From: Trueperaceae bacterium
GTDB taxonomy: Bacteria; Deinococcota; Deinococci; Deinococcales; Trueperaceae
Direction: 5' to 3'
Length of the DNA stretch: 64,000 nucleotides
Assembly: GCA_002707365.1 (NCBI GenBank)
Contig: PAMQ01000015.1
Span: forward strand, 81,024 to 145,023
Positions 1-64,000 of the stretch are shown in pieces. A model generated the notes under the pieces. It had not been told where the DNA came from, ran no database searches, and was given only the letters and a program-made list of their open reading frames with translations. How positions within the stretch are numbered: the stretch's first letter is position 1; every line of letters starts with the position of its first letter. Both the position numbers and the translations under genes were made by a program.

Positions 1-1413
1 ATTCCCTCACACTCTTCAACCCTACCCAACAAAGTAGACACGAAAACCCGATTCTCCCGATCAATCGAACTGCAAACTCCTCTTGTTTCAGCCGCCATGG
101 ACACGGTGACCGAAACTAAAATGGCAATTGCTCTCGCTAGACATGGCGGCATTGGTGTGATCCACAAACGTATGACACCTGACCGACAAGCTGAAATGGT
201 ACGTAATGTAAAGCGCTCACAGTCTGGAATGATTGTTGACCCTATCACCCTTCCCAGCGAGGCGACCCTTGCTGAGGCCGAGTCGCTCATGAAAGAACAT
301 CGTATTTCGGGTGTACCAGTAGTAGGCGAAGAAGGTCGCCTGGTCGGCATTCTCACCAATCGCGACCTCCGCTTTGAGGAAGACTTATCGTTGCCCATTG
401 CTGACCGAATGACTAAGGACAAACTTATTACTGCTCCTGAAGGTATTACTCTCAATGAAGCTCGAAAAATGCTAAGGCTTCACCGCGTAGAGAAATTATT
501 GATAGTCGATGGTGAATTTCGCTTAAAGGGTCTGATTACTATAAAGGACCTGAAAAAACGTCTTGAGTACCCTCTTGCTTCTAAGGATGCCCTGGGTAGA
601 CTCCGAGTAGCTGCAGCTGTAGGCGTATCCGCAGACCTTGAAATTCGATCCTCGGCCTTGGTGGAAGCAGGAGTAGACGCTCTTGTTCTAGATAGCGCAC
701 ACGGTCACTCGCAGGGGATACTAGACGCTTTAACATACCTAAAGGAATCCTACGAAATTGATATAATTGCGGGTAATATTGCTACTGCAGAAGCAGCGCA
801 AGATCTAATCAACCTTGACGTGGACGCTGTTAAGGTTGGGATCGGCCCAGGTAGCATTTGTACCACTAGGGTGGTCACTGGGGTCGGGGTACCTCAGCTA
901 ACAGCGATTTTGGACGTAGGCAGAATTGCTGCTGAGCATGACGTGCCAGTTATAGCTGATGGAGGGATTAAAAACACTGGGGATATACCTAAAGCCATAG
1001 CTGCAGGCGCTAATACCGTTATGATCGGATCTCTTTTAGCAGGAACCGAGGCGTCACCTGGCGAAATGATACTTCGTGACGGTAGACGGTTTAAATCATA
1101 TCGAGGCATGGGGAGTATGGGTGCTATGGGTGGCGGAAATTCGGACCGTTATTTCCAAGAGGACTCGAAGAAGCTGGTTCCTGAAGGCATCGAAGGAATG
1201 GTTCCGTACCGGGGTCACGTTTCGGAAGTTATTTTTCAGCTATTAGGGGGCCTTCGTTCAGCAATGGGTTATTGCGGCACACCTACCCTGAGCAATTTAC
1301 AGCAAGATGGGCGTTTTATCACCGTAACTCAAGCAAGCTTGGTCGAATCTCACCCTCACGATGTAACTATTACTAAGGACGCTCCTAATTACGCTATCTC
1401 ACGTCGGGGCTAG
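1..1413 (+). CDS. guaB: IMP dehydrogenase (5' partial)
   Basis: Converts IMP to XMP with NAD, the first committed step of GMP synthesis, in the cytosol. The reading frame is open from base 1. Residues before the first ATG (position 97) read as IMPDH sequence ([11 protein letters not shown], then [13 protein letters not shown]), so the gene starts upstream of the window and about 15-20 residues are missing. Two CBS domains lie at roughly visible residues 76-190. The catalytic loop GPGSICTTR has its cysteine codon at 859-861, and the phosphate-binding GMGSMGAM and YRG segments follow. The loop reads [10 protein letters not shown] where the family usually has a lysine or serine-rich variant (SKGSSDRYFQ); this is a mild divergence. 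The gene ends against the convergent bshC, with a hairpin between them. Confidence 0.96.
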
Positions 1414-1434
1414 ACGCCGTAACGTCTTGCAAAA

Positions 1435-1474
1435 ACTAAACTAGCTACCAATAGTAATTAGTAGCTAGTTTAGT
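1435..1474 (-). terminator. 14-bp stem terminator between guaB and bshC
   Basis: A perfect inverted repeat has arms 1435-1448 and 1461-1474 (actaaactagctac / gtagctagtttagt) and a 12-nt loop. On the minus strand the stem is followed by TTTT, so it fits a Rho-independent terminator for bshC. It may also stop guaB transcription, although no T-run follows on the plus strand. Confidence 0.6.
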
Positions 1475-1547
1475 ACTCAAGCCCGGCTTTCCGAACAACA
1501 TTATGTCGCCATACTCCTGTTCAATTGCTACGTAGCAAATCATGATC

Positions 1548-3122
1548 TCAAAACTTGACCAACACCTCACCCTTACTGCTAACAGCCTGGAGAGCCTCAA
1601 TATAGGATTGAACGCCGAATTTAAGCATATAGGAATAACCACTCAGTATTCTCTCCTGTGGCTGACCTGCTGGCCTTAGGTGGAGTCTTAAGCGTTGAAA
1701 TTGCCTGTTAGTTACCGTGTCGCTCATCAAAGCTGCATGCGCGACCTTCCCGCGCAATCTTGAAACAATCCTGTCGTGGGCCCGGACTGCTCGTGACAAA
1801 GGCCTGGACAAGGTAGGTTCTATCGAAGACACTTCGGTAATCAATTCTTCAAAACTCTTCTCTATTTCATCCGACGCCTTCGTAAAAGCAGTTACATGTC
1901 CACGTCTTTTGAGAATTATTTCTTCAAATACTGATTCTGACCCCGCTACGATCTCACGGTAGTCTATGTCGTATCGCTTTAGGATACGCTGGACCGGGGG
2001 TTCAGCGACTGTAACGGTTGACCGAGGCCATATAAGTGGCATTGAAATTCCGTGACACCGATAGACATCACGAAGTTGGGCCAAGTACCGGAGTTCGCCT
2101 GGACCCACCACCGTGGCTATATTTGGAAGGATTGCATCCTGAGTGATAGGACGCAGCCCAGCCGCTGGAGTTATTCGCCCCGGCGATTCTTTAGTGACCA
2201 GCTTTAACGCCTCAGTGGAAAATTGCTGTTCGCCAAAACGAAACATCGTCCCGTCAAAACGCAAAAGTGACCTCCGTGGTAGATCACCTAATTCCTCTAA
2301 GAACAGGTTAGTTGAATCTACTCCTCTACCGAGCTGTGGCTCAAATCCAGCAAGACGGAGTTCAGACGCCGCAGACATGATTGCTTTTATCGATGCGGCT
2401 GGCGACTCTAACTCAGCCTCCAGCACGTCATTAAAGTGAGGAGCTATTCCTATATCGAGAGGATCTAGTAACACTAATCCAGAGTGCCCGAGAAGCCGAT
2501 ACATCTGGCCCACAAACCAGTCAGCATAGGTATTTGATGCCCTGGCCGAAGATTCTAATAATTCCGTAACCTCTGCCAACGCTTTGTCTGGGACCTTAAG
2601 TTCCGCTAGGCTGGCCAAGGCCTCTCCGAGAATACGATCTGTCATCGGGATGCGTCCCGAGGGAACATCCTGAGCGAGATCTACGGCAACCCTGTGGAGT
2701 TGTTCGTCAAGGTCCAAAAGATACGTATGGTTAATCTCTTCGTGATCATGATCTTGGCTGGCCACCCAGAACACTGGGACAACCGGCTTTTCGGGTTGTG
2801 ATAACTCCTCCGCCAAGCGAACCGCCGTCAAAGCTTTGGACAACGAAAATGCAGGCCCTAACAACAGTCCAGGTTGCTGTCCCGTGACAACAACACGTGC
2901 CTCTGTACCACGTAATATGGCAATATTTTCCATTACTTCTTGTGGCGCTCCGTGCCTCAAAGCAGTCTTTTCCAATGCCTTACAAATACTTGGCGAAACT
3001 GCCCGGCTAGGTAGTTTTAGCGCCGATTCTATGTCATTGGGGGGAACTCGAAAAAAAGAATTAAGATCCCCCCTTAGATAACTTTCTAGGAAAAAATCAG
3101 ACCCTGACTGAGTAGACACCAC
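1548..3122 (-). CDS. bshC: BshC, putative cysteine ligase of bacillithiol synthesis
   Basis: Predicted to add cysteine to GlcN-malate in the last step of bacillithiol synthesis, the low-molecular-weight thiol of Firmicutes, Bacteroidetes and Deinococcota. The protein has 524 aa, close to the family's roughly 540. Visible family segments are TGQQPGLLLGP (residues 80-90) and VFWVASQDHDHEE (117-129), followed by a charged helical C-terminal region typical of the BshC coiled coil. bshA and bshB are not in this window. The start is GTG at 3120-3122, or the adjacent GTG at 3117-3119. A TAAACT box (minus strand, 3128-3133) lies 5 or 8 nt upstream, and there is no Shine-Dalgarno sequence, so the mRNA may be leaderless. 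Confidence 0.9.
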   Translation of the reverse strand: MVSTQSGSDFFLESYLRGDLNSFFRVPPNDIESALKLPSRAVSPSICKALEKTALRHGAPQEVMENIAILRGTEARVVVTGQQPGLLLGPAFSLSKALTAVRLAEELSQPEKPVVPVFWVASQDHDHEEINHTYLLDLDEQLHRVAVDLAQDVPSGRIPMTDRILGEALASLAELKVPDKALAEVTELLESSARASNTYADWFVGQMYRLLGHSGLVLLDPLDIGIAPHFNDVLEAELESPAASIKAIMSAASELRLAGFEPQLGRGVDSTNLFLEELGDLPRRSLLRFDGTMFRFGEQQFSTEALKLVTKESPGRITPAAGLRPITQDAILPNIATVVGPGELRYLAQLRDVYRCHGISMPLIWPRSTVTVAEPPVQRILKRYDIDYREIVAGSESVFEEIILKRRGHVTAFTKASDEIEKSFEELITEVSSIEPTLSRPLSRAVRAHDRIVSRLRGKVAHAALMSDTVTNRQFQRLRLHLRPAGQPQERILSGYSYMLKFGVQSYIEALQAVSSKGEVLVKF

Positions 3123-3197
3123 GCACTAGTTTACAGGGCAGGCGCAAGGCACTGTTGTTTTGTGGTGATCATTGAAAAAATCCCGAAAAGACTAACA

Positions 3198-3206
3198 TGA
3201 TATAAT
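3198..3206 (+). promoter_or_regulatory. extended -10 promoter of comB-glycosyltransferase pair
   Basis: TGATATAAT is a perfect extended -10 element (TGnTATAAT). The nearest -35-like sequence (TTGAAA, 3172-3177) is too far upstream, as expected for extended -10 promoters. The predicted leader of about 78 nt contains a 7-bp hairpin (gcaatat 3221-3227 / atattgc 3239-3245). Confidence 0.6.
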
Positions 3207-3290
3207 GAGTTACCGGAGGGGCAATATTAATCTGTCGGATATTGCTCAGTCCTTTAGTATCGGTTCCCGGTAAGAACCTAACCATCTCCC

Positions 3291-3998
3291 ATGCGCATAC
3301 GCGTTGACCTGCTTCCCTCACCACCCTACGAAGGCACTGTTGTGCTAGTCGATGTCCTTCGTTCATGCACGTTAGCGCCAATACTATTCGACAACGGTCT
3401 GAGCCGCTTAACCATAACTTCAAGCGCGAAATTAGCCAGAATGAACCACAGCGAACATCTACTTATCGGTGAACGAGAAGGATTCCCTCTCGAAGGTTTT
3501 AATTACGGTTGCTCCCCAAGCGAATTAAGCCAGATTGATTTGAAAGGTCAACGAGCCATCATGGTCTCAGAAAATGCTCCGCGGGCTCTGGAAACAATGG
3601 GAAGGCCAAAAAGAGTATTACTGGCCTCTTTGTACAATGTAACTGCTGTAGCTAAAAGGATTCTCGATTTAGCTAGCACCTCGACTACCCTAATTTGCTC
3701 TGGTTTCAACGGCGCTGAAGACTTAGACGATGCACTAACAGCAGGTTTCCTAGCAGCACGCTTGAAATCATTGACACCAGAAACCAGCCTCGAAGGCGCT
3801 GGGAACTTCTGCGTAAGCCTCCTTAGGGCATTTCCTGACCCACTAGAAGCGCTATGGCAATCAATTGCAGGTCACTCTCTCCGCCGCTTACGTAGGGACG
3901 AAGACCTCGCATTCGCTAGTCTAATTGACCAAAGCACAAAGGTGCCCATAATGCAGCACGCTTCGGGAATTAACCGATTATATGAATTCGAAATCTAA
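3291..3998 (+). CDS. comB: ComB-like 2-phosphosulfolactate phosphatase
   Basis: A ComB-family (PF04029) phosphatase. In methanogens ComB converts 2-phosphosulfolactate to sulfolactate on the way to coenzyme M; in bacteria its substrate is often unknown. Matching features are VVLVDVLRSCT near residues 17-27, GEREGFPLEGFNYGCSP near 60-76 and the late LICSGFNGAEDLDDALTAG block, over 235 aa (usual length). The common TTNGT motif is replaced by SENAPRALE, a notable divergence near the active site. ATG 3291 is the first start after an in-frame stop at 3279, and no Shine-Dalgarno is visible. The glycosyltransferase gene begins 9 nt downstream, so the two are probably co-transcribed. No ComA or ComC homologue is adjacent, so a coenzyme M role is unlikely. 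Confidence 0.8.
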   Translation: MRIRVDLLPSPPYEGTVVLVDVLRSCTLAPILFDNGLSRLTITSSAKLARMNHSEHLLIGEREGFPLEGFNYGCSPSELSQIDLKGQRAIMVSENAPRALETMGRPKRVLLASLYNVTAVAKRILDLASTSTTLICSGFNGAEDLDDALTAGFLAARLKSLTPETSLEGAGNFCVSLLRAFPDPLEALWQSIAGHSLRRLRRDEDLAFASLIDQSTKVPIMQHASGINRLYEFEI

Positions 3999-4007
3999 CA
4001 CGTTAAG

Positions 4008-4736
4008 GTGAAAAATGTAATTCCAAAAGTACTCGGTCATCAACTGGACCCCCTATCTCTCGACGAATCAACAGACTGGGTTCTTGAACGGATAAAACAA
4101 AACAATAACCCCAATTTAGTTGTTACGATAAACCCTGAAATCATCGTAAGATCTTTGAAAGACAATAACCTTAAGCAAGCGATTAATGACTCCGACCTCA
4201 CAATTGCTGACGGAGTAGGTATTGTTTGGGCAGCTCGCCTGAGGGGTTATACTCTCCCTGGTAGGGTACAGGGCGTAGACCTAGTCTCAAAAGTACTAAA
4301 AATGGGAGGGCCATCTTTACGCGTTTTTTTTCTTGGCGGAAAAAAGGGTGTCGCTGCAGCTGCAGCTGCAGCTGCAGCGCGTCTTTATGGAACCACAATC
4401 ACTGGTACCCACCACGGGTATTTCGAGAGCCCAAGAATTAAGTCCGACGTCATTGAAGAGATTCGCACTTCCTGTACTCAATTACTGCTTGCCGGCTTAG
4501 GGGAATCACAAGAAAAATTCCTAAACGCAAACCGCTCGGCCCTTGGGGTTAACGTAATGATTGGGGTAGGTGGGACTCTTGACATTCTTGCCGGCAAAGT
4601 TATACGGGCTCCAATGTGGACACGTCGATTGGGAATTGAGTGGGCTTGGAGAATCGGATTAAACCCACAAAGATGGTATAGAATACCCCGGTTAATTCGT
4701 TTCGCCGTGAGGGTAATCCGAGAACCTCGTAAATGA
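4008..4736 (+). CDS. WecG/TagA/CpsF family glycosyltransferase
   Basis: A GT26-family enzyme (PF03808). Relatives transfer N-acetylmannosaminyl or related sugars onto lipid-linked precursors of wall polymers or exopolysaccharide on the inner membrane face. Thr40 in TINPE and Asp68 in IADGVG match the conserved catalytic-site threonine and aspartate of TagA, and the RVQGVDLV segment follows. The basic, tryptophan-rich C-terminus (RLGIEWAWRIGLNPQRWYRIPRL) suits membrane binding. The start is GTG at 4008. An alanine run is encoded by a six-base tandem repeat (4353-4378), preceded by a run of eight T (4324-4331), so the gene may be slippage-prone. It ends 4 nt from the convergent purF stop. The exact sugar cannot be read from sequence. 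Confidence 0.85.
   Translation: MKNVIPKVLGHQLDPLSLDESTDWVLERIKQNNNPNLVVTINPEIIVRSLKDNNLKQAINDSDLTIADGVGIVWAARLRGYTLPGRVQGVDLVSKVLKMGGPSLRVFFLGGKKGVAAAAAAAAARLYGTTITGTHHGYFESPRIKSDVIEEIRTSCTQLLLAGLGESQEKFLNANRSALGVNVMIGVGGTLDILAGKVIRAPMWTRRLGIEWAWRIGLNPQRWYRIPRLIRFAVRVIREPRK
4353..4378 (+). repeat. GCTGCA hexanucleotide tandem repeat inside the glycosyltransferase
   Basis: There are about 4.3 perfect copies of the self-complementary unit gctgca. They encode an alanine run at about residues 117-124. Each unit gained or lost would add or remove two alanines without changing frame. A T8 tract (4324-4331) lies about 20 bp upstream. Confidence 0.85.
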
Positions 4737-4740
4737 CCAC

Positions 4741-6174
4741 TTACCCCTCAAGCTCTGTAAATACCTCAGGGAAAAGGGGCAGTTCGAGTGCCTCTTTTTG
4801 GCCAGTCCTACCTGGGTGACCAGCTGGATAAGATCCATCGAAACAGGCCATGCATGTACTAGGCAAACCGATTGAAAGCCCAAGACCCTGCTCTGATAGG
4901 TATACTAGAGAATTTGCTCCAATGCGCTCACGGATCTCCTCTACCGAAAGGGTGGCGGCGGCTAATTCCTTGCGGGCAGAGGTGTCTATCCCGTAGTAAC
5001 AGGGGTGGCGAATGGGTGGACTTGATACCCGGAAATGAACCTCTATGGCTCCAGCCTCTCGCAGGAGGCTAACAATTTGTCCTGATGTTGTTCCACGCAC
5101 AATAGAGTCGTCTACGAGCACCACCCGCTTTCCGTTCACAACTGAAGTAGGTGCTAGTTTAAGTCGAACTTTTTGCTCCCTCAAACTCTGATTGGGATTT
5201 ATGAACGTCCTTCCAGCATATGAAGACTTGTAAAACCCCATGTCAAACGGAATCCCAGATTCCCTCGCAAAACCAATAGCTGCAGCCAGCCCTGATTCAG
5301 GTACCCCCACTACAACGTCTGCATTAACTGGAGCTTCTTTCGCTAACTGCTCGCCCATCAAAATTCTTGCCTGGTGCACATCGACACCATCAAGCAAACT
5401 ATCCCCCCTGGCAAAATAAATCCATTCGAATGCACACGGTGTTGGCCGAGCTTCTAGGACCTGAATGGACCTGATGCCGTCGTCGTCAATAACCACTAAT
5501 TCTCCTGGGGCTACATCCCGCAAGAACGATGCTCCCACAGCATTTAGAGCAGACGGTTCCGATGCCAACACAAAACCTGTTTCTATTTTCCCAATGACCA
5601 AGGGGCGGACCCCATTAGCGTCACGTAAACCGATTATCCTGTGATGATCCATCAACACTACAGCAAAACCACCTTCAAATTCCGACATTACACGAGCAGT
5701 AGCCTGCTCTAAATCAAGGTGGCTATACCTCGCAATAAGATTAATCATAACTTCACTATCATTAGTTGTTTGAAAAACAGCTCCGGCGTCTAACATTGCA
5801 CTTCGAATCATACGGGCGTTAGTAATGTTCCCATTATGGGCCAGAGCTATCAAACCTTTATTTGATCGGACAGTTAGTGGTTGAGCGTTAAAGCGAAGCG
5901 AAGATCCAGTAGTTGAATAGCGAGTATGACCGATTCCTGTCTGACTTCCCGTCAATCGCAACTGATTTAAACGCTCTTCGGTAAAAACCTCATTGACGAG
6001 ACCCATGTCCTTTTCGATCTTTATGTCGCTACCATTAGAAATGCATATCCCACAAGACTCTTGACCTCTATGTTGAAGTGCAAACAACCCAAGGTGGCAC
6101 ATCGAGGCCACGTCCGTAGGCTGTCTTACATGAATCGCAAAAATACCGCACTCTTCACGCATTTTGTCGAACAT
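4741..6174 (-). CDS. purF: Amidophosphoribosyltransferase
   Basis: First committed step of purine synthesis: PRPP plus glutamine gives phosphoribosylamine. The protein has 477 aa. An N-terminal glutaminase domain follows a short propeptide, MFDKMREE, so Cys9 would become the nucleophile after cleavage. The PRPP loop VVLVDDSIVRGTTSG is at about 351-365. Four cysteines (Cys247, Cys392, Cys441, Cys444 in CMAC) match the 4Fe-4S ligands of the Bacillus-type enzyme, implying propeptide processing and an oxygen-labile cluster. The gene's ATG overlaps the purL stop by one base (taatg), so translation is probably coupled. It is the third gene of purQ-purL-purF. Confidence 0.97.
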   Translation of the reverse strand: MFDKMREECGIFAIHVRQPTDVASMCHLGLFALQHRGQESCGICISNGSDIKIEKDMGLVNEVFTEERLNQLRLTGSQTGIGHTRYSTTGSSLRFNAQPLTVRSNKGLIALAHNGNITNARMIRSAMLDAGAVFQTTNDSEVMINLIARYSHLDLEQATARVMSEFEGGFAVVLMDHHRIIGLRDANGVRPLVIGKIETGFVLASEPSALNAVGASFLRDVAPGELVVIDDDGIRSIQVLEARPTPCAFEWIYFARGDSLLDGVDVHQARILMGEQLAKEAPVNADVVVGVPESGLAAAIGFARESGIPFDMGFYKSSYAGRTFINPNQSLREQKVRLKLAPTSVVNGKRVVLVDDSIVRGTTSGQIVSLLREAGAIEVHFRVSSPPIRHPCYYGIDTSARKELAAATLSVEEIRERIGANSLVYLSEQGLGLSIGLPSTCMACFDGSYPAGHPGRTGQKEALELPLFPEVFTELEG

Positions 6175-8456
6175 TATTCGAGTGCCTCTCTGATTGGACC
6201 CTCATATGCTGAAATGAGCCGTTCAACTGAAACGCGTAATCCTCCACCGTTCCATAAGATTTCTAGTCGATCACCACCTACTAGCCCTAGATTCATTGAA
6301 GGTACACCAGATTCTGCAATAAGGTTCTGCGCATCCTTGATAAGACTTTGCGAAACTCCTATGACAATTCGCGAAGGATCCTCGCCAAACAGAGTTTCAT
6401 CAACTGATATCTCATCGGGGAGAAGTACACGAGCGCCGAGTCCACCACCAATACTCATCTCAGCAAGCGTTACAGCCAACCCCCCGTCTGAACAATCATG
6501 AGCAGTTTTAACTAAGCCTAACTCAATAAGCTCTAAAGTCAGATTCTCTACGTTACGCTCCAACTCGAAATCTACCATCGGAGGTTTTCCCACTTCCAGT
6601 CCAACGATTTCTGAAAGATAAATACTCCCACCCAAAGTAGCGTTAGTCGGGCCAAGGAGAAAAATTTGATCTCCTTCGCTTTTAAAGTTAATTGTCGCTC
6701 TATTTTCTACGTTCTTTAGAACCCCAACCATTCCAATGGTCGGGGTGGGATAAATGGCTATTTCTTCATCACCTGCACGAAACTGATTATATAGGCTAAC
6801 GTTACCACCAGTAACTGGTGTTCCAAGCTCACGACAGGCTTCTGCAAGCCCCAAAACAGACTCGTTCAATTGGTGATAGACTTCCGGCACAGTGGGGTTG
6901 CCGAAGTTAAGATTATTAGTCACAGCAAGCGGCCGAGCTCCCACACAAACAAGATTCCTGGCAGCCTCTGCTACCGCAAGTTTGGTGCCTCCCCTCGGAT
7001 CAAGATAAACAAATCTCGGATTACAATCCAGGGTAGCTGCAAACCCAACGGTAGAATCCTTTATTCGTAAAACAGCTGCATCGCCTTGACCAGGCAAAAT
7101 TACAGTATTAGTCATCACTTGATGATCGTACTGTTCGTAAACGCTTTTCTTAGATGCAATTGTTGGAAGAGCCAACATAGCTTCTAGAGTTAAGCCTGGA
7201 TTGACTAAGGCGGGACCTACAGTGGGCTCATTACGTAGCCTTATCACTTCTTGAGATTCGCTAGCGTCAGGGCGATAGGTTGGGGCGTTAGCCAAATCAC
7301 CCGCTGGCACATCCGCAACTATTCGACCTTCTTTAAGTATACGTACGTTTCCGTGATTCCTTACCTCTCCAATACGAACTGCATCGAGATCCCATTTACT
7401 AAGAAGTGACAACAGTTCCTGCTCTACTTCAGGATCAACTGCCAGAATCATTCGCTCTTGCGACTCTGACAACATCACCTCAGTTGGTGACATCCCCTTC
7501 TCTCTGCAAGGCACGGCATCAATATTGATGTCCACTCCACAACCAGCTCGGTCAGCCATCTCTGAAATGCTACTGGTCAGACCAGCTGCTCCCATATCCT
7601 GGACCCCAATTACAAGGCCTTCTTCCACAGCTTCCAAGCAAGCCTCCAGCAGCAGTTTCTCCATAAACGGGTCGCCAATCTGTACAGCCGGCCTGTCACT
7701 GTCACTAGATTCACTCAGGTCACCAGAGGCAAATACTGCTCCACCTAGGCCATCTCTACCCGTTTTAGAACCCACATACAACAAGACGCTACCTTGTGCT
7801 CCTGCTGTTCCAGTACGGAGATGTTTATGACGCATCAGCCCTAAAGCCATAACGTTCACTAATGGATTCTCACTATAACTAGGATGGATAACAATCTGCC
7901 CTCCAACGGTAGGCACCCCTATAGCATTGCCGTAATGCGATATGCCTTCAACCACTCCTGAGAGAAGATGTTTAGTCCGACTAACCTCTAAAGGTCCGAA
8001 ATGTAGAGAATTCAAAACCGCGACTGGCCTCGCTCCCATTGCAAAAATATCGCGGAGAATTCCACCCACTCCTGTCGCGGCTCCCTGAAATGGTTCAATC
8101 GCACTCGGGTGGTTATGGCTCTCTACCTTAAACGCAAGGGCATACCCCTCACCTAGATCGACAACACCCGCGTTCTCTCCCGGGCCCATCAAAACACAGG
8201 AGCCTTCTGTCGGCAGATTCCTTAGGAGGGGTCGCGAATGTTTGTAACCACAATGCTCGCTCCACATCGCACCAAAGAGTGCTGCTTCTATAGAATTAGG
8301 GTCGCGTCCTATTCGGCACACAATCTCATCAAACTCAAGATCAGTTAACCCGAAAGCATTAGCCCTTTCACGGACACTATGCACCGGTTCATCCGATTTT
8401 TGGCCTGATTTAGACACAAACAGACTCAAAAAGAGATTGAAATAATGGGATCCCAT
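6174..8456 (-). CDS. purL: Phosphoribosylformylglycinamidine synthase subunit PurL (small type)
   Basis: The synthetase subunit that makes FGAM from FGAR, ATP and ammonia delivered by PurQ. At about 750-760 aa it is the small, multi-subunit form. Recognisable blocks are MWSEHCGYKHSR, KVESHNHPSAIEPFQGAATGVGG, the LSESQERM segment and C-terminal AIRS-like domains (TGGNVSLYN, DCSDGGLAV). The start is uncertain. ATG 8454-8456 overlaps purQ by 47 nt, and the preceding TTG adds one codon. GTG at 8415-8417 would give a more usual 8-nt overlap and begins just before the family-conserved VRERANAFGL. No clear Shine-Dalgarno separates them. It is flanked by purQ and purF in one operon. Confidence 0.96.
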   Translation of the reverse strand: MGSHYFNLFLSLFVSKSGQKSDEPVHSVRERANAFGLTDLEFDEIVCRIGRDPNSIEAALFGAMWSEHCGYKHSRPLLRNLPTEGSCVLMGPGENAGVVDLGEGYALAFKVESHNHPSAIEPFQGAATGVGGILRDIFAMGARPVAVLNSLHFGPLEVSRTKHLLSGVVEGISHYGNAIGVPTVGGQIVIHPSYSENPLVNVMALGLMRHKHLRTGTAGAQGSVLLYVGSKTGRDGLGGAVFASGDLSESSDSDRPAVQIGDPFMEKLLLEACLEAVEEGLVIGVQDMGAAGLTSSISEMADRAGCGVDINIDAVPCREKGMSPTEVMLSESQERMILAVDPEVEQELLSLLSKWDLDAVRIGEVRNHGNVRILKEGRIVADVPAGDLANAPTYRPDASESQEVIRLRNEPTVGPALVNPGLTLEAMLALPTIASKKSVYEQYDHQVMTNTVILPGQGDAAVLRIKDSTVGFAATLDCNPRFVYLDPRGGTKLAVAEAARNLVCVGARPLAVTNNLNFGNPTVPEVYHQLNESVLGLAEACRELGTPVTGGNVSLYNQFRAGDEEIAIYPTPTIGMVGVLKNVENRATINFKSEGDQIFLLGPTNATLGGSIYLSEIVGLEVGKPPMVDFELERNVENLTLELIELGLVKTAHDCSDGGLAVTLAEMSIGGGLGARVLLPDEISVDETLFGEDPSRIVIGVSQSLIKDAQNLIAESGVPSMNLGLVGGDRLEILWNGGGLRVSVERLISAYEGPIREALE

Positions 8457-9099
8457 CAACTGAGCCAGTAAGAGCGTCAGTGGCCCGCTCAGGATGAGGC
8501 ATCATGCCCAAAACATTTCCACTTTCGTTGATGATGCCAGCAATGTTTCGTAAGCTACCGTTTGGATTTCCTTCAGTGGCACTTCCCTCTTTTCCTGTTC
8601 CGTAACGAAACACAACGCGACCCTGATTCTCCAGACGATCTAATGTTTCCTCGTCGGCAAAAAAGCGACCCTCATTGTGGGCGATAGGGATCCTCAAATT
8701 CTGCCCTCGACTATACCGAGTCGTAAAAGGTGTATTAATATTTTCCACGCTAATTGTTACATCCTTACACACGAACCGGAGAGAGAGGTTACGGGTAAGT
8801 TGTCCTGGCAACAAACCAGCCTCAGTTAAAATTTGAAAGCCATTACAAATACCAATTACCGATCCCCCCCGGTTTGCAAAATCAACAATTGATTTCATCA
8901 CAGGACTTAGCGCAGCCATGGCACCCGACCTTAGATAATCACCATAACTAAACCCACCAGGAAGAATGACGACTTCGACGCTGGGTAGTTCGTGGTCACC
9001 ATGCCACACCAATACAGGTTTTACTCCTGCCTGGCTAACAGCGTAACAGGCGTCTTGATCACAATTAGACCCTGGAAACCTAATTACCGCAGCCCTCAT
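8410..9099 (-). CDS. purQ: Phosphoribosylformylglycinamidine synthase subunit PurQ
   Basis: Glutaminase partner of PurL that supplies ammonia for FGAM synthesis. The class I glutamine amidotransferase fold is clear over 229 aa. GGFSYGDYLRSGA is at about 48-60, the nucleophile is Cys85 in GICNGFQ, and the His-Glu pair is in MMPHPERA near the C-terminus. ATG 9097-9099 starts close to the first strand (MRAAVIRFPGSN), typical of the family. It is the first gene of the purQ-purL-purF operon. The small PurS subunit that normally bridges this type of PurQ and PurL is not encoded upstream: only about 130 bp separate purQ from the divergent tRNA-Leu. Confidence 0.96.
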   Translation of the reverse strand: MRAAVIRFPGSNCDQDACYAVSQAGVKPVLVWHGDHELPSVEVVILPGGFSYGDYLRSGAMAALSPVMKSIVDFANRGGSVIGICNGFQILTEAGLLPGQLTRNLSLRFVCKDVTISVENINTPFTTRYSRGQNLRIPIAHNEGRFFADEETLDRLENQGRVVFRYGTGKEGSATEGNPNGSLRNIAGIINESGNVLGMMPHPERATDALTGSVDGIPLFQSLFESVCV

Positions 9100-9152
9100 A
9101 CCCTAATTACACACATCCCGGCGCGTAGCTTACCACCCTACCGAGCTAAATG

Positions 9153-9182
9153 TTGACCGGGTTTTCCGCTCACTGCTATTAT
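9153..9182 (+). promoter_or_regulatory. sigma-70-type promoter of tRNA-Leu and secG
   Basis: TTGACC (9153-9158), an 18-bp spacer and TATTAT (9177-9182), with an upstream TGC giving an extended -10. Transcription would start near 9189. A 7-bp hairpin (gtttcag 9205-9211 / ctgaaac 9223-9229) sits in the leader just before the tRNA. Confidence 0.65.
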
Positions 9183-9234
9183 GCCTTGCCAGCAGGTGCA
9201 AAGAGTTTCAGAGTCTTAAGCCCTGAAACAGTCT

Positions 9235-9319
9235 GCCGGGATGGCGAAATTGGTAGACGCAGTAGATTCAAAATCTACCGGGGCAACCCATGCGGGTTCG
9301 AGTCCCGCTCTCGGCACCA
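9235..9319 (+). tRNA. tRNA-Leu (anticodon CAA), CCA encoded
   Basis: An 85-nt class II tRNA. The acceptor strands gccggga and tctcggc pair with one G-U, followed by discriminator A and an encoded CCA. The anticodon stem is GTAGA/TCTAC with loop TTCAAAA, giving anticodon CAA, which reads UUG. The T-arm is gcggg-ttcgagt-cccgc, and a long variable arm is present as expected for leucine. It lies 68 nt upstream of secG and is probably co-transcribed with it. Confidence 0.96.
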
Positions 9320-9387
9320 AAGTTTTGTATCGCTATAACGCCTTGGAGATTGATCCAACCCAATCTCAGAAAGGACAGGTTTTAAAA

Positions 9388-9609
9388 ATGTTTTGGATTG
9401 TACTGATATTATTTGTTATTTCCTCATTAGTCCTTACTGCCATTATCCTCCTCCAAGAAGCAAAACAGGGAGGCCTAGGAGAGGGCTTGGGTAGTGGAGG
9501 AGATTTTTCTACCTCTGGAGGTACGGCAGGCGGGTTACACCGTATGACGATTTACCTAGGAGTAATTTGGGGGATTCTTGCTCTGCTGTTACAACTTGTT
9601 CCGCGATAA
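9388..9609 (+). CDS. secG: SecG, preprotein translocase subunit
   Basis: A small membrane subunit of the SecYEG channel that assists SecA-driven export. The protein has 73 aa with two hydrophobic helices (residues 2-22 and about 52-70). The glycine-rich loop LLQEAKQGGLGEGLGSGG between them is the SecG signature. ATG 9388 has an AAAGGA Shine-Dalgarno at about 9370-9375. Longer in-frame starts would run through the tRNA and are rejected. It follows tRNA-Leu, a tRNA-Leu/secG linkage also known in Escherichia coli, in the opposite order. Confidence 0.95.
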   Translation: MFWIVLILFVISSLVLTAIILLQEAKQGGLGEGLGSGGDFSTSGGTAGGLHRMTIYLGVIWGILALLLQLVPR

Positions 9610-9634
9610 GCCTAACAAGATCACACCTTAGGCT
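9609..9634 (+). terminator. possible weak terminator after secG
   Basis: A 7-bp inverted repeat (agcctaa 9609-9615 / ttaggct 9628-9634) begins on the secG stop codon. No clear T-tract follows, so this is tentative. Confidence 0.3.
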
Positions 9635-10006
9635 ACCTTATGACGACAGTAGATCACGGATTACTAGCGTAGGGTTTAATATTTTTTAGTTACCTGATTA
9701 CCAATAGTGACAAAAGATTGGCACTCAACAAACAAGATGATCTACTTTCAGTCCTCCCTTGATTATAATTACATTGGTTTCGTTAGAAATCCATTTACAG
9801 CACGGACACATCTTGATTACACATTGATAACCTCGAAGCGTTTCTCTATTCCTCGGTCTCGAGGGTTAAAATGTTGTTCTATAGACCTAGATGCTTTTAT
9901 TTATGCATCAATCACTGTGAGGGCATAGCAATTTTGTTTCGACCTTACGTATTAAATAGTGTTATATTTGTTAAATCCAAAAATTGCTTGAGGAGCGATT
10001 CGGATT
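9635..10006. other. intergenic region, secG to oppD
   Basis: An AT-rich 370-bp gap. A 73-codon open frame (9707-9928) shows no family resemblance and is not called. Near the right end a TATATT (9963-9968) could be the oppD -10 with a weak TTCGAC-like -35. A GAGGAG Shine-Dalgarno (9990-9995) serves oppD. I see no RNA gene. Confidence 0.5.
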
Positions 10007-11017
10007 ATGGAAACTACTGACCGATTATTGGAAGTCAATGACCTCAAAACGTATTTTGATACTGATGAGGGCACAGTTCGTGCTGTAGACGGGGTTTCTT
10101 TCCACATTGACCGGGGAGAAACACTAGCGGTCGTAGGTGAATCTGGTTCTGGAAAATCAGTCACTAGCCTATCCGCTATGCGCCTTATCCCAACGCCACC
10201 AGGAAGGATTGCTGGAGGAGAAATAATTTTTGAAGGCCGGGATCTCGTAAAACTTTCGGAACCTGATATGAGAAAGGTCAGGGGTAATGAGATCTCGATG
10301 ATCTTCCAGGAGCCCATGACCAGCCTTAATCCTGTGTACACAGTTGGGGATCAGATTGCAGAAGCAATAGTACTACACCAACAGAAAACTGGTCGCCAGG
10401 CCCTACGAATGGCAGCTGAAATGCTTGATTTAGTAGGCATTCCCGAACCTGGAAAGCGAATTAAGAATTATCCACACCAAATGTCAGGAGGAATGCGCCA
10501 AAGAGTTATGATTGCGATGGCTCTCTCATGTGGTCCCAAGCTCCTAATTGCGGACGAACCTACCACCGCTCTCGATGTTACGATTCAAGCCCAGATTCTT
10601 GATCTAATGCGCAACCTCCAACGCGAAATCGGAATGAGTATTTTGTTTATTACACATGATCTCGGTGTTGTAGCTGAAATGGCTGACCGAGTTGTCGTAA
10701 TGTATGCTGGTAGAGCCGTGGAAGAGGGACAGGTTCAAGATATATACGGTGCCCCAAAAATGCCTTACACTCTCGGACTGCTTAACTCGATACCTAGGGT
10801 AGATACAGCAGCTGAACACCAGGCCCGGCTTGAAGCTATCCCCGGAAACGTACCCAACCCGCTGTACCTCCCCAGTGGTTGTGCTTTTCATCCTCGATGT
10901 CGATACGTCAACGACAAATGTAAAACTGAAGTACCCCAACTAGACGATACTGGTGCTGGACACATGGTTAGGTGTATCAGGTGGGATCAATTTAATCTCA
11001 CTGAGGAAGTAGTCTAA
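10007..11017 (+). CDS. oppD: Oligopeptide/dipeptide ABC transporter ATPase, OppD type
   Basis: One of the two cytoplasmic ATPases that power import of peptides or similar solutes. The protein has 336 aa. Walker A is GESGSGKS near residue 46, the signature is MSGGMRQRV, and Walker B is [12 protein letters not shown]. The Opp-type C-terminal extension contains the cysteine cluster GCAFHPRC-x-YVNDKC, which binds an Fe-S cluster in some relatives. ATG 10007 has a GAGGAG ribosome site about 11 nt upstream. The next gene starts on the last base of its stop codon (taatg), indicating coupling. Permease and binding-protein genes are not adjacent, so the substrate cannot be inferred. Confidence 0.92.
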
Positions 11018-12030
11018 TGACCGTACCTAATAACACTTCCAATAAAATAACGTCTCAACCTACTAAAGATAATCTACTTGAGATCAGAAACCTACGAAAA
11101 TATTTCCCTATCCGCGGAGGCATCTTTTCCCGCGTTGTTAGTAACGTTAAGGCTGTTGATGACATTTCTTTCGACATTGGTCGGGGAGAGGTAGTTGGCC
11201 TAGTAGGTGAATCTGGATCAGGTAAGACTACTGCTGGGCGTGCAATCCTTAGGCTGATAGAACCTACCAGTGGCGAAGTAAAGTTCGATGGAACAGATGT
11301 AACCAAGCTCGGGAAATCACAACTTCGTGAATATCGAAAAGAAATGCAAATTATCTTTCAGGACCCGTTCGCAAGTCTAAACCCACGGATGACAGTTGGC
11401 GACATAATTGGAGAGGCTTTACAAATACATAATCTTGCTCGAGGTAAAGCCCGCGAAGAGAGAGTAATAGAACTTCTCGAAAAAACCGGTCTTGCAGCAG
11501 CACATATCCGCCGCTATCCGCATGAGTTTTCTGGTGGACAGCGCCAGCGGATCGGCATCGCCAGGGCCCTTGCTGTTAACCCACAATTCATAGTTGCCGA
11601 CGAACCGGTTTCAGCGTTAGATGTATCCATCCAAGCGCAAGTGGTAAACCTCTTACAAGACCTCAAAGAAGATTTAGGGCTAACGCTCCTTTTCATTGCA
11701 CACGACTTAGGCGTTGTGGAATACATCAGCGATAAAGTCATAGTTATGTATTTGGGCAAGATTATGGAGATTGCTCCTTCCAAAGAGCTGTATTCAAATC
11801 CCGTACATCCGTACACTGAAGCCCTTTTATCGGCCGTGCCAATACCTGACCCGACTCTTCAACGAGACCGTGTTATTCTTCAAGGCGACATTCCAAGTCC
11901 AATTAATCCGCCTTCAGGCTGTGTTTTCCGTACTCGGTGCCCTATAGCGGTTGAGGATTGCAAACACATTGACCCGCCACTAGAGGAAATTTCTCCAGGT
12001 CATTTCAAAGCATGCATCAAAAGACCTTAA
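11017..12030 (+). CDS. oppF: Oligopeptide/dipeptide ABC transporter ATPase, OppF type
   Basis: Partner ATPase of OppD in the same ABC importer. The protein has 337 aa. The N-terminus [15 protein letters not shown] is typical of OppF/DppF. Walker A is GESGSGKTT, the signature [10 protein letters not shown], and Walker [13 protein letters not shown]. The C-terminal oligopeptide domain has [15 protein letters not shown] and a final cysteine in FKACIKR. It overlaps oppD by one base. The pair is an ATPase-only unit here, so membrane components must be encoded elsewhere, perhaps serving several importers. About 140 bp without a recognised gene follow. Confidence 0.93.
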
Positions 12031-12207
12031 AGTACCCTGAATAATGAGGGTGATGAATACCAACTCAATGAGCCAGAAGCGCGGACAAAAATACCTTATG
12101 GCTAATGGGCCTCTTTATCGTTAATTGTGCTCTTATTACTCACCCTTCCCGCAATCACTTTTCCATAAACGTTGCTCACGTTTGGAGGATTGGCGTCCTC
12201 ATCCGAT

Positions 12208-13206
12208 ATGACTAGTGATGCGATCGAAGCAATCCGCTCTACCCTACTTGACTTTCTTCCTGCTCAACACAAAATCAGAGCCTTGCAATCCTTTTATGAG
12301 CTCATCAGGAACTATCCGAATCGTCCAGGGAAAGGGCTTCGAGGACTGGCAACCCTAAAGTCGACAGAAGCCCATGGAGTAAGTTGGAAGAAAGGAATTC
12401 CGGCCGCTGCTGGAATTGAAGCCTTTCAAAACTGGGTTTTAATTCACGATGATATAGAAGATGACTCCGAATCTAGACGAGGCCTCCCTACCCTACACAA
12501 AGAAGTTGGTATCCCTGTAGCGCTCAATGTTGGAGATGCTCTTCACGCATATATGTGGGACCTCTTAATTTCCTTAACCGCCGACCTCTCATTGGGGAGA
12601 TCGATCCTAGAAGAATTCGTATGGATCATTCATCGGACATCAGAAGGTCAGCATCTAGACTTAACCTGGATTAAAGAAGCTCGTTTTGATATCGCCGAGC
12701 AAGACTACCTCCAAATGGTCTATTTAAAAACGGCTTGTTATACGGTTGTTGGGCCCCTCCGCCTCGGATCTCTTTCAGCTGGCATTCAACCTCCAGAAGA
12801 ATTTCTAGAGGCAGGCAAACTCCTAGGATGTGCCTTTCAGATTAGAGATGACATCCTGAATCTAATGCCTGATCTGACAATTGGAAAAGAGTTTGCCGGT
12901 GACCTGTACGAAGCTAAGCGAACCTTGATTCTAGCGCATTTGTTCAGCCATGCCACAGCCGAGGAGCGCCAAGAAATAATAGATCGCCTATCCCGTCCAA
13001 GGCAGAAGCGTAACGAAGAGGACATAGCTCGGATTCTTCTCTTAATAACGAACTACGGCTCTCTCGATTATGCTCAGGATTGCGCTAACCACCTGGCTAA
13101 AACAGGCCTTTCAACGTTAGACGATGCCTTCCGTAATCCTGCAAATCCCATTGCATTTAACCAGCTTAGATCTCTCTTCAGATCACTTGTCACCCGAGAT
13201 TCGTAA
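12208..13206 (+). CDS. Polyprenyl (geranylgeranyl/farnesyl-type) diphosphate synthase
   Basis: A trans-isoprenyl diphosphate synthase that condenses isopentenyl diphosphate with allylic diphosphates for carotenoid, quinone or carrier lipids. The first aspartate-rich motif is HDDIEDDSESRRG. The second reads RDDILN, with Asn replacing the last Asp, followed by the usual GKEFAGDLYEAKRTL lysine block. Chain length cannot be decided. ATG 12208 is favoured. An in-frame TTG at 12172 would add 12 residues, while GGAGGA at 12184-12189 is too close to TTG 12190 and rather far from ATG 12208. It is convergent with DUF212, with 156 bp between them and no clear terminator. Confidence 0.85.
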   Translation: MTSDAIEAIRSTLLDFLPAQHKIRALQSFYELIRNYPNRPGKGLRGLATLKSTEAHGVSWKKGIPAAAGIEAFQNWVLIHDDIEDDSESRRGLPTLHKEVGIPVALNVGDALHAYMWDLLISLTADLSLGRSILEEFVWIIHRTSEGQHLDLTWIKEARFDIAEQDYLQMVYLKTACYTVVGPLRLGSLSAGIQPPEEFLEAGKLLGCAFQIRDDILNLMPDLTIGKEFAGDLYEAKRTLILAHLFSHATAEERQEIIDRLSRPRQKRNEEDIARILLLITNYGSLDYAQDCANHLAKTGLSTLDDAFRNPANPIAFNQLRSLFRSLVTRDS

Positions 13207-13362
13207 ATTGTATTTCGAAGCTCGAAAGGTCACACGCCACCGCGAAACCGCTGCCATGCGACTTCTCTCTCTTCGCGCTGCTACCCTAAAACATCGATAA
13301 CGGTCAATAAAACCTATTGAGTTAAATAAAGGATGGTCCAGCTCAGTAGCTTATTAGATCTA

Positions 13363-13815
13363 TTACATAGCCAGAAGAAAACCACATGCCGCACCGATTA
13401 ATGACCCTACGATCACCTGTGGATAGGTATGCCCCAAAAGCGTCTTTAGTGCTTGAGGACGAAAACCTTCGTCAAACAAATGGGCAAGCTCGTTAACCAA
13501 CTGATTTATCATCTTGGCATGCAAACCAGCCGCTCTCCTGATGCCGGTTGCGTCGTACATCACAATTGAAGCAAACACAGCAGCTATCGCAAAGTAAGGG
13601 CTTTGCCAACCATGAACTAGCCCGAGATTAACAGCAAGAGCAGTGACTGCAGCAGAATGGGAAGAGGGCATGCCTCCAGTATCAAGAAGGCGATCAAAAG
13701 CCCAACGCCTTTCAGTCACTAAAACCAGCCCAACCTTAAATACCTGTGCAACTAAGCTCGCAATGAGCGCTCCCCATATTGGGGTATCTTGTAGGAAGCT
13801 ACCCAACTCCAACAC
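13363..13815 (-). CDS. DUF212 (YuiD-type) divergent PAP2 membrane protein
   Basis: A 150-aa integral membrane protein of the divergent PAP2 family (PF02681), with about four hydrophobic segments. Signature segments are TGGMPSSHSAAVTALA near 46-61, MYDATGIRRAAGLHAK near 86-101 and LGHTYPQVIVGSLIGAACG at the C-terminus. The PSSH and histidine resemble PAP2 phosphatase motifs, but no activity is established that I can name. The start at 13815 overlaps the end of folD by 17 nt. It is the last gene of the efp-accB-accC-nusB-folD run. Confidence 0.88.
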   Translation of the reverse strand: MLELGSFLQDTPIWGALIASLVAQVFKVGLVLVTERRWAFDRLLDTGGMPSSHSAAVTALAVNLGLVHGWQSPYFAIAAVFASIVMYDATGIRRAAGLHAKMINQLVNELAHLFDEGFRPQALKTLLGHTYPQVIVGSLIGAACGFLLAM

Positions 13816-14656
13816 GCCTTAATCTAGCGGCCTCAACCGTGTTGTGAATAACCATTGCCACAGTCATCGGCCCAGTTCCCCCAGGAGTAGGAGTCATTGC
13901 CGAAGCTACCTCAGCTACAGTAGGATCGACATCACCGAGGAGGTGTTTTCCCACCATTGATTGGCCAACATCTAGAATAGTTGCGCCCTCATTGACCCAC
14001 TCTTTAGTAATAATTCCGGCCTTCCCAACTGCAGCGACGAGGATATCAGCCTGCCTTGTTAATCCTGGTAAATTTCTAGACTTGGAATGGGCTACGGTCA
14101 CGGTTGCATGACGCCCCAAAAAAAGAGCTGCCGCTGGTTTCCCAACCAGATTACTTCGCCCAACTATTACGACATGCCGACTTGCGATCGGAATTTCAAA
14201 ATGATCTAAAATCCTGATCAATCCCATTGGAGTTGCTGGTACAAGGCCAGCTTCTCCTGACCACAACCTCCCAACATTTTCAGGGTGAAATCCATCGACA
14301 TCCTTCGAAGGATCGATCGCTTCCAAAACTTCCTCAGCATGCAAATGCCGGTATAACGGAAGCTGCACTAGGATCCCATCTATATCAGGGTCCATATTTA
14401 ATCTGTATATAGTATCTAAAAGCTCCCGCTGAGTAACATGGGATTCAAGCATCACTGTTTCGGCACGAATACCGGCCTTGACCGCCAATCGCGATTTTGA
14501 ACGTACGTAAGAAGCGCTGGCAGGGTCGTCACCTGCCCTAACAAATACCAAGCGCGGTACAAAAGGCAAAGAATCTACCTGCTGTGCTAATCCACCTATA
14601 GTTACCCTGGAAACCTCTCTTCCGTTAAGGATCCTAGCTGTCACATTACTCTCCAT
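13799..14656 (-). CDS. folD: FolD, methylene-THF dehydrogenase/cyclohydrolase
   Basis: Bifunctional one-carbon enzyme that interconverts 5,10-methylene-, methenyl- and 10-formyl-tetrahydrofolate, supplying formyl groups for purines and initiator tRNA. The protein has 285 aa. The catalytic YVRSKSRLA (Tyr-x-x-x-Lys) is near residue 50, followed by DGILVQLPLYRHL, DVDGFHPENVGRL, the NADP loop VVIVGRSNLVGKPAA and TPTPGGTGPMTVAM. The usual PCTP motif reads PATP, a tolerated variation. It starts on the last base of nusB, so translation is likely coupled. Confidence 0.96.
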   Translation of the reverse strand: MESNVTARILNGREVSRVTIGGLAQQVDSLPFVPRLVFVRAGDDPASASYVRSKSRLAVKAGIRAETVMLESHVTQRELLDTIYRLNMDPDIDGILVQLPLYRHLHAEEVLEAIDPSKDVDGFHPENVGRLWSGEAGLVPATPMGLIRILDHFEIPIASRHVVIVGRSNLVGKPAAALFLGRHATVTVAHSKSRNLPGLTRQADILVAAVGKAGIITKEWVNEGATILDVGQSMVGKHLLGDVDPTVAEVASAMTPTPGGTGPMTVAMVIHNTVEAARLRRVGVG

Positions 14657-15111
14657 TATCTGATCGCGGGAGTTTGGTCACGGTAAAGCTGAGCTAGAAC
14701 ACCATTAACAAAACGACCGGAATCGGTTCCCCCATATTTTTTAGCGGTTCTTACAGCCATCTCAATTGTGACCTCGGCTGGTGTGTCAAAACCGTGTACC
14801 ATCTCTGCAACAGCGAGACGAAGAATATTGAGATCTGTTTGGGCCATTTGAGAAAAGCTCCAACCCTCTACCAGCTCCTCAATCCTCTGGTCAATCTTTT
14901 CACGATTTACCGAAACACTGTCAAGAAGGCTTCTAGCAAATTTTAGAGAATCCTCAGTAAACGCTTCTTCCAAAGTTTCATTATTCTCAACAGGGAACTC
15001 TACTCTTAGCTGTTCCCATACTTCAGTAACCGGAAACCCACCCTGCTCTGATTGAAACAAAGCCCGAAAAGCCAACTCCCTAGCACGTCTCCTAGCCACC
15101 GACATCCTCAA
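14656..15111 (-). CDS. nusB: NusB, transcription antitermination factor
   Basis: A small helical protein that joins NusE (S10) on boxA RNA during rRNA transcription. The protein is about 150 aa. The N-terminal RRRARELAFRALFQSEQGG and the C-terminal DLNILRLAVAEM and ARTAKKYGGTDSGRFVNGVLA are the family hallmarks. The called start is TTG 15109-15111; ATG 15103-15105 two codons later is equally plausible and places MSVARRRARE at the N-terminus. It is preceded by a 57-nt gap after accC and overlaps folD by one base. Confidence 0.93.
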   Translation of the reverse strand: MRMSVARRRARELAFRALFQSEQGGFPVTEVWEQLRVEFPVENNETLEEAFTEDSLKFARSLLDSVSVNREKIDQRIEELVEGWSFSQMAQTDLNILRLAVAEMVHGFDTPAEVTIEMAVRTAKKYGGTDSGRFVNGVLAQLYRDQTPAIR

Positions 15112-15168
15112 AATAATGCTTAGATCTAATTGAGAAGGAAAAATTAGGAAACCATGAGCTATCTCGTC

Positions 15169-16503
15169 TCATTCCATTCTCCGCTCGATAAAATCAGTAT
15201 TGATTTCTCCACGCTGAAAATATTCGTTATCAATAACCTTTAGATGGAAAGGAATAGAGGTCTCGACCCCTTCAATAACAGTTTCTTTTAGGGCACGCCG
15301 CATCCGGGCGATAGCCTGACCTCGAGTTGGCGCCCAGGCTATGACCTTTGCGATAAGGCTATCATAATTCGGGGGGATAGAATATCCAGCATACGCGTGA
15401 GAATCTACCCGGATCCCGGGACCTCCGGGCCAGTGCAGATCGGTGATCTTTCCAGGACAAGGCCGGAATGATTTACTAGGGTCCTCGGCATTAATGCGGA
15501 CTTCGATAGCGTGACCTACAGGATTAATATTCTTCTGAGAAATACTTAAACCCAAACCAGCTGCAACGCGAAATTGTTCTTGCACCAGGTCAAACCCAGT
15601 AATCATCTCTGTAACAGGATGTTCTACTTGGATGCGGGTATTCATCTCGCTAAAATAAAATCTCCCGTTGCCATCAACCAGAAACTCGCAGGTCCCTGCA
15701 CCTCTATATTTTATATGCTTGGCAAGCCTTACTGCAGCCTGCGCCATCGCTTCCCTCACTTCTAGAGATCCGATGCTTGGTGCCTCTTCAATAATCTTCT
15801 GATATCTCCGCTGAATCGAACAATCTCGGTCATAGAAATGTAAAACCTCGCCTTTACCATCACCAAAAATTTGAATTTCTACATGTTTTAAATTTTCAAG
15901 GAATCGCTCCATATAAATTTCGGAATTACCGAAAGATATTCGCGCCTCCTCCTGCGCATTCTGAATATTGACTTGCAACTGATCCGGTGTTCGCACGATC
16001 CGCATTCCCCTACCACCGCCACCAGCTGAAGCTTTTAGCATGATTGGATACCCAATAGCATTAGCCATATCATGCGCATCCTCGATCCGAGAGAATGGCG
16101 ATGAACCTGGAGTCACCGGAACACCTGCTTCCACAGCTATAGCCCTGGCGCTAGCCTTATCACCAATCTGACTAATATTCTGCGGTCGCGGTCCGATAAA
16201 AATAAGATTGTGCTCCTCACATTTCTGCGCAAATTCGGAATTCTCAGAAAGAAATCCATACCCTGGGTGAACCGCTTCTGTTCCGGTCAGAATTGCGGCA
16301 GATAGAAGATTACGAATATTCATGTACGATCCTTTAGCTGGAGCTGGCCCGATACAAATCGATTCATCCGCAAGAAGTGCTGGTAGCGAATTCTCGTCCG
16401 CCTGCGAATAAGCAACAACTACTTGCACTCCTAATTCTTTAGCAGCCCTTAGCACCCGGAGTGCTATCTCTCCTCGGTTTGCAATCAGGATCTTCTTAAA
16501 CAT
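15169..16503 (-). CDS. accC: Biotin carboxylase subunit of acetyl-CoA carboxylase
   Basis: Carboxylates biotin on AccB using ATP and bicarbonate, the first half-reaction of malonyl-CoA synthesis. The protein has 444 aa, the usual length. The N-terminal MFKKILIANRGEIALRV, glycine-rich ATP-grasp loop KASAGGGGRGMR, FYDRDCSIQRRYQK and the catalytic EMNTRIQVEHPVTE block are all present. ATG 16503 follows accB by 16 nt, so the two are co-transcribed, as is common. The carboxyltransferase subunits accA and accD are not here. Confidence 0.97.
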   Translation of the reverse strand: MFKKILIANRGEIALRVLRAAKELGVQVVVAYSQADENSLPALLADESICIGPAPAKGSYMNIRNLLSAAILTGTEAVHPGYGFLSENSEFAQKCEEHNLIFIGPRPQNISQIGDKASARAIAVEAGVPVTPGSSPFSRIEDAHDMANAIGYPIMLKASAGGGGRGMRIVRTPDQLQVNIQNAQEEARISFGNSEIYMERFLENLKHVEIQIFGDGKGEVLHFYDRDCSIQRRYQKIIEEAPSIGSLEVREAMAQAAVRLAKHIKYRGAGTCEFLVDGNGRFYFSEMNTRIQVEHPVTEMITGFDLVQEQFRVAAGLGLSISQKNINPVGHAIEVRINAEDPSKSFRPCPGKITDLHWPGGPGIRVDSHAYAGYSIPPNYDSLIAKVIAWAPTRGQAIARMRRALKETVIEGVETSIPFHLKVIDNEYFQRGEINTDFIERRME

Positions 16504-16519
16504 GACAGCCAGGACTTAA

Positions 16520-17014
16520 TTAATGTACGGGATCGATGCGAAAAAGAAGCTGACCATATTCTACGGGCTCTTCATTTTGCACAAAAATCTCGGCAATGAT
16601 TCCTGCGCTCTCAGCTTCGATCTCATTCATAAGCTTCATAGCCTCGATGATGCAGAGTACGGTTCCCTCCTCCACCTGATCACCAACTTTCACATAGGGT
16701 GGTGCCTCTGGGGCAGGAGATAAATAAAAAGTCCCGACAATAGGGGCCGTTACCTCGTTAACTAGGCCTCCCCCGGGAACTCCCACTTCGTCGACGCTAG
16801 AAGTAAGCCCATCTTGATCGCGCACGGCTGGGGACTGAGTAATCTCGTGAACCGGCGTAGGTGCAGATAGTATCGCTTGACTCCCATTCTCATAATTTGA
16901 TTGCCCGGTTTGTCTCTTGATCGCAACCCTAAAGTCTCCTTTCTCATAGCTGAACTCGCTAACATCAGAATTAGAAATTGCGTCAAGAAGCCGTTTTATA
17001 TCCTTTATTTCCAT
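16520..17014 (-). CDS. accB: Biotin carboxyl carrier protein of acetyl-CoA carboxylase
   Basis: Carries biotin between the biotin carboxylase and carboxyltransferase. The protein has 164 aa. An N-terminal helical part is followed by a Pro/Ala/Thr-poor linker (about residues 38-90) and a C-terminal biotinyl domain. EAMKLMNEI carries the biotinylation lysine at Lys127. The thumb segment VGTFYLSPAPEAPPYVKVGD is typical of bacterial acetyl-CoA carboxylase. Its start overlaps the efp stop by one base. efp-accB-accC linkage is widely conserved and couples fatty acid initiation with translation genes. Confidence 0.96.
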   Translation of the reverse strand: MEIKDIKRLLDAISNSDVSEFSYEKGDFRVAIKRQTGQSNYENGSQAILSAPTPVHEITQSPAVRDQDGLTSSVDEVGVPGGGLVNEVTAPIVGTFYLSPAPEAPPYVKVGDQVEEGTVLCIIEAMKLMNEIEAESAGIIAEIFVQNEEPVEYGQLLFRIDPVH

Positions 17015-17571
17015 TAAGCCCTACCTACGTAATCGCCAGATCTAGTGTCCACTCGAATTATCTCTCCATTATCGATAAATAATGGGACATTTACGGTAGC
17101 CCCCGTCTCTACCACCGCTGGTTTGGATCCTCCAGACACTGTGTCACCTTTTACGCCTGGGTCCGTCTGTGTTATTTGTAGCTCAACAACTGTTGGCAAC
17201 GTAACCTTTAACGGGCGCCCTTGAAAATAATCGACAGTGACCTCTAAGTTCTCTTTCAAGTAAATTGCCGATTCGCCAATCTGCTCTCGATTAAGCGTTG
17301 GCTGTTCAAACGTTTCTAAATCCATAAACGTGAATACAGAACCATCAGAGTAAAGGAATTGCATAGTGCAGTAGTCTATGAATATATCTTGTAATTTTTC
17401 TCCTGAATTAAAGGTCCTCTCGACAATTGCTCCTGATTCAAGATTCTTGAATTTAGCCACTACCTTTGCCCCGCCCCGACCTATCTTTTGGTGTTGATAC
17501 TCAAGGCACTCCCAAAGACCATTATCTAATTCCACCTTGGTTCCATTACGCAAATCGGTAACGCTGATCAT
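17014..17571 (-). CDS. efp: Elongation factor P
   Basis: Enters the ribosomal E site and stimulates peptide bonds at polyproline stalls. From ATG 17569-17571 the protein has 185 aa, exactly the family norm, and starts MISVTDLRNGTK. An AAAGG ribosome site lies about 8 nt upstream on the minus strand. Longer in-frame starts are rejected. The sequence closely matches my memory of Thermus EF-P, including GLWECLEYQHQK, GGAKVVAKFKNLESGA and the ending VDTRSGDYVGRA. The residue at the KOW tip is Arg32 (QKIGRGGA), not the lysine modified in E. coli. It leads the efp-accB-accC-nusB-folD-DUF212 operon. Confidence 0.96.
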   Translation of the reverse strand: MISVTDLRNGTKVELDNGLWECLEYQHQKIGRGGAKVVAKFKNLESGAIVERTFNSGEKLQDIFIDYCTMQFLYSDGSVFTFMDLETFEQPTLNREQIGESAIYLKENLEVTVDYFQGRPLKVTLPTVVELQITQTDPGVKGDTVSGGSKPAVVETGATVNVPLFIDNGEIIRVDTRSGDYVGRA

Positions 17572-18028
17572 AAATTGGCCTTTCTGTTTGGCATCCCCAA
17601 AGTGTAACACTTTCCCCAGCTTCACAAACTTCTGGAAAACCTAACTTCGGTCCATAAAATTCGTAAATCCTATAACCGATTCCTTTCATAGGTTGATACA
17701 TGTCAGGAATTGCGGTTGCTTTTCGAAAAAAGATAGGGCATCGAGTCTTGATAGGGTAACAAGGAAGTCGTCCGAACCTTTATTAATTTAGGATGAGCCT
17801 TTACGAACATGTATTCTCGAGAAATAAACCCACAGAACACAAAATGGAAAAACAGCCTCCCGTATAACCGATTAAGCGTTATAGTGCATTTAAGAATGGT
17901 TGAATGCATCAGATTCACACTGCAAACCTAAAGAGCTCATAGTTTCCTGTGAAGAGGTCAGATATTACTTGTATAAACACCAAACAATTTATTATTAATC
18001 AACTATGCTCTGAGCTAACTTTCTGCTC
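17572..18028. other. intergenic region between divergent efp and dus
   Basis: A 457-bp gap. It holds the efp ribosome site, a weak possible efp promoter (minus-strand TACACT at 17601-17606) and the dus -10 box at its right end. An unrecognised 71-codon minus-strand frame (17703-17918) has no family features and is not called. I see no structured RNA that I can name. Confidence 0.5.
18016..18021 (+). promoter_or_regulatory. leaderless -10 box of dus
   Basis: TAACTT fits TANNNT and ends exactly 7 nt before the GTG start at 18029. No Shine-Dalgarno is present, so transcription probably starts at the start codon. Confidence 0.6.
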
Positions 18029-18985
18029 GTGACAAAAACCGCAACGTTTTTCCAAAATCGAATCAAGAACGGGGCTATCCTAGCCCCCATGGCAGGATTT
18101 ACTGACGCTCCTTTCAGGAAAATCTGCCGAGAGTTCGGTAGCTCGTATGCAGTAACGGAAATGGTAAGCGCAAAGATGTTAGTTTCCGGACAACAAAGTG
18201 GAATTAAGGTCGGTGCACCTTATCCCGGGGAGCCAGATCTAGTTATACAAATTTTTGCCGCCGACCCACAACTAGCAGCTGAAGCTGCTAGGATTTTATC
18301 AAAAAAGTACAATCCGGTTGCTTTCGATTTGAACATGGGCTGCCCAGTGAAAAAAATAGTCAACAAAGGTTGCGGCTCAGCTCTCATGCGTGATCTTGGC
18401 CTCGCTAGTTCTATAGTACGAGCCCTGGTAAACTCAGTAGACATCCCAGTCAGCGCCAAAATGCGTTTAGGGTTTGACGCTGTTAATGTTATAGAAGCTG
18501 CGAAAGCGGTTGTAGATGCAGGCGTTTCAGCTATTGCCGTACACGGCAGAACGGCCACTCAGAAATACTATGGTGAAGCTAATTGGGACGAAATAGCCAA
18601 GGTTGCTGAAGCAGTTAATGTACCAGTCATCGGTTCAGGCGATATAAACTCCCCTGCCAGCTTTAAGGAACAACGAAAGAAGGGACTGGGCGTAATGATT
18701 GCCCGGGGAAGTCTTGGGAGGCCCTGGATTTTTGGTGAAGTACAAGGTGACGCGGCTCCAACCTTGGGGGAGGTAGTCCGACTCGCATACCGCCACATTC
18801 GATTAAACGCTGATTGGTATGGCGAGCAGCGTGGCGTTAAAATGCTTCGCGGACAACTGGGTCGCTACTTCTCCTCTTTTAGAGAAGGGCCGTCCCTCAA
18901 ACCTCATCTAGTCCGGGTGTCGTCAATTAATGACTTTGTAAACCTGATGAAAAGTCAATTTTCAACTAACCTACTCAGCGATTAA
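18029..18985 (+). CDS. dus: tRNA-dihydrouridine synthase (DusB-like)
   Basis: An FMN enzyme that reduces uridines in tRNA D-loops to dihydrouridine. The protein has 318 aa. Visible are APMAGFTDAPFRKICREFG, EMVSAKMLV, the catalytic cysteine in LNMGCPVKKIVNKGCGSALM, AKMRLGF, AVHGRTATQKYYGEANW and the FMN phosphate site IARGSLGRPWIF. GTG 18029 is chosen because a leaderless -10 box ends 7 nt before it. Transcribed alone, divergently from efp. The specific uridine target cannot be assigned from sequence. Confidence 0.94.
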   Translation: MTKTATFFQNRIKNGAILAPMAGFTDAPFRKICREFGSSYAVTEMVSAKMLVSGQQSGIKVGAPYPGEPDLVIQIFAADPQLAAEAARILSKKYNPVAFDLNMGCPVKKIVNKGCGSALMRDLGLASSIVRALVNSVDIPVSAKMRLGFDAVNVIEAAKAVVDAGVSAIAVHGRTATQKYYGEANWDEIAKVAEAVNVPVIGSGDINSPASFKEQRKKGLGVMIARGSLGRPWIFGEVQGDAAPTLGEVVRLAYRHIRLNADWYGEQRGVKMLRGQLGRYFSSFREGPSLKPHLVRVSSINDFVNLMKSQFSTNLLSD

Positions 18986-19047
18986 TAAACCGTAAGCCGA
19001 CCCTAATTTAGCGATCACGCCTAAACAATTACTCCGTAACCGTTGCA

Positions 19048-19056
19048 TGCTATAAT
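19048..19056 (+). promoter_or_regulatory. extended -10 promoter of the sphingolipid-like operon
   Basis: TGCTATAAT is a perfect extended -10 element, with a weak TTACTC -35 at 19029-19034 (16-bp spacer). The start near 19063 leaves a leader of about 34 nt containing GGAGGGG (19087-19093) ahead of TTG 19097. Confidence 0.65.
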
Positions 19057-19096
19057 CTCTGCCAATATACCTATTCTCGCGACATTGGAGGGGCAG

Positions 19097-20347
19097 TTGT
19101 CGGACGCGACCAACATCAAAACACGGGATGCCTTGGAAGCTCAATTCCGTCACGACCTAGATAATCACGAAGACGTTTTCCGAAAAGCTTTCGACTTCAC
19201 GCGAGCTGAGGAATTAGAGGCCCTGGGGTTGCACCCTTATTTCAAACCTATCTCCTCGCAAAATGGCGGACTCGTAACCATCGATGGCCATGAGATGGTG
19301 ATAACCGGATCGAACGACTACTTAGGCCTAACTCAAGACACTCGCCTCAAAGAGGCTGCCCGCGAAGTGCTAAATGCCTTTGGAACTAGTTGTACGGGAT
19401 CACGATTCCTGACTGGCACATTAAGCCTACACGAAATCCTTGAAGAGAAACTTGCAGGTTTTCTGGAGAAGGAATCTGCCCTTACTTTTAGCGCTGGATA
19501 TTTAGGCTGCTTATCAGTATTGAGCGCTCTTGCTGGCCGGCGTGACATCATGTACTTTGACCGCGAAAATCATGCTTCTCTATACGATGGGGCGAGACTA
19601 TCTTTCGCAACTTTACGAAAATTCGACCATAGCGACCTAGACCATCTAGAAAGCTTGCTCAAAAAGGACATTGCCAAGCCAGGTGGTCGACTAATTGTTA
19701 CCGACGGAGTGTTCTCGATGATGGGACACATCGCTAATTTACCGGGGATAATTGAAATTGCCCGGCGCTACGGCGCACGTGTAATTGTAGACGATGCTCA
19801 TGCCATCGGAGTTCTCGGTAACAAGGGGCGTGGTACAGCTGAGCATTTTGGCCTGGAGGAAGAGGTTGACCTCATACTAGGTACGTTTTCAAAAAGCCTT
19901 GGAAGCGTAGGGGGCTTTATGGCAGGCGAGAAAAAAGTTATTAGCTTCGTTAAACACCATTCTCGGCCTTTCATATTCACTGCGGCTCTCCCTGCAATGC
20001 AAATGGCTGCAGCCTTAAAGGCCTTAGAAATAATGTCATCTGAACCCGAACACCGCAAGATCCTGTGGACTAACGTCCATTTCTTGCAAGACGGATTGTC
20101 CCAACTGGGTTTTGATACTTTAGGAACTGAAACCCCGATAGTGCCCGTCCTTATTGGAGACGATGAAATAGCGTTCAAGGTTTGGCGGGGCTTGTGGGAA
20201 GAAGGCATCTTCACCACCCCAGCGGTTTCACCCGCTGTTGACAATGCAATCATACGAACCAGCGTTAACGCGAACCACACTCAAGATCAACTAGATAGGC
20301 TACTTAATGCCTTTGAAGTAGTAGGGCGTAAGTACGGGGTTATTTGA
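19097..20347 (+). CDS. spt: Serine palmitoyltransferase-like alpha-oxoamine synthase
   Basis: A PLP enzyme predicted to condense serine with a fatty acyl thioester to 3-ketosphinganine, the first step of sphingolipid synthesis. From TTG 19097 (GGAGGGG just upstream) it has 416 aa. His159 (ENHAS), Asp232 and His235 (VDDAHAIG) and the PLP lysine Lys266 in GTFSKSLGSVGGF fall almost exactly where bacterial SPT has them (Sphingomonas: 159, 231, 234, 265). The FSKS motif and LGLHPYF-x-PIS start favour SPT over KBL, BioF or ALAS, which have LGKA. The upstream ATG at 19043 lies before the predicted transcription start and is rejected. It overlaps the next gene by 4 nt. An acyltransferase and a reductase gene downstream support the role. 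Confidence 0.85.
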   Translation: MSDATNIKTRDALEAQFRHDLDNHEDVFRKAFDFTRAEELEALGLHPYFKPISSQNGGLVTIDGHEMVITGSNDYLGLTQDTRLKEAAREVLNAFGTSCTGSRFLTGTLSLHEILEEKLAGFLEKESALTFSAGYLGCLSVLSALAGRRDIMYFDRENHASLYDGARLSFATLRKFDHSDLDHLESLLKKDIAKPGGRLIVTDGVFSMMGHIANLPGIIEIARRYGARVIVDDAHAIGVLGNKGRGTAEHFGLEEEVDLILGTFSKSLGSVGGFMAGEKKVISFVKHHSRPFIFTAALPAMQMAAALKALEIMSSEPEHRKILWTNVHFLQDGLSQLGFDTLGTETPIVPVLIGDDEIAFKVWRGLWEEGIFTTPAVSPAVDNAIIRTSVNANHTQDQLDRLLNAFEVVGRKYGVI

Positions 20348-21468
20348 GCTTCGAGGCCACTGTGACAAAAGTTCAGCCGGTAACTACGCGGAGGGATCTT
20401 AACCGCTTTGTTATGTTTCCCTACGAGTTCTACGCTTCTGACTCAGCCTGGGTCCCCCCATTAAGGATGACTGCATTCGACACTTTCAGGCCGAACAAGA
20501 ATCCGTTTTACCAATACGGTTCGATGGAGCTTTATCTGGCTGTCCGAAACAACAAGGTCGTAGGGCGTATTGCTGCTATCGAAAACCCCCGCCACAACGA
20601 TACGCATGGGGAAAATATGGCTTTCTTTGGCTTTTTTGAAGCACAAGATGAAACTGCTGCACAAGCATTATTGGAAATAACCGAGCATACCGCTCGTCAA
20701 AAGGGACGACTCGCAATCCGCGGCCCCGTTAATCCAACGATGGACGAAGGAGCGGGATTCCAAATCAATGCGTTCGACACTACCCCGTACCTTATGACGC
20801 CACATAGCCCTGAAGCCTACCTAGGTTATATGGAAATGTTTGGTTACAAAAAGACCAAAGACCTTTACGCATGGCGTTACATCAGTCTCGGCGGCATGGG
20901 AGAACGATTATCACGCCTTGCCGAAAGAGTTAAAAAGCGCTATGCAGTGACTGTACGACCTGCAGACCTAAAGAATTACAAAAGCGAGGTGGCCTTGCTT
21001 CGTCAACTCTATAACAAAGCCTGGGAAAAAAACTGGGGTTTTGTCAAAATGACTGAGGCTGAACTAGACCAACTGGCAAACGATTTAAAGTTGATTCTTG
21101 ACCCCAACATTGCCCTGTTCGCTGAATATGAAGGCGAGGTGGTCTGTTTAGCAATCGCATTGCCTGACATCAACCTCGTATTAAAACGCATGGGAGGACG
21201 ATTGTTGCCATTCGGGTTTATGCACCTACTCAATCGGAAGAAGATCATTAACCGAGCGCGTCTCCCTATCCTGGGTGTGCTGCCAGAATACCGTCAGCGA
21301 GGATTCGAATTGGTGATGATAGACGAGATAGCTAAGCGGGGGCAAGCAACCTACCATGAAGCTGAGTGCTCATGGATACTCGAAGATAACGATCCGATGA
21401 ATAAGGGGATAGCTGCCACCGGAGCCTCTCTCTATAAAACATACCGGATATTTCAAAAAGCCCTTTAG
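20344..21468 (+). CDS. BcerS/YghO-like GNAT N-acyltransferase (candidate ceramide synthase)
   Basis: A 374-aa acyl-CoA N-acyltransferase-fold protein of the YghO-type family (PTHR41368), which includes the Caulobacter ceramide synthase bCerS. Shared blocks are FPYEFYASDSAWVPPL near 24-39, NPFYQYGSMELYLAVR, VGRIAAIENPRHND, NMAFFGFFE and RGPVNPTMDEGAGFQ. C-terminal LGVLPEYRQRGFELVMID resembles the GNAT acyl-CoA loop. It would acylate the amine made by the preceding synthase. Its TTG start overlaps the spt stop (ttga); GTG 20362 is an alternative. Placement between spt and an NAD-dependent reductase matches known bacterial ceramide loci. The acyl donor is unknown. Confidence 0.8.
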   Translation: MSFEATVTKVQPVTTRRDLNRFVMFPYEFYASDSAWVPPLRMTAFDTFRPNKNPFYQYGSMELYLAVRNNKVVGRIAAIENPRHNDTHGENMAFFGFFEAQDETAAQALLEITEHTARQKGRLAIRGPVNPTMDEGAGFQINAFDTTPYLMTPHSPEAYLGYMEMFGYKKTKDLYAWRYISLGGMGERLSRLAERVKKRYAVTVRPADLKNYKSEVALLRQLYNKAWEKNWGFVKMTEAELDQLANDLKLILDPNIALFAEYEGEVVCLAIALPDINLVLKRMGGRLLPFGFMHLLNRKKIINRARLPILGVLPEYRQRGFELVMIDEIAKRGQATYHEAECSWILEDNDPMNKGIAATGASLYKTYRIFQKAL

Positions 21469-21469
21469 C

Positions 21470-22192
21470 GTGCAAATCTTTAGGGATCTAGCACAAGATC
21501 TGAGTCAATTATTCCCTAGAAATTCTTCGAAACTTTGGTACACGTTATTAGCAGCAATCTTGCTTCAAATCGCCTTCTGGTATCTAGCTACACCAGGACC
21601 GAACCTAATTAGTTTTGAACCACGCAACTTTAGGTCAGCGATAACTAGTGTGGCTTGGAGCATACTTTTACTATGGTTTGTGCCCAAAATACTGACTGGA
21701 CCCCTAGGACTAACCCGCAAGCGTCTCGGCTTGGCCTTAGGCGACTATCAAGCAGGATCAATTATAGTCTTTTTTGGCGGGGGTTTAGCCCTTGTACTTA
21801 TGAGACTCGCTTCAGCTGACCCCGCCATACAAGCTACTTACCCCTGGCCAGGAAGCTCCGCTGGTAGCTCCCTGCAAGCGCTCGTCATTTGGGCTGGATT
21901 CTATATCCTCTACTACGCTTCTTTCGAATTCTTTTATCGTGGGTTCTTACTTAGGACTCTCGAGAGAGCTCTCGGACTTATACCGGCAATATGGCTCCAA
22001 GCTTTTGCTGCTACCGTCGTTCATTTTGGAAAACCGTTTGCTGAAACAATTGCGGCATTTCCGGCAAGCCTACTGTTTGCTGTGATAGCAGTCAGAACAA
22101 AATCCTTATTCTACCCAGTAGCCTTGCACTTCATTGTTGGAATCAGCATTGATATTTTCTCTCTCGCTCGTAAGGGCCAACTTTTTCCATGA
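21470..22192 (+). CDS. CPBP-family (CAAX protease/bacteriocin-processing type) membrane protein
   Basis: A 240-aa polytopic protein with about six to seven hydrophobic segments and a C-terminal CPBP/Abi domain (PF02517). The motif normally EExxxR reads FEFFYRG here, so the first glutamate is missing. The second motif AATVVHFGKPF retains the histidine, and LHFIVG near the end gives another. Loss of the first Glu makes proteolysis doubtful; a non-proteolytic lipid or membrane role is possible. GTG 21470 is one base after the preceding stop, and the end overlaps the next ATG by 4 nt, so it belongs firmly to the sphingolipid-like operon. Confidence 0.8.
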   Translation: MQIFRDLAQDLSQLFPRNSSKLWYTLLAAILLQIAFWYLATPGPNLISFEPRNFRSAITSVAWSILLLWFVPKILTGPLGLTRKRLGLALGDYQAGSIIVFFGGGLALVLMRLASADPAIQATYPWPGSSAGSSLQALVIWAGFYILYYASFEFFYRGFLLRTLERALGLIPAIWLQAFAATVVHFGKPFAETIAAFPASLLFAVIAVRTKSLFYPVALHFIVGISIDIFSLARKGQLFP

Positions 22193-23166
22193 AGATCCTA
22201 GTTTCAGGGGCCCACGGTTTTATTGGAAGCCATATCGTCCAACACCTTCTCAAAGCTGGCTCTGAGGTTATAGCCCTTGTATCTCCTTGGGGTAGTACGA
22301 GAAACCTCGAAGCAGACTCATGCCACCCTGCTCTAACTATAGTTTACGGTGATATCACTGATCCCATATCACTCCGTAACATACCGAAACACACGGTTGT
22401 TATACATGCTGCAGCTCGAGTTGCGGATTGGGGAAGCAGTAATCTCACCGAAAAGGTTAACGTTAATGGGACCTGGAACCTTTTGCGCCGCGCTGAAGAA
22501 TTAGGGGTCACTCGATTTGTACTCATCAGTAGCGTTGCGGTACACAGATACACTGGCTTTAAGAATGCTGATCCTAGATCAGTTCCAAGGGATCGCCACT
22601 CTCTCCCTTATGCGCGCTCTAAAATCCAAGCTGAAGATATCGTACTGACATCGCACTCGCTCGAAGGGGTAGTTATTCGTCCTGGCTTATGGCCATTTGG
22701 CCCAAGGGATCCTCAGTTTTCTCGGATCCTTTCCGCCTTACAGAAAGGACGACTCCCTGTAGTCAATTCAGGAAAAGCAGTGATTAATACGGCTTACGTA
22801 GAAAATCTCGTACACGGAATAGAACTAGCGACATATCGCCCTGAAGCAGTTGGAAAAACTTATGTAATAGCAGATGAGGGAGCGCCAAGCTGGGCGCAAC
22901 TCTTTAAGAATATTGCTGATCAAGTTGGCTGCCCAACCCCGCAAGTTTCGATCCCCGGATGGCTAGCAAGTCCAGCTGGCATTGTAATGGAAAAGTTGTT
23001 TGCACTTGTTAGTCCATCAACCGAGCCCCCACTTACTGGCTATCGAGGACAACTCATGCTACGGAACGTGCACTTTGATATAACCTGCACAAGGAGGGAA
23101 CTAGGTTATCATCCAAAGATTCCCTGGCAAGAGGGAATAAGGAGAACCTTGGAGGCAGTCATTTAA
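22189..23166 (+). CDS. NAD(P)-dependent epimerase/reductase, CerR-like candidate
   Basis: An extended short-chain dehydrogenase of 325 aa. The nucleotide-binding GAHGFIGSH is at 7-15, DIT at the adenine site, HAAARV near 73-78, Ser114/115, and the catalytic pair Tyr141 and Lys145 is in YARSK. The 3-beta-HSD/dihydroflavonol-reductase flavour and the position two genes after the acyltransferase suggest reduction of the 3-keto group of an acylated ketosphinganine, as CerR does in Caulobacter. Sequence alone cannot exclude a sugar-nucleotide epimerase. ATG 22189 overlaps the preceding stop (atga), so translation is coupled. It is followed by a 112-bp gap with the next promoter. Confidence 0.8.
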   Translation: MKILVSGAHGFIGSHIVQHLLKAGSEVIALVSPWGSTRNLEADSCHPALTIVYGDITDPISLRNIPKHTVVIHAAARVADWGSSNLTEKVNVNGTWNLLRRAEELGVTRFVLISSVAVHRYTGFKNADPRSVPRDRHSLPYARSKIQAEDIVLTSHSLEGVVIRPGLWPFGPRDPQFSRILSALQKGRLPVVNSGKAVINTAYVENLVHGIELATYRPEAVGKTYVIADEGAPSWAQLFKNIADQVGCPTPQVSIPGWLASPAGIVMEKLFALVSPSTEPPLTGYRGQLMLRNVHFDITCTRRELGYHPKIPWQEGIRRTLEAVI

Positions 23167-23263
23167 GAACTATTACTCCGAATGAACCCTCTATGGATAT
23201 TTAGTGTTTATATTTCGACGGACAACGCGATTGAATGGGGATAGCTTAATCACCTAAAAACTT

Positions 23264-23272
23264 TGATAATTT
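23264..23272 (+). promoter_or_regulatory. extended -10 box of the glycosyltransferase gene
   Basis: TGATAATTT (TGn plus TANNNT) ends 6 nt before ATG 23279. This is close to the 7-nt leaderless spacing seen elsewhere in the window. No Shine-Dalgarno is visible. Confidence 0.5.
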
Positions 23273-23278
23273 CACCCT

Positions 23279-24460
23279 ATGAACCGACCCAAGCCTCGCA
23301 TCCTTTTCGCTACAATCTCTGCTGGCGGATCACACGTCAGTTCCGCAACAGCTATGGCCGAAGCCGTCAGCCGTGACTACCCTCAAGTTGATGTGCAAGT
23401 AGACGAGTTAATGATCGATTATGGCTTTCAAAAACAGGATAGACGACACAAAAATGCTTGGAAATACGCCCTCATGAATCCTTGGTCAATTGTATGGGGT
23501 CAGCTCCTTGTAGATCGCTTTCCTTCTGCGACAGTTTCTATTCAAAGGAGACTTCTTCGTTCTTTCGCAGAGGTAGCCTCCCAACGTCTCGCCACTGATC
23601 AGCCAGACTTGGTGGTGGCTAACCACGCCTGGCTTACCGTGGCCCTTACTCTTGCACAAACAACTTTTGGACTTAACCTTCCCGTCCTAACCTTCGAAAC
23701 ATCAACCATAAATGCCAATGGCCTTTGGGCTGATAAAAATGCAGAAAGATTCATAGTGGGTAGTGCAATATCTAAACAAAGACTCCATCACTTAGGAATT
23801 AGAGAAGACCGTATCGATGTGGTTGGGTACCCTGTAAGAAGAGCTTTCCTTGAAGCTCCTGGAAAAACCGAAGCGCGAGACGCTTTAGGCTTGGACAACC
23901 GATTTACCATCTTGATAGCATTAGGTGGAGAGGGTGTTGGAGGAAAATCTGAACGTTTAGTCGAAATCCTAATGAACATACGTCCTAACCTTCAGATTGT
24001 AGTGGTCGCAGGACGCAACAAAGCTCTATGCGAAGTTCTGGAAAAAAAGTATCTTGGGAAACCGGACTTACGGGTTACAGGATTCACCGACAATATGGCT
24101 ACCTACGTCGCTGCAAGCGATATCACCATCGCCAAAACAGGACCAGCGACAGTATATGAAATCCTTGCTGTCGGTCGTCCGATTATTGCCACATCGAGGT
24201 TTGGCGGGGTTGAAAACGTATTAATAGATTTTCTCGAACAAAAAGGACTAGGTCACTATGCTCCCGACGCGAATACTTTAATCTCAACAATCAATAATTA
24301 TCAAACCTCACTAGAGACACGTAAGGCCTTTGCCTCTGGTGCTTCAGCCCTAGATTTCGGTGGGATGAGCTCACGTATAGCCCAATACATTTATCACTAT
24401 GCAGTCAACCGTAGAGTTGACATAAGTGTAGTCGGGCAGGGCCTTCCATTGGTACGGTAA
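23279..24460 (+). CDS. MGDG-synthase/UgtP-type lipid glycosyltransferase
   Basis: A 393-aa two-domain glycosyltransferase (GT28, GT-B fold). The N-terminus ILFATISAGGSHVSSATAMAEAV is the MGDG-synthase domain (PF06925), which binds the lipid acceptor. The C-terminal domain has LIALGGEGVGGKSERLV, VVVAGRN, VTGFTDNM and the donor-site KTGPATVYEILAVGRPII. Relatives add sugars to diacylglycerol on the inner membrane face. Here, next to a candidate ceramide operon, the acceptor could be ceramide, which is inference. A flippase-like gene follows after 3 nt, so synthesis and membrane translocation may be coupled. Sugar specificity cannot be read. Confidence 0.87.
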   Translation: MNRPKPRILFATISAGGSHVSSATAMAEAVSRDYPQVDVQVDELMIDYGFQKQDRRHKNAWKYALMNPWSIVWGQLLVDRFPSATVSIQRRLLRSFAEVASQRLATDQPDLVVANHAWLTVALTLAQTTFGLNLPVLTFETSTINANGLWADKNAERFIVGSAISKQRLHHLGIREDRIDVVGYPVRRAFLEAPGKTEARDALGLDNRFTILIALGGEGVGGKSERLVEILMNIRPNLQIVVVAGRNKALCEVLEKKYLGKPDLRVTGFTDNMATYVAASDITIAKTGPATVYEILAVGRPIIATSRFGGVENVLIDFLEQKGLGHYAPDANTLISTINNYQTSLETRKAFASGASALDFGGMSSRIAQYIYHYAVNRRVDISVVGQGLPLVR

Positions 24461-24463
24461 CTC

Positions 24464-25471
24464 GTGCTACGTCTATGGCAAGCAATATCCATATCCCTGG
24501 TTCTGGGGATTCTTAGTCTATGGATAGTACTACCCAATCTTTCCCTCACGGAAATTCGAAACTCAGTAGCTGATTTCGACATCCGCCTTATACCCGGAAT
24601 CATTAGCTTAATAATTTCTTGGTGGATTACTGCTGGCCTTAGAACCATCGCACTAGCTTCGAGAGTTGGTAATCGCCTCAACTTATGGCAGGCAGTACAA
24701 ACACACGTTTTTGGTGTCTTCAGCTCCACAATCACGCCAGCTGGCGGAGGAAATTCATTCGGAATCGCTTTCCTCTTAAATCGTTTTGGCCTAAGCCCCC
24801 AAAACGCTACAGCCGTAACAGTCATGACCCTTGTTGGTGACATGACATTTTTTGCCTGGGCAGTTCCTGCGGCTTTCGTACTTTTAACAAAAAGGGGATT
24901 AAGCCTCCCAATAGACAACCTACCCCTCTTTATTCTAGGTCTATCCGCACTATCTCTCACCGTAAGCTATATCCTGGTATTTCGACTTCCGCTTACAACC
25001 CGGCTCGTAGCCCGATTAATTAGTTTTCCTTTATTTAGAAAATTACAACCACGAAGCAATGTTTTTCTCACGCAATTAGGATTGGCTAGCGAACGATTTT
25101 CGACTGTCTCCTGGACTTGGCACGTAGGGTTTCACGTTCTCTCAGCTTTCACAAGATTGCTGTACTTTTCGATATTTATCCTAATCCTCATCGCTCTAGG
25201 CCTAAACATTCCCCATCTATCAATTTATGCGTTACAGGTGGTAATTCACAATTTTGCTTTTGTTGTACCTAGCCCGGGAGCTAGTGGTTATCAAGAAATA
25301 GCTATGACTTATGCCCTAAAAGGGCAAGTACCCTCAGGACTGCTGAGTGCCACAATACTGGTTTGGCGCTTATGCAACCACTATCTTTACTTTCTCATTG
25401 GACCACTATTAGGAGGCCTTGCTCTCCTAACTAAGCGATCCATTAAAACAACTGACCCTACTTCTACCTAA
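24464..25471 (+). CDS. Flippase-like membrane protein (LPG-synthase TM domain, UPF0104)
   Basis: A 335-aa integral membrane protein with about eight hydrophobic helices, of the family sharing the MprF/AglD transmembrane domain (PF03706). Conserved segments are TPAGGGNSFGIAFLLNRFG near 89-107 and the late PSPGASGYQEIAMTYAL near 267-283. There is no soluble catalytic domain, so lipid movement or accessory glycosylation is more likely than aminoacyl transfer. GTG 24464 starts 3 nt after the glycosyltransferase stop, suggesting that it handles that enzyme's product. Confidence 0.82.
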   Translation: MLRLWQAISISLVLGILSLWIVLPNLSLTEIRNSVADFDIRLIPGIISLIISWWITAGLRTIALASRVGNRLNLWQAVQTHVFGVFSSTITPAGGGNSFGIAFLLNRFGLSPQNATAVTVMTLVGDMTFFAWAVPAAFVLLTKRGLSLPIDNLPLFILGLSALSLTVSYILVFRLPLTTRLVARLISFPLFRKLQPRSNVFLTQLGLASERFSTVSWTWHVGFHVLSAFTRLLYFSIFILILIALGLNIPHLSIYALQVVIHNFAFVVPSPGASGYQEIAMTYALKGQVPSGLLSATILVWRLCNHYLYFLIGPLLGGLALLTKRSIKTTDPTST

Positions 25472-25508
25472 CTTCTGATGTTATATGGGTACCTATCGCC
25501 TTGTAGAG

Positions 25509-25514
25509 TAAACT
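25509..25514 (+). promoter_or_regulatory. leaderless -10 box of the FtsX-type permease
   Basis: TAAACT (TANNNT) ends exactly 7 nt before ATG 25522. No Shine-Dalgarno is present. Confidence 0.6.
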
Positions 25515-25521
25515 GCAAACC

Positions 25522-28086
25522 ATGAGGGTTTTGCTTCGCCTTGCGGTACGCAACCTTGCTCGCCACCCTTGGCGAAGTTCAGCCACGATCCTCGGGGTGG
25601 GACTAGGCATTGCTGCGGTTCTAGCCACGTTGTCAGTTGGCGCTAATATAAAGGCTAACCTTGGTAGCGCACTCGAGGCTGCTGCTGGGAAAACAGACTT
25701 GCTCGTTGTACCCGGTGCGTCAGGTCGCGCTTTCTTCGAAAGCGATGAGATCATAGCGGCCATAGAACTTGATCCTGAAATATCAGCTATATACCCGGTT
25801 CTGAACTATAGAGCTGAACCTATTCGAGAAGTAAAAAATTTCAAGGCCCCAATAATTCCTGGTATAGACTCAGGTTTTCAATTGTCAGGACGGATAACTG
25901 AATCAGGCGAAGATCTACCCGTCACCCTCGCTAGCGGTAAACTCCCAACACAAGGAACAAACGGCATTGCTCTTTCAAATGGATTTGCAAAATCTCGAGA
26001 TTACGATATTGGTGAAACCATAAATTTCGCTACACAATTCGGCGAAATTCCCTTCTACATCACTGGGCTACTTGATGAAGGCCATGGACTGGCCTCAAAT
26101 AATGCGGGACGCGTGGGTTTAGTGCACATCGACGATCTTCAAAAAGCCGTACGACTCTCTGGACGAGCCTCCTTACTGGAACTCCACCTAACTTCTGGAG
26201 CTAACGTCGAAAAAAGTCAGGATCGCCTATTAAAACTATTAGGGCCAACCTCTACAGTTGTCCTCACAGCCTCTATAGGCAATTTTGCAACTGGCCTTAG
26301 CGATACTCTTCAATCAGGACTGACCATACTCGCGGCAACATTAATGGCCCTTGGAGCATTCATGGCTTACAACACGTTCACTGCCGCAGTCATCGAACGT
26401 ACAAGGGAATATGCACTCCTCCGCACCGTTTGTCTGCTCCGCCGCGAGATTGGTTTAATAGCTATATTTGAAGCTGTCATTGTAGGTATTTTAGGAGTTT
26501 TATCAGGAATAATCTTGGGCGTTATTTTGTCCTACACCATAACTAGATTTAACGCCTGGGCTCTAGGGTTTGAATATCGGACACTAGTCTTTCCCTTAGA
26601 TGCTGTCCTCCTAGCCAGCATTGTCGGATTAGCCTCATCACTAATAGCTGGATGGCTCCCAGCGAAAGTTGCTTCACGCACATCCCCGCTTGCGGCTAAT
26701 CGAGCGGCATACCTCACTCACGAACCTACCACCCCCTCACTTTTTCTAGGTTTGATTCTCTTGTGCTTAGGGATTGGGATTGCGGTAACTCCCTGGAACG
26801 GAATATGGGCAATCGCAGCAAGTGCATTCGCTATGGCCCTACTTTTCGCAGGCTTGACTTTACTTGCACCTATTTTTCTTAATCCCTTAATTAACGGTTT
26901 AACTCCCTATATTGCCGTCTTTATCGGCATGCCAGGTCGCCTCGGTGCGAATTTTGCAAAACGCAATGCAGCTAGAAACAGTGTAGCGATAAGTTCGGTT
27001 GTCCTAGGAATGGGGCTCACCATCGGCGTAGGCTCTATGGTTACCGGAATCCACCGCTCAATAGAGACGTGGGTAGATACTACAGTAGTAGGCGATTTAT
27101 TTGTGACCACACCAGTAAACTTTCCTGACAACTTCGTATTAGAGGCCACCCAACAAGTACCTGAGGTTAACGTAATATCTGGCGTCGGTATCCGTGCAAT
27201 CCGATACTTACCGGAAGGATTATCTAACGGACGAACTGTTGCGCTTGTACTAATTGACCCGGAACGCTTTAATCCTGATGGGGGATTCGGCTCATTCCAA
27301 CACATTCGTGATCAAGGTAATGCCCTAACAAGTTACGAAGCTCTTAAGCAAGGAGGATCTGTGCTAGCTGCCAATACGATTCGTGAGAAGTTCAGAGTTG
27401 AACTCGGATCAAACGTAAAGCTACGAACCTCAGAGGGGTTCCGTGACTTCCCCGTATCAGGCATAGTAGTGGATTTTACTGGCGGTGGAGAAACATTCGT
27501 AGGCAGCATAAACGACGTCGATTTATTTGGCGGGGGCTCACCCGACCTCTTTGTCATGACCGTCAAAGAGGGTTTCTCTCATGAACAGGTCCGGGAAGAC
27601 CTCCTCAAATCTTTCCCACACCTGTTCCTTGACATCACCCTAAACCAAAGCTACCGCGAACAAATACAATCTCTTGCTAGAAGGTCATTCCTAACAACTA
27701 ATGCCCTTCTCTTCTTGACAATCTTCGTGGCTGCCTTAGGCGTCTCTAACACCCTTGGGATGAATCTCTCCCACCGTCAGCACGAAATAGCAGTATTACG
27801 GACATTGGGGCTTACTAGAAAAGGGGTATCCTCCATGATTGCGACAGAAGGGATAATAATAAATTTAGTAGGGGCTTTAATCGGAATAGTCGTCGGTATG
27901 TTACTTGCTCAAACCATAACAACCGGAGCTTCAGAATTAACCGGATTTTCTATACGAGCTATTTTCCCCTGGCGCTTAATAATTGTCGCATTTCTTTCCT
28001 CACCACTTATAGGCTTACTGGCAGCATATTTTCCAGCGAAACGAGCTAGTAAACTTCCTCCTAACCTCGCATTAAATTCGGAGTAA
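25522..28086 (+). CDS. FtsX/MacB-type ABC transporter permease (two FtsX domains)
   Basis: An 854-aa membrane protein with two FtsX-type units, each a helix group around large extracytoplasmic domains. The first hydrophobic helix is near residues 17-37, and helix clusters lie near 260-390, 400-470 and 720-850. The repeated ALRTVCLLRREIGLIA and VLRTLGLTRKGVSSMI segments are the cytoplasmic coupling loops of this family. Such permeases work with LolD-like ATPases to extract lipids or lipoproteins, or as mechanotransmission exporters. The partner ATPase follows 3 nt downstream. Position directly after the glycolipid genes makes lipid export an attractive inference. Confidence 0.85.
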   Translation: MRVLLRLAVRNLARHPWRSSATILGVGLGIAAVLATLSVGANIKANLGSALEAAAGKTDLLVVPGASGRAFFESDEIIAAIELDPEISAIYPVLNYRAEPIREVKNFKAPIIPGIDSGFQLSGRITESGEDLPVTLASGKLPTQGTNGIALSNGFAKSRDYDIGETINFATQFGEIPFYITGLLDEGHGLASNNAGRVGLVHIDDLQKAVRLSGRASLLELHLTSGANVEKSQDRLLKLLGPTSTVVLTASIGNFATGLSDTLQSGLTILAATLMALGAFMAYNTFTAAVIERTREYALLRTVCLLRREIGLIAIFEAVIVGILGVLSGIILGVILSYTITRFNAWALGFEYRTLVFPLDAVLLASIVGLASSLIAGWLPAKVASRTSPLAANRAAYLTHEPTTPSLFLGLILLCLGIGIAVTPWNGIWAIAASAFAMALLFAGLTLLAPIFLNPLINGLTPYIAVFIGMPGRLGANFAKRNAARNSVAISSVVLGMGLTIGVGSMVTGIHRSIETWVDTTVVGDLFVTTPVNFPDNFVLEATQQVPEVNVISGVGIRAIRYLPEGLSNGRTVALVLIDPERFNPDGGFGSFQHIRDQGNALTSYEALKQGGSVLAANTIREKFRVELGSNVKLRTSEGFRDFPVSGIVVDFTGGGETFVGSINDVDLFGGGSPDLFVMTVKEGFSHEQVREDLLKSFPHLFLDITLNQSYREQIQSLARRSFLTTNALLFLTIFVAALGVSNTLGMNLSHRQHEIAVLRTLGLTRKGVSSMIATEGIIINLVGALIGIVVGMLLAQTITTGASELTGFSIRAIFPWRLIIVAFLSSPLIGLLAAYFPAKRASKLPPNLALNSE

Positions 28087-28089
28087 CTT

Positions 28090-28872
28090 ATGCATAAACA
28101 AGTCTCGAGAAAATCCCAGCCCACTGCCCAAAAGAAATGCCAAAGTCCCGCAATCACTGGTGAGAATTTAGTTAAGCATTACCTTCTAGGCGGGGAAGTT
28201 GTTAAAGCACTTGAAGGGGTCAGCTTGACAATAAACAGCGGAGAATTCGTAGCAGTTATGGGTCCAAGCGGAAGCGGTAAGAGTACCCTGCTCCATCTGC
28301 TAGGACTTCTGGAAATACCGGATACGGGCGAAGTACTCATTGAGAATCAGCGCACTTCCCTACTGAATGACGATGATTTGACCATGATGCGACGAAATCG
28401 ACTCGGCTTTGTATTTCAGAACTTTGAGTTGATCCCTAATCTGTCGGCACGTGAAAATATCCTCCTTCCTGCAGAAATAAGCGGCAACCAACATGAGGCT
28501 GCAGATCGCCTTAAACAACTTTCCATCAATCTTGCAATCCATGATCGCTTACAACACAAACCTCGTGAACTTTCCGGAGGCCAACGACAGCGAGTTGCTT
28601 TAGCTCGAGCCTTAATTAATAGTCCCGCAGTTATATTGGCCGACGAACCCACGGGAAATCTTGACAGCCAAACAGGCACAGATGTTCTACAAATACTCCG
28701 CGAAGGGGTAAATCTCCATGATTGGACTGTCCTAATTGTCACCCATGACCCAAAAGCCGCTCTCTTTGCTGATCGTATAGTTTTCTTGCGCGATGGCAAC
28801 CTCTCAGGTGAGGTCAACACCCTCGATAGTAACGTTAGAGAGGTGATCGAGACCTTTATAGGGAAGTCATAG
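28090..28872 (+). CDS. LolD/MacB-type ABC transporter ATPase
   Basis: A 260-aa ATPase partner of the preceding FtsX-type permease. Walker A is GPSGSGKST near residues 58-66, followed by the Q-loop VFQNFELIPNL, signature LSGGQRQRVALARAL, Walker B VILADEPTGNLD and the switch histidine in LIVTHDP. A basic unconserved stretch of about 25 residues precedes the ABC domain, so translation could begin later, although no better start is evident. Separated from the permease by 3 nt. No membrane-fusion protein is encoded nearby, unlike classical MacAB. Confidence 0.9.
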   Translation: MHKQVSRKSQPTAQKKCQSPAITGENLVKHYLLGGEVVKALEGVSLTINSGEFVAVMGPSGSGKSTLLHLLGLLEIPDTGEVLIENQRTSLLNDDDLTMMRRNRLGFVFQNFELIPNLSARENILLPAEISGNQHEAADRLKQLSINLAIHDRLQHKPRELSGGQRQRVALARALINSPAVILADEPTGNLDSQTGTDVLQILREGVNLHDWTVLIVTHDPKAALFADRIVFLRDGNLSGEVNTLDSNVREVIETFIGKS

Positions 28873-29080
28873 TCCTTCTTCAGTCAACCTAAACAATCTG
28901 TTAAAACCCGGCCCACCTCAGCAATATATTGTTTGAATCATAATTAGAATTCCTGAAACACAGGTGACCAAACTACTTGATTTCTCTAGCTATCTTTCCT
29001 ACCATCTCTCACACCAAGATCTTTTCCCGAATCTAGTACTGTCAAGTCAAATTGTCGAACACTACAATAACCGCAGATTA
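28873..29080. other. intergenic region upstream of ddl
   Basis: About 210 bp before the ddl promoter. It contains a short palindrome (caatatattg, 28922-28931) but no recognisable gene, terminator with T-run or structured RNA. Confidence 0.45.
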
Positions 29081-29110
29081 TTGACCGAAACAGTCAGGCA
29101 GATCTATACT
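29081..29110 (+). promoter_or_regulatory. sigma-70-type promoter of ddl
   Basis: TTGACC (29081-29086), an 18-bp spacer and TATACT (29105-29110). This is the same -35 hexamer and spacing as the tRNA-Leu promoter. The start near 29117 leaves a leader of about 28 nt containing an AGGGGG ribosome site before ATG 29145. Confidence 0.65.
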
Positions 29111-29144
29111 ACACATATTGTGTAATATACTCATAGGGGGTTGC

Positions 29145-30173
29145 ATGTCGGCTTGCAAGGTTTTGCTGTTATGCGGTGGTCGATCCGAAGAACATGACGT
29201 TTCTCTCTCTTCGGCGCGATCAGTCCTAAAAGCTGGCATTACAGGGATCGAAATAACTCCATTGGTTGTAGACAAGAATGGAACGTGGCTTTCTCTTAAA
29301 CAGTCTATCCAACTATTAGACGGACAAAATCTTTCCGTCGTAGACCCCGATTCCAAAGTCCGCTTAGATTTCGGGTTACTAGAAAACCAACAATACGACG
29401 TCATCTTTCCTCTTTTTCACGGCCCGTATGGTGAAGATGGGAGTATCCAGGGTCTCCTGAAATTGCTTAATTTACCCCATGTTGGTACAGGAACTCTAGG
29501 GAGCTCTGTGGGGATGGACAAGATCATAATGAAACAAGTATTCGCCTCCTGTGGCTTACCACAGGTAGATTTCAGGACGATCTTGTCCATCAATTGGCGC
29601 AAAAATCCAGAAGCAGTTCTAGTTGATCTAGAATCACTAAGAATGCCAGTTTATGTTAAGCCAGCTAACTTGGGCTCTAGCATTGGTATTTCCCGAGTCG
29701 ATACACCAAAGCTGCTGTCATCAGCAATTGAAAACGCCTTAGAACACGATCGTCGAGTCATAGTTGAACAGGGCCTAACAGGAATACAGGAGCTAGAAGT
29801 TGGCGTTCTCGGTAATGATGAGCCGTCTACAAGCGTGGTGGGGGAAGTAAGTTACACCTCAGACTTCTACAATTACACATCCAAATACACAGACGGCCTT
29901 ACGAATCTTATAATCCCAGCACCTGTAAGCCAAAAGATTGCAACTAGCTGTCGCCAACTCGCATTACAGGCTTTTCAAGCTATTGACTGCGCAGGTCTAG
30001 CTCGAGTGGACTTCTTCTACGATTCGACACGTTGCCAGATCTACGTCAACGAAATCAACACGATGCCAGGCTTCACTGATACTAGTATGTACCCCAAGCT
30101 CTGGAAAGCTTCGGGACTTTCCTACAAAACGCTAGTTGCCAACTTAATTAATTTAGCAATGGAACCTCGATAA
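29145..30173 (+). CDS. ddl: D-alanine--D-alanine ligase
   Basis: Makes D-Ala-D-Ala for peptidoglycan using ATP. From ATG 29145, with AGGGGG upstream, the protein has 342 aa. The ATP-grasp ligase family blocks are complete: LCGGRSEEHDVSLSSA near 10-25, PLFHGPYGEDGSIQGLL, VKPANLGSSIGISRV, ARVDFFYD and NEINTMPGFTDTSMYPKL with the magnesium and serine-loop residues. A TTG nine codons upstream is rejected because it overlaps the predicted transcript start. It is a stand-alone gene, not embedded in a mur cluster. Confidence 0.95.
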   Translation: MSACKVLLLCGGRSEEHDVSLSSARSVLKAGITGIEITPLVVDKNGTWLSLKQSIQLLDGQNLSVVDPDSKVRLDFGLLENQQYDVIFPLFHGPYGEDGSIQGLLKLLNLPHVGTGTLGSSVGMDKIIMKQVFASCGLPQVDFRTILSINWRKNPEAVLVDLESLRMPVYVKPANLGSSIGISRVDTPKLLSSAIENALEHDRRVIVEQGLTGIQELEVGVLGNDEPSTSVVGEVSYTSDFYNYTSKYTDGLTNLIIPAPVSQKIATSCRQLALQAFQAIDCAGLARVDFFYDSTRCQIYVNEINTMPGFTDTSMYPKLWKASGLSYKTLVANLINLAMEPR

Positions 30174-30189
30174 GGAAATCACCAAGGGC

Positions 30190-30195
30190 TATACT
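30190..30195 (+). promoter_or_regulatory. possible -10 box upstream of HNH gene
   Basis: TATACT lies 14 nt before TTG 30210, giving a very short predicted leader of about 8 nt. No good -35 is visible. Confidence 0.4.
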
Positions 30196-30209
30196 AGAAA
30201 CAATCCCAG

Positions 30210-30809
30210 TTGGAGGTACTTGCCGCCAAGCCAAAAACCACTTACAACGTAGAGCACACTTTAAGATCAAACTCCGCGCCTCAGGTACCCCTCCACAGTG
30301 TTAACGGAGCACAGGTTCTGATTTTGAACGCCAGCTACGCGCCACTTCATGTTTGTTCAGTTAAAAGGGCGGTATCCCTCCTTATGCACGAAGTGGCAGA
30401 ACGGGTCGAGGATGCCGAAACCGTTCTCCGTTCACCGCAAACAGTGTTTCTGGTCCCTAGTGTCATTAGGCTTAAACGTTACGTGCGAAGGCCGATCAAG
30501 CATCGTGTTACTTTCAACCGAAAAAATGTCTTTCGGCGAGACAACCTCACCTGTCAATACTGTGGTAGTCGAACTAATCGTCTTACCCTTGACCATGTTT
30601 TCCCAAGAAGCCGCGGCGGCATAACCGCCTGGACCAATGTAGTTGCATGTTGTTTTCGTTGCAACTCGCGCAAGCGTGATCGTACCCCACAAGAGGCAAA
30701 TATGGAGCTCAACAAACGACCTTATGCGCCACGTTTCTTCTTCACCTCTTCGTATGGATTTATGCCCGATCTAGACCCAATATGGAAAAAATATCTTCCC
30801 ATGTCCTAA
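30210..30809 (+). CDS. HNH endonuclease family protein
   Basis: A 199-aa protein with a zinc-ribbon HNH domain. CQYCG, then LTLDHVFPRSRGG with the catalytic His pair, N-VVACCFRCNSRKRDR with the second Cys pair. An N-terminal block VLILNASYAPLHVCSVKRAVSLL is shared by a conserved family found in many bacteria as a stand-alone gene; its cellular role is not established. No adjacent phage or toxin genes support mobility. The TTG start is uncertain: no ATG occurs in the first 60 codons, and the GGAGGT motif lies within the first codons. Confidence 0.85.
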   Translation: MEVLAAKPKTTYNVEHTLRSNSAPQVPLHSVNGAQVLILNASYAPLHVCSVKRAVSLLMHEVAERVEDAETVLRSPQTVFLVPSVIRLKRYVRRPIKHRVTFNRKNVFRRDNLTCQYCGSRTNRLTLDHVFPRSRGGITAWTNVVACCFRCNSRKRDRTPQEANMELNKRPYAPRFFFTSSYGFMPDLDPIWKKYLPMS

Positions 30810-30980
30810 CATCACTTGGTTTCGCCTTCGGAACAGTTCTAATCCTTAGGCATAAGAAATCCAAAGATCCCCTTAATCTCCCTCTAACTAGCCAGATTAT
30901 TTACTAACTCTGAATAAAAGCCATACAGTCAAAACAGGTCCTAACCATCACCATGAAAGACGGTTATCTGGCTCCCCATA

Positions 30981-30994
30981 GTGATCTGTATCAC
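30981..30994. promoter_or_regulatory. CRP/FNR-type palindrome upstream of rsmD
   Basis: GTGATCTGTATCAC contains GTGA-N6-TCAC, the consensus core of CRP-family sites, with 5-bp perfect arms. It ends 9 nt before the rsmD -10 box, so it covers the -35 region of that promoter. Confidence 0.5.
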
Positions 30995-31003
30995 GCTAGA
31001 CGG

Positions 31004-31009
31004 TATGCT
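31004..31009 (+). promoter_or_regulatory. leaderless -10 box of rsmD
   Basis: TATGCT (TANNNT) ends exactly 7 nt before ATG 31017. No Shine-Dalgarno is present. Confidence 0.6.
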
Positions 31010-31016
31010 CCGATAT

Positions 31017-31544
31017 ATGGCTGCACCACGGATCATAGGGGGACGGGCAAAAGGAGCCCAGCTAACTACTGTTAAAGGTAAAACCAGGCCAACACCGAGT
31101 CGATTACGAGAAGCATTATTCGATATACTTGCATTCAAATCTAAAGGTACTTTTCTAGACCTTTACAGCGGCACTGGAGTAGTCGGACTCGAAGCAGCCA
31201 GTCGAGATTGGAACGTTACGTGCGTAGAGGTTGACGAAACTATAGCCCGAACAATCCGCCTTAACGCGCGTAAACTGAAACTAGATATCTCTGTAACCTG
31301 TGCCGACGCCCTTTCGTACGTCCAGGAGAACAAGTTCAAGCCCGATGTAGTCTTTGTGGACCCGCCTTACGAACTAAACCTCATAGAAATCTTCACAAAT
31401 ATCGAAAGCTATCTTGGAATGGGAGTGCGAATTATTGCCTTACAATTTCCATCAAATCTAGATATTTCTCAATGCAATTGGAAGCAGGAAAGGCATTTCG
31501 AAATACGGCGTTATGGCAGTAATTCGCTAGCACTGCTCCACTAG
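31017..31544 (+). CDS. rsmD: RsmD-type 16S rRNA (guanine-N2) methyltransferase
   Basis: Predicted to methylate 16S rRNA G966 using S-adenosylmethionine during small-subunit assembly. From ATG 31017 the protein has 175 aa beginning MAAPRIIGGRAKGAQL, the family N-terminus. SAM-binding FLDLYSGTGVVGLEAASR is near 46-63, and the catalytic DPPY is in VFVDPPYELN. Earlier in-frame starts at 30981 and 31005 fall in or before the -10 box and are rejected. The usual coaD neighbour is absent. A 6-bp hairpin (31532-31548) spans the stop codon. Confidence 0.92.
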   Translation: MAAPRIIGGRAKGAQLTTVKGKTRPTPSRLREALFDILAFKSKGTFLDLYSGTGVVGLEAASRDWNVTCVEVDETIARTIRLNARKLKLDISVTCADALSYVQENKFKPDVVFVDPPYELNLIEIFTNIESYLGMGVRIIALQFPSNLDISQCNWKQERHFEIRRYGSNSLALLH

Positions 31545-31565
31545 CAGTAAGTAACTACACGCTTT

Positions 31566-31591
31566 ATGAGGGTATTAGCACCTCATGCTAA
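31566..31591 (+). promoter_or_regulatory. overlapping hairpins upstream of secA
   Basis: Two mutually exclusive stems: atgagg 31566-31571 with cctcat 31581-31586, and ttagca 31575-31580 with tgctaa 31586-31591. They lie 65 nt before the secA start, on the predicted leader if transcription begins upstream. Confidence 0.3.
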
Positions 31592-31655
31592 AGTGGGACA
31601 ATGCGGAATAGTGACCTCATGGTTGATATGGGTCGCTTGGCAGAGAAAGGCTTCA

Positions 31656-34445
31656 ATGCTCGGTTTCCTCCAAAACATTTTTGATAACAATTATCGTGAT
31701 GTACGACGCCTAGAAGGCGAAGTAGTTGCCGCGGTCAATTCTCTTGAAGAAAAATCACAAAATTTGGATAATCTCGCTGAAGAATTTAGCGTTCTTAAGC
31801 GTCGCCACCTCGAAGGTGGCGAAACGCTAGAAACTCTTCTCCCGGAAGCATTTGCGTTGACTAGAGAATCTATGGTCAGAAATATGGGAATGCGCCATTA
31901 CGATGTCCAGCTTATCGGTGGCGCCGCTCTGCACTACGGGCGAATAGCTGAAATGAAAACAGGTGAGGGAAAAACTTTTGTTGCCACGCTTGCACTTGCG
32001 CTTAATACTCTTCCCGGTAAGGGTACCCATCTCGTAACTACAAATGATTACCTTGCTCGCACAGGTGTGGAGTGGATGGGACCTATATTCCGGGGGCTTG
32101 GCCTTAGAGCCGCTGTTATTGAACACTCTACTGATTCAGAATCTCGACGTGATGCGTACCGAGCTGACATCACTTATATCACCAACAGCGAATTGGGGTT
32201 CGATTATTTGAGGGACAATATGGCTTTCCAGCCGGACCAACTCGTATTGCGAGAAGTTAACCCACTACACTATGCCATCATCGATGAAGTCGACTCTATT
32301 CTCGTTGACGAGGCTCGCACGCCGCTCATTATCTCGGGCCCAACTGAAGTAGCTACCGATATGTACTTTACGATGGAGAAAATAGCTCGTAAGTTGGAAA
32401 AGGGTGAACCTGGCGAAGGCGAAACGCCACCAACCGGTGACTACACAACAGATGAAAAAAGCAAAGATATCCACCTTACAGAGTCAGGAATCACTAAAGC
32501 CGAATCCTTGCTTGGGATCGAAGATATCTTTAGCGCACAAAATATGGAGACGGGTCACATGTTACGGCAGGCCCTTAGGGCAACTGAACATTATCAACGC
32601 GACCAACAGTACGTGAGGGATGACACTGGCCAAATCGTAATCGTAGATGAATTTACTGGTCGATTAATGCCTGGACGTCGCTTCGGCGAAGGCCTCCATC
32701 AAGCCATCGAGGCGAAAGAAGGCGTAAAGATCGAGCGTGAAAATCAAACTCTCGCGACTGTAACCTATCAAAACTTCTTCAAGCTTTACGACAAGATCTC
32801 TGGAATGACAGGCACAGCTAAGACAGAGGAAAAGGAGTTTCAAGAAATTTACGGTAGTGATGTACTTGTTATCCCAACGAACATGCCGATCATCCGGACT
32901 GATTTCGAGGACGTAGTCTACCGAACTGTTCCTGGAAAATTCAACGCTGTCGTCGAAGAAATAGTTCAAATCCATAACAATGGCCAACCTATATTAGTCG
33001 GTACAGTAACCATTGAGGCGTCAGAAACCCTCTCTAAAATGCTTAGTCGGAAAGGCGTTACTCATGAGGTTCTAAACGCTAAATTTCATGACCGTGAAGC
33101 AGAGATAGTTGCCCAGGCAGGCAGAAGTGCTGCAGTAACAATTAGCACAAACATGGCTGGGAGAGGAACTGATATCGTACTTGGCGGAAATCCCGAGATG
33201 CTTGCTCGTCAACTGCTTGAGCGAGAAGGGTTTGAACGATACGACACGAACACTGAACTGTTCATTAAAGCAGTGATGCTTGGAAAATCCGAAGAAGCCC
33301 GTTCAATCGCATCAACACTTACTGACCTACCAGAAAACATTATCCTCCGTCTTGAGAAAATTCGGGACGAAGCCCAAGCCGACCAGGCAAAGGTTATAGA
33401 GCTTGGCGGCCTGCACATCATAGGAACCGAAAGGCACGAGTCGCGGCGTATAGATAATCAACTCCGAGGCCGTTCCGGTCGCCAAGGAGACCCAGGATCC
33501 AGCCGCTTTTACGTCAGTTTCGACGACGACCTGATGCGCTTGTTCGCAAATGAACGGGTACTGGGAATGATGGACCGCCTTGGGATGGACGACAACCAGC
33601 CAATTGAGGCGAAGATGGTGACGGGTGCAATCGAACGTGCCCAAAAACGAGTTGAAGACCGTAATTTTGGCATCCGAAAGCAACTACTCGAATACGACAA
33701 CGTAATGAGCAAGCAGCGGGAAGTAATCTACCGTCAAAGACGTGACATTCTACTTGGGACCGACATTAGCGAAGATGTGAAAGACATGATTGCTGAATAC
33801 ATAGACTCACAAGTACAGAACTATCTGAATCCTGAACTTGAGCCTGAAGAACAAGACATCGGCACTATGAAAGCTGGAGTGTTAGAAGCAGTGCCATCAC
33901 TTGAAACATTTGACTTCGAAGCGCTTCGTGGTAAGACCCCAGACGAGGGTACCCAGGAATTAATCCCGGTCTTGGAAGAAGCATACTCGACGCGTGAACA
34001 AGAGGTCACTCCCGAACTACTCAGACAACTTGAACATTTTATTGTTCTCCAGGTAGTCGATCAACACTGGAAAGAACATCTTCATAACATGGATATTTTG
34101 CGTCAAGGTATCGGTCTTCGTGGTTATGGACAGAGGAATCCTCTTCAAGAATACGCGTTTGAGGGTTTCAATCTCTTCGAAGAAATGAAATCCTTAATAC
34201 GCCTTAACGCTGCCAAGCTCCTTTTCCGAGTCCAAATCAATACCGACAATAGACTAGAACGTCGTAAGCACCAACGTGGCGTCAACTACAGTACAGACCA
34301 GATGCTCCTTGGAGATCCTAACCTCGGAGCTAAAACTGGACCTGTCAAACCAGTCCAGAGAGAAGAGAAAGTTGGCCGTAACGACCCTTGCCCTTGTAAT
34401 AGTGGAAAAAAATATAAACACTGCCATGGGAGGGCAGCCGCCTAG
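31656..34445 (+). CDS. secA: SecA, preprotein translocase ATPase
   Basis: Motor that pushes preproteins through SecYEG. From ATG 31656 the protein has 929 aa, starting MLGFLQNIFDNNYRDVRRLE, with a GAGAAAGG ribosome site at 31643-31650. Walker A is MKTGEGKTFVATL near residue 101, the DEVDSILVDEARTPLI helicase block follows, and MAGRGTDIVLGGNP and GRSGRQGDPG mark NBD2. The C-terminal zinc motif CPCNSGKKYKHCHG, which binds SecB or ribosomes, is intact. An upstream in-frame ATG (31566) would add 30 hydrophobic residues but has no ribosome site and overlaps hairpin sequences, so it is rejected. Confidence 0.97.
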   Translation: MLGFLQNIFDNNYRDVRRLEGEVVAAVNSLEEKSQNLDNLAEEFSVLKRRHLEGGETLETLLPEAFALTRESMVRNMGMRHYDVQLIGGAALHYGRIAEMKTGEGKTFVATLALALNTLPGKGTHLVTTNDYLARTGVEWMGPIFRGLGLRAAVIEHSTDSESRRDAYRADITYITNSELGFDYLRDNMAFQPDQLVLREVNPLHYAIIDEVDSILVDEARTPLIISGPTEVATDMYFTMEKIARKLEKGEPGEGETPPTGDYTTDEKSKDIHLTESGITKAESLLGIEDIFSAQNMETGHMLRQALRATEHYQRDQQYVRDDTGQIVIVDEFTGRLMPGRRFGEGLHQAIEAKEGVKIERENQTLATVTYQNFFKLYDKISGMTGTAKTEEKEFQEIYGSDVLVIPTNMPIIRTDFEDVVYRTVPGKFNAVVEEIVQIHNNGQPILVGTVTIEASETLSKMLSRKGVTHEVLNAKFHDREAEIVAQAGRSAAVTISTNMAGRGTDIVLGGNPEMLARQLLEREGFERYDTNTELFIKAVMLGKSEEARSIASTLTDLPENIILRLEKIRDEAQADQAKVIELGGLHIIGTERHESRRIDNQLRGRSGRQGDPGSSRFYVSFDDDLMRLFANERVLGMMDRLGMDDNQPIEAKMVTGAIERAQKRVEDRNFGIRKQLLEYDNVMSKQREVIYRQRRDILLGTDISEDVKDMIAEYIDSQVQNYLNPELEPEEQDIGTMKAGVLEAVPSLETFDFEALRGKTPDEGTQELIPVLEEAYSTREQEVTPELLRQLEHFIVLQVVDQHWKEHLHNMDILRQGIGLRGYGQRNPLQEYAFEGFNLFEEMKSLIRLNAAKLLFRVQINTDNRLERRKHQRGVNYSTDQMLLGDPNLGAKTGPVKPVQREEKVGRNDPCPCNSGKKYKHCHGRAAA

Positions 34446-34489
34446 ACTAATTAACGAAACCTTACTATTTTTATTACGAATGTGAAATT

Positions 34490-35377
34490 ATGAAGCCCTT
34501 TCTTGACCAACTCCAAAAGCGCATCGACCATCACGATACCCGTGTGTGCCTAGGTATCGATCCAAGGCCCACTCAGCATCCTTCTACCAACCCAGCTAAC
34601 CATGACGGTGACCCTGCCCAGGTAGCTCGGGCCGTCGTTAACTACTTTAGAGCTATACTCGAAGAAACTGAAGATTTAATCGCATGCGTTAAACTACAAA
34701 TTGCCTTTTTCGAAGGCATGGGCGTCTCTGGACATATAGCTCTAGCACAACTACTTGCCGATTGTCGTTCCCTAGGTATACCTACAATCCTAGATGCTAA
34801 ACGAGGTGACATAGGGTCTACTGCAGAAGCTTACGCAGGTGCCTATCTTGCTGATGGCGTATTCTCAAGTGACGCTCTAACGGTGAACCCATATTTGGGG
34901 TTTGACAGCTTAGATCCTTTCGTAAGCTCGGCGGTTAGCAATGGTCGTGGTTTATTCGTCCTAGTAAAGACCTCGAACCCAGGAAGTCGCGACTTGCAGG
35001 ATCTTGTTTTGGCATCTGGAAAGCTAGTTTATCGTCAACTTGCTGAAGAATTGCATAAACTAGCAGCCAAGTATGGGACTGACCACACGTTCTCCCCCAT
35101 TGGGGCTGTTGTAGCGGGTACGTTCCCCGAAATCCTTGCAGAAATTAGGGCCATATTGCCTAAAAGTCTTTTGCTTGTACCTGGATTCGGTGCTCAAGGA
35201 GCAGGCCCAAAAGCTGTTTCAGCTGCTTTTATGCCTGGGGGTCAAGGAGCTATCATCAATGCTAGTAGATCTCTAACGTATCTGGGTGAACACACTGACT
35301 TCTGGGTTCAATCAAGGCAGGCAACCCTCGACATGAGGGATGCCCTTAATCGCCAGATTACTACTGCGAGTAGTTAG
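34490..35377 (+). CDS. pyrF: Orotidine 5'-phosphate decarboxylase (type 2)
   Basis: Decarboxylates OMP to UMP, the last step of pyrimidine synthesis. The protein has 295 aa, matching the longer type 2 enzymes seen in Actinobacteria, Deinococcota and some others. The catalytic block ILDAKRGDIGSTAEAYA holds the Asp-Lys-Asp charge network, preceded by CLGIDPRP and VKLQIAFFEGMG. FVLVKTSNPGSRD and the phosphate-gripping GFGAQGA complete the barrel. ATG 34490 has no strong ribosome site. Its 3' end overlaps the convergent secreted-protein gene by 17 nt. Confidence 0.95.
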   Translation: MKPFLDQLQKRIDHHDTRVCLGIDPRPTQHPSTNPANHDGDPAQVARAVVNYFRAILEETEDLIACVKLQIAFFEGMGVSGHIALAQLLADCRSLGIPTILDAKRGDIGSTAEAYAGAYLADGVFSSDALTVNPYLGFDSLDPFVSSAVSNGRGLFVLVKTSNPGSRDLQDLVLASGKLVYRQLAEELHKLAAKYGTDHTFSPIGAVVAGTFPEILAEIRAILPKSLLLVPGFGAQGAGPKAVSAAFMPGGQGAIINASRSLTYLGEHTDFWVQSRQATLDMRDALNRQITTASS

Positions 35378-36293
35378 GTGTAACCAGATAGTAGAAGATA
35401 CGGTGTGGGGAAAAGTTAATCTGCAAATGAGGCAAGATCTTAATTAGAGTTAGAACATCCAGTTTTGGACCACTAAAAACAGTTGAATATGCCTCTAAAT
35501 TAGAAACCTCGGGAGCGTCAAAAGAAAACACCCCAATCTCGTCCCCTGCGTCAACAAGTCTTGGTAGATAATCTCCACGATCGGGGATTCCAGAAACTAT
35601 GTACATTTCTGTATTGTCTTGTAAAAGAAATAGTTCCCGGGCTATTTCTTCGGTAGCTGATATCCAGTCTGTGACGCCTATGGCACACGTCTCTAAGTGC
35701 TGCACAATCGAATCAGGCGTGACAGGCGAAGGGACACCTTCAGGTGGACGGAAGACTATTAACCTAGGGTATCTGGTCCAATTCCAAATGAGAGCCATAA
35801 AGCCTACCCTTGTAGAATCGTTAGTAAGCGTGGTGATAACTGCGAGAGGCCGTACTACCTTAGCTACACTTTCCAAAGCTAATGCCAAGTCTTTAACAAG
35901 ATCAGCATTTGTTAAAGATGGCCCCACAAGGACTTCCGACACCCCATACCACCCTACAAAAGACGAGATCATGTTACGCCAGGATGATGCATCAATTACT
36001 CCTGGTTCCCAGTCTTTTGGTAACAGGTGACGTTTCTCTAAAAAAACAGCTTCCCGGTATTTTGGATCAGCCTCATCAAATTTCAAAGATTGCTCAAAAA
36101 CGAACGGTGGGAGAGCCGGCTCGACCATTGCCACTGCCCGGGTCAACGCATTGGCTGCAAATACACCAGTCGCCTGGGCTTGCAACTCCTCATCATTGTA
36201 TATACCTAAAAGCTCGTCCTCGCATATTTGCGCTATGCCAGACGGAAAACCTATAAGAATAATAGTCGCAGCAACAATCTTACTCCTCATCAT
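35361..36293 (-). CDS. Secreted protein of unknown function
   Basis: I do not recognise this 310-aa protein. A signal peptide is clear: a basic start (MMRSK), a hydrophobic core (IVAATIILIGFPSGIA) and a possible cleavage after AQ near residue 22. The rest is soluble and mixed alpha/beta with no repeated or catalytic motif I can name. Segments such as RVGFMALIWNWTRYPRLIVFRPPEG suggest a folded domain. The start is ATG 36291-36293 or the next ATG. A TAGGAT box (minus strand, 36302-36307) lies 8 nt upstream. It lies 68 bp downstream of the FakA-like gene on the same strand, so it may also be co-transcribed with it. Confidence 0.75.
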   Translation of the reverse strand: MMRSKIVAATIILIGFPSGIAQICEDELLGIYNDEELQAQATGVFAANALTRAVAMVEPALPPFVFEQSLKFDEADPKYREAVFLEKRHLLPKDWEPGVIDASSWRNMISSFVGWYGVSEVLVGPSLTNADLVKDLALALESVAKVVRPLAVITTLTNDSTRVGFMALIWNWTRYPRLIVFRPPEGVPSPVTPDSIVQHLETCAIGVTDWISATEEIARELFLLQDNTEMYIVSGIPDRGDYLPRLVDAGDEIGVFSFDAPEVSNLEAYSTVFSGPKLDVLTLIKILPHLQINFSPHRIFYYLVTPNYSQ

Positions 36294-36361
36294 TGGATAA
36301 GATCCTAACCGTATCTACAAAGTCCTCGGCAGAGGAAAAGCCATGCCTGTATTTTTAATCG

Positions 36362-37951
36362 TTATTCCAAAACAAGAAGATACGGATACAGGTCCGGAGC
36401 CCCGGAAAGGAGTTGCATCTCTAATTCTGGGAAATCCTTCTCGATTTTTTCCAATAGCTCCTGTGCGACCTCTAATCCTGAACCCGCACTAAAGAAAAGG
36501 GTTCCTATCTCAAATTCAGTAAGATCAATCTTCCTCAGGAGCCCCAACAGGCAATCTTTCGTTTCACTATCACTGTACTGCAATTCACCATTTACTAGAC
36601 CAATCGCTTGCCCTTCTTTAACGGAAATATCATCTATATCAGCATCGCGACTAGCAACGGTTATCTCGATCGTTAGCGAAAGATTAGCTGCAGCCCTCAT
36701 CTCATCAATCTGAGAACTAGCTTCCTGATTCTCCTGAAAAAGCACGGCTGCAGCTAATCCAGCTCCAAGGGTATTAGTTGGGATAACATAAATTTCTTTA
36801 TCGGGCAGCAACTCGGTCACACGCTCTGCAGCCATAACGATATTCTTATTATTAGGGAGTACTATCACCTGATCAGCCCCGACACTCCGAACAGCATCCG
36901 CAATATCCTCAACACTAGGGTTATCAGTTTGCCCTCCACCAACAACACGGGCTCCGAGTCCTCGAAACACCTTAGTAATGCCGTAACCACTACTCACAGT
37001 CACCAAACCACTCCGACTAGGCTCAGCATCGGATAATTCAGCCCCCGCTAGGATCTCAGAATGTTGTTCACTCATGTCTTCAACCTTCGCTCGCACCATC
37101 TTTCCAAACTTAGCGACAGTTGCCAGCAGACGTTCTGGATCTTCAGTGTGAATATGACCTTTCACAAACCCCTCAGCCCCAACAACCAGAAGAGAATCGC
37201 CAAACGGCCGGACAATTTCCTGAATTGTCTTTGTTGGGGCCTCAACTTCAGAAAGAAGAAACTCTGTACAAAACCCAAATTCTTCCTCTTCAAATTGTTC
37301 TTGGGCGCGCCGAGTGATGATTGGTGGTAATGGTAGTTCTGTCCCCTCCTGAAAGGCTATTAATCCTTCAAGTAACCTCACATATCCAAGGCCACCAGCG
37401 TCAACAACCCCGGCCTGTTTCAATACTTCAAGTTGCTCAGGAGTCTCTTTAAGAGCAGCACGGGCAGCCTCAAGAGCCGATCTGAGAACCTCAACAGTAG
37501 CTCCTCGGCTACCCTGGGCTTCTTCTGCAGCTTTTCGCACCACGGTAAGAATAGTACCCTCGACAGGTTCAATAACAGCTGCGTAAGCAGCTTTAGATGA
37601 GGCAGATAGAGCTAACTTTAGCTCTGTTGGGCCAACGGAATTACATGACTTTATGCTTTCAGAAAACCCTTTGAGAACCTGACTTAAAATCACCCCCGAA
37701 TTTCCTCTAGCACCAAGCAAAGAACCGTAGGCGAGAGCATGAGCTAACTGTGCAAAGTTGCTAATTGTCTCTTCGTTCAACTCTCTCCGGACAGATTGCA
37801 TAGTTAGGTGCATGTTCGTTCCAGTATCACCATCGGGTACTGGGTAAACGTTCAGAGCATTTATTTCATCTGTAAAGACCCCGAGCCATTCTGTGGCATA
37901 AAGAAAAGCACTCGCAAGGTCAACAGCGCTCAAGTTATCTTTCGTAGCCAC
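36362..37951 (-). CDS. FakA-like DhaL-domain fatty acid kinase subunit
   Basis: A 529-aa protein of the YloV/FakA family. The N-terminal DhaL (DAK phosphatase) domain is near residues 10-200, with NVYPVPDGDTGTNMHLT and GSLLGARGNSGVILSQVLKG binding Mg-ATP. A linker and a C-terminal DegV-like EDD domain follow. In Firmicutes FakA phosphorylates fatty acids bound to a DegV-type FakB protein; no FakB gene is in this window. The start is GTG 37949-37951, directly preceded by the near-perfect ribosome site GGAGGTGA on the minus strand. An uncharacterised secreted-protein gene follows. Confidence 0.9.
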   Translation of the reverse strand: MATKDNLSAVDLASAFLYATEWLGVFTDEINALNVYPVPDGDTGTNMHLTMQSVRRELNEETISNFAQLAHALAYGSLLGARGNSGVILSQVLKGFSESIKSCNSVGPTELKLALSASSKAAYAAVIEPVEGTILTVVRKAAEEAQGSRGATVEVLRSALEAARAALKETPEQLEVLKQAGVVDAGGLGYVRLLEGLIAFQEGTELPLPPIITRRAQEQFEEEEFGFCTEFLLSEVEAPTKTIQEIVRPFGDSLLVVGAEGFVKGHIHTEDPERLLATVAKFGKMVRAKVEDMSEQHSEILAGAELSDAEPSRSGLVTVSSGYGITKVFRGLGARVVGGGQTDNPSVEDIADAVRSVGADQVIVLPNNKNIVMAAERVTELLPDKEIYVIPTNTLGAGLAAAVLFQENQEASSQIDEMRAAANLSLTIEITVASRDADIDDISVKEGQAIGLVNGELQYSDSETKDCLLGLLRKIDLTEFEIGTLFFSAGSGLEVAQELLEKIEKDFPELEMQLLSGAPDLYPYLLVLE

Positions 37952-38099
37952 GCGTCACCTCCGAGCAATCCGAAATGGGTACAGAGGGGAAGCATTAATT
38001 CTCAACCCGACTTCTCATAATCTAAGGCCCTCCTTCAATTTGAACAATCTATCCTTAAAGAGTCTACCCTGAACCTCACTAAGTTCCCGATCCTGAGAA

Positions 38100-38426
38100 T
38101 CATTCTTCCCCTACCTCAACACCAATTGAGGTTGAACCAACATAAGCCTCCCCAGATATAGCAAACCTCCTTGCGCTCTCGAGGACTTTTTCCAACCAGT
38201 TTCGGTCACTACTTATCGAAACCACGCCAAGGCGCTCGCAATTCCGATTTTCCGCCCCAGCAAGGCGGGCGACCGATACGGGAAAGCGAGAACGAAGCTT
38301 CTCGACTACGGGTACGACTATTGACCGTTTCTCCTTCAAGGTCTTTACCCAAGACAGGTCCAACTCAAGAAAGGGCACACCGAAATAGGTAGCTTGACTC
38401 ACTACGGCTCGTACCTCAGATTCCAA
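38100..38426 (-). CDS. DUF503 (YlxP-like) protein
   Basis: A small conserved protein of the DUF503 family, recognised by FLELDLSWVKTLKEKRSIVVPVVEKLRSRFPVSVARL, which matches the family's SLKEKR-x-rFNVSVAE core. The longest frame is 108 aa from TTG 38424-38426. The family's usual 92-100 aa suggests a later start, for example GTG 38400-38402. Function is unproven; in other bacteria the gene often sits near nusA-infB-rbfA, but not here. It lies 148 bp upstream of the FakA-like gene on the same strand. Confidence 0.8.
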   Translation of the reverse strand: MESEVRAVVSQATYFGVPFLELDLSWVKTLKEKRSIVVPVVEKLRSRFPVSVARLAGAENRNCERLGVVSISSDRNWLEKVLESARRFAISGEAYVGSTSIGVEVGEE

Positions 38427-38603
38427 AGTTAAAAGAAATTAAATTGGATCAAATATAGGACCAAACCAAAGACAGTGATAACCTGCGGAAGCCAGTATTT
38501 GGCGATCTAGCTTTCAATACTCCCCTTAGGCAATTGACTCTGGACCTACCTATCCAAAAGCTTCAGCTTACCCCAATTATATGGCTTTTGTTAGACAACT
38601 AAC
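38427..38603. other. short non-coding gap between DUF1999 and DUF503
   Basis: About 177 bp with no gene. A small inverted repeat (gttag-acaa-ctaac, 38587-38600 region) is not followed by a T-run on either useful strand. Confidence 0.4.
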
Positions 38604-39041
38604 TCACGGCCTAATCTGAGAACCAAGGCGCCTGCCATACAGTGCCATAGGCCTCACTTCGAACCCTTTTTCCTCTAAAACGCTCAGGGAAGCTTCATCG
38701 CTCAACACAAGTTCAAGTTCAATGCTATAAACTCCTGAATCGTAGGCACTTTTAATTACTGCCTCTAAGAGAGCCGCTCTTACATAAGATTGATTTTCAG
38801 ACGAAACTACTCGCCGAACACGAACTGATGGTTGTGAACCATCCCACATAGCATGACCTAGTATAAAACCGGTAATCATGCCTGTTTCTTCTGCTGTGAA
38901 AGAATGTCCCGTCCTAGAATAGAATGACAACTGCGCACGACCGACCATCGGGTCAAGCAAGTGAGCAGTGGAATAGGAAACATCTATCGGGATCAAAGCG
39001 TACTCATCTTCAGGTCCCAATGGCCTTATGAGCGGAGCCAC
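38604..39041 (-). CDS. DUF1999-like GNAT-fold protein
   Basis: A 145-aa protein resembling DUF1999, a GNAT-fold family I know from Thermus. Matching segments are QLSFYSRTGHSFTAEE near 37-52, GFILGHAMWDGSQPSVRV and LLEAVIKSAYDSGVYSIELEL near 92-112, the last almost word-for-word in my memory of the Thermus protein. No substrate is known. Its start overlaps moaC by 16 nt, so translation is coupled and a link to molybdenum cofactor synthesis or its regulation is possible but unproven. It is the last gene of the PAP2-truA-moaC-DUF1999 run. Confidence 0.75.
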   Translation of the reverse strand: MAPLIRPLGPEDEYALIPIDVSYSTAHLLDPMVGRAQLSFYSRTGHSFTAEETGMITGFILGHAMWDGSQPSVRVRRVVSSENQSYVRAALLEAVIKSAYDSGVYSIELELVLSDEASLSVLEEKGFEVRPMALYGRRLGSQIRP

Positions 39042-39487
39042 GTTCCCGATCTCCCTCCACTCTTTGAGAGAAGCCGGATGGCCTGAATCTCGATACCTTT
39101 GTCCATGCCTTTAAGCATGTCGTAAAGGGTCAAGGCGGCTACCGAAACAGCAGTCAAAGCCTCCATCTCAACCCCAGTTTGAGCTGTAGTCTTACAAAGA
39201 GCTTCGAAGCGTACTAGAGGAACATCTAACTCACCTTGCACTTGTACGGACGAAAGAGGTATTTGGTGGCATAAAGGGATAAGATCCGAAGTCTTCTTAG
39301 CTGCCATTATCCCAGCTAACTCAGCAACCGAGATCGGATCGCCCTTACTCATTGATCTTTCCTCAAATACACCAGTTGCATCTTTAGACAGAACGACTAC
39401 AGCCTCGGCAACAGCTACCCTGGACGTGGCAGATTTATCACTCACATCGACCATTACTGGGTGACCTTCTTTAAAGTGATTAGACAT
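39026..39487 (-). CDS. moaC: MoaC, cyclic pyranopterin monophosphate synthase
   Basis: Acts with MoaA to convert GTP to cyclic pyranopterin monophosphate, the first stage of molybdopterin synthesis. From ATG 39485-39487 the protein has 153 aa. VMVDVSDKSATSRVAVAEA is the N-terminal signature, KKTSDLIPLCHQIPLSSV the catalytic segment and GVEMEALTAVSVAALTLYDMLKGMDK the C-terminal one, with the active-site lysine. Longer in-frame starts run into truA and are rejected because a TATAAT box sits 7 nt before this ATG. No other moa gene is in the window. Confidence 0.94.
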   Translation of the reverse strand: MSNHFKEGHPVMVDVSDKSATSRVAVAEAVVVLSKDATGVFEERSMSKGDPISVAELAGIMAAKKTSDLIPLCHQIPLSSVQVQGELDVPLVRFEALCKTTAQTGVEMEALTAVSVAALTLYDMLKGMDKGIEIQAIRLLSKSGGRSGTWLRS

Positions 39488-39494
39488 AGCGTCT

Positions 39495-39500
39495 ATTATA
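39495..39500 (-). promoter_or_regulatory. leaderless -10 box of moaC
   Basis: TATAAT on the minus strand ends exactly 7 nt before ATG 39487. It lies in the 22-nt gap between truA and moaC, so moaC and DUF1999 can be transcribed independently of truA. Confidence 0.65.
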
Positions 39501-39509
39501 GAACTGTCA

Positions 39510-40313
39510 TTAACCAAGTACATTTGCGATGCGCTCAAATGCCAACAAATCAGAAATCGACTGGTCCCACGTTGTATAGCCTGCCTCAACAAAGTATAGA
39601 CCCCTCGGCGATACATTTTTCCCGGCTTGAGAACGATCCTTCGATTCGAGAATATTATCAACTTGCTCCACCGAGATTTTTCCACTACCTACCAAGATTA
39701 AAGTTCCTACGATGGCCCTCACCATATTCCTAAGAAAGCCGTCTCCCGCTATATGAAGCCTGTACTCGGCATGGGATCTTTCAAGTGTGCACATGTGTAC
39801 AGTCCTAATCCTAGACCTGGTTTCCTGAGTAGCAAGCGCAGAAAAATCACGGGAACCTTCAAATACCTTGGCAGCCCTGGACATAGCACCCTGATCTAAT
39901 TGAGAAAAAACTGGAAAAACTCTAGCCCGGTTTAGCGCCAAACCAAAACGCTCTTCTCGACAAACCCAAAAGCGGTATAGGTACCGTCGATACTTGCATC
40001 CAAATTGCGCTTCAAATTGATCATCAACAGTCTCGACCTTTAGCACAACCACATCGTTGGGCAAGTAAGCGTTAAGGGCCTGAGACAACTTCTTATCTGG
40101 GATTGTAGATTGGACATCAATATGGCCCACCATTCCCAAGGCATGAACCCCAGCATCTGTACGACCAGCTCCAGAGATACTACTTCGCTTACCAGGTAAT
40201 TGGTCAAAAGCCTTCTCAAGAACTGCCTGGACGGTACGTTCGCCAGCAGCTTGGCGTTGCCACCCTGAAAACTCGGTACCGTCAAATTCAATAGTCAATC
40301 GAAGGCGCCGCAT
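39510..40313 (-). CDS. truA: TruA, tRNA pseudouridine synthase
   Basis: Makes pseudouridine at positions 38-40 of many tRNA anticodon arms. The protein has 267 aa. LTIEFDGTEFSGWQRQAAGERTVQ begins the protein. The catalytic aspartate is in SGAGRTDAGVHALG near residue 53. RYRYLYRFW-like KYRRYLYRFW and FLRNMVRAIVGTLILVGSGK complete the family pattern. ATG 40311-40313 lies 3 nt after the PAP2 stop, indicating a shared transcript. Confidence 0.95.
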   Translation of the reverse strand: MRRLRLTIEFDGTEFSGWQRQAAGERTVQAVLEKAFDQLPGKRSSISGAGRTDAGVHALGMVGHIDVQSTIPDKKLSQALNAYLPNDVVVLKVETVDDQFEAQFGCKYRRYLYRFWVCREERFGLALNRARVFPVFSQLDQGAMSRAAKVFEGSRDFSALATQETRSRIRTVHMCTLERSHAEYRLHIAGDGFLRNMVRAIVGTLILVGSGKISVEQVDNILESKDRSQAGKNVSPRGLYFVEAGYTTWDQSISDLLAFERIANVLG

Positions 40314-40316
40314 TAT

Positions 40317-41213
40317 CTACGACCGCCTTAAACTTAATCCCCAGGAGCGGGCAACAACAGGAACTAACACAATGCCAACATAGGCAAGAATAAGGTATCT
40401 AATAAACCCCAGAACCACATGATCTTTAACTACCTCAGAGAGCAAAATGCTAGTGCCAAATAGATAACCAAAGACCATTACGAGGCCTAATCCAACAACA
40501 ATAATCCGAGCTCGAGACTTTTCCGGTAGCTGGTGATTAACCAACATCGGTCCAGTCAGGAAGCCCGCCAAACCACCGAGAATTACATGAGAGTCTGTAG
40601 ACGTAAAAATCAGATGGGCTAAGAAAGGTAAGGCCAACCCCAACACAAATCTCAACCAAGAAACAGAGTCCTTCCAAACTCTGTCAAGACCCAACCCCAA
40701 ACTCATAATAGCTAACCCAATCAGCAGGCCTCCCACAACATCCACTGGCAGATGCAAACCCAAATATATTCTGCTAAAAGCAATTGCCAGAACCACCACC
40801 AAAGCAACAATCGTGAACATTCTCTTCTGGATGTAGATAGAAGCAAGGCCCCAGAAAGTTGCAGCACTCTGTGCGTGGCCACTGGGGAAGCCAGACCCTA
40901 AAGATCCCTTATCGACATTTTCTAAACGTAAAACTGTTTGGTCTAACTCAAATGGCCTAGCCGTATCAAAAAGAATTTTTAATTGCTGATTTAAAAAGGC
41001 TCCTCCAAGAAAATAGACGGCGATGCGCCGACCTGTCGCAGGATTAAATCCCAAATACCAGATCAGTAGAAAGGTAATATAGGCTTCCTCAGATCCAAGC
41101 CGGGTAACCCCTGACATCACAACATCAAGAACTGGCGAAGCAAATTGTTGGACTAGAGTGATAATTTCCAATAAACGGCCCTCCAAGTTCTGAATCGATG
41201 GTAATTGTAGCAA
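40317..41213 (-). CDS. PAP2-family membrane phosphatase
   Basis: A 298-aa polytopic protein with about eight hydrophobic helices. All three PAP2 signatures are present: KILFDTARPF (K-x6-RP), PSGHAQSA (PSGH) near residues 110-117, and SRIYLGLHLPVDVVGG (SR-x5-H-x3-D). Relatives remove phosphate from undecaprenyl diphosphate, phosphatidylglycerol phosphate or diacylglycerol pyrophosphate outside the membrane. The extra C-terminal helices are unusual for short BcrC types. TTG 41211-41213 is chosen because a TAGCCT box ends exactly 7 nt before it. The undecaprenyl-phosphate translocase candidate DUF368 lies nearby at 43259. Confidence 0.88.
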   Translation of the reverse strand: MLQLPSIQNLEGRLLEIITLVQQFASPVLDVVMSGVTRLGSEEAYITFLLIWYLGFNPATGRRIAVYFLGGAFLNQQLKILFDTARPFELDQTVLRLENVDKGSLGSGFPSGHAQSAATFWGLASIYIQKRMFTIVALVVVLAIAFSRIYLGLHLPVDVVGGLLIGLAIMSLGLGLDRVWKDSVSWLRFVLGLALPFLAHLIFTSTDSHVILGGLAGFLTGPMLVNHQLPEKSRARIIVVGLGLVMVFGYLFGTSILLSEVVKDHVVLGFIRYLILAYVGIVLVPVVARSWGLSLRRS

Positions 41214-41220
41214 CTTCCGT

Positions 41221-41226
41221 AGGCTA
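41221..41226 (-). promoter_or_regulatory. leaderless -10 box of the PAP2 phosphatase gene
   Basis: TAGCCT on the minus strand (TANNNT) ends exactly 7 nt before TTG 41213. No Shine-Dalgarno is present. Confidence 0.55.
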
Positions 41227-41251
41227 GGCGCCTCTCATCTTGACAAGAACA

Positions 41252-41310
41252 TGCCACCATAGGAGTGGCAACCCTTACTGACTATCCTAGTAACAGTTAG
41301 CCGTTGCCAC
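41252..41310 (+). promoter_or_regulatory. alternative hairpin pair upstream of mnmE
   Basis: gtggcaac (41265-41272) can pair with gttgccac (41303-41310), 8 bp. Its first six bases can instead pair with tgccac (41252-41257). The two stems exclude each other. The region lies 14-72 nt before ATG 41324. Confidence 0.35.
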
Positions 41311-41323
41311 CCTGGTACCTAAA

Positions 41324-42670
41324 ATGGCCCTACCCAATATTGAAGACACTATCGCTGCGATCGCAACCCCACCAGGTACGGGAGCAATTGGCGTAGTACG
41401 GCTTTCCGGACCTGAAAGCTATGTTATTGCTGATAAAATTTTCCAGCCCCAGAAGAAGTCACTACCAAGCTTAGAAACACCCAACACCGTCCTGCTCGGT
41501 ACAGTTTATAAAAACGAGGAAATGATTGACCAAGCTCTCCTCCTAACTTTTCGAAGCCCCCATTCCTATACTGGACAAGATGTCATCGAACTACAAACCC
41601 ATGGTGGGCCTGCTGTTCTGAAAGGGGTGCTCGGTGCCTGCATCGAACAAGGGGCCCGACTCGCCGGCCCAGGAGAATTCACGCTCCGGGCATACCTTTC
41701 AGGCCAAATTGACCTGATTCAAGCTGAGTCCGTACTTTCCTTAATAAATGCACAGACAGACCAAGCCCGTCGCCAAGCAATGCGCGGTCTAGCGAAAGAA
41801 TTGAGTAAAAGAATTGACAAAATCCAAACTTACCTAATGAGCGTATACGCAGCTATCCAGGCTACCCTCGATTACCCAGAAGAGGGAGTTCCAGAGGCGG
41901 AAAAACAGATTCCTCTCGAACATGCTGAACGGAATCTTGAGGAATTACTGGCTACCGCCCAAGCAGGAGATATTACACAACGAGGTGCCCGCCTAGCTAT
42001 TATCGGTAAACCCAACGCTGGTAAATCGAGCCTCCTGAATTCATTACTTGGGTACAAACGCTCAATAGTGAGCCCTCATTCAGGAACCACAAGGGATTAT
42101 CTCGAAGTCCCCTTGGAATTTAATGGACTTCAAATTACTGCAATCGATACAGCTGGTATCCGAACTACGTCAGACCCGGTTGAAAAGGCTGGAGTTGAAA
42201 GTGCGCTCGATATCGCTGAGACAGCTGACCTTACACTATTAATTTTAGACCGAAGCGAACGTTTCTTGGAGAGTGACGCTGAATTTTACGGCAACCTCAT
42301 TAAACCTTCTGTAATCACAGTTGCTACGAAGGCAGACCTTCCCCCGGCTTGGACCTCACTGCCCTGGATAGAAAAGCCACTTAAGGTATCATCTCAAACA
42401 GGAAAAGGACTTGAAAGTCTACGACGGGCCATTAGCGAAACTCTTTTGGCTGGATCTCAAACCACTGAACTATGGATTACTCTTGATAGACACAAAGCCC
42501 TCTTAGAGGACGCTCTTAAATTGGTCTATCGTGCAAAAGAAGCTCCAGAGGATCTCGCAGCACTAGATCTAGAAGTAGCTCTCACGAAACTGGGTCAAAT
42601 TACAGGTCGCTCCGAAGTATCCGAAGAAACTATAGCCTATATATTTGCGCAATTCTGCGTAGGGAAGTAA
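41324..42670 (+). CDS. mnmE: MnmE, tRNA modification GTPase
   Basis: With MnmG it installs the carboxymethylaminomethyl group on U34 of certain tRNAs, using a formyl-THF-derived carbon. The protein has 448 aa. The N-terminal tetrahydrofolate-binding domain starts DTIAAIATPPGTGAIGVVRLSG. The G-domain P-loop is GKPNAGKSSLLN near residue 228, with DTAG and TKAD motifs. The C-terminal CxGK tail reads CVGK and holds the reactive cysteine. ATG 41324 lacks both a ribosome site and a clear 7-nt-spaced box; alternative hairpins lie upstream. Confidence 0.96.
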   Translation: MALPNIEDTIAAIATPPGTGAIGVVRLSGPESYVIADKIFQPQKKSLPSLETPNTVLLGTVYKNEEMIDQALLLTFRSPHSYTGQDVIELQTHGGPAVLKGVLGACIEQGARLAGPGEFTLRAYLSGQIDLIQAESVLSLINAQTDQARRQAMRGLAKELSKRIDKIQTYLMSVYAAIQATLDYPEEGVPEAEKQIPLEHAERNLEELLATAQAGDITQRGARLAIIGKPNAGKSSLLNSLLGYKRSIVSPHSGTTRDYLEVPLEFNGLQITAIDTAGIRTTSDPVEKAGVESALDIAETADLTLLILDRSERFLESDAEFYGNLIKPSVITVATKADLPPAWTSLPWIEKPLKVSSQTGKGLESLRRAISETLLAGSQTTELWITLDRHKALLEDALKLVYRAKEAPEDLAALDLEVALTKLGQITGRSEVSEETIAYIFAQFCVGK

Positions 42671-42886
42671 AACCTAGAAAAAAAGTTTTTGTACTGTGCG
42701 TAATTAGCTCGGCACACCTATGGTTAATATCCCACTAAAGAGGTACCTTCTTCAAGACAAATTTATTTAGCAACGACCTCCAAGAACATACACTGCTCGG
42801 TAAACACGCAATCCATGCACGAAGAGGAAAAGACTGGCCGACCCTAAATCGGGAAACTATTCAAGCGTTCTCGTAATTTAGAATGT
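42671..42886. other. non-coding gap after mnmE
   Basis: 216 bp with a short A7/T5 tract just after mnmE and a 5-bp repeat (tgtgc / gcaca, around 42695-42716). I see no convincing terminator or gene. Confidence 0.4.
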
Positions 42887-43159
42887 TCAACTAGGTATTT
42901 GGCCAACCCATTCAACCCGGAAGTCTTTAGCCTCAATGGCTTCAAGTATCTCAGCTTCCGACGAGTTCCTCATCCTCGGTAGTTCCGAGAACATATTCGC
43001 GTCAGAAGCTAGACCAACACGCACCGTCACAGGACCATCATCGCTCAAACGACCTATCCTCCAGAGCAAACTACCTGCGAGGTTAGTCAAATGCGACTCC
43101 GAAAGACCTGAATCCTCCAACGCTTCTGCCACTAAGCCGTTTAACATTTCTTCAGACAT
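42887..43159 (-). CDS. Small hypothetical protein
   Basis: I do not recognise this protein of about 90 aa. It is acidic and probably cytosolic, with no membrane segment. ATG 43157-43159 is preceded on the minus strand by GAGGG at a normal distance, which supports translation; a TTG four codons earlier overlaps that site. No homologous motif is evident, and an opposing open frame of similar length exists on the plus strand, so reality is not certain. It is divergent from DUF368. Confidence 0.5.
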   Translation of the reverse strand: MSEEMLNGLVAEALEDSGLSESHLTNLAGSLLWRIGRLSDDGPVTVRVGLASDANMFSELPRMRNSSEAEILEAIEAKDFRVEWVGQIPS

Positions 43160-43246
43160 GATTTCCCTCAAAACTCACACATCAAGATTAACCTAACTGG
43201 CTTATGATCATTCAATATCCAGAGCTTGACAACTTTTTTTCTATGC

Positions 43247-43252
43247 TACCGT
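43247..43252 (+). promoter_or_regulatory. possible -10 box of DUF368 gene
   Basis: TACCGT (TANNNT) ends 6 nt before GTG 43259. A consensus TTGACA lies at 43226-43231 with a rather short 15-bp spacer. Confidence 0.45.
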
Positions 43253-43258
43253 TGGTCC

Positions 43259-44146
43259 GTGAACCTTAAACCTGCTTTTCAGAGGTACGTAACACTTTTC
43301 TTCAAAGGCTTCGCCGTAGGTGGAGCCAACATTGTTCCAGCAATTTCTGGTGGAACAATGGCTCTTATCCTCGGAATTTATCCCAGACTTATAGGCTCCC
43401 TTGTCAGTTTGACGCGACCTGATTTCTTGAGGCTCCTAATACGTTTTCGGATTCGTAAGGCTCAACAATCTATAGACACCATATTCCTGTTAACCCTTGG
43501 GCTTGGCATTATTACGGCTGTATTAACTTTATCTAGGGGCTTAGAATGGTTATTAACAAATCACCATACTCTCCTCTTCAGCTTTTTCTTTGGCCTAGTA
43601 CTCGGATCAGTAGTAAGTATGCTACGTAGCGCCACAAAATGGTATTGGACTCAATATACCTGCTTTGCCAGCGCAGCTCTGGGAGCATTTTTTTTGTTTA
43701 GCCTAGCACCAGCAAATACACCAACAACTCCTTGGTTTTTATTTCTTTGCGGGGGCCTATCCATCTGCGCCTTAATATTACCTGGCATCTCTGGGGCATA
43801 TGTGCTGGTACTCCTAGGTAAATACAATCATCTTCTTGTTGCCATTAATTCTGGAGATCTTAGTGTATTGGGGCCAGTAGCTGCCGGATCACTTATTGGG
43901 TTACTTAGCTTTGTTCGCCTTTTGTCATGGCTCCTCAAGCATTACCAACACACTACACACGCAGTCTTGACAGGGTTAGTAATGGGCAGTCTCCGCAAAT
44001 TATGGCCTTGGAATCTTACCGGAAACAAACTTTTAGACACCACCCCTACAGCACCTCAACTGGAGCAGATCAGCGTCGCTCTTATTTTGGCGCTTATAGG
44101 TTTTTTGACAGTGCTGGTCTTAGACCACCTTTCTGCCAAACAATAG
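43259..44146 (+). CDS. DUF368 membrane protein, PopT-type undecaprenyl-phosphate translocase
   Basis: A 295-aa polytopic protein of DUF368 (PF04018). Members named PopT recycle undecaprenyl phosphate from the outer to the inner face of the cytoplasmic membrane, as DedA-type UptA does. The N-terminal FFKGFAVGGANIVPAISGGTMALILG and the related internal half LILPGISGAYVLVLLGKYNHLL show the inverted-repeat glycine/proline-rich signatures. About eight hydrophobic segments are visible. GTG 43259 is preferred over TTG 43226, which overlaps a TTGACA -35. Together with the PAP2 phosphatase (40317-41213) it could support the carrier-lipid cycle. Confidence 0.88.
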   Translation: MNLKPAFQRYVTLFFKGFAVGGANIVPAISGGTMALILGIYPRLIGSLVSLTRPDFLRLLIRFRIRKAQQSIDTIFLLTLGLGIITAVLTLSRGLEWLLTNHHTLLFSFFFGLVLGSVVSMLRSATKWYWTQYTCFASAALGAFFLFSLAPANTPTTPWFLFLCGGLSICALILPGISGAYVLVLLGKYNHLLVAINSGDLSVLGPVAAGSLIGLLSFVRLLSWLLKHYQHTTHAVLTGLVMGSLRKLWPWNLTGNKLLDTTPTAPQLEQISVALILALIGFLTVLVLDHLSAKQ

Positions 44147-44236
44147 ATAAACTACACTCCCTAGGGACATTAGAAGTGATTACTTGTGTTCCGAGTGGAC
44201 TATTAAAGATCATGTGCTCAAGCAATGAGCTCTTAA

Positions 44237-45304
44237 TCAGGTAATCTTAAAAGCTTGTTCGTGCCTCATCTTCTTATCGGCCTGTTTGGGCAAAACAACA
44301 GTTTTCACATGTTCCCTTGAGACTAAAGACACATTTTCTACATACCCTTCTAAATTCACACTTCTCGTAACAAGCGAGTCAACTTTAATTCGACCTGAAG
44401 AAATAAGTTGAAGCGCAGATCCAAACGTATCACTGAAAGACCTACCCCCAACAAGCTGGATTTCCTTCTTCCACAGCAGGTGTGGTTCTATTGAGACTGT
44501 TTCGCCAGCCTTTGATACCCCGTAGCACAAAATCCTTCCCCCTGTTGCACACAAATCAATAGCGTGCCGAGTATATTCTGTGGCCCCCCGAGTATTGATA
44601 ATGATGTCAGCTCCTTCTGGCAAACTCTGGTGAACCTCTGGAAAGCCATCCGAAGAAACTTGCAACACCTCATCTGCGCCAAGAGCCTTCGCCAACTGAA
44701 GCCTGAACGGAATGTTGTCAATTACAGTTACTCGCCGGGCACCACTAATATGAGAAAGCTGTACAAAAAGCTGAGCATTTACACCCCCACCTAAAATAGC
44801 CACCGACTCCCCTGGTTTAATAGAAATCCTACTTAAGGAGTGGAGGCAACAAGCCAGAGGTTCAACTAGGGTAGCCTCAACGAAACTAATGCTCTCGGAA
44901 AGAAGGTAACACTGCTCGGAAGTCACCTTGATTAGTTCGGCAAAACCTCCGCCGAAGGAAAGATCTGGGGCGAGTCGGTTTGGACAAAGATGAGCATTTC
45001 CTTTCCGGCAAGTGGGACAGTACCTACAAGGTCGATTCGGACTGACCACCACCCGGCTACCAACTGATAACCCCTCTGATCCCAATCCACATTGGATTAT
45101 CGTACCAACGACTTCATGACCACCGATAACGGGATTCTGTAGTTGATGCATGCCCTGGGTTTCTACCTGATGCATACTGTAATCACCGCCACAGATTCCG
45201 CAGGCCTCAACTTGCGCAACAACCTCACCAGGTCCAGTAATTGGCACTGGGATGGATTCAACTCTAATATCTCTCGCACCGTAAGTTATAGCTGCACGCA
45301 TCAT
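44237..45304 (-). CDS. Zinc-dependent alcohol/polyol dehydrogenase
   Basis: A medium-chain dehydrogenase of 355 aa, nearest to sorbitol/threonine dehydrogenase types. The catalytic zinc site has the cysteine in CGICGGDYSMH and the HE of IGGHEVVG. The structural zinc lobe is complete: CRYCPTCRKGNAHLC. The Rossmann loop reads VAILGGGVNAQLF with an atypical GGGVNA in place of GxGxxG, so cofactor binding may differ. The substrate cannot be read from sequence. ATG 45304 is followed by a second ATG, and a TATACT box ends 7 nt upstream. It is divergent from lepB and convergent with DUF368. Confidence 0.9.
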   Translation of the reverse strand: MMRAAITYGARDIRVESIPVPITGPGEVVAQVEACGICGGDYSMHQVETQGMHQLQNPVIGGHEVVGTIIQCGLGSEGLSVGSRVVVSPNRPCRYCPTCRKGNAHLCPNRLAPDLSFGGGFAELIKVTSEQCYLLSESISFVEATLVEPLACCLHSLSRISIKPGESVAILGGGVNAQLFVQLSHISGARRVTVIDNIPFRLQLAKALGADEVLQVSSDGFPEVHQSLPEGADIIINTRGATEYTRHAIDLCATGGRILCYGVSKAGETVSIEPHLLWKKEIQLVGGRSFSDTFGSALQLISSGRIKVDSLVTRSVNLEGYVENVSLVSREHVKTVVLPKQADKKMRHEQAFKIT

Positions 45305-45311
45305 CTAGAGC

Positions 45312-45317
45312 AGTATA
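45312..45317 (-). promoter_or_regulatory. leaderless -10 box of the zinc dehydrogenase
   Basis: TATACT on the minus strand ends exactly 7 nt before ATG 45304. No Shine-Dalgarno is present. Confidence 0.65.
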
Positions 45318-45647
45318 AGGAACATGTGAGACGGTTGTAACCCCACGCACCGTAATGCCCAAATGTTAAATCCGCCTTCCTTATGAGTACCCGGTAAGTT
45401 AATAACGCATAACCACCCTAAATACCTTGGTAAGGTCCAATCACCTGCCAAAATTGTGCCCTAAAATCAGATCTACGAGATACGATAGATTCAATAACTA
45501 CTGGAACAAAATGCTTGATATAGGTTGTTTGAGGATCCCCAAACGTTGTTTATCAAACACACCACCCACCTCGTACGGGCAAATACAGGATCTCGCGTGA
45601 TTCGGACGCCCAATAATTAGGGCCAAACCTCCTACGATGGTAACGGT
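45318..45647. other. intergenic region between zinc dehydrogenase and lepB
   Basis: About 330 bp without a recognised gene. It holds an imperfect 18-bp palindrome at 45527-45544 (gtttg-aggatccc-caaac) and a small repeat at 45424-45436 (accttggtaaggt). Promoter boxes for both flanking genes lie at its edges. Confidence 0.45.
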
Positions 45648-45653
45648 TAGACT
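45648..45653 (+). promoter_or_regulatory. leaderless -10 box of the first lepB
   Basis: TAGACT (TANNNT) ends exactly 7 nt before ATG 45661. This argues against the upstream in-frame ATG 45637, which lies before the box. Confidence 0.6.
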
Positions 45654-45660
45654 AGTGTGG

Positions 45661-46605
45661 ATGGCTCAGAACAAAGGAAAAACAAAACCTAGTGTCTCCG
45701 GAACAACAAAGAAGTCCTTTAAGAAGCGACTCGTGGAAGAGCTTCGGGGGTACATCGAAGCATTCGTTATTGCCTATTTCGTAATTACTTTTTTGTTCAA
45801 CACTGTTGGTGTAGTCGGAAGTTCAATGCAACCTAATTTAAACGGCGGGGTAGGTAGCGGGAACATACTCAAATCCCTATTAACCGGTGACCGAGTATTC
45901 ATTCCTAAATATGATAATTGGCTTAGGCGCATGAAAATCCTCGGCCCCTATCGGCGTGGGGAGATTGTGGTAGTACGCGAACCCCAGAACTCCCCTACCG
46001 CACAAGAACGAGATCGTCGTCCTTTTTTTATCAAACGAATTATTGCCGTTCCAGGTGACGAAGTGCGGATAGAAGCTGGTCAAGTATACGTTAACAATCA
46101 CCCAATTAATCAGGACTTTATTTCCGCCACCGGACTGATAACACCTGACGCTATAGACTTTCCACTCGTGATAGTTGAGAACGGTGAGGTAACTAAAATG
46201 GCTGTCGATTTTGGCTACACGCCCCGAGGTACACCAATTCCACGACTGGCCCGCACCTATTTACCTTCTACGCCAATGGACGTTAGAGATCCGCGGATTC
46301 AGCTTTATTACAGCTCAACAATTAAAGCTCTCGCAGCTCCCAACAGCGACTTTTCTGTTAATACTCCTGTTGTCCTCAACATTATTGTCCCTAAACACCA
46401 CTATTTCATCATGGGAGACAACCGGCAAAGTTCTAAGGGTGGTAGCGAGGATTCACGTTTCTTTGGGCCTGTTCGGTCATTAACAGTTGCCGGACGTGCT
46501 ACAGCTGTAATCTGGCCACCTCAACGTGAAGGCATTTGGAATTGGCGCGTCCTCAAACCCCCAAAAGCTTTTGATGCTATTCCAAAACCAACAAGTCAGA
46601 ATTGA
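45661..46605 (+). CDS. lepB: Signal peptidase I, long form
   Basis: A membrane serine protease that cleaves signal peptides of exported proteins. From ATG 45661 it has 314 aa. One N-terminal transmembrane helix (about 32-52) follows a basic region. The catalytic Ser55 is in VGSSMQPNL, and the general-base lysine is about Lys125 in FFIKRIIAVPGDE. The C-terminal GDNR box is in HYFIMGDNRQSS. An insertion of roughly 90 residues between the PGD motif and the GDNR box makes it much longer than its neighbour. Its stop overlaps the next lepB by 4 nt (ttga), so the pair is co-translated. Confidence 0.93.
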   Translation: MAQNKGKTKPSVSGTTKKSFKKRLVEELRGYIEAFVIAYFVITFLFNTVGVVGSSMQPNLNGGVGSGNILKSLLTGDRVFIPKYDNWLRRMKILGPYRRGEIVVVREPQNSPTAQERDRRPFFIKRIIAVPGDEVRIEAGQVYVNNHPINQDFISATGLITPDAIDFPLVIVENGEVTKMAVDFGYTPRGTPIPRLARTYLPSTPMDVRDPRIQLYYSSTIKALAAPNSDFSVNTPVVLNIIVPKHHYFIMGDNRQSSKGGSEDSRFFGPVRSLTVAGRATAVIWPPQREGIWNWRVLKPPKAFDAIPKPTSQN

Positions 46606-47180
46606 TCAAACATCCATATCGACTCAGAAATACCTGGTGGCGACTTGTCGTAAACTTCATTCTCTTGTTGGCCTTCGCGCTTGTATTTACAAACTTTGTT
46701 TATTCAATAGTAATCGTCCAGGGAAATTCAATGGTCCCGACGCTTCTCCCTGGTGAAATCGCCCTAGTCCCAAGGTACGAAACTTGGCTCCATCGCCTCG
46801 GGATTAAAAATTTTGGACAAAGGGATGTTGTTTTCTTCCGATCACCCATCGACCAAAAGCGCCACCTCATTAAACGAATCGTAGCAACTCCTGGTGACCG
46901 CATAATAATTAAAGATGGCCTGGTTTACATCAACGGTGATCTTTTATTCGAGCCTTATCTTAACCAGCTAACTGTAACCACTAACCTCCCTGAAATCGAA
47001 ATATCCCCTGGTAAAGTGTTTGTCCTAAGTGACAATCGTCGTCCCTTAGAGTCACTGGATTCTAGACACTTTGGTCAAATTCCTTTTGGCTCAGTTGAGG
47101 GCCGGGCAGGCATAATCCTGTGGCCTCCGTTCGTGAACTTTGACAACCGCTTACACCGGAATATAAGGGTTATTAAATAG
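46602..47180 (+). CDS. lepB: Signal peptidase I, short form
   Basis: A second signal peptidase I, 192 aa, directly after the first. Transmembrane helix near 15-37, catalytic Ser43 in VQGNSMVPTLLPGE and Lys91 in RHLIKRIVATPGDR. The C-terminal motif reads VLSDNRR rather than GDNR, with Ser replacing Gly. TTG 46602 overlaps the stop of the long form. Two paralogues probably divide the substrate range, or one is specialised. It converges on the HD-domain gene 12 nt away. Confidence 0.92.
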   Translation: MIKHPYRLRNTWWRLVVNFILLLAFALVFTNFVYSIVIVQGNSMVPTLLPGEIALVPRYETWLHRLGIKNFGQRDVVFFRSPIDQKRHLIKRIVATPGDRIIIKDGLVYINGDLLFEPYLNQLTVTTNLPEIEISPGKVFVLSDNRRPLESLDSRHFGQIPFGSVEGRAGIILWPPFVNFDNRLHRNIRVIK

Positions 47181-47195
47181 TGTACTAAATCACTA
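47178..47195. terminator. possible small bidirectional terminator
   Basis: A short stem tagtg (47178-47182) / cacta (47191-47195) lies between the convergent lepB and HD genes. T-rich sequence follows on both strands, but with only five base pairs it is weak. Confidence 0.3.
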
Positions 47196-47786
47196 CTTTT
47201 GGATTAAAGACCCATCAAGCCCTAATTCTGCAGCTTTAGCTTGCATAGCTTTGAGTACAAATTCGACGTGTTCCCATAGTTCTAAACCTAATTCTTCAGC
47301 TCCACGGCGAACATCGTCTCTTACAACACCCCGGGCAAAACCCTTATCCTTGAATTTCTTCTTTAAACTCTTGAGGGTTTGGTTAGCAATATCCTTGTCT
47401 GGCCTAACTAGTACTGCCGCAGTAATCAACCCAGTAATCTCATCGCAAGCATAGAGTACCTTGGCTAGGTCAGAAGTCCGCTTGACACCCGTATAATCAG
47501 CATGCCCTAGAATTGCATCTGCAATCAATTTGGGGTATCCGAGAGTTTGTAGATTTGCAACTCCTATATAGGGATGCCCCTTCTTATCCTCGCCATCTGC
47601 AATAGGATAACGTTCATAATCGTAGTCGTGTAATAGAGCTGCTATTCCCCAAATCTCCTCAGGAGCTCCTCTTTCACGAGCGTAGGCTGTCACGGCAGCC
47701 TCAACCGAAAGCATGTGCTTTCTTAAGCTTTCCGATTGCGTCCATTCCGTCATCAAACTGTAAGCCGCGTCTCTACTTAAATTCAT
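47193..47786 (-). CDS. HD-domain (predicted phosphohydrolase) protein
   Basis: A 197-aa HD-superfamily protein. The metal-binding HD pair is in AALLHDYDYERYP near residues 51-63, followed by GHADYTG and the distal aspartate in LYACDEITGLI. Such proteins usually hydrolyse nucleotides or phosphoesters, but the substrate is unknown. ATG 47784-47786 is chosen because a TATGCT box ends 7 nt upstream; an earlier ATG four codons before overlaps that box. Divergently transcribed from pgl, with the two -10 boxes only about 36 bp apart. Confidence 0.87.
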   Translation of the reverse strand: MNLSRDAAYSLMTEWTQSESLRKHMLSVEAAVTAYARERGAPEEIWGIAALLHDYDYERYPIADGEDKKGHPYIGVANLQTLGYPKLIADAILGHADYTGVKRTSDLAKVLYACDEITGLITAAVLVRPDKDIANQTLKSLKKKFKDKGFARGVVRDDVRRGAEELGLELWEHVEFVLKAMQAKAAELGLDGSLIQK

Positions 47787-47793
47787 TAATAAC

Positions 47794-47799
47794 AGCATA
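47794..47799 (-). promoter_or_regulatory. leaderless -10 box of the HD-domain gene
   Basis: TATGCT on the minus strand ends exactly 7 nt before ATG 47786. Confidence 0.6.
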
Positions 47800-47835
47800 C
47801 ATAGACCAGAACGGACAAGCTAGTCTCGTTAGAGA

Positions 47836-47841
47836 TATAAT
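47836..47841 (+). promoter_or_regulatory. leaderless -10 box of pgl
   Basis: A perfect TATAAT ends exactly 7 nt before ATG 47849. No Shine-Dalgarno is present, so leaderless transcription is likely. Confidence 0.7.
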
Positions 47842-47848
47842 TCTCGTG

Positions 47849-48541
47849 ATGAAATCTTCAGATTTGATTGTTGTTCCAAACGTAGCAATCGCTGGCGCAG
47901 AACTATTCAGTAAAATAGCTAAACAGTCAGTAAGAGACCGTGGTCGTTTCATAGTCAATTTATCTGGCGGATCAACCCCATTGCGAATGTATGAGAGCCT
48001 CCTAAGGCAAGGTGATTTACCTTGGGAAGCAACTTGGGTAACTTGGGGAGATGAACGATTTGTCCCTCCCGAAAGCAAAGAAAGTAATTATGGCTTGGCG
48101 AAAAGACTACTTTTGGAGAAGGTGCCAATCCCATCTAACCAAATCCTGTCGTGGCCGTGGGATCCGAAACTAGCTGCACCCAAAACCGCTCAAATATTTG
48201 AAGACTTACTCAAAAACACCTTTGGCAACCCGCCAATATTTGACTTAACTTTTTTGGGCTTAGGAGAAGACGCCCATACGGCAAGCTTGTTCCCTGGTAG
48301 CGAAGCTATCTATGCGCAAGGCCTTACGAGTGCCGTTAAAACCGCCAATCTGGGTTGGCGTCTAACAATGACCCCTCGTGTTTTAAGCTCAAGTCTTACT
48401 GTAGCTTTTCTAGTCTCAGGAAAGAGCAAACTCACAGCATTACGAAATACGATATCTGGCGAAGGGGATTTAGATAGCTTTCCTGCTCGGGCTATAACAG
48501 CTCGTAATGATCAACTAGTCCTTACGGATCAGGTTTTATAG
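47849..48541 (+). CDS. pgl: 6-phosphogluconolactonase
   Basis: Hydrolyses 6-phosphogluconolactone to 6-phosphogluconate in the oxidative pentose phosphate pathway. The protein has 230 aa. FIVNLSGGSTPLRMYESL binds the phosphate near residues 36-53. VTWGDERFVPPESKESNYGLAKRLLL is the second hallmark, and FLGLGEDAHTASLFPGS the catalytic one with Asp and His. ATG 47849 follows a TATAAT by 7 nt; a GTG immediately upstream is ignored. zwf and gnd are not nearby. Confidence 0.94.
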   Translation: MKSSDLIVVPNVAIAGAELFSKIAKQSVRDRGRFIVNLSGGSTPLRMYESLLRQGDLPWEATWVTWGDERFVPPESKESNYGLAKRLLLEKVPIPSNQILSWPWDPKLAAPKTAQIFEDLLKNTFGNPPIFDLTFLGLGEDAHTASLFPGSEAIYAQGLTSAVKTANLGWRLTMTPRVLSSSLTVAFLVSGKSKLTALRNTISGEGDLDSFPARAITARNDQLVLTDQVL

Positions 48542-48904
48542 CTGTACTGTCTCTGATAGTTGTACTGTAAATTTTGCCAAATATTTCTAAGGTTCCGATA
48601 ATCTCACCCAGGATTCCTTAAGCCTGAACCAAGCCATTGAACTGTTTTTACCTCTGGCAACAAACTCTAACTCCCTTGACTACCAAGGCAACCCTTACTA
48701 ATCAACGAGTCCACACAAGCATAGTCTTTCCTGAGATCTGCCGTAATTGCCAGAATCGTTTTCACAGGCAAGTTAAGTTTCGCTCCTCCCACACGACAAA
48801 TTTATTTTCGAAGCTAAAAGAGGCATAAGGTTGCCAGGACACCTCTGATTGTGCTTTAATGACACTCCGCCGCGTGAAATTTCCGCAAGGAGGAACCCCT
48901 AACA
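48542..48904. other. intergenic region between pgl and rpsA
   Basis: About 360 bp. It contains a direct repeat tgtactgt at 48543-48550 and 48561-48568, the rpsA promoter and ribosome site, and no convincing gene. A 63-codon frame (48637-48828) has no family features. Confidence 0.5.
48831..48860 (+). promoter_or_regulatory. sigma-70-type promoter of rpsA
   Basis: TTGCCA (48831-48836), an 18-bp spacer and TTTAAT (48855-48860) with TGC before it as an extended -10. A leader of about 38 nt contains AAGGAGG before ATG 48905. Confidence 0.55.
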
Positions 48905-51178
48905 ATGAGTAGTGATAAGCCGAAACCGGCCGTGGATACCCCTGCCCCGGCCACCGACCAAGTCAATAACGAAGACTCTAGCCCGGTTCAGGAAACAGTT
49001 GGTGAGCAGGGTGCCACCGCTGCTAATGAAGAAGCAAACACCCACCCAAAAGGTGAACAAGCGGAAATGGATAACCCGATTCCTCCAGTAATCGCTACCG
49101 AATCTACGGGGGTTGAGGCAACAGAAAAACCAAAAACCGGTTTTGCTGAAACCTCTAACCAAGAATCTAGCGAGACATCCGAACAAGACGAACTTCCGTC
49201 TAAAACATCTAGTAACATCACTATGGAAGATGTCCTTGCAGCTAGTGACGAGCAATTAGCTAGCAAACACGTACATCGGGGTATGGTTACCACTGGCGAA
49301 ATAATTATGCTCTCAAAAGAGGGAATAGTTGTCGATGTTTCCTCAAAAATTGAGGGACTACTCCCCTATAATCAATTATTCGAATATGAATCTAATCCTG
49401 AGGACGCTGCGAAATATTTCAAGCCTGGTGACAAAATTCAGGTTTACGTCATTCGCTCCGACATACCCAACAACACAATTGTTTTGTCGAAAAAACGAGC
49501 GGATCAAGAGCGAGCTTGGAATTTGCTACAGGAAATCCACGACAAGAAAAAACCTGTAGAAGTAGAAATAGTGGACAAAGTTAAAGGTGGCCTCGTCGGC
49601 AATCTGGGAATACGAGCTTTCCTGCCTGCTAGCCACGTAGATATACGGCGGGTAACTGACCTCGCACAATACGTCAACAAGAGATTACGCGTGAAGATAA
49701 TTGAATTAAATAGGAAGCGAAACAGGGTAATTATCTCGCGTCGTTCAATACTTGAAGACGAAGTATCAGAAATAAAAGCAGAAACCTTGAAAAAACTGGA
49801 GCCCGGTTATAAGTCTGAAGGCGAAGTTGTAGAGATTACTGACTTTGGCGTATTTGTCAATCTTGGGGGCCTCGATGGATTGGTTCACAGGAGCGAACTA
49901 ACACATGCTCGGTTTACCCACCCGCGTGAGGTCGTTAACGTTGGCGATAAGGTGAATGTACAGGTTTTAGACATGGATATTGAGAGAGAACGGATAAACC
50001 TCTCGATCAAGAGGCTAGCCGCTAACCCTTGGGAAAATGTTTTGAACAATTATGTGATAGGCCAGAAAATTTCCGGTACTGTTACAAATCTTACCCAGTT
50101 CGGAGCCTTTATAGAAATTGAACCTGGCCTAGAAGGGCTAATCCACGTAAGCGAAATGAGCTGGACAAAGAGAGTCAGGCACTCTAAAGAACTTTTGTCT
50201 GAAGGCGATGAAGTAGAAACCATGATCTTAAAAATAGACACGGACCAACAACGTATTTCGCTTGGCTTACGCCAGACCCAACCTGACCCATGGTCAAGTT
50301 TGCCGGACCGATTCCCCCCTGGAACCGAAGTTACGGGACCTGTAACAGGAGTGACGGAATTTGGGGTTTTTATGGAGATTGATGCGGGCATCGAGGGGCT
50401 TGTCCACATTAGCGAATTAGCACACGAGCACATTGAGGATGTAACCCAAACCTTCTCAAATGGAGACGAAATTACGGCTGTAATATTAAACATTGATCCG
50501 GTCGAACAACGCGCAAGCCTATCTCGTAAGAGACTATTGCCCTACTCAGCTGGAGAAGGTGAGTCTGCTGCTTCTGGCGAAAATCGATCCAAATCCGGAA
50601 GAAACACTGGTGGTAGAAGAGGCAGACGTGGCCGGCGCAACAATGACATCGACTACGATTACAGTTACGCATCAGAAGAACCAGGTAATAAAGCAACTCC
50701 AAAATTAGGAGATGTTTATGCTGACCTTTTTGCGCAATTCGGCTTAACCGAAACTAGTGAGGATAAAGAGGTTTTGGGAGACAATGAAAACCCAGATAAA
50801 GCTGTCGAGGCCTCAGAAAATTCAGATGCTCCTTCAGAAACAGTTGCCTTAGAAACTTCTGTAGATGAACAATCAAACGAAGAGGTTGTTGATAAATCAG
50901 ATACCGATATTACTTCTTCCAATGATATCGAGACTAAGTCCGAAAAATCCACAAAAACTGATGAGCCTGAAGTGGACCCAGAAAACGCTATCGATGCTAT
51001 TGAGGCTGCAGCTTTACTCACAGCAGCATTCCGCGAGGGCAAACGACCTGCTGTCGCCGATGAAAATAGTGAAGCCGATAAAACAATAACAACCGAAGAA
51101 ATTCCAGAAACCAGTGATAACATCGCCAACTTAGAGGAAGAGGAGTCAGGGGTAGAGGAAGAACAAAAGCCCTCCTAA
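48905..51178 (+). CDS. rpsA: Ribosomal protein S1 (five S1 domains, acidic tails)
   Basis: An RNA-binding protein of the small subunit that helps recruit structured mRNAs. The protein has 757 aa. Five S1 (OB-fold) repeats run from about residue 123 to 550, best seen in GEVVEITDFGVFVNLGGLDG, GTVTNLTQFGAFIEIEPGLEG and GPVTGVTEFGVFMEIDAGIEG. They are flanked by an acidic, Pro/Glu-rich N-terminus of about 120 residues and a C-terminus with an Arg/Gly cluster (GGRRGRRGRR, about 570) and a tail of about 180 very acidic residues. ATG 48905 has a strong AAGGAGG site. Transcribed alone and ended by a strong terminator. Confidence 0.92.
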   Translation: MSSDKPKPAVDTPAPATDQVNNEDSSPVQETVGEQGATAANEEANTHPKGEQAEMDNPIPPVIATESTGVEATEKPKTGFAETSNQESSETSEQDELPSKTSSNITMEDVLAASDEQLASKHVHRGMVTTGEIIMLSKEGIVVDVSSKIEGLLPYNQLFEYESNPEDAAKYFKPGDKIQVYVIRSDIPNNTIVLSKKRADQERAWNLLQEIHDKKKPVEVEIVDKVKGGLVGNLGIRAFLPASHVDIRRVTDLAQYVNKRLRVKIIELNRKRNRVIISRRSILEDEVSEIKAETLKKLEPGYKSEGEVVEITDFGVFVNLGGLDGLVHRSELTHARFTHPREVVNVGDKVNVQVLDMDIERERINLSIKRLAANPWENVLNNYVIGQKISGTVTNLTQFGAFIEIEPGLEGLIHVSEMSWTKRVRHSKELLSEGDEVETMILKIDTDQQRISLGLRQTQPDPWSSLPDRFPPGTEVTGPVTGVTEFGVFMEIDAGIEGLVHISELAHEHIEDVTQTFSNGDEITAVILNIDPVEQRASLSRKRLLPYSAGEGESAASGENRSKSGRNTGGRRGRRGRRNNDIDYDYSYASEEPGNKATPKLGDVYADLFAQFGLTETSEDKEVLGDNENPDKAVEASENSDAPSETVALETSVDEQSNEEVVDKSDTDITSSNDIETKSEKSTKTDEPEVDPENAIDAIEAAALLTAAFREGKRPAVADENSEADKTITTEEIPETSDNIANLEEEESGVEEEQKPS

Positions 51179-51201
51179 GGCTTGTACCTTAAGAACTTAA
51201 T

Positions 51202-51266
51202 CAGAGCTTGATTTGCTCTGTTGCGTGCCCAGATTCTAGTTCGTTTTTTAAAACGAACTAGAATCT
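51202..51266 (+). terminator. strong terminator after rpsA
   Basis: A 13-bp stem (agattctagttcg / cgaactagaatct) extends to 17 bp through T/A pairs: arms 51231-51247 and 51250-51266. TTCTT follows. A smaller hairpin cagagc/gctctg (51202-51220) precedes it. This is the clearest intrinsic terminator of the window. Confidence 0.85.
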
Positions 51267-51491
51267 TTCTTGGCGTTACGGAATAATTTCCTCAATCTAC
51301 TTATTTAAACTTATGGTTTTTTCTTACGACCTTTCCAAATTTTATAAGGATCAAAAATCGAAAAGCTAACCAACTAATCGTTACCCTCCCCTAATTAACA
51401 GCGGGACCCTCCACAACGCTAGGATGCTCGCCAAGCCATATATATGCCAGGCTTAATTAGTTGACATTCGTAACTCTTAATCATCACTGTA
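51267..51491. other. non-coding gap after the rpsA terminator
   Basis: 225 AT-rich bp between the rpsA terminator and the convergent LemA-like gene. I see no gene or structured RNA. Confidence 0.45.
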
Positions 51492-52013
51492 CTAGCTTGC
51501 TGTAAGTTCAAAGTACGGTTGTTCGGTCCTCTTCAAAAGCTTGGCTATCAACGAGCCAACTGCGGTGTCAATAACACAGTTATAACGAAAAGCAATATCA
51601 TTGTACAGTTGACGCTCTAACGATATTCGGTTATTCACAACAGACAACTTCGTTCTAAAATTTTTGAAGTTGTCTAGATTCCTAATCTTCGGGTTGCCTT
51701 CTTCGCCCTTTATGAACCGATTGATAAGATCTCTACGTTGATAAAAAGTACCAGCGCATTCTGGTAAAGAATCTGAGGTTAAATTCTCTAATCGCAAATT
51801 ACTGATTATCCCAAACGCCTCATAACCACTGTCTGGATGCCCCTTAAGCATATCACCAAGATCTTGAATTAATTCAGTTTGCAAAGCGAGCTGGGCACCA
51901 ATCTTTATCAGGTATTCATCTAAGTCGCTCTCAAGTTCCATAATTCGCATATAAGTACTAACCGCAATTTTCAGTACCAACAAAAGAACCAGGAGGATAA
52001 ATAAAACAGTCAC
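51492..52013 (-). CDS. LemA-like membrane-anchored protein
   Basis: A 173-aa protein with one N-terminal transmembrane helix (residues 2-20) followed by a helical soluble domain. STYMRIMELESDLDEYLIKIGAQLALQTELIQDL matches the LemA pattern (Y-x-LV-x3-x-v-x2-a-w-sqIDvQLkrR-x-DLIPnL), and RISLERQLYNDIAFRYNCVIDTAVGSLIAKLL matches its C-terminal helix, in diverged form. LemA proteins are widespread and their function is not settled. It starts 30 nt after the mnmA stop on the same strand, so it is probably co-transcribed. Confidence 0.75.
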   Translation of the reverse strand: MTVLFILLVLLLVLKIAVSTYMRIMELESDLDEYLIKIGAQLALQTELIQDLGDMLKGHPDSGYEAFGIISNLRLENLTSDSLPECAGTFYQRRDLINRFIKGEEGNPKIRNLDNFKNFRTKLSVVNNRISLERQLYNDIAFRYNCVIDTAVGSLIAKLLKRTEQPYFELTAS

Positions 52014-52043
52014 AAAACCCCCTCCAAGACCCAGTTTAACCGC

Positions 52044-53165
52044 CTATTGCCCCTCTTGAGGAGTTCCACCTCTATAAGTTATCACTCCACCACCGAGCAG
52101 TCTATCATCCTCGTAGAGTACGGCTGATTGCCCTATAGTGACAGCAAAAACAGGCTCATCAAATTGAAGTTCGAAACCCTCGGCCCATTTCCGCACTATT
52201 GTAGCTGGTAACGGACTCTGCCGATATCTAACCTGTGCCATCACTCGCCTTGGCAATGAATCAATATCAAGTAGATAATTAGCCTGCTCTGCGATGAGGC
52301 GATCCCAGTGACATATATTGCGTGTTCCCACAAACACGGTGTTCTCTTTTTTGGAAAACCCCACGACAAAGCGGCTTTGATGAGATTGGAAAAGTCCGAG
52401 ATGGCGCTTTTGCCCAACCGTATAATATTGAATCCCTCTATGTTCCCCAATTACGTCACCAGACGCGATATCGACTACAGGACCTGGGTTGAATGATGTT
52501 TCACTATCCAGATAGTGTCGGACAGAATCTGTAACAAAACAAAGACCGCTAGATCCAGGTTTTTCGGCTGTCTCTAATCCTCTTTCCCGTGCTAACTTAC
52601 GAACAGTGGGCTTGTCTAATTCACCTAAAGGAAAAAGTAAGTACGGAAGAATTCCTCTTGGTAAGGCCCATAAAAAATAAGTTTGATCTTTCCCAGAATC
52701 TACTCCCCGCCAGAGTTCAGGGCCACCTTGTCCGTCAACACGTCTTACATAATGCCCAGTAGCCATGAATTCGCAGTCGAGCATTCGAGCTTTTTCAATC
52801 AAAGAACCAAACTTGATGAAACGATTACACCAAACACAAGGATTCGGCGTTTCGCCCCTAAGATAAGTAGGGACAAATGGTTCAACAACTATCTCCTCAA
52901 ACTCTTTACGATGATCTAGAAGATAAAAGGGAATTTCTAGGCGATCCGCAATGCGCCTGGCATCATAGGCGGCTTCTGGACTGCAACAGAGACTAAAAGC
53001 TTCTGAAGGACGCTCATCAGACCAGAATCGCAACATAGAACCAACTACTTCAAAGCCTTGTTCATTGAGCAAGGCGGTTGCTACTGACGAATCAACTCCA
53101 CCTGACATGGCAGAGAGAACTCTCGGGGACTTTAATTCCTGGGCTGACTCATTAACAGCGTCCAC
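52044..53165 (-). CDS. mnmA: MnmA, tRNA 2-thiouridylase
   Basis: Transfers sulfur to U34 of Lys, Glu and Gln tRNAs, complementing the MnmE pathway. The protein has 373 aa. The PP-loop VLSAMSGGVDSSVA is near residues 16-29. Catalytic cysteines are in NPCVWCNRFIKFG and SSGLCFV, and the tRNA-binding GHYVR block is present. GTG 53163-53165 is used; a TAAAGT box (53174-53179, minus strand) ends 8 nt before it, close to the leaderless spacing, and no ribosome site is seen. Divergent from lapA, about 130 bp away. Confidence 0.95.
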   Translation of the reverse strand: MDAVNESAQELKSPRVLSAMSGGVDSSVATALLNEQGFEVVGSMLRFWSDERPSEAFSLCCSPEAAYDARRIADRLEIPFYLLDHRKEFEEIVVEPFVPTYLRGETPNPCVWCNRFIKFGSLIEKARMLDCEFMATGHYVRRVDGQGGPELWRGVDSGKDQTYFLWALPRGILPYLLFPLGELDKPTVRKLARERGLETAEKPGSSGLCFVTDSVRHYLDSETSFNPGPVVDIASGDVIGEHRGIQYYTVGQKRHLGLFQSHQSRFVVGFSKKENTVFVGTRNICHWDRLIAEQANYLLDIDSLPRRVMAQVRYRQSPLPATIVRKWAEGFELQFDEPVFAVTIGQSAVLYEDDRLLGGGVITYRGGTPQEGQ

Positions 53166-53299
53166 AGCTTTACACTTTACTCTTTAAGAAGGTTCAAGTG
53201 GCACTTAAGGTCTACAGGATCAAATAGGAGCCGGTCTCAGGTTAAAACAAGTAGCGCAATAGTTCTTGACACGGTAGAGTTAAGTTCGGGAGGTACAGC

Positions 53300-53662
53300 G
53301 TGAAACCCCCACATATCATTCTGGCCCTTTTCGTAATAACACTAGTTGTTTATCTTGCTCTGCTACAAAATTCGGATCCGAATCAAGGTGGGATCTACCT
53401 GCCTTTCCTAAGAGCCAGACTTCAAACTGGATGGGTTTTGGCCTTTTTGATCACTTCTAGTTGGTTGATTGGATGGATACCTGGCAAAATCGCACTATGG
53501 CGAAAAGGGAAAGAAATTCGTACTCTAAATAAGAAAATTCAAGACCTTGAGCAACACGTACCTAGTTACGATCAAGACATCCTTGGAGATAAACCTGTTA
53601 TCCCAGACCGTAATCAAAGCACTCCGATACCCGCTATCCCACCCATCAAAGACGAAACATAA
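53300..53662 (+). CDS. LapA-domain small membrane protein
   Basis: A 120-aa protein with two transmembrane helices (about residues 5-20 and 42-62), a short periplasmic loop and a cytoplasmic tail with a coiled-coil-like GKEIRTLNKKIQDLEQHV. This is the architecture of the LapA/YciS domain (PF06305). In E. coli LapA works with LapB in lipopolysaccharide control, but in this organism the role is unknown. GTG 53300 has a GGGAGG ribosome site. A TTGACA lies at 53266-53271. recJ starts directly at the next base after its stop. Confidence 0.78.
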   Translation: MKPPHIILALFVITLVVYLALLQNSDPNQGGIYLPFLRARLQTGWVLAFLITSSWLIGWIPGKIALWRKGKEIRTLNKKIQDLEQHVPSYDQDILGDKPVIPDRNQSTPIPAIPPIKDET

Positions 53663-55858
53663 GTGAAAGATCCTCAGCTAATTGGCGAGCAGGCCGGTCG
53701 CCACGAAGTTTTGTGGTCCCTTCCGCCACCGGCACCACCAGACGCCATAATCCCCCTTTGTCGTGAACTAAGAATCCCACCAATAATAGCGAGCGTTCTT
53801 TGGACACGTGGGTTCAAGGAAAAAGCTGCTGAGGACCTCTATCCTAAACTGACACCCTGCCCATTACCAGGTATCGAAGAGGCTGTTGACCTTATCCAAC
53901 ACACCTTGCAATCGCATAAACGCATTCTGATTCATGGAGATTACGATGCAGATGGTATCAGCGCGACAGCTATTCTGAAGCTAGGCTTGGAGGAACTCGG
54001 CGGAAATGTCCAGATTCATATTCCTAACAGATTGACTGAAGGCTATGGAATACATTTGGACCGAGTCGAGGAGCACATTTCGCGAGCAGACCTAATAATT
54101 ACTGTCGATTGTGGAATCTCTAATATTGAGGAAATTAATCAGCTTAAGAGGTCTGGAGTGGATGTAATTGTCACTGATCACCATCAGCCAGGGCAACAAC
54201 TACCTGATGCGATATTAGTACACCCACTCTTAGCTAACCAAAGTAAAATTAATGATGCTTTACTAACCGGCGCAGGCGTAGCTTTCCACCTTTTATGGGC
54301 GCTCCACAAAAAACTTGGCCTACCCGACCCACTCAAGTACACTGACATTGCGGCTCTAGGCACTATTGCTGATGTAGCACCATTGCTTGGGGACAACCGC
54401 GCCCTGGTTCGCGAAGGGCTGGAATGCCTAGGCAACACTACATGGCCAGGTTTACAGGCGAGCCTGAAAATAGCAGGAATCCAAGGTGCGCCAACTGCTA
54501 GAGATATAGCATTCACAATCGCACCGAGAATTAATGCTGCAGGTAGGCTAGGAGAGGCAGATCTTGGCTTAGAATTACTTACTACGAAATCAACACGAAG
54601 AGCGCATGAACTATCAACCTATTTGGAAGCCCGGAACTCAGACCGACGTCACCTGCAAAATACAATGTATGACCAGGCCCTGAAGATGGTCGATCCAGAT
54701 GCTCCAGCAATCGTTCTCGCTGATGAAACCTGGCACCCAGGCGTCATAGGGATAGTCGCAAGCAAACTTGTAGACCAATATCTTCAACCAGTTTTTCTTT
54801 CCGCGAAAGGGAAAGGTAGCGTACGTTCTCCTCCCGGCATTTCAGCTGTAGCCGCTCTCCAAGAAGCTAAAGACCATTTAACTCGCTTTGGCGGACACGA
54901 ACAGGCAGCAGGATTCACAATAGAATCAGCAAAGTTTTCCGCTTTTAGAGAAGCTATATACGGTTATACGAGAAGCCGCCCAACCCCAAAGCCTACCCTA
55001 GATCTAGATGCATTTATCGGACCAGAGGATATTAATCGAGATCTGTTGAAGGGAATCAAAAAGCTAGAACCTCTTGGAGAAAAAATTCCCCCGCCCAGAT
55101 TTGTACTTACTGGCGCGCTTAGTAAGGTAAAAGCTGTTGGCAAAAACCTTAATACGCTCCAAATTCAGTGCAACAACCTCAAAGGGGTAGCTTGGCAAAA
55201 GGGGTTCCTTGCATCAGAATTAAGCGAGGGTTCCAAGGTGAATCTCGCAATTTCACTGCGAGAAAATTTTTGGCAGGGGAAATCAACTATCGAGTTTACA
55301 GCTGACCAAATTCGCCAAGAATCCCCCTTACTCCCCCGCAGCAAAACAAAAACACCCAACATCCGACGTGGTGCTCCTATAGACTTATCAGGAAGTTTGG
55401 CAGGATCAGCTGCCGCTCCAGTTGAAGGCAAACCCATTTGCATCAAAGATCTAAACTTTAGCGACCCTTTCAGCGCTTCTCTTTCTATACAGAAAGAGGT
55501 CTTGAAAGGCACTACGATCTTTTTCGACCTCTCATCGGTTGTTATCACAGCTATTAAACAGCATGCTTCAGAACTCCCGACCTTGGGCGAAGTCCGTACG
55601 GGCTTCGTACGACTGCAACAGGGAAAAAAAATTAGTCCTAATGACCGCAAACAAACGCTTATCGGAAAAATTCTTGGGGAGCTTCGGCTCATTGACGAAA
55701 AAGGGTTTGCTCGAAAGGGCCAAAAGCGGAACCCCTACGATTCAGAAACTCTTTTAGCAGCACTCCTTGAAAAATATCGACTACAAGGCCTGGTCAATGC
55801 TTATCTTTATGCCGATGATGAAGTTTTTGCTAGCACGGTAAAATCACTCTTTTCATAG
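53663..55858 (+). CDS. recJ: RecJ, single-strand-specific DNA exonuclease
   Basis: A 5'-3' single-strand exonuclease of DNA repair and recombination. The protein has 731 aa, longer than E. coli RecJ (577). The DHH core has ILIHGDYDADGISATAILK near residues 90-108, VDCGISN, DHHQPG and GTIADVAPLLGDNR. The DHHA1 part has KGSVRSPPGISAVAALQEAKDHLTRFGGHEQAAGFT. An OB-like domain and an extra C-terminal domain of about 170 residues resemble the Deinococcus/Thermus RecJ layout. GTG 53663 abuts the lapA stop. Confidence 0.94.
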   Translation: MKDPQLIGEQAGRHEVLWSLPPPAPPDAIIPLCRELRIPPIIASVLWTRGFKEKAAEDLYPKLTPCPLPGIEEAVDLIQHTLQSHKRILIHGDYDADGISATAILKLGLEELGGNVQIHIPNRLTEGYGIHLDRVEEHISRADLIITVDCGISNIEEINQLKRSGVDVIVTDHHQPGQQLPDAILVHPLLANQSKINDALLTGAGVAFHLLWALHKKLGLPDPLKYTDIAALGTIADVAPLLGDNRALVREGLECLGNTTWPGLQASLKIAGIQGAPTARDIAFTIAPRINAAGRLGEADLGLELLTTKSTRRAHELSTYLEARNSDRRHLQNTMYDQALKMVDPDAPAIVLADETWHPGVIGIVASKLVDQYLQPVFLSAKGKGSVRSPPGISAVAALQEAKDHLTRFGGHEQAAGFTIESAKFSAFREAIYGYTRSRPTPKPTLDLDAFIGPEDINRDLLKGIKKLEPLGEKIPPPRFVLTGALSKVKAVGKNLNTLQIQCNNLKGVAWQKGFLASELSEGSKVNLAISLRENFWQGKSTIEFTADQIRQESPLLPRSKTKTPNIRRGAPIDLSGSLAGSAAAPVEGKPICIKDLNFSDPFSASLSIQKEVLKGTTIFFDLSSVVITAIKQHASELPTLGEVRTGFVRLQQGKKISPNDRKQTLIGKILGELRLIDEKGFARKGQKRNPYDSETLLAALLEKYRLQGLVNAYLYADDEVFASTVKSLFS

Positions 55859-55863
55859 AGGCC

Positions 55864-58755
55864 GTGCGATACTTAGATCTTATGGGTGATTTGGCACTCC
55901 CTCAAAAACTCGCTGCTGCCCTTAAACCCAATGTACGTGGCGAAATCCGCTTCGACGATCTAGCCCGCTCTCTGTATGCGACTGACGCAAGCCCGTACGA
56001 AATTCTTCCCTATGGAGTAGTTATCCCAAAAACTCCAGAAGACGTAAGGGTTGTCCTCGAAGTCGCCCGTGAGTTCAGCGTACCCGTCCTACCCCGTGGT
56101 GGTGGAACTAGCCTGGCAGGCCAAACCGTAGGAATGGCTATCGTAGTTGACTTCTCAAAGTACATGAATCAAATTGTAAGCTTCGACCTCGAAAATCGTA
56201 CTGTGCGCGTGCAACCGGGAATAGTACGTGATGAACTGAACAAGTTTCTTGCGCCTCACAATCTGCACTTTACGCCAGACATCACACCTACTAATCGAGC
56301 CAATGTCGGCGGAATGATTGGAAACAATAGCTCAGGTACAAGAAGCATAAAATACGGCAAAACCATTGACCAGGTCATAGCTATGACAGTAATGCTCCCA
56401 AACGGTGAAATAATAGAATTACACGATTTGGATCCAGATGAACTCACAAAGAAGCTTACTCAAACTGACACAGAAGGAGCAATTTACCGAACAGTTCAAC
56501 AAGTAACTTCAAATCTGAAAGACGAAATCCTAAACCGTTATCCAAAGGTAATGCGCCGAGTCGGTGGTTACAACCTTGACTCCTTTGTGCAAGGCAAACC
56601 CTTCAATCTGGCTAACCTCGTAACAGGTAGCGAAGGGACACTAGCTTTTATCCTTGATGCAACCCTCAGGCTACACCCGCTACCTAATCACCGCATTCTA
56701 GCCTTAGCCCATTTCGACACTATGCAAAAAGCATTGGAATCGGTCCAACACATTAACCGTCATAATCCCTCAGCTGTCGAAATAATGGACAATGTGCTCT
56801 TTGAACTTGGCTTCAACAACCCCACTTTAGCTCCCTTGCTTGAATGGGTAAATGGTAAGCCAACGGCCGTGATGATGGTCGAGTTTTATGGAACCAGTAA
56901 AGATGAAATTAATCAGGATCTAGAAGCTTTCACGTCAGATCCAGAAATCAAACGCTTGAACTACCACATTTACGTAGCAAAAACTACTACGGAACAGGCT
57001 AAGATACTAGAATTTCGTCGAGCTGGCTTAGGTACATATGCAACCATAAAGGGAGATCGCAAACCTGTTCCTTTTATCGAAGATGCTGCGATCCCAGTGG
57101 AGAACTTGCCGCAATACATACCTGAGGTCTTGGAATTATGTGAACAACGGGGCGTGGAGGCGGTAATTTACGCCCATGCTAGTGTTGGGGTAATCCATGT
57201 TAGGCCCCTGCTCGACCTAAAGAACCCTATTGATATTGCCTTGTTCAAAGAGATAAGTGTCGAAACATTTAAACTAGTGAAGCATTATGGGGGCTCGTGG
57301 AGCGGTGAACATGGAGATGGCTTAATTAGAAGTTATCAGAATCGCAACTTGTTTGGGGATAAGATCTATCAGGCTTTCCAAACAATAAAGCTAGCATTCG
57401 ACCCTGACAACTTGATGAACCCTGGAAAGATAGTTAATGCCCCTGAGATGACCGAAAATCTCCGTTACGGGCCTGGATACCCGGAGGATAAAACAAATAC
57501 AATATTTGATTTCTCTGAAACCGGTGGTTACTTGGGAGCAATAGAGATGTGCACAGGCGTCGGGGCCTGCAGAAAAGTCGGGACTGGAACAATGTGCCCT
57601 AGTTATATGGCCACGCGCGACGAAGACCACTCCACCCGAGGCCGAGCAAACGCCTTGCGAGAAGCAATGACTGGGAAAATGCCAGGTGGCTTAACGAGCC
57701 AAGAAGTATTTAACGTTTTGGACCTCTGTCTTGAGTGTAAAGCGTGCAAAGCTGAATGCCCAAGTCAAGTGGACATGGCAAAAATAAAATATGAATTCTT
57801 GCAGCAATACTATGATGATCACGGTACCCCCTTGTCTGCACGAGCCCTAGGCGGTGTGGCGCAAGCAGCGCCATTAGGACAAGCATTTGCGCCTTTGGTC
57901 AATGTACTGATGCACCTCAAACCTGTACGCTGGGTAATCGAAAAAGCTGTTGGAATAGACCGCCGCCGAACCCTACCACGGTACTCTCAAAAATCATTCG
58001 CAACGTGGTTCAACAACCGTAAGAGCAAAAACAGAGGAACCTTTAAGAACAATGTTGCGCTTATTGTCGACACTTGGACTATGTTTAATGAACCGCATAT
58101 TGGTAAGGCAGCCACGCGAGTCCTTGAAGGCCTTGGATACCAAGTAGAATTGGTCCCTTATAAATGCTGCGGTCGCCCTCTAATTTCGAAAGGTTTGTTG
58201 CGTCAAGCTAAGAGACAAGCACAAGCTAATCTCGATTCCCTTGCACCCTTTGTGCACCGGGGAATCCCATTGATTGGGCTGGAACCCTCATGCGTGACTG
58301 CTTATAGAGATGACTACCTAGATTTGATTCCAGGTACCCTCTCCCAAGCCACATCCAAACAAGTGAGCATGATTGATGAATTTCTAGCAAAAGCCTGGAC
58401 TTCAGGACAAATTGACCCAAAAGGTGCCTTCATGTCTGACTCAGCACCAATCCTTCTTCACGGCCATTGCCAACAGAAAGCAGTTATTGGAACTTCACCA
58501 ACAAAAGCAGTTCTACAGTGGTTAAGTAACAATGTACAAGAAGTCGACGCAGGTTGCTGCGGAATGGCTGGGAGCTTTGGTTACACTCATTATGACCTAT
58601 CTTTGGAAATAGGTAACCAACGCTTATTTCCAAAGATAAAGGCCCATGACGGCAGTTCTGTAGCGTGTGGATTCAGTTGTCGCCATCAAATAAAAGATGG
58701 TACTGGGATAAACTCACGCCATTTAGTAGAAATCCTTGATGAGGCCCTAATTTAA
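55864..58755 (+). CDS. FAD-linked oxidase fused to Fe-S oxidoreductase (GlcD/Dld-GlcF type)
   Basis: A 963-aa flavoprotein that probably oxidises a 2-hydroxy acid such as D-lactate or glycolate and passes electrons to a membrane acceptor. Residues about 20-520 are the FAD_binding_4 and FAD-oxidase C domains, with PRGGGTSLAGQTVG, NNSSGTRSIKYGKT and HGDGLIRS. Then come Fe-S ligands in MCTGVGACRK, MCPSYMATRDEDHSTRGRA and CLECKACKAECPSQVDM. Two CCG domains (YKCCGRPLI, DAGCCGMAGSFGY) complete the glycerol-3-phosphate/glycolate oxidase-type Fe-S module. GTG 55864 starts 5 nt after recJ; ATG 55882 is an alternative. Confidence 0.9.
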   Translation: MRYLDLMGDLALPQKLAAALKPNVRGEIRFDDLARSLYATDASPYEILPYGVVIPKTPEDVRVVLEVAREFSVPVLPRGGGTSLAGQTVGMAIVVDFSKYMNQIVSFDLENRTVRVQPGIVRDELNKFLAPHNLHFTPDITPTNRANVGGMIGNNSSGTRSIKYGKTIDQVIAMTVMLPNGEIIELHDLDPDELTKKLTQTDTEGAIYRTVQQVTSNLKDEILNRYPKVMRRVGGYNLDSFVQGKPFNLANLVTGSEGTLAFILDATLRLHPLPNHRILALAHFDTMQKALESVQHINRHNPSAVEIMDNVLFELGFNNPTLAPLLEWVNGKPTAVMMVEFYGTSKDEINQDLEAFTSDPEIKRLNYHIYVAKTTTEQAKILEFRRAGLGTYATIKGDRKPVPFIEDAAIPVENLPQYIPEVLELCEQRGVEAVIYAHASVGVIHVRPLLDLKNPIDIALFKEISVETFKLVKHYGGSWSGEHGDGLIRSYQNRNLFGDKIYQAFQTIKLAFDPDNLMNPGKIVNAPEMTENLRYGPGYPEDKTNTIFDFSETGGYLGAIEMCTGVGACRKVGTGTMCPSYMATRDEDHSTRGRANALREAMTGKMPGGLTSQEVFNVLDLCLECKACKAECPSQVDMAKIKYEFLQQYYDDHGTPLSARALGGVAQAAPLGQAFAPLVNVLMHLKPVRWVIEKAVGIDRRRTLPRYSQKSFATWFNNRKSKNRGTFKNNVALIVDTWTMFNEPHIGKAATRVLEGLGYQVELVPYKCCGRPLISKGLLRQAKRQAQANLDSLAPFVHRGIPLIGLEPSCVTAYRDDYLDLIPGTLSQATSKQVSMIDEFLAKAWTSGQIDPKGAFMSDSAPILLHGHCQQKAVIGTSPTKAVLQWLSNNVQEVDAGCCGMAGSFGYTHYDLSLEIGNQRLFPKIKAHDGSSVACGFSCRHQIKDGTGINSRHLVEILDEALI

Positions 58756-58810
58756 GAATGGAAACCTTATCTAACTTAGAAAGTAGTAAAAATCAGATCT
58801 AGTAAGCTTC

Positions 58811-60649
58811 TCACATACGCTCCGGGGCTTCAATTCCAAGGAAAAAAAGAGAAGATTTTAGAGAGTAACTAACCCGTTCAACTAGACCGTAACGAGCCTC
58901 TCTTAGCCCAGGGGCCGCACGTATAACTTGGGTATCTGATTTTCCATCCAGGCCTTTGTGATTGTAGTAGCTATTCCATGCAGCAGCGAGATCGAGGGCA
59001 TACTGGGCAACTAAATGAGGAGCTAGATCACGAGCAGCGACTTTAACCACCCTAGGCAACCGGGCTAGAACCTGGGCCAATTTTACTTCCAGTGATCCTA
59101 TTTGATTCCAATCAGCCAATCCTATATCTAGGCCGACCTTTGACCCAGCTCGGAGGATGCTACAAGCACGAGCATGGGCATACTGGATATAAGGCGCAGA
59201 ATCTCCCTGCAAGGAGAGAGCAAGATCCCAGCGAAAGTCTATAGCTCGCCTAGCTTCACTCTTAAGCAAGCTAAATCGAAGGGCGCCAACTCCAACTTGC
59301 CGAGCTACCTCATCAATACAATCAAGATCAGGTGTTTTTTCCTCCATCAATGCCCGAGCTCGATAAATCGCTTCAGAAATAACCTCATCTGCGGCAAGCG
59401 AAATGCCCTTACGACCACTCATTGCTTGACCTTCGAGAGTAACCAGTTCATAAGCCAAATGCCGTGAGCCTTGACATGCCGCAGTTGCCTCCTCAGTACC
59501 AGATAGACCCAAGGCTGCCCTCACAAGGATTTGTGGGTGAGATTGTTCTACTCCAATAACATTTATGATCTGGTCACCATGCGCAAACTTACGACTGTCA
59601 GGTGAGGTTGCACCCTTCGGGACACTGGTGTAAATCGGTCGACCCGAAGGTTGGTTGTAAAGGCGTGAATATTGGAGCCCCTCGAATAGACCTGCTTTCC
59701 AAAACTGGTAACCGATATCTTTAGCAACGTACATAGCATTACCATCACTTCGTACTAGAACTACATTAGGCTCCTCAAGACCCGGAATGAATTCGCTTAC
59801 GTCCATCACCAAAGCTCCCGCGTATTTACCATCGATTGGGCGGCTGACATATTGGCTTTCAGAGACAATTGAAAGACCTCTATCTAGAAAACCAGCCTGA
59901 ATTACATCTGACTCCCAGACCAACAGATCGTATTCGACACCAAGTTTGTGACATGTCTCAAGCTGAGAACGGACCACTTCACTAACCTTATCCCTCAATT
60001 CGCCTCTCTCAAGGCGATCCATAACCGCCTGCACGCCGACATTTATAGCTTCATCATCTTCTGCCTTGGCCTGACCAAGTCGGACATATAATTCGCCAAG
60101 CCAGTGATCATATTTCTGAATACCGTCATACGAACTATCAAAATAATCTATTGCAAAAAGACTCTCTGCTGCTTGTCGCCCGGTATCGTCAATATAGTTT
60201 TGCACCTCTACGTCGTAACCAACCGCAGCTAAAATCCTAGCGGTAGCGTCTCCTAAGACAATATTCCGTAGGTGACCAACATGAGCCTCTTTATTTGGGT
60301 TGACGCTTGTGTGCTCGACAATGACTTTACCCTTACTCTCCGAGTCAATGATTGCTGTACTGATTACAGATGGCACGTAAATCCTTGGATTCACAAAAAC
60401 GTTGATATATGGGCCGCTGGCTTCCACCCGTTCAATTCCCTCAGGTAATTCAAGGTGAGCAACAATTTCTTCAGCGATTAAGCTTGGGTTCATTTTTAGG
60501 ACCTGGGCAAGGCTGAAAGCAACGGGAGAACCAAAATCCCCTGGCTTATTCGGAGGCACTTCCTGGACAAGAACCTCTATTTTTTGCGACCATTTATTAC
60601 TGACAACCTTTATTAGAGCCTCTTCTAGGGCCTTCTGGACATCTGGCAT
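58811..60649 (-). CDS. argS: Arginyl-tRNA synthetase
   Basis: A class I synthetase that charges tRNA-Arg. From ATG 60647-60649 it has about 612 aa and begins MPDVQKALEEALIKVV, a typical ArgS N-terminal helix. The HIGH motif reads HVGH in NPNKEAHVGHLRN, and the KMSKS region is degenerate (MSGRKGIS), which is common in ArgS. The C-terminal DALR domain contains YIQYAHARACSILR. The longer in-frame start TTG 60682 is rejected because a TAGCGT box ends exactly 7 nt before this ATG. Convergent with the oxidoreductase gene. Confidence 0.95.
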   Translation of the reverse strand: MPDVQKALEEALIKVVSNKWSQKIEVLVQEVPPNKPGDFGSPVAFSLAQVLKMNPSLIAEEIVAHLELPEGIERVEASGPYINVFVNPRIYVPSVISTAIIDSESKGKVIVEHTSVNPNKEAHVGHLRNIVLGDATARILAAVGYDVEVQNYIDDTGRQAAESLFAIDYFDSSYDGIQKYDHWLGELYVRLGQAKAEDDEAINVGVQAVMDRLERGELRDKVSEVVRSQLETCHKLGVEYDLLVWESDVIQAGFLDRGLSIVSESQYVSRPIDGKYAGALVMDVSEFIPGLEEPNVVLVRSDGNAMYVAKDIGYQFWKAGLFEGLQYSRLYNQPSGRPIYTSVPKGATSPDSRKFAHGDQIINVIGVEQSHPQILVRAALGLSGTEEATAACQGSRHLAYELVTLEGQAMSGRKGISLAADEVISEAIYRARALMEEKTPDLDCIDEVARQVGVGALRFSLLKSEARRAIDFRWDLALSLQGDSAPYIQYAHARACSILRAGSKVGLDIGLADWNQIGSLEVKLAQVLARLPRVVKVAARDLAPHLVAQYALDLAAAWNSYYNHKGLDGKSDTQVIRAAPGLREARYGLVERVSYSLKSSLFFLGIEAPERM

Positions 60650-60656
60650 GGGTGGC

Positions 60657-60662
60657 ACGCTA
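60657..60662 (-). promoter_or_regulatory. leaderless -10 box of argS
   Basis: TAGCGT on the minus strand, preceded by TGA as an extended -10, ends exactly 7 nt before ATG 60649. Confidence 0.6.
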
Positions 60663-60730
60663 TCACACTCAGCGTCATACAAACACTTTATTTATTCCAC
60701 AACGACACGCGGCAGAGGTCCCGGGGCAGC

Positions 60731-60753
60731 GAAGGCTATGTAACCTAGCCTTC
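60731..60753. promoter_or_regulatory. 8-7-8 inverted repeat at the lon promoter
   Basis: GAAGGCTA-N7-TAGCCTTC is a perfect 8-bp inverted repeat with a 7-nt spacer. It ends 16 bp before the lon TATAAT, so it covers the -35 position. It has the shape of a repressor operator. Confidence 0.5.
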
Positions 60754-60769
60754 ATGTTTCTGCTACCCA

Positions 60770-60775
60770 TATAAT
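60770..60775 (+). promoter_or_regulatory. -10 box of lon
   Basis: A perfect TATAAT with no good -35, as its -35 position is occupied by the inverted repeat. The leader would be about 70 nt, ending in an AGGAG ribosome site (60842-60846). Confidence 0.5.
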
Positions 60776-60852
60776 TAAAATTGATACACTGTGACTCAAG
60801 TTTATGGGCGCCATGTTGCTACCATTTGTGGGCCCTGATTCAGGAGATGCTA

Positions 60853-63309
60853 ATGACCGAAGCGAACGAACCTCCCGATTTTGACAAGGTCATCCCTGTA
60901 TGCCCAGTACGGGCATCAGTTCTTTATCCAAGTATGGTCATGCCTATCGATGCTGGGAGGCCAATATCGATTCAGGCGATAAACGCAGCTATTGATCGGG
61001 AACACACTATCGTGATTGCGAGCCAGAAAGATCGGGAGGTCGAAGAGCCAGGGCCAGAAGATCTATTCCGCATTGGTACTGTCTGCAATATCATGAGAAT
61101 GAAGAAAAACCCAGATGGTGGAATACAAATGCTAGTGCGAGCATTTGCCCGAGTACGGATAGTAGACTATATAACCTCAGATGGATTAATTGAGGCTAAA
61201 ATCGAGAGTCTGGATATACCTGATGGTGACGATGTCATCCTCGAAGCTGCTTACAGAGAGCTAAAGGAGAAATTCGCAGAGTTGGTCGAAGCGGGTAGCC
61301 GCAACCTACAAACAGATGTGGCCCAGTTTGTACTTAATTTAGAAGACCCTGGACAATTTGCGGACTACATTTCTTTCCACCTAGACTTCCGTATCGAAGA
61401 CAAACAAGCAGTTCTTGAATCTGAAAGTGTCGCAGAACGACTAAGGAAAGTGCTGCTGCTCATAGACACAGAGCTAGAACTGCAAGAAACACAACGGCGT
61501 CTACAACGCGAGGTTAAGGACGAAATAGACCGAAATCAAAGAGAATATTTTCTTCGGGAACAAATCAAGGCCTTGCAAAAGGAACTCAACGGCTCGGCAG
61601 AAGAAGACGACGAGATTGAAGCATTCAACAATAAACTTACTGAACTAGACCTTCCTGAGGCAGCTATGAAGGAGGCTCAAAGAGAACTTAATCGCCTAGC
61701 AAGAATGCATCCAGACTCTGCAGAAGCGTCGGTTATCAGGACGTATCTCACAACGATCATAGAATTACCATGGAACATCCGGAGTGAAGATGTTCTTGAG
61801 ATGACAAAGGCGGGAGTGATCCTTGACGAGGATCATTATGGCCTTGACAAAGTTAAGGACCGAGTCCTTGAATATCTTGCCGTCAGAAAACTGAAAGCCG
61901 ACCAAGCGGAACGTGGTCAACTAGATGACAATGAAATCAACAGAGGCCCAATTTTGTTATTTGTTGGGCCACCTGGAGTAGGAAAAACGTCCATAGCCAA
62001 ATCAATTGCTAAAGCACTGGGTAGGGAGTACGTACGAATATCACTAGGAGGCGCTCGTGACGAAAGTGATATTCGAGGCCACAGAAGAACATATATCGGC
62101 TCCATGCCTGGACGAATCCTACAGGGCATAAGACAAGCCGGCACAAAGAATCCAGTATTTTTACTCGATGAAGTAGATAAGCTTGGAATCTCGTATCAAG
62201 GAGATCCCTCGAGCGCTCTATTGGAAGTGCTTGACCCTGCACAGAACAATAGCTTTGTTGATCACTACCTAGGAGTTCCATTCGATCTTTCAGAGGTACT
62301 GTTTGTTTCTACGGCAAACTTCGCACAACAAATCCCGGAAGCACTGATGGATCGAATGGAACTAATCGAATTCTCGAGCTATATCGAATACGAAAAGCTT
62401 GAAATCGCTAAACGCTATCTCGTTCCACGACAAATCCGGGAGAACGGTCTCGAAAAGCGTCAGATCAGAATCAGCGATAGCGCTTTATCTAGACTAGTTA
62501 CCGCATATACTCGCGAGGCTGGAGTGAGAAACCTTGAGCGTACTATAGGCACGGTTGCTCGAAAGGCAGCCCGTAGGATCGCTGATGGGAAAGTAAAACG
62601 CGTGCGAATAACCGAACGAGGTTTAGAGAGTCTTCTTGGACCAGAACGTTTTACCCCTGAAAGCGAAGCAGAAGATAACCTTGTCGGGGTAGCTACGGGC
62701 ATGTATTACACGCCCGTTGGAGGCGACATTCTCTTCGTTGAGTCTTCGGTCACGCAGGGCAAGGGTGGATTAGTCCTTACTGGCCAACTCGGTGAGGTTA
62801 TGAAGGAATCCGCGCGAGCTGCGTTAACCTATGCGAAACGTAATGCTCAACGTTTTGGCATAGGGCAAGACCTTCTCGACGAAAACGAACTTCACATTCA
62901 TCTTCCTGCTGGAGCGGTTCCCAAAGAAGGGCCTAGCGCAGGTCTGGCCCTTGCTACTTCCTTAATAAGCGCTCTCACGGATGTTCCAGTCCGAAAAGAC
63001 GTAGCAATGACTGGAGAAGTCACTCTCCGAGGCCGAGTCCTGCCTATCGGTGGTTTGAAAGAAAAGATTCTTGGGGCTAAACGAGCCGGGATCCGTCACA
63101 TCCTCTATCCAGGGAAAAACCTTCCCGACATGAAGGATATTCCTAACCACCTTAAGAAAAGTCTACATTTGCATAATGTAGACCATCTTGACGAAGTCTT
63201 GGATTACGCACTAGTCGGTGGCCTAAAAGCATTAGAAAAAAATGCCAAGACGAAAAATAAAATATCTCGAAAAAAGCCCGAAAAGCCCCAAGCTCCAGCA
63301 CAGGCCTAA
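60853..63309 (+). CDS. lon: Lon, ATP-dependent protease
   Basis: A hexameric AAA+ protease that degrades damaged and regulatory proteins. From ATG 60853, with AGGAG six bases upstream, it has 818 aa. The N-terminal substrate domain is followed by a coiled coil ([22 protein letters not shown]). Walker A GPPGVGKT is near 371, Walker [10 protein letters not shown], and the protease dyad is Ser695 in [10 protein letters not shown] and Lys736 in GGLKEKI. A basic Lys/Pro-rich tail ends the protein. An upstream in-frame TTG (60781) lies just after the -10 box and is rejected. Confidence 0.96.
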
Positions 63310-63350
63310 TAGTCAGCTTGCGGCCATAATGATGCTTGCCTCACCGGATG

Positions 63351-63368
63351 ATAAGTATTCATACTTAT
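63351..63368. promoter_or_regulatory. tight palindrome between lon and tpiA
   Basis: ATAAGTAT-tc-ATACTTAT has 8-bp perfect arms and a 2-nt centre. No T-run follows, and the loop is too small for a good terminator. It is centred about 50 bp before the predicted tpiA start, like a regulator site. Confidence 0.45.
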
Positions 63369-63396
63369 TCCAGCAATCGCTTTCAGATGGGTGAGG

Positions 63397-63402
63397 TATC
63401 CT
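63397..63402 (+). promoter_or_regulatory. leaderless -10 box of tpiA
   Basis: TATCCT (TANNNT) ends exactly 7 nt before ATG 63410. No Shine-Dalgarno is present. Confidence 0.6.
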
Positions 63403-63409
63403 GAAGCCC

Positions 63410-64000
63410 ATGATTACTCCACTCATCGCAGGTAACTGGAAAATGCAAAAATCTCCCAGCGAAGCCTTGGCTTGGCTAGAAGGGTTCATCGGCGACCTCA
63501 CAAAAATTAACTATAGCCATGCCGATATCCTCCTTAACGTCCCTGCCACCCATATTGCATCCTTAGCAAAGTGTTTGGGGGAATCCCCAGTAACTTTAGG
63601 TGGACAGGACCTAAGCGAACATGACGAAGGTGCTTTCACAGGAGAAATATCGGGGTCAATGCTAAGAGATGCGGGTGCTACATTTGTTCTGGTAGGACAC
63701 TCCGAACGGCGACAGTATCATCATGAAAATGACGAACTAGTAAACCGCAAAATACAAGCCGCACGCCGACATGATTTAGTGCCAATACTATGTGTCGGAG
63801 AAACGAAATCCCAGCGTGATGAGGGTCACGCAATCCAAGTCGTATTGAAACAGTTGCGCACGGCGCTAAACGGGGTTGAATTGCGTCATCATGACGACTG
63901 TGCCATTGCTTATGAGCCGGTTTGGGCCATAGGCACAGGCCAAACCGCCACTGCAACTGATGCGCAAGAAATGCTATCTGTTATCCGCAACGACCTTAAA
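63410..64000 (+). CDS. tpiA: Triosephosphate isomerase (3' partial)
   Basis: Interconverts dihydroxyacetone phosphate and glyceraldehyde 3-phosphate in glycolysis and gluconeogenesis. The frame is open to the window's last base, giving 197 of about 250 residues. Active-site residues are present: Asn9 and Lys11 in AGNWKM, His97 in VLVGHSERRQY and the catalytic Glu169 in AYEPVWAIGTG. GGQDLSEHDEGAFTGE is also typical. ATG 63410 is fixed by the family N-terminus (MITPLIAGNWKM) and a -10 box 7 nt upstream. Missing are the phosphate-gripping C-terminal loops, beyond the edge. Confidence 0.95.
   Translation, partial: MITPLIAGNWKMQKSPSEALAWLEGFIGDLTKINYSHADILLNVPATHIASLAKCLGESPVTLGGQDLSEHDEGAFTGEISGSMLRDAGATFVLVGHSERRQYHHENDELVNRKIQAARRHDLVPILCVGETKSQRDEGHAIQVVLKQLRTALNGVELRHHDDCAIAYEPVWAIGTGQTATATDAQEMLSVIRNDLK

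Follow-up and report, generated by a model that had tools for sequence, protein, structure and literature searches.

A predicted Trueperaceae ceramide operon in which a CPBP-SDR module appears to take over 3-keto reduction from CerR

Results

A conserved gene cluster in Trueperaceae

All six ORFs previously claimed for the locus were found on the + strand of the window, by which we mean the whole stretch of 64,000 nucleotides that was analyzed. Together with two genes for transport proteins, they are as follows.

19097 to 20347, + strand: Spt, predicted serine palmitoyltransferase (alpha-oxoamine synthase, AOS); TTG start behind GGAGGGG, with the ORF open from 19043 (alternative start)
20344 to 21468, + strand: bCerS/YghO-family acyltransferase, tandem GNAT, assigned by YghO homology, fold, and Spt linkage; its start is more likely the GTG at 20362
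21470 to 22192, + strand: CPBP/Rce1-like multi-pass membrane protein, assigned by PF02517 (43 bits), the motifs xExxxR, HxGKPxxE, and HxxxGxxxD, and its distribution
22189 to 23166, + strand: extended SDR of an OleD-like clade, predicted to reduce 3-oxo-ceramide (or 3-ketosphinganine), assigned by motifs, trees, an AU test, and CerR-profile score
23279 to 24460, + strand: GT28/MGDG-synthase-like lipid glycosyltransferase (GT), with matches to Glyco_tran_28_C and a UgtP-like NCBIfam model below cut-off
24464 to 25471, + strand: flippase-like LPG_synthase_TM protein (PF03706, 98 bits; TIGR00374, above cut-off)
25522 to 28086, + strand: FtsX/MacB/LolCE-type permease, assigned by family profile matches and syntenic with the operon
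28090 to 28872, + strand: LolD/MacB-type ABC ATPase, assigned by family profile matches and synteny

The genome had been described as Deinococcota-like, and it indeed shares its GTDB family, the Trueperaceae, with the cultured Truepera radiovictrix, a species of a radiation-resistant genus, in which the operon is also present. Spt, bCerS, CPBP, and SDR genes follow one another in this order in 15 Trueperaceae genomes (counting one in which Spt is truncated by the contig end), mostly with the GT gene next, and Spt adjoins bCerS, often as Spt-bCerS(-CerR), in many phyla. Based on this conservation, the locus is not a chance arrangement.

The 1-nt gap between the bCerS and CPBP genes (at 21469) and the 4-nt overlap between the CPBP and SDR genes (ATGA at 22189) are as reported in the earlier note. 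The 4-nt overlap that it placed between the Spt and bCerS genes is present as TTGA at 20344 and holds only if bCerS starts there. In an alignment, homologues of the 20344 protein mostly begin where the window has the GTG at 20362 (with GAGG upstream), and this start would leave a short gap after the Spt gene and no overlap. The promoter proposed ahead of the operon was not recovered: that position has just a TATAAT at 19050 to 19055, where a scan for −35/−10 elements found no site, and the 17 promoter-like sites across the region are not in excess of the 13.6 ± 3.4 expected by chance.

The first two genes encode members of the Spt and bCerS families

The 19097 protein had been described as an SPT-like AOS with an FSKS PLP motif, and its phylogeny and a diagnostic residue agree with that description. 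FSKS is present, with the PLP lysine, K284, inside GTFSKS, and K284, N91, H177, R405, and A314 are invariant in the Spt alignment. Ala314 lies at position +30 from the PLP lysine and is of the Spt type. SulA, the cysteate acyltransferase of sulfonolipid synthesis, has the AOS fold family in common with the window protein but carries Lys (Lys281) at this site, which rules out a SulA identity. In the Spt tree, the window protein groups with proteins from Trueperaceae, Rubrobacteraceae (support 100/96), and Acidobacteriota (100/100), and the enclosing clade (99/97) contains both proven SPTs, 3a2b and 2jg2, whereas Kbl, BioF, and the Thermus AOS lie outside it; this tree rules out Kbl and BioF as the identity of the synthase. 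ALAS was compared by profile score alone (237 bits for the synthase). The best PDB match is the 3a2b SPT (380 bits), and the best NCBIfam match is SerpalmtaseCFB at 440.6 bits, below the equivalog cut-off of 640; that model takes its name from the CFB (Bacteroidota) group, with a close Rubrobacter protein scoring 443.8. The genome encodes no other AOS. On these sequence comparisons, the 19097 protein belongs with the serine palmitoyltransferases, and the corresponding activity is predicted.

The assignment of the 20344 protein as a BcerS/YghO-like acyltransferase also stands, and the protein is a full-length, Spt-linked member of that family. Homology was judged against YghO and Spt-linked homologues rather than Caulobacter bCerS. 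The protein is 31% identical to Escherichia coli YghO (E = 2e-61), 33% to Pseudomonas veronii YghO (3e-67), and 54% to the Rubrobacter radiotolerans homologue, and the P. veronii YghO replicon also encodes Spt-ACP-CerR-AasR-like genes. Its AlphaFold model (pLDDT of 92) has a GNAT-type acyltransferase fold, with tandem GNAT proteins as PDB matches. Two misframed rows of the bCerS tree (L048 and L054) were given no weight.

The operon SDR groups with OleD-like reductases

The 22189 protein had been taken for a CerR-like reductase. It is of the NAD(P)-dependent SDR type, with an N-terminal GxxGxxG and the catalytic YxxxK as YARSK, and it occupies CerR's position in the operon. Nevertheless, it falls outside the clade of SDRs found alongside Spt in other phyla and joins OleD-like SDRs (99/95). 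A tree constrained to place it with CerR was rejected at AU p = 0.017, a moderate result for a group defined after an earlier tree had been inspected, and the clade of all CerR proteins is itself supported at just 90/61. Against the CerR profile the protein scores 180 bits versus 276 to 445 for true CerR; elsewhere in the window-type genomes, the search for a canonical CerR found none, the best match to that profile reaching 158 to 200 bits. The OleD model NF042422 gives 145 bits, below its equivalog cut-off of 580. These comparisons of CerR, bCerS, and Spt covered 80 loci, none of them in Caulobacter.

OleD-family reductases act on 2-alkyl-3-ketoacids, which present a similar 3-keto group beside a substituted carbon. 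The 22189 SDR probably reduces the 3-keto group of the operon's lipid in CerR's stead.

CPBP and SDR form a module that alternates with CerR

The earlier note left the CPBP protein unexplained. It matches PF02517 (43 bits in Pfam), and in an alignment and motif table (from which the misframed row L239 was dropped) the motifs of the CPBP/Rce1 glutamic proteases, EExxxR and HxxxN, are both broken: F152 replaces the first Glu of EExxxR, the catalytic one, and G224 replaces the Asn of HxxxN, the oxyanion residue. By these residues, the protein looks like a disabled protease. A single-sequence structure prediction (pLDDT of 53) was discarded.

CPBP and SDR genes follow bCerS in 15 Trueperaceae genomes, while CerR stands there in other Trueperaceae, in Rubrobacter, and in other phyla, with genus g4 and genome G104 among the cases. 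The two arrangements are mutually exclusive, with CPBP always accompanying the operon SDR and absent where CerR is present, and they have been switched at least twice on the Spt tree (three times by parsimony). CPBP-SDR pairs without Spt occur in four genomes (G127, G129, G149, and G074); of the genomes from other phyla that encode a CPBP homologue, only three have an SDR paired with it. In one genome, G084, Spt-bCerS is accompanied by neither CerR nor CPBP-SDR, and a reductase in the slot after bCerS is thus not obligatory.

CPBP, in a role that is inferred, and the SDR are the two halves of a module occupying the position of CerR, and most of the Trueperaceae appear to have exchanged the customary last-step enzyme for this module. 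It is unlikely that the SDR is instead a diverged CerR ortholog and CPBP an unrelated passenger or protease. The intact Rossmann and YxxxK motifs, the operon position, and the score on the CerR profile would fit such an ortholog, but the grouping with OleD-like SDRs and the rejected constraint argue against it, as do the strict co-occurrence of CPBP with the operon SDR and the recurrence of the pair in other lineages. A further reading, which we regard as evenly balanced, is that bacteria have another 3-oxo-ceramide reductase system, non-orthologous to CerR and made up of CPBP and the OleD-like SDR. The protease-dead CPBP would then sit in the membrane as the partner of the SDR, either anchoring it or handing it the lipid, and a single family would have exchanged this system with CerR on more than one occasion.

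Linked genes with a possible role in glycosylation and export

In relatives, the GT gene overlaps the SDR gene by 4 nt, and a GT homologue (41%) lies downstream of CerR in a Rubrobacteraceae locus. The proposal that the operon makes and glycosylates a ceramide keeps its glycosyltransferase, whose gene relatives couple to the operon, and loses CerR as the identity of the 22189 protein. From family and synteny, glycosylation of the ceramide by the GT is plausible, and the permease and ABC ATPase may export the lipid. Members of both the GT and the flippase family vary widely in the substrates that they accept.

Discussion

We consider it likely that the Trueperaceae locus is a ceramide operon in which the CPBP-SDR module has taken over 3-keto reduction, with linked genes for glycosylation and export; each reaction is predicted from sequence. 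Spt would condense an acyl thioester (probably iso or anteiso, by analogy with the fatty acids of T. radiovictrix) with serine or alanine to yield a 3-keto long-chain base, which bCerS would N-acylate to 3-oxo-ceramide. The SDR, probably membrane-bound via its CPBP partner, would carry out the 3-keto reduction otherwise performed by CerR, the GT would attach a sugar to the ceramide, and outward movement of the product would fall to the Lol/Mac-type ABC complex together with the flippase-like protein. Of the complete pathway that had been claimed, the Spt and bCerS families are in place and CerR is missing; because the 22189 SDR is not CerR, completeness depends on CPBP-SDR doing CerR's work.

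Somewhat less probable again than a diverged CerR is a non-ceramide amide lipid as the product, either a sphingolipid of the 3-keto or 1-deoxy kind or an amino lipid akin to the long-chain diols reported in Truepera. Spt enzymes can use alanine (PMC11334938), T. radiovictrix has compounds whose chain lengths would fit 1,2-diols, and G084 has no linked reductase; however, the active site is of the Spt type, a reductase-like SDR is retained in nearly all loci, and nothing direct points to another substrate. It is highly improbable that the synthase does the housekeeping work of BioF/Kbl in a cluster not meant for sphingolipid, for although it is the sole AOS of its genome (genome search) and scores 365 and 359 bits on the NCBIfam BioF and Kbl models, phylogeny, top-scoring Spt models, and an always adjacent bCerS oppose this, and many relatives carry a second, lower-scoring AOS (228 to 341 bits), which indicates that the Spt and housekeeping roles are split.

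The ceramide reading would extend the pathway, at gene level, into the Deinococcota, to a family with a type strain in culture. The earlier statement that Deinococcota have no established sphingolipid pathway agrees with the literature searched, which took in the Black Sea survey of 40 phyla (PMC11334938) apart from its supplements; a search on sphingolipids in Truepera or Rubrobacter returned nothing relevant. For the T. radiovictrix type strain, the record of polar lipids goes no further than a mixture of uncharacterised glycolipids and phospholipids, and since this cultured species has the operon, the prediction is testable. In Caulobacter, CerR reportedly lies in the periplasm, with a reductant source that is not known (PMC11087976), a question on which a natural CerR substitute bears, and the linked genes are candidates for the flippase and the transporter of sphingolipids, which are likewise not known (PMC11087976). 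For annotation, the label CerR for any SDR beside Spt is unsafe.

Comparison with known systems

The locus has the Spt and bCerS families and a third-step SDR reductase in common with the ceramide pathway of Caulobacter crescentus (PMC11087976), but it has no linked AcpR/AasR, an OleD-like SDR with CPBP instead of CerR, and GT, flippase, and ABC genes linked to its core. The closest non-Deinococcota Spt proteins (67 to 68%) are from Rubrobacter taiwanensis and a Rubrobacteraceae MAG, and the closest non-Deinococcota bCerS proteins (50 to 54%) are encoded in the Spt-bCerS-CerR loci of R. radiotolerans plasmid 1 and R. taiwanensis. Unlike the window, both of these loci have a canonical CerR and no CPBP, and in R. 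radiotolerans an LTA-synthase-like gene follows. The nearest named SDR family to the 22189 protein is the OleD 2-alkyl-3-oxoalkanoate reductases; the window SDR has no OleABC context. Window-type CPBPs share their fold family with the CPBP/Rce1 intramembrane proteases MrtX and MmRce1 and retain the second Glu and the Arg of EExxxR and both His; they differ in having an aromatic residue (rarely V) for the first Glu, G or a hydrophobic residue for the Asn of HxxxN, and an additional invariant KPxxE and Asp.

The ceramide operon and its first two enzymes

All six genes that an earlier note had assigned to a candidate complete ceramide/glycoceramide operon were found as described, with corrections at one gene junction and at the promoter, and the conserved neighborhood includes two more same-strand genes, for an FtsX/MacB-type permease and its ABC ATPase:

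19097–20347, +, alpha-oxoamine synthase (Spt)
20344–21468, +, acyltransferase (bCerS/YghO)
21470–22192, +, CPBP protein
22189–23166, +, SDR
23279–24460, +, glycosyltransferase (GT)
24464–25471, +, flippase-like protein
25522–28086, +, FtsX/MacB-type permease
28090–28872, +, ABC ATPase

The reported 4-nt overlap at 20344 holds with a TTG start and is lost with GTG 20362, which has GAGG upstream and is favored by homologue N termini. The proposed promoter came down to a lone TATAAT at 19050–19055; a consensus scan detected none at that spot, and promoter-like sites were not enriched across the region.

In a 67-row tree, the synthase lies with both proven SPTs inside a 99/97 clade, from which E. 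coli Kbl, E. coli BioF, and the Thermus enzyme are excluded; its nearest neighbors are 17 Trueperaceae sequences, joined next by Rubrobacteraceae (100/96) and after that by Acidobacteriota (100/100). Its top PDB match is Sphingobacterium SPT 3a2b (380 bits; Thermus AOS, 294; E. coli Kbl, 249), and its top NCBIfam model is SerpalmtaseCFB (440.6 bits, below the cut-off of 640; BioF, 365; Kbl, 359; ALAS, 237). Whereas a Lys 30 residues past the PLP lysine sets the cysteate enzyme SulA apart from Spt (PMC9304779), the window synthase has Ala314 at that position, invariant across 18 aligned synthase sequences. The genome containing the window (2.08 Mb, 97% complete) belongs to Trueperaceae, in Deinococcota. 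It has one AOS gene, that of the operon (19043–20347), and therefore lacks BioF and Kbl; it is likely auxotrophic for biotin or reliant on a different route.

Among 111 genomes of the phylum, the Spt profile scored >750 bits in 22 Trueperaceae, 614–636 in four genomes from a different family within the order (G005–G008), and ≤360 in the remainder. Those four carry bCerS homologues (L061–L064) on contigs other than those with Spt, and G007 and G008 have a CerR-like gene (288 bits), again on a different contig from the bCerS homologue. These genes make up a ceramide set, unlinked, in a second family of Deinococcota.

The 20344 acyltransferase, ACYLTRANSFERASE, matched no Pfam or NCBIfam model. 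Its placement in the bCerS/YghO family was borne out by end-to-end alignments with YghO of E. coli (31%, E 2e-61) and P. veronii (33%, E 3e-67); a Rubrobacter radiotolerans protein also aligned end to end (54%), and the top PDB matches of its AlphaFold model (pLDDT 92) were tandem-GNAT structures. On the P. veronii plasmid, the genes beside yghO encode SPT, an SDR, a small protein resembling ACP, and one resembling AMP ligases. Scanning GTDB genomes with a profile turned up at least 558 relatives, and Spt adjoins the homologue in most of the best 80 loci. Two genomes of the Trueperaceae genus g11 have bCerS homologues near a flippase-like gene (L065 and L066, the latter also with GT) and zero Spt above E 1e-60; these homologues possibly serve another N-acyl lipid.

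A CPBP-SDR pair occupies the position of CerR

The SDR had been read as like CerR, the canonical ceramide reductase travelling with Spt, but it and its Trueperaceae orthologues fall outside the Spt-linked CerR group. In two trees (SH-aLRT 99; 90/61), that group unites Spt-adjacent SDRs of other phyla with those of three loci of genus g4, Rubrobacter, and P. veronii. SDRs of window-type genomes, which have CPBP-SDR in the operon, share an 18-row group (99/95) with OleD-like reductases and the SDRs of L198 and L230, and forcing them to join CerR cost 25.8 log units (AU p = 0.017). The CerR profile scored 386–434 bits in g4 genomes. No match above about 200 bits was found in window-type genomes, where in most cases the operon's own SDR scored highest (180 in the window), and canonical CerR is therefore absent from them.

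CPBP-SDR directly follows bCerS in 15 genomes, including the window and Truepera radiovictrix, with GT next in nearly all; G104 has the same operon with a CerR gene whose parts lie on two contigs, and GT and FtsX come after it. CerR and CPBP-SDR are mutually exclusive in this position, and the Spt tree requires at least two switches between them (three by parsimony). This interchange at one slot is our main argument that CPBP-SDR performs the CerR reaction; that it is a true non-orthologous reductase module has, in our estimate, an even chance.

Strong CPBP-profile matches were confined to Trueperaceae with this operon; matches in G074 and G098 were weaker or unlinked, and g4, G084, and G104 gave none. 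Pairs without adjacent Spt occur in G127 (L198), G129 (L235, order reversed), G149 (L236), and G074 (L230), and four other genomes have a CPBP homologue without a neighboring SDR. G127 has a separate CerR-profile match elsewhere (276 bits). The pairs at L235 (3468–6397) and L236 (4880–6585) lie outside Trueperaceae, and in G129 a glycosyltransferase comes after the pair. In the complete 4.3-Mb genome G084, L049 has the order Spt-bCerS-flippase-FtsX-ABC, and profile searches of that genome found neither CerR nor CPBP-SDR; its products may be 3-keto lipids, or a different reductase may act.

The operon CPBP protein lacks protease residues

APH-1 of gamma-secretase provides a precedent for a scaffold descended from the CPBP family. 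Active CPBP proteases require EExxxR and HxxxN (in MrtX, E146, E147, H223, and N227, plus H188; PMC11980579). Unlike MrtX-type proteases, the operon CPBP lacks the first Glu and the Asn and keeps the second Glu, the Arg, and both His. In all 20 correctly framed homologues compared, the first Glu is replaced by F, Y, W, or V and the Asn by G, M, A, or V, while the other four residues are retained; K-P-x-x-E and an Asp are invariant. From these motifs, we read these CPBP homologues as a putative non-proteolytic branch.

Proposed pathway and comparison with known systems

Spt would form 3-ketosphinganine, bCerS would N-acylate it, and the SDR, partnered at the membrane by CPBP, would reduce the 3-keto group before glycosylation and export. 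We consider this overall reading probable. In T. radiovictrix (L043), L041, and L051, the GT and SDR genes share 4 nt, and in L051 the GT gene is in turn overlapped by that of the FtsX-type permease; in L074 (Rubrobacteraceae), CerR is followed by a 41% GT homologue and then a weak flippase homologue. These links support action on ceramide, short of proof. According to work on Caulobacter, no sphingolipid flippase or transporter is known (PMC11087976).

Plasmid 1 of R. radiotolerans RSPS-4 carries Spt-bCerS-CerR followed by an LTA-synthase-like gene (L153, 14230–19822). Trueperaceae are among its closest relatives, pointing to horizontal transfer between two lineages that both resist radiation.

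No description of CerR replacement by a CPBP-SDR module was found in the literature searched. Spt-bCerS-CerR clusters are reported from many phyla, first nine and later 40 (PMC11334938); the open-text literature yielded none for Deinococcota, although clusters of this phylum may already be tabulated in the supplements of that survey. T. radiovictrix is reported to have compounds of chain length consistent with iso-C18:0 and iso-C15:0 1,2-diols (PMC3072082), and these diol-like compounds merit re-examination alongside long-chain bases.
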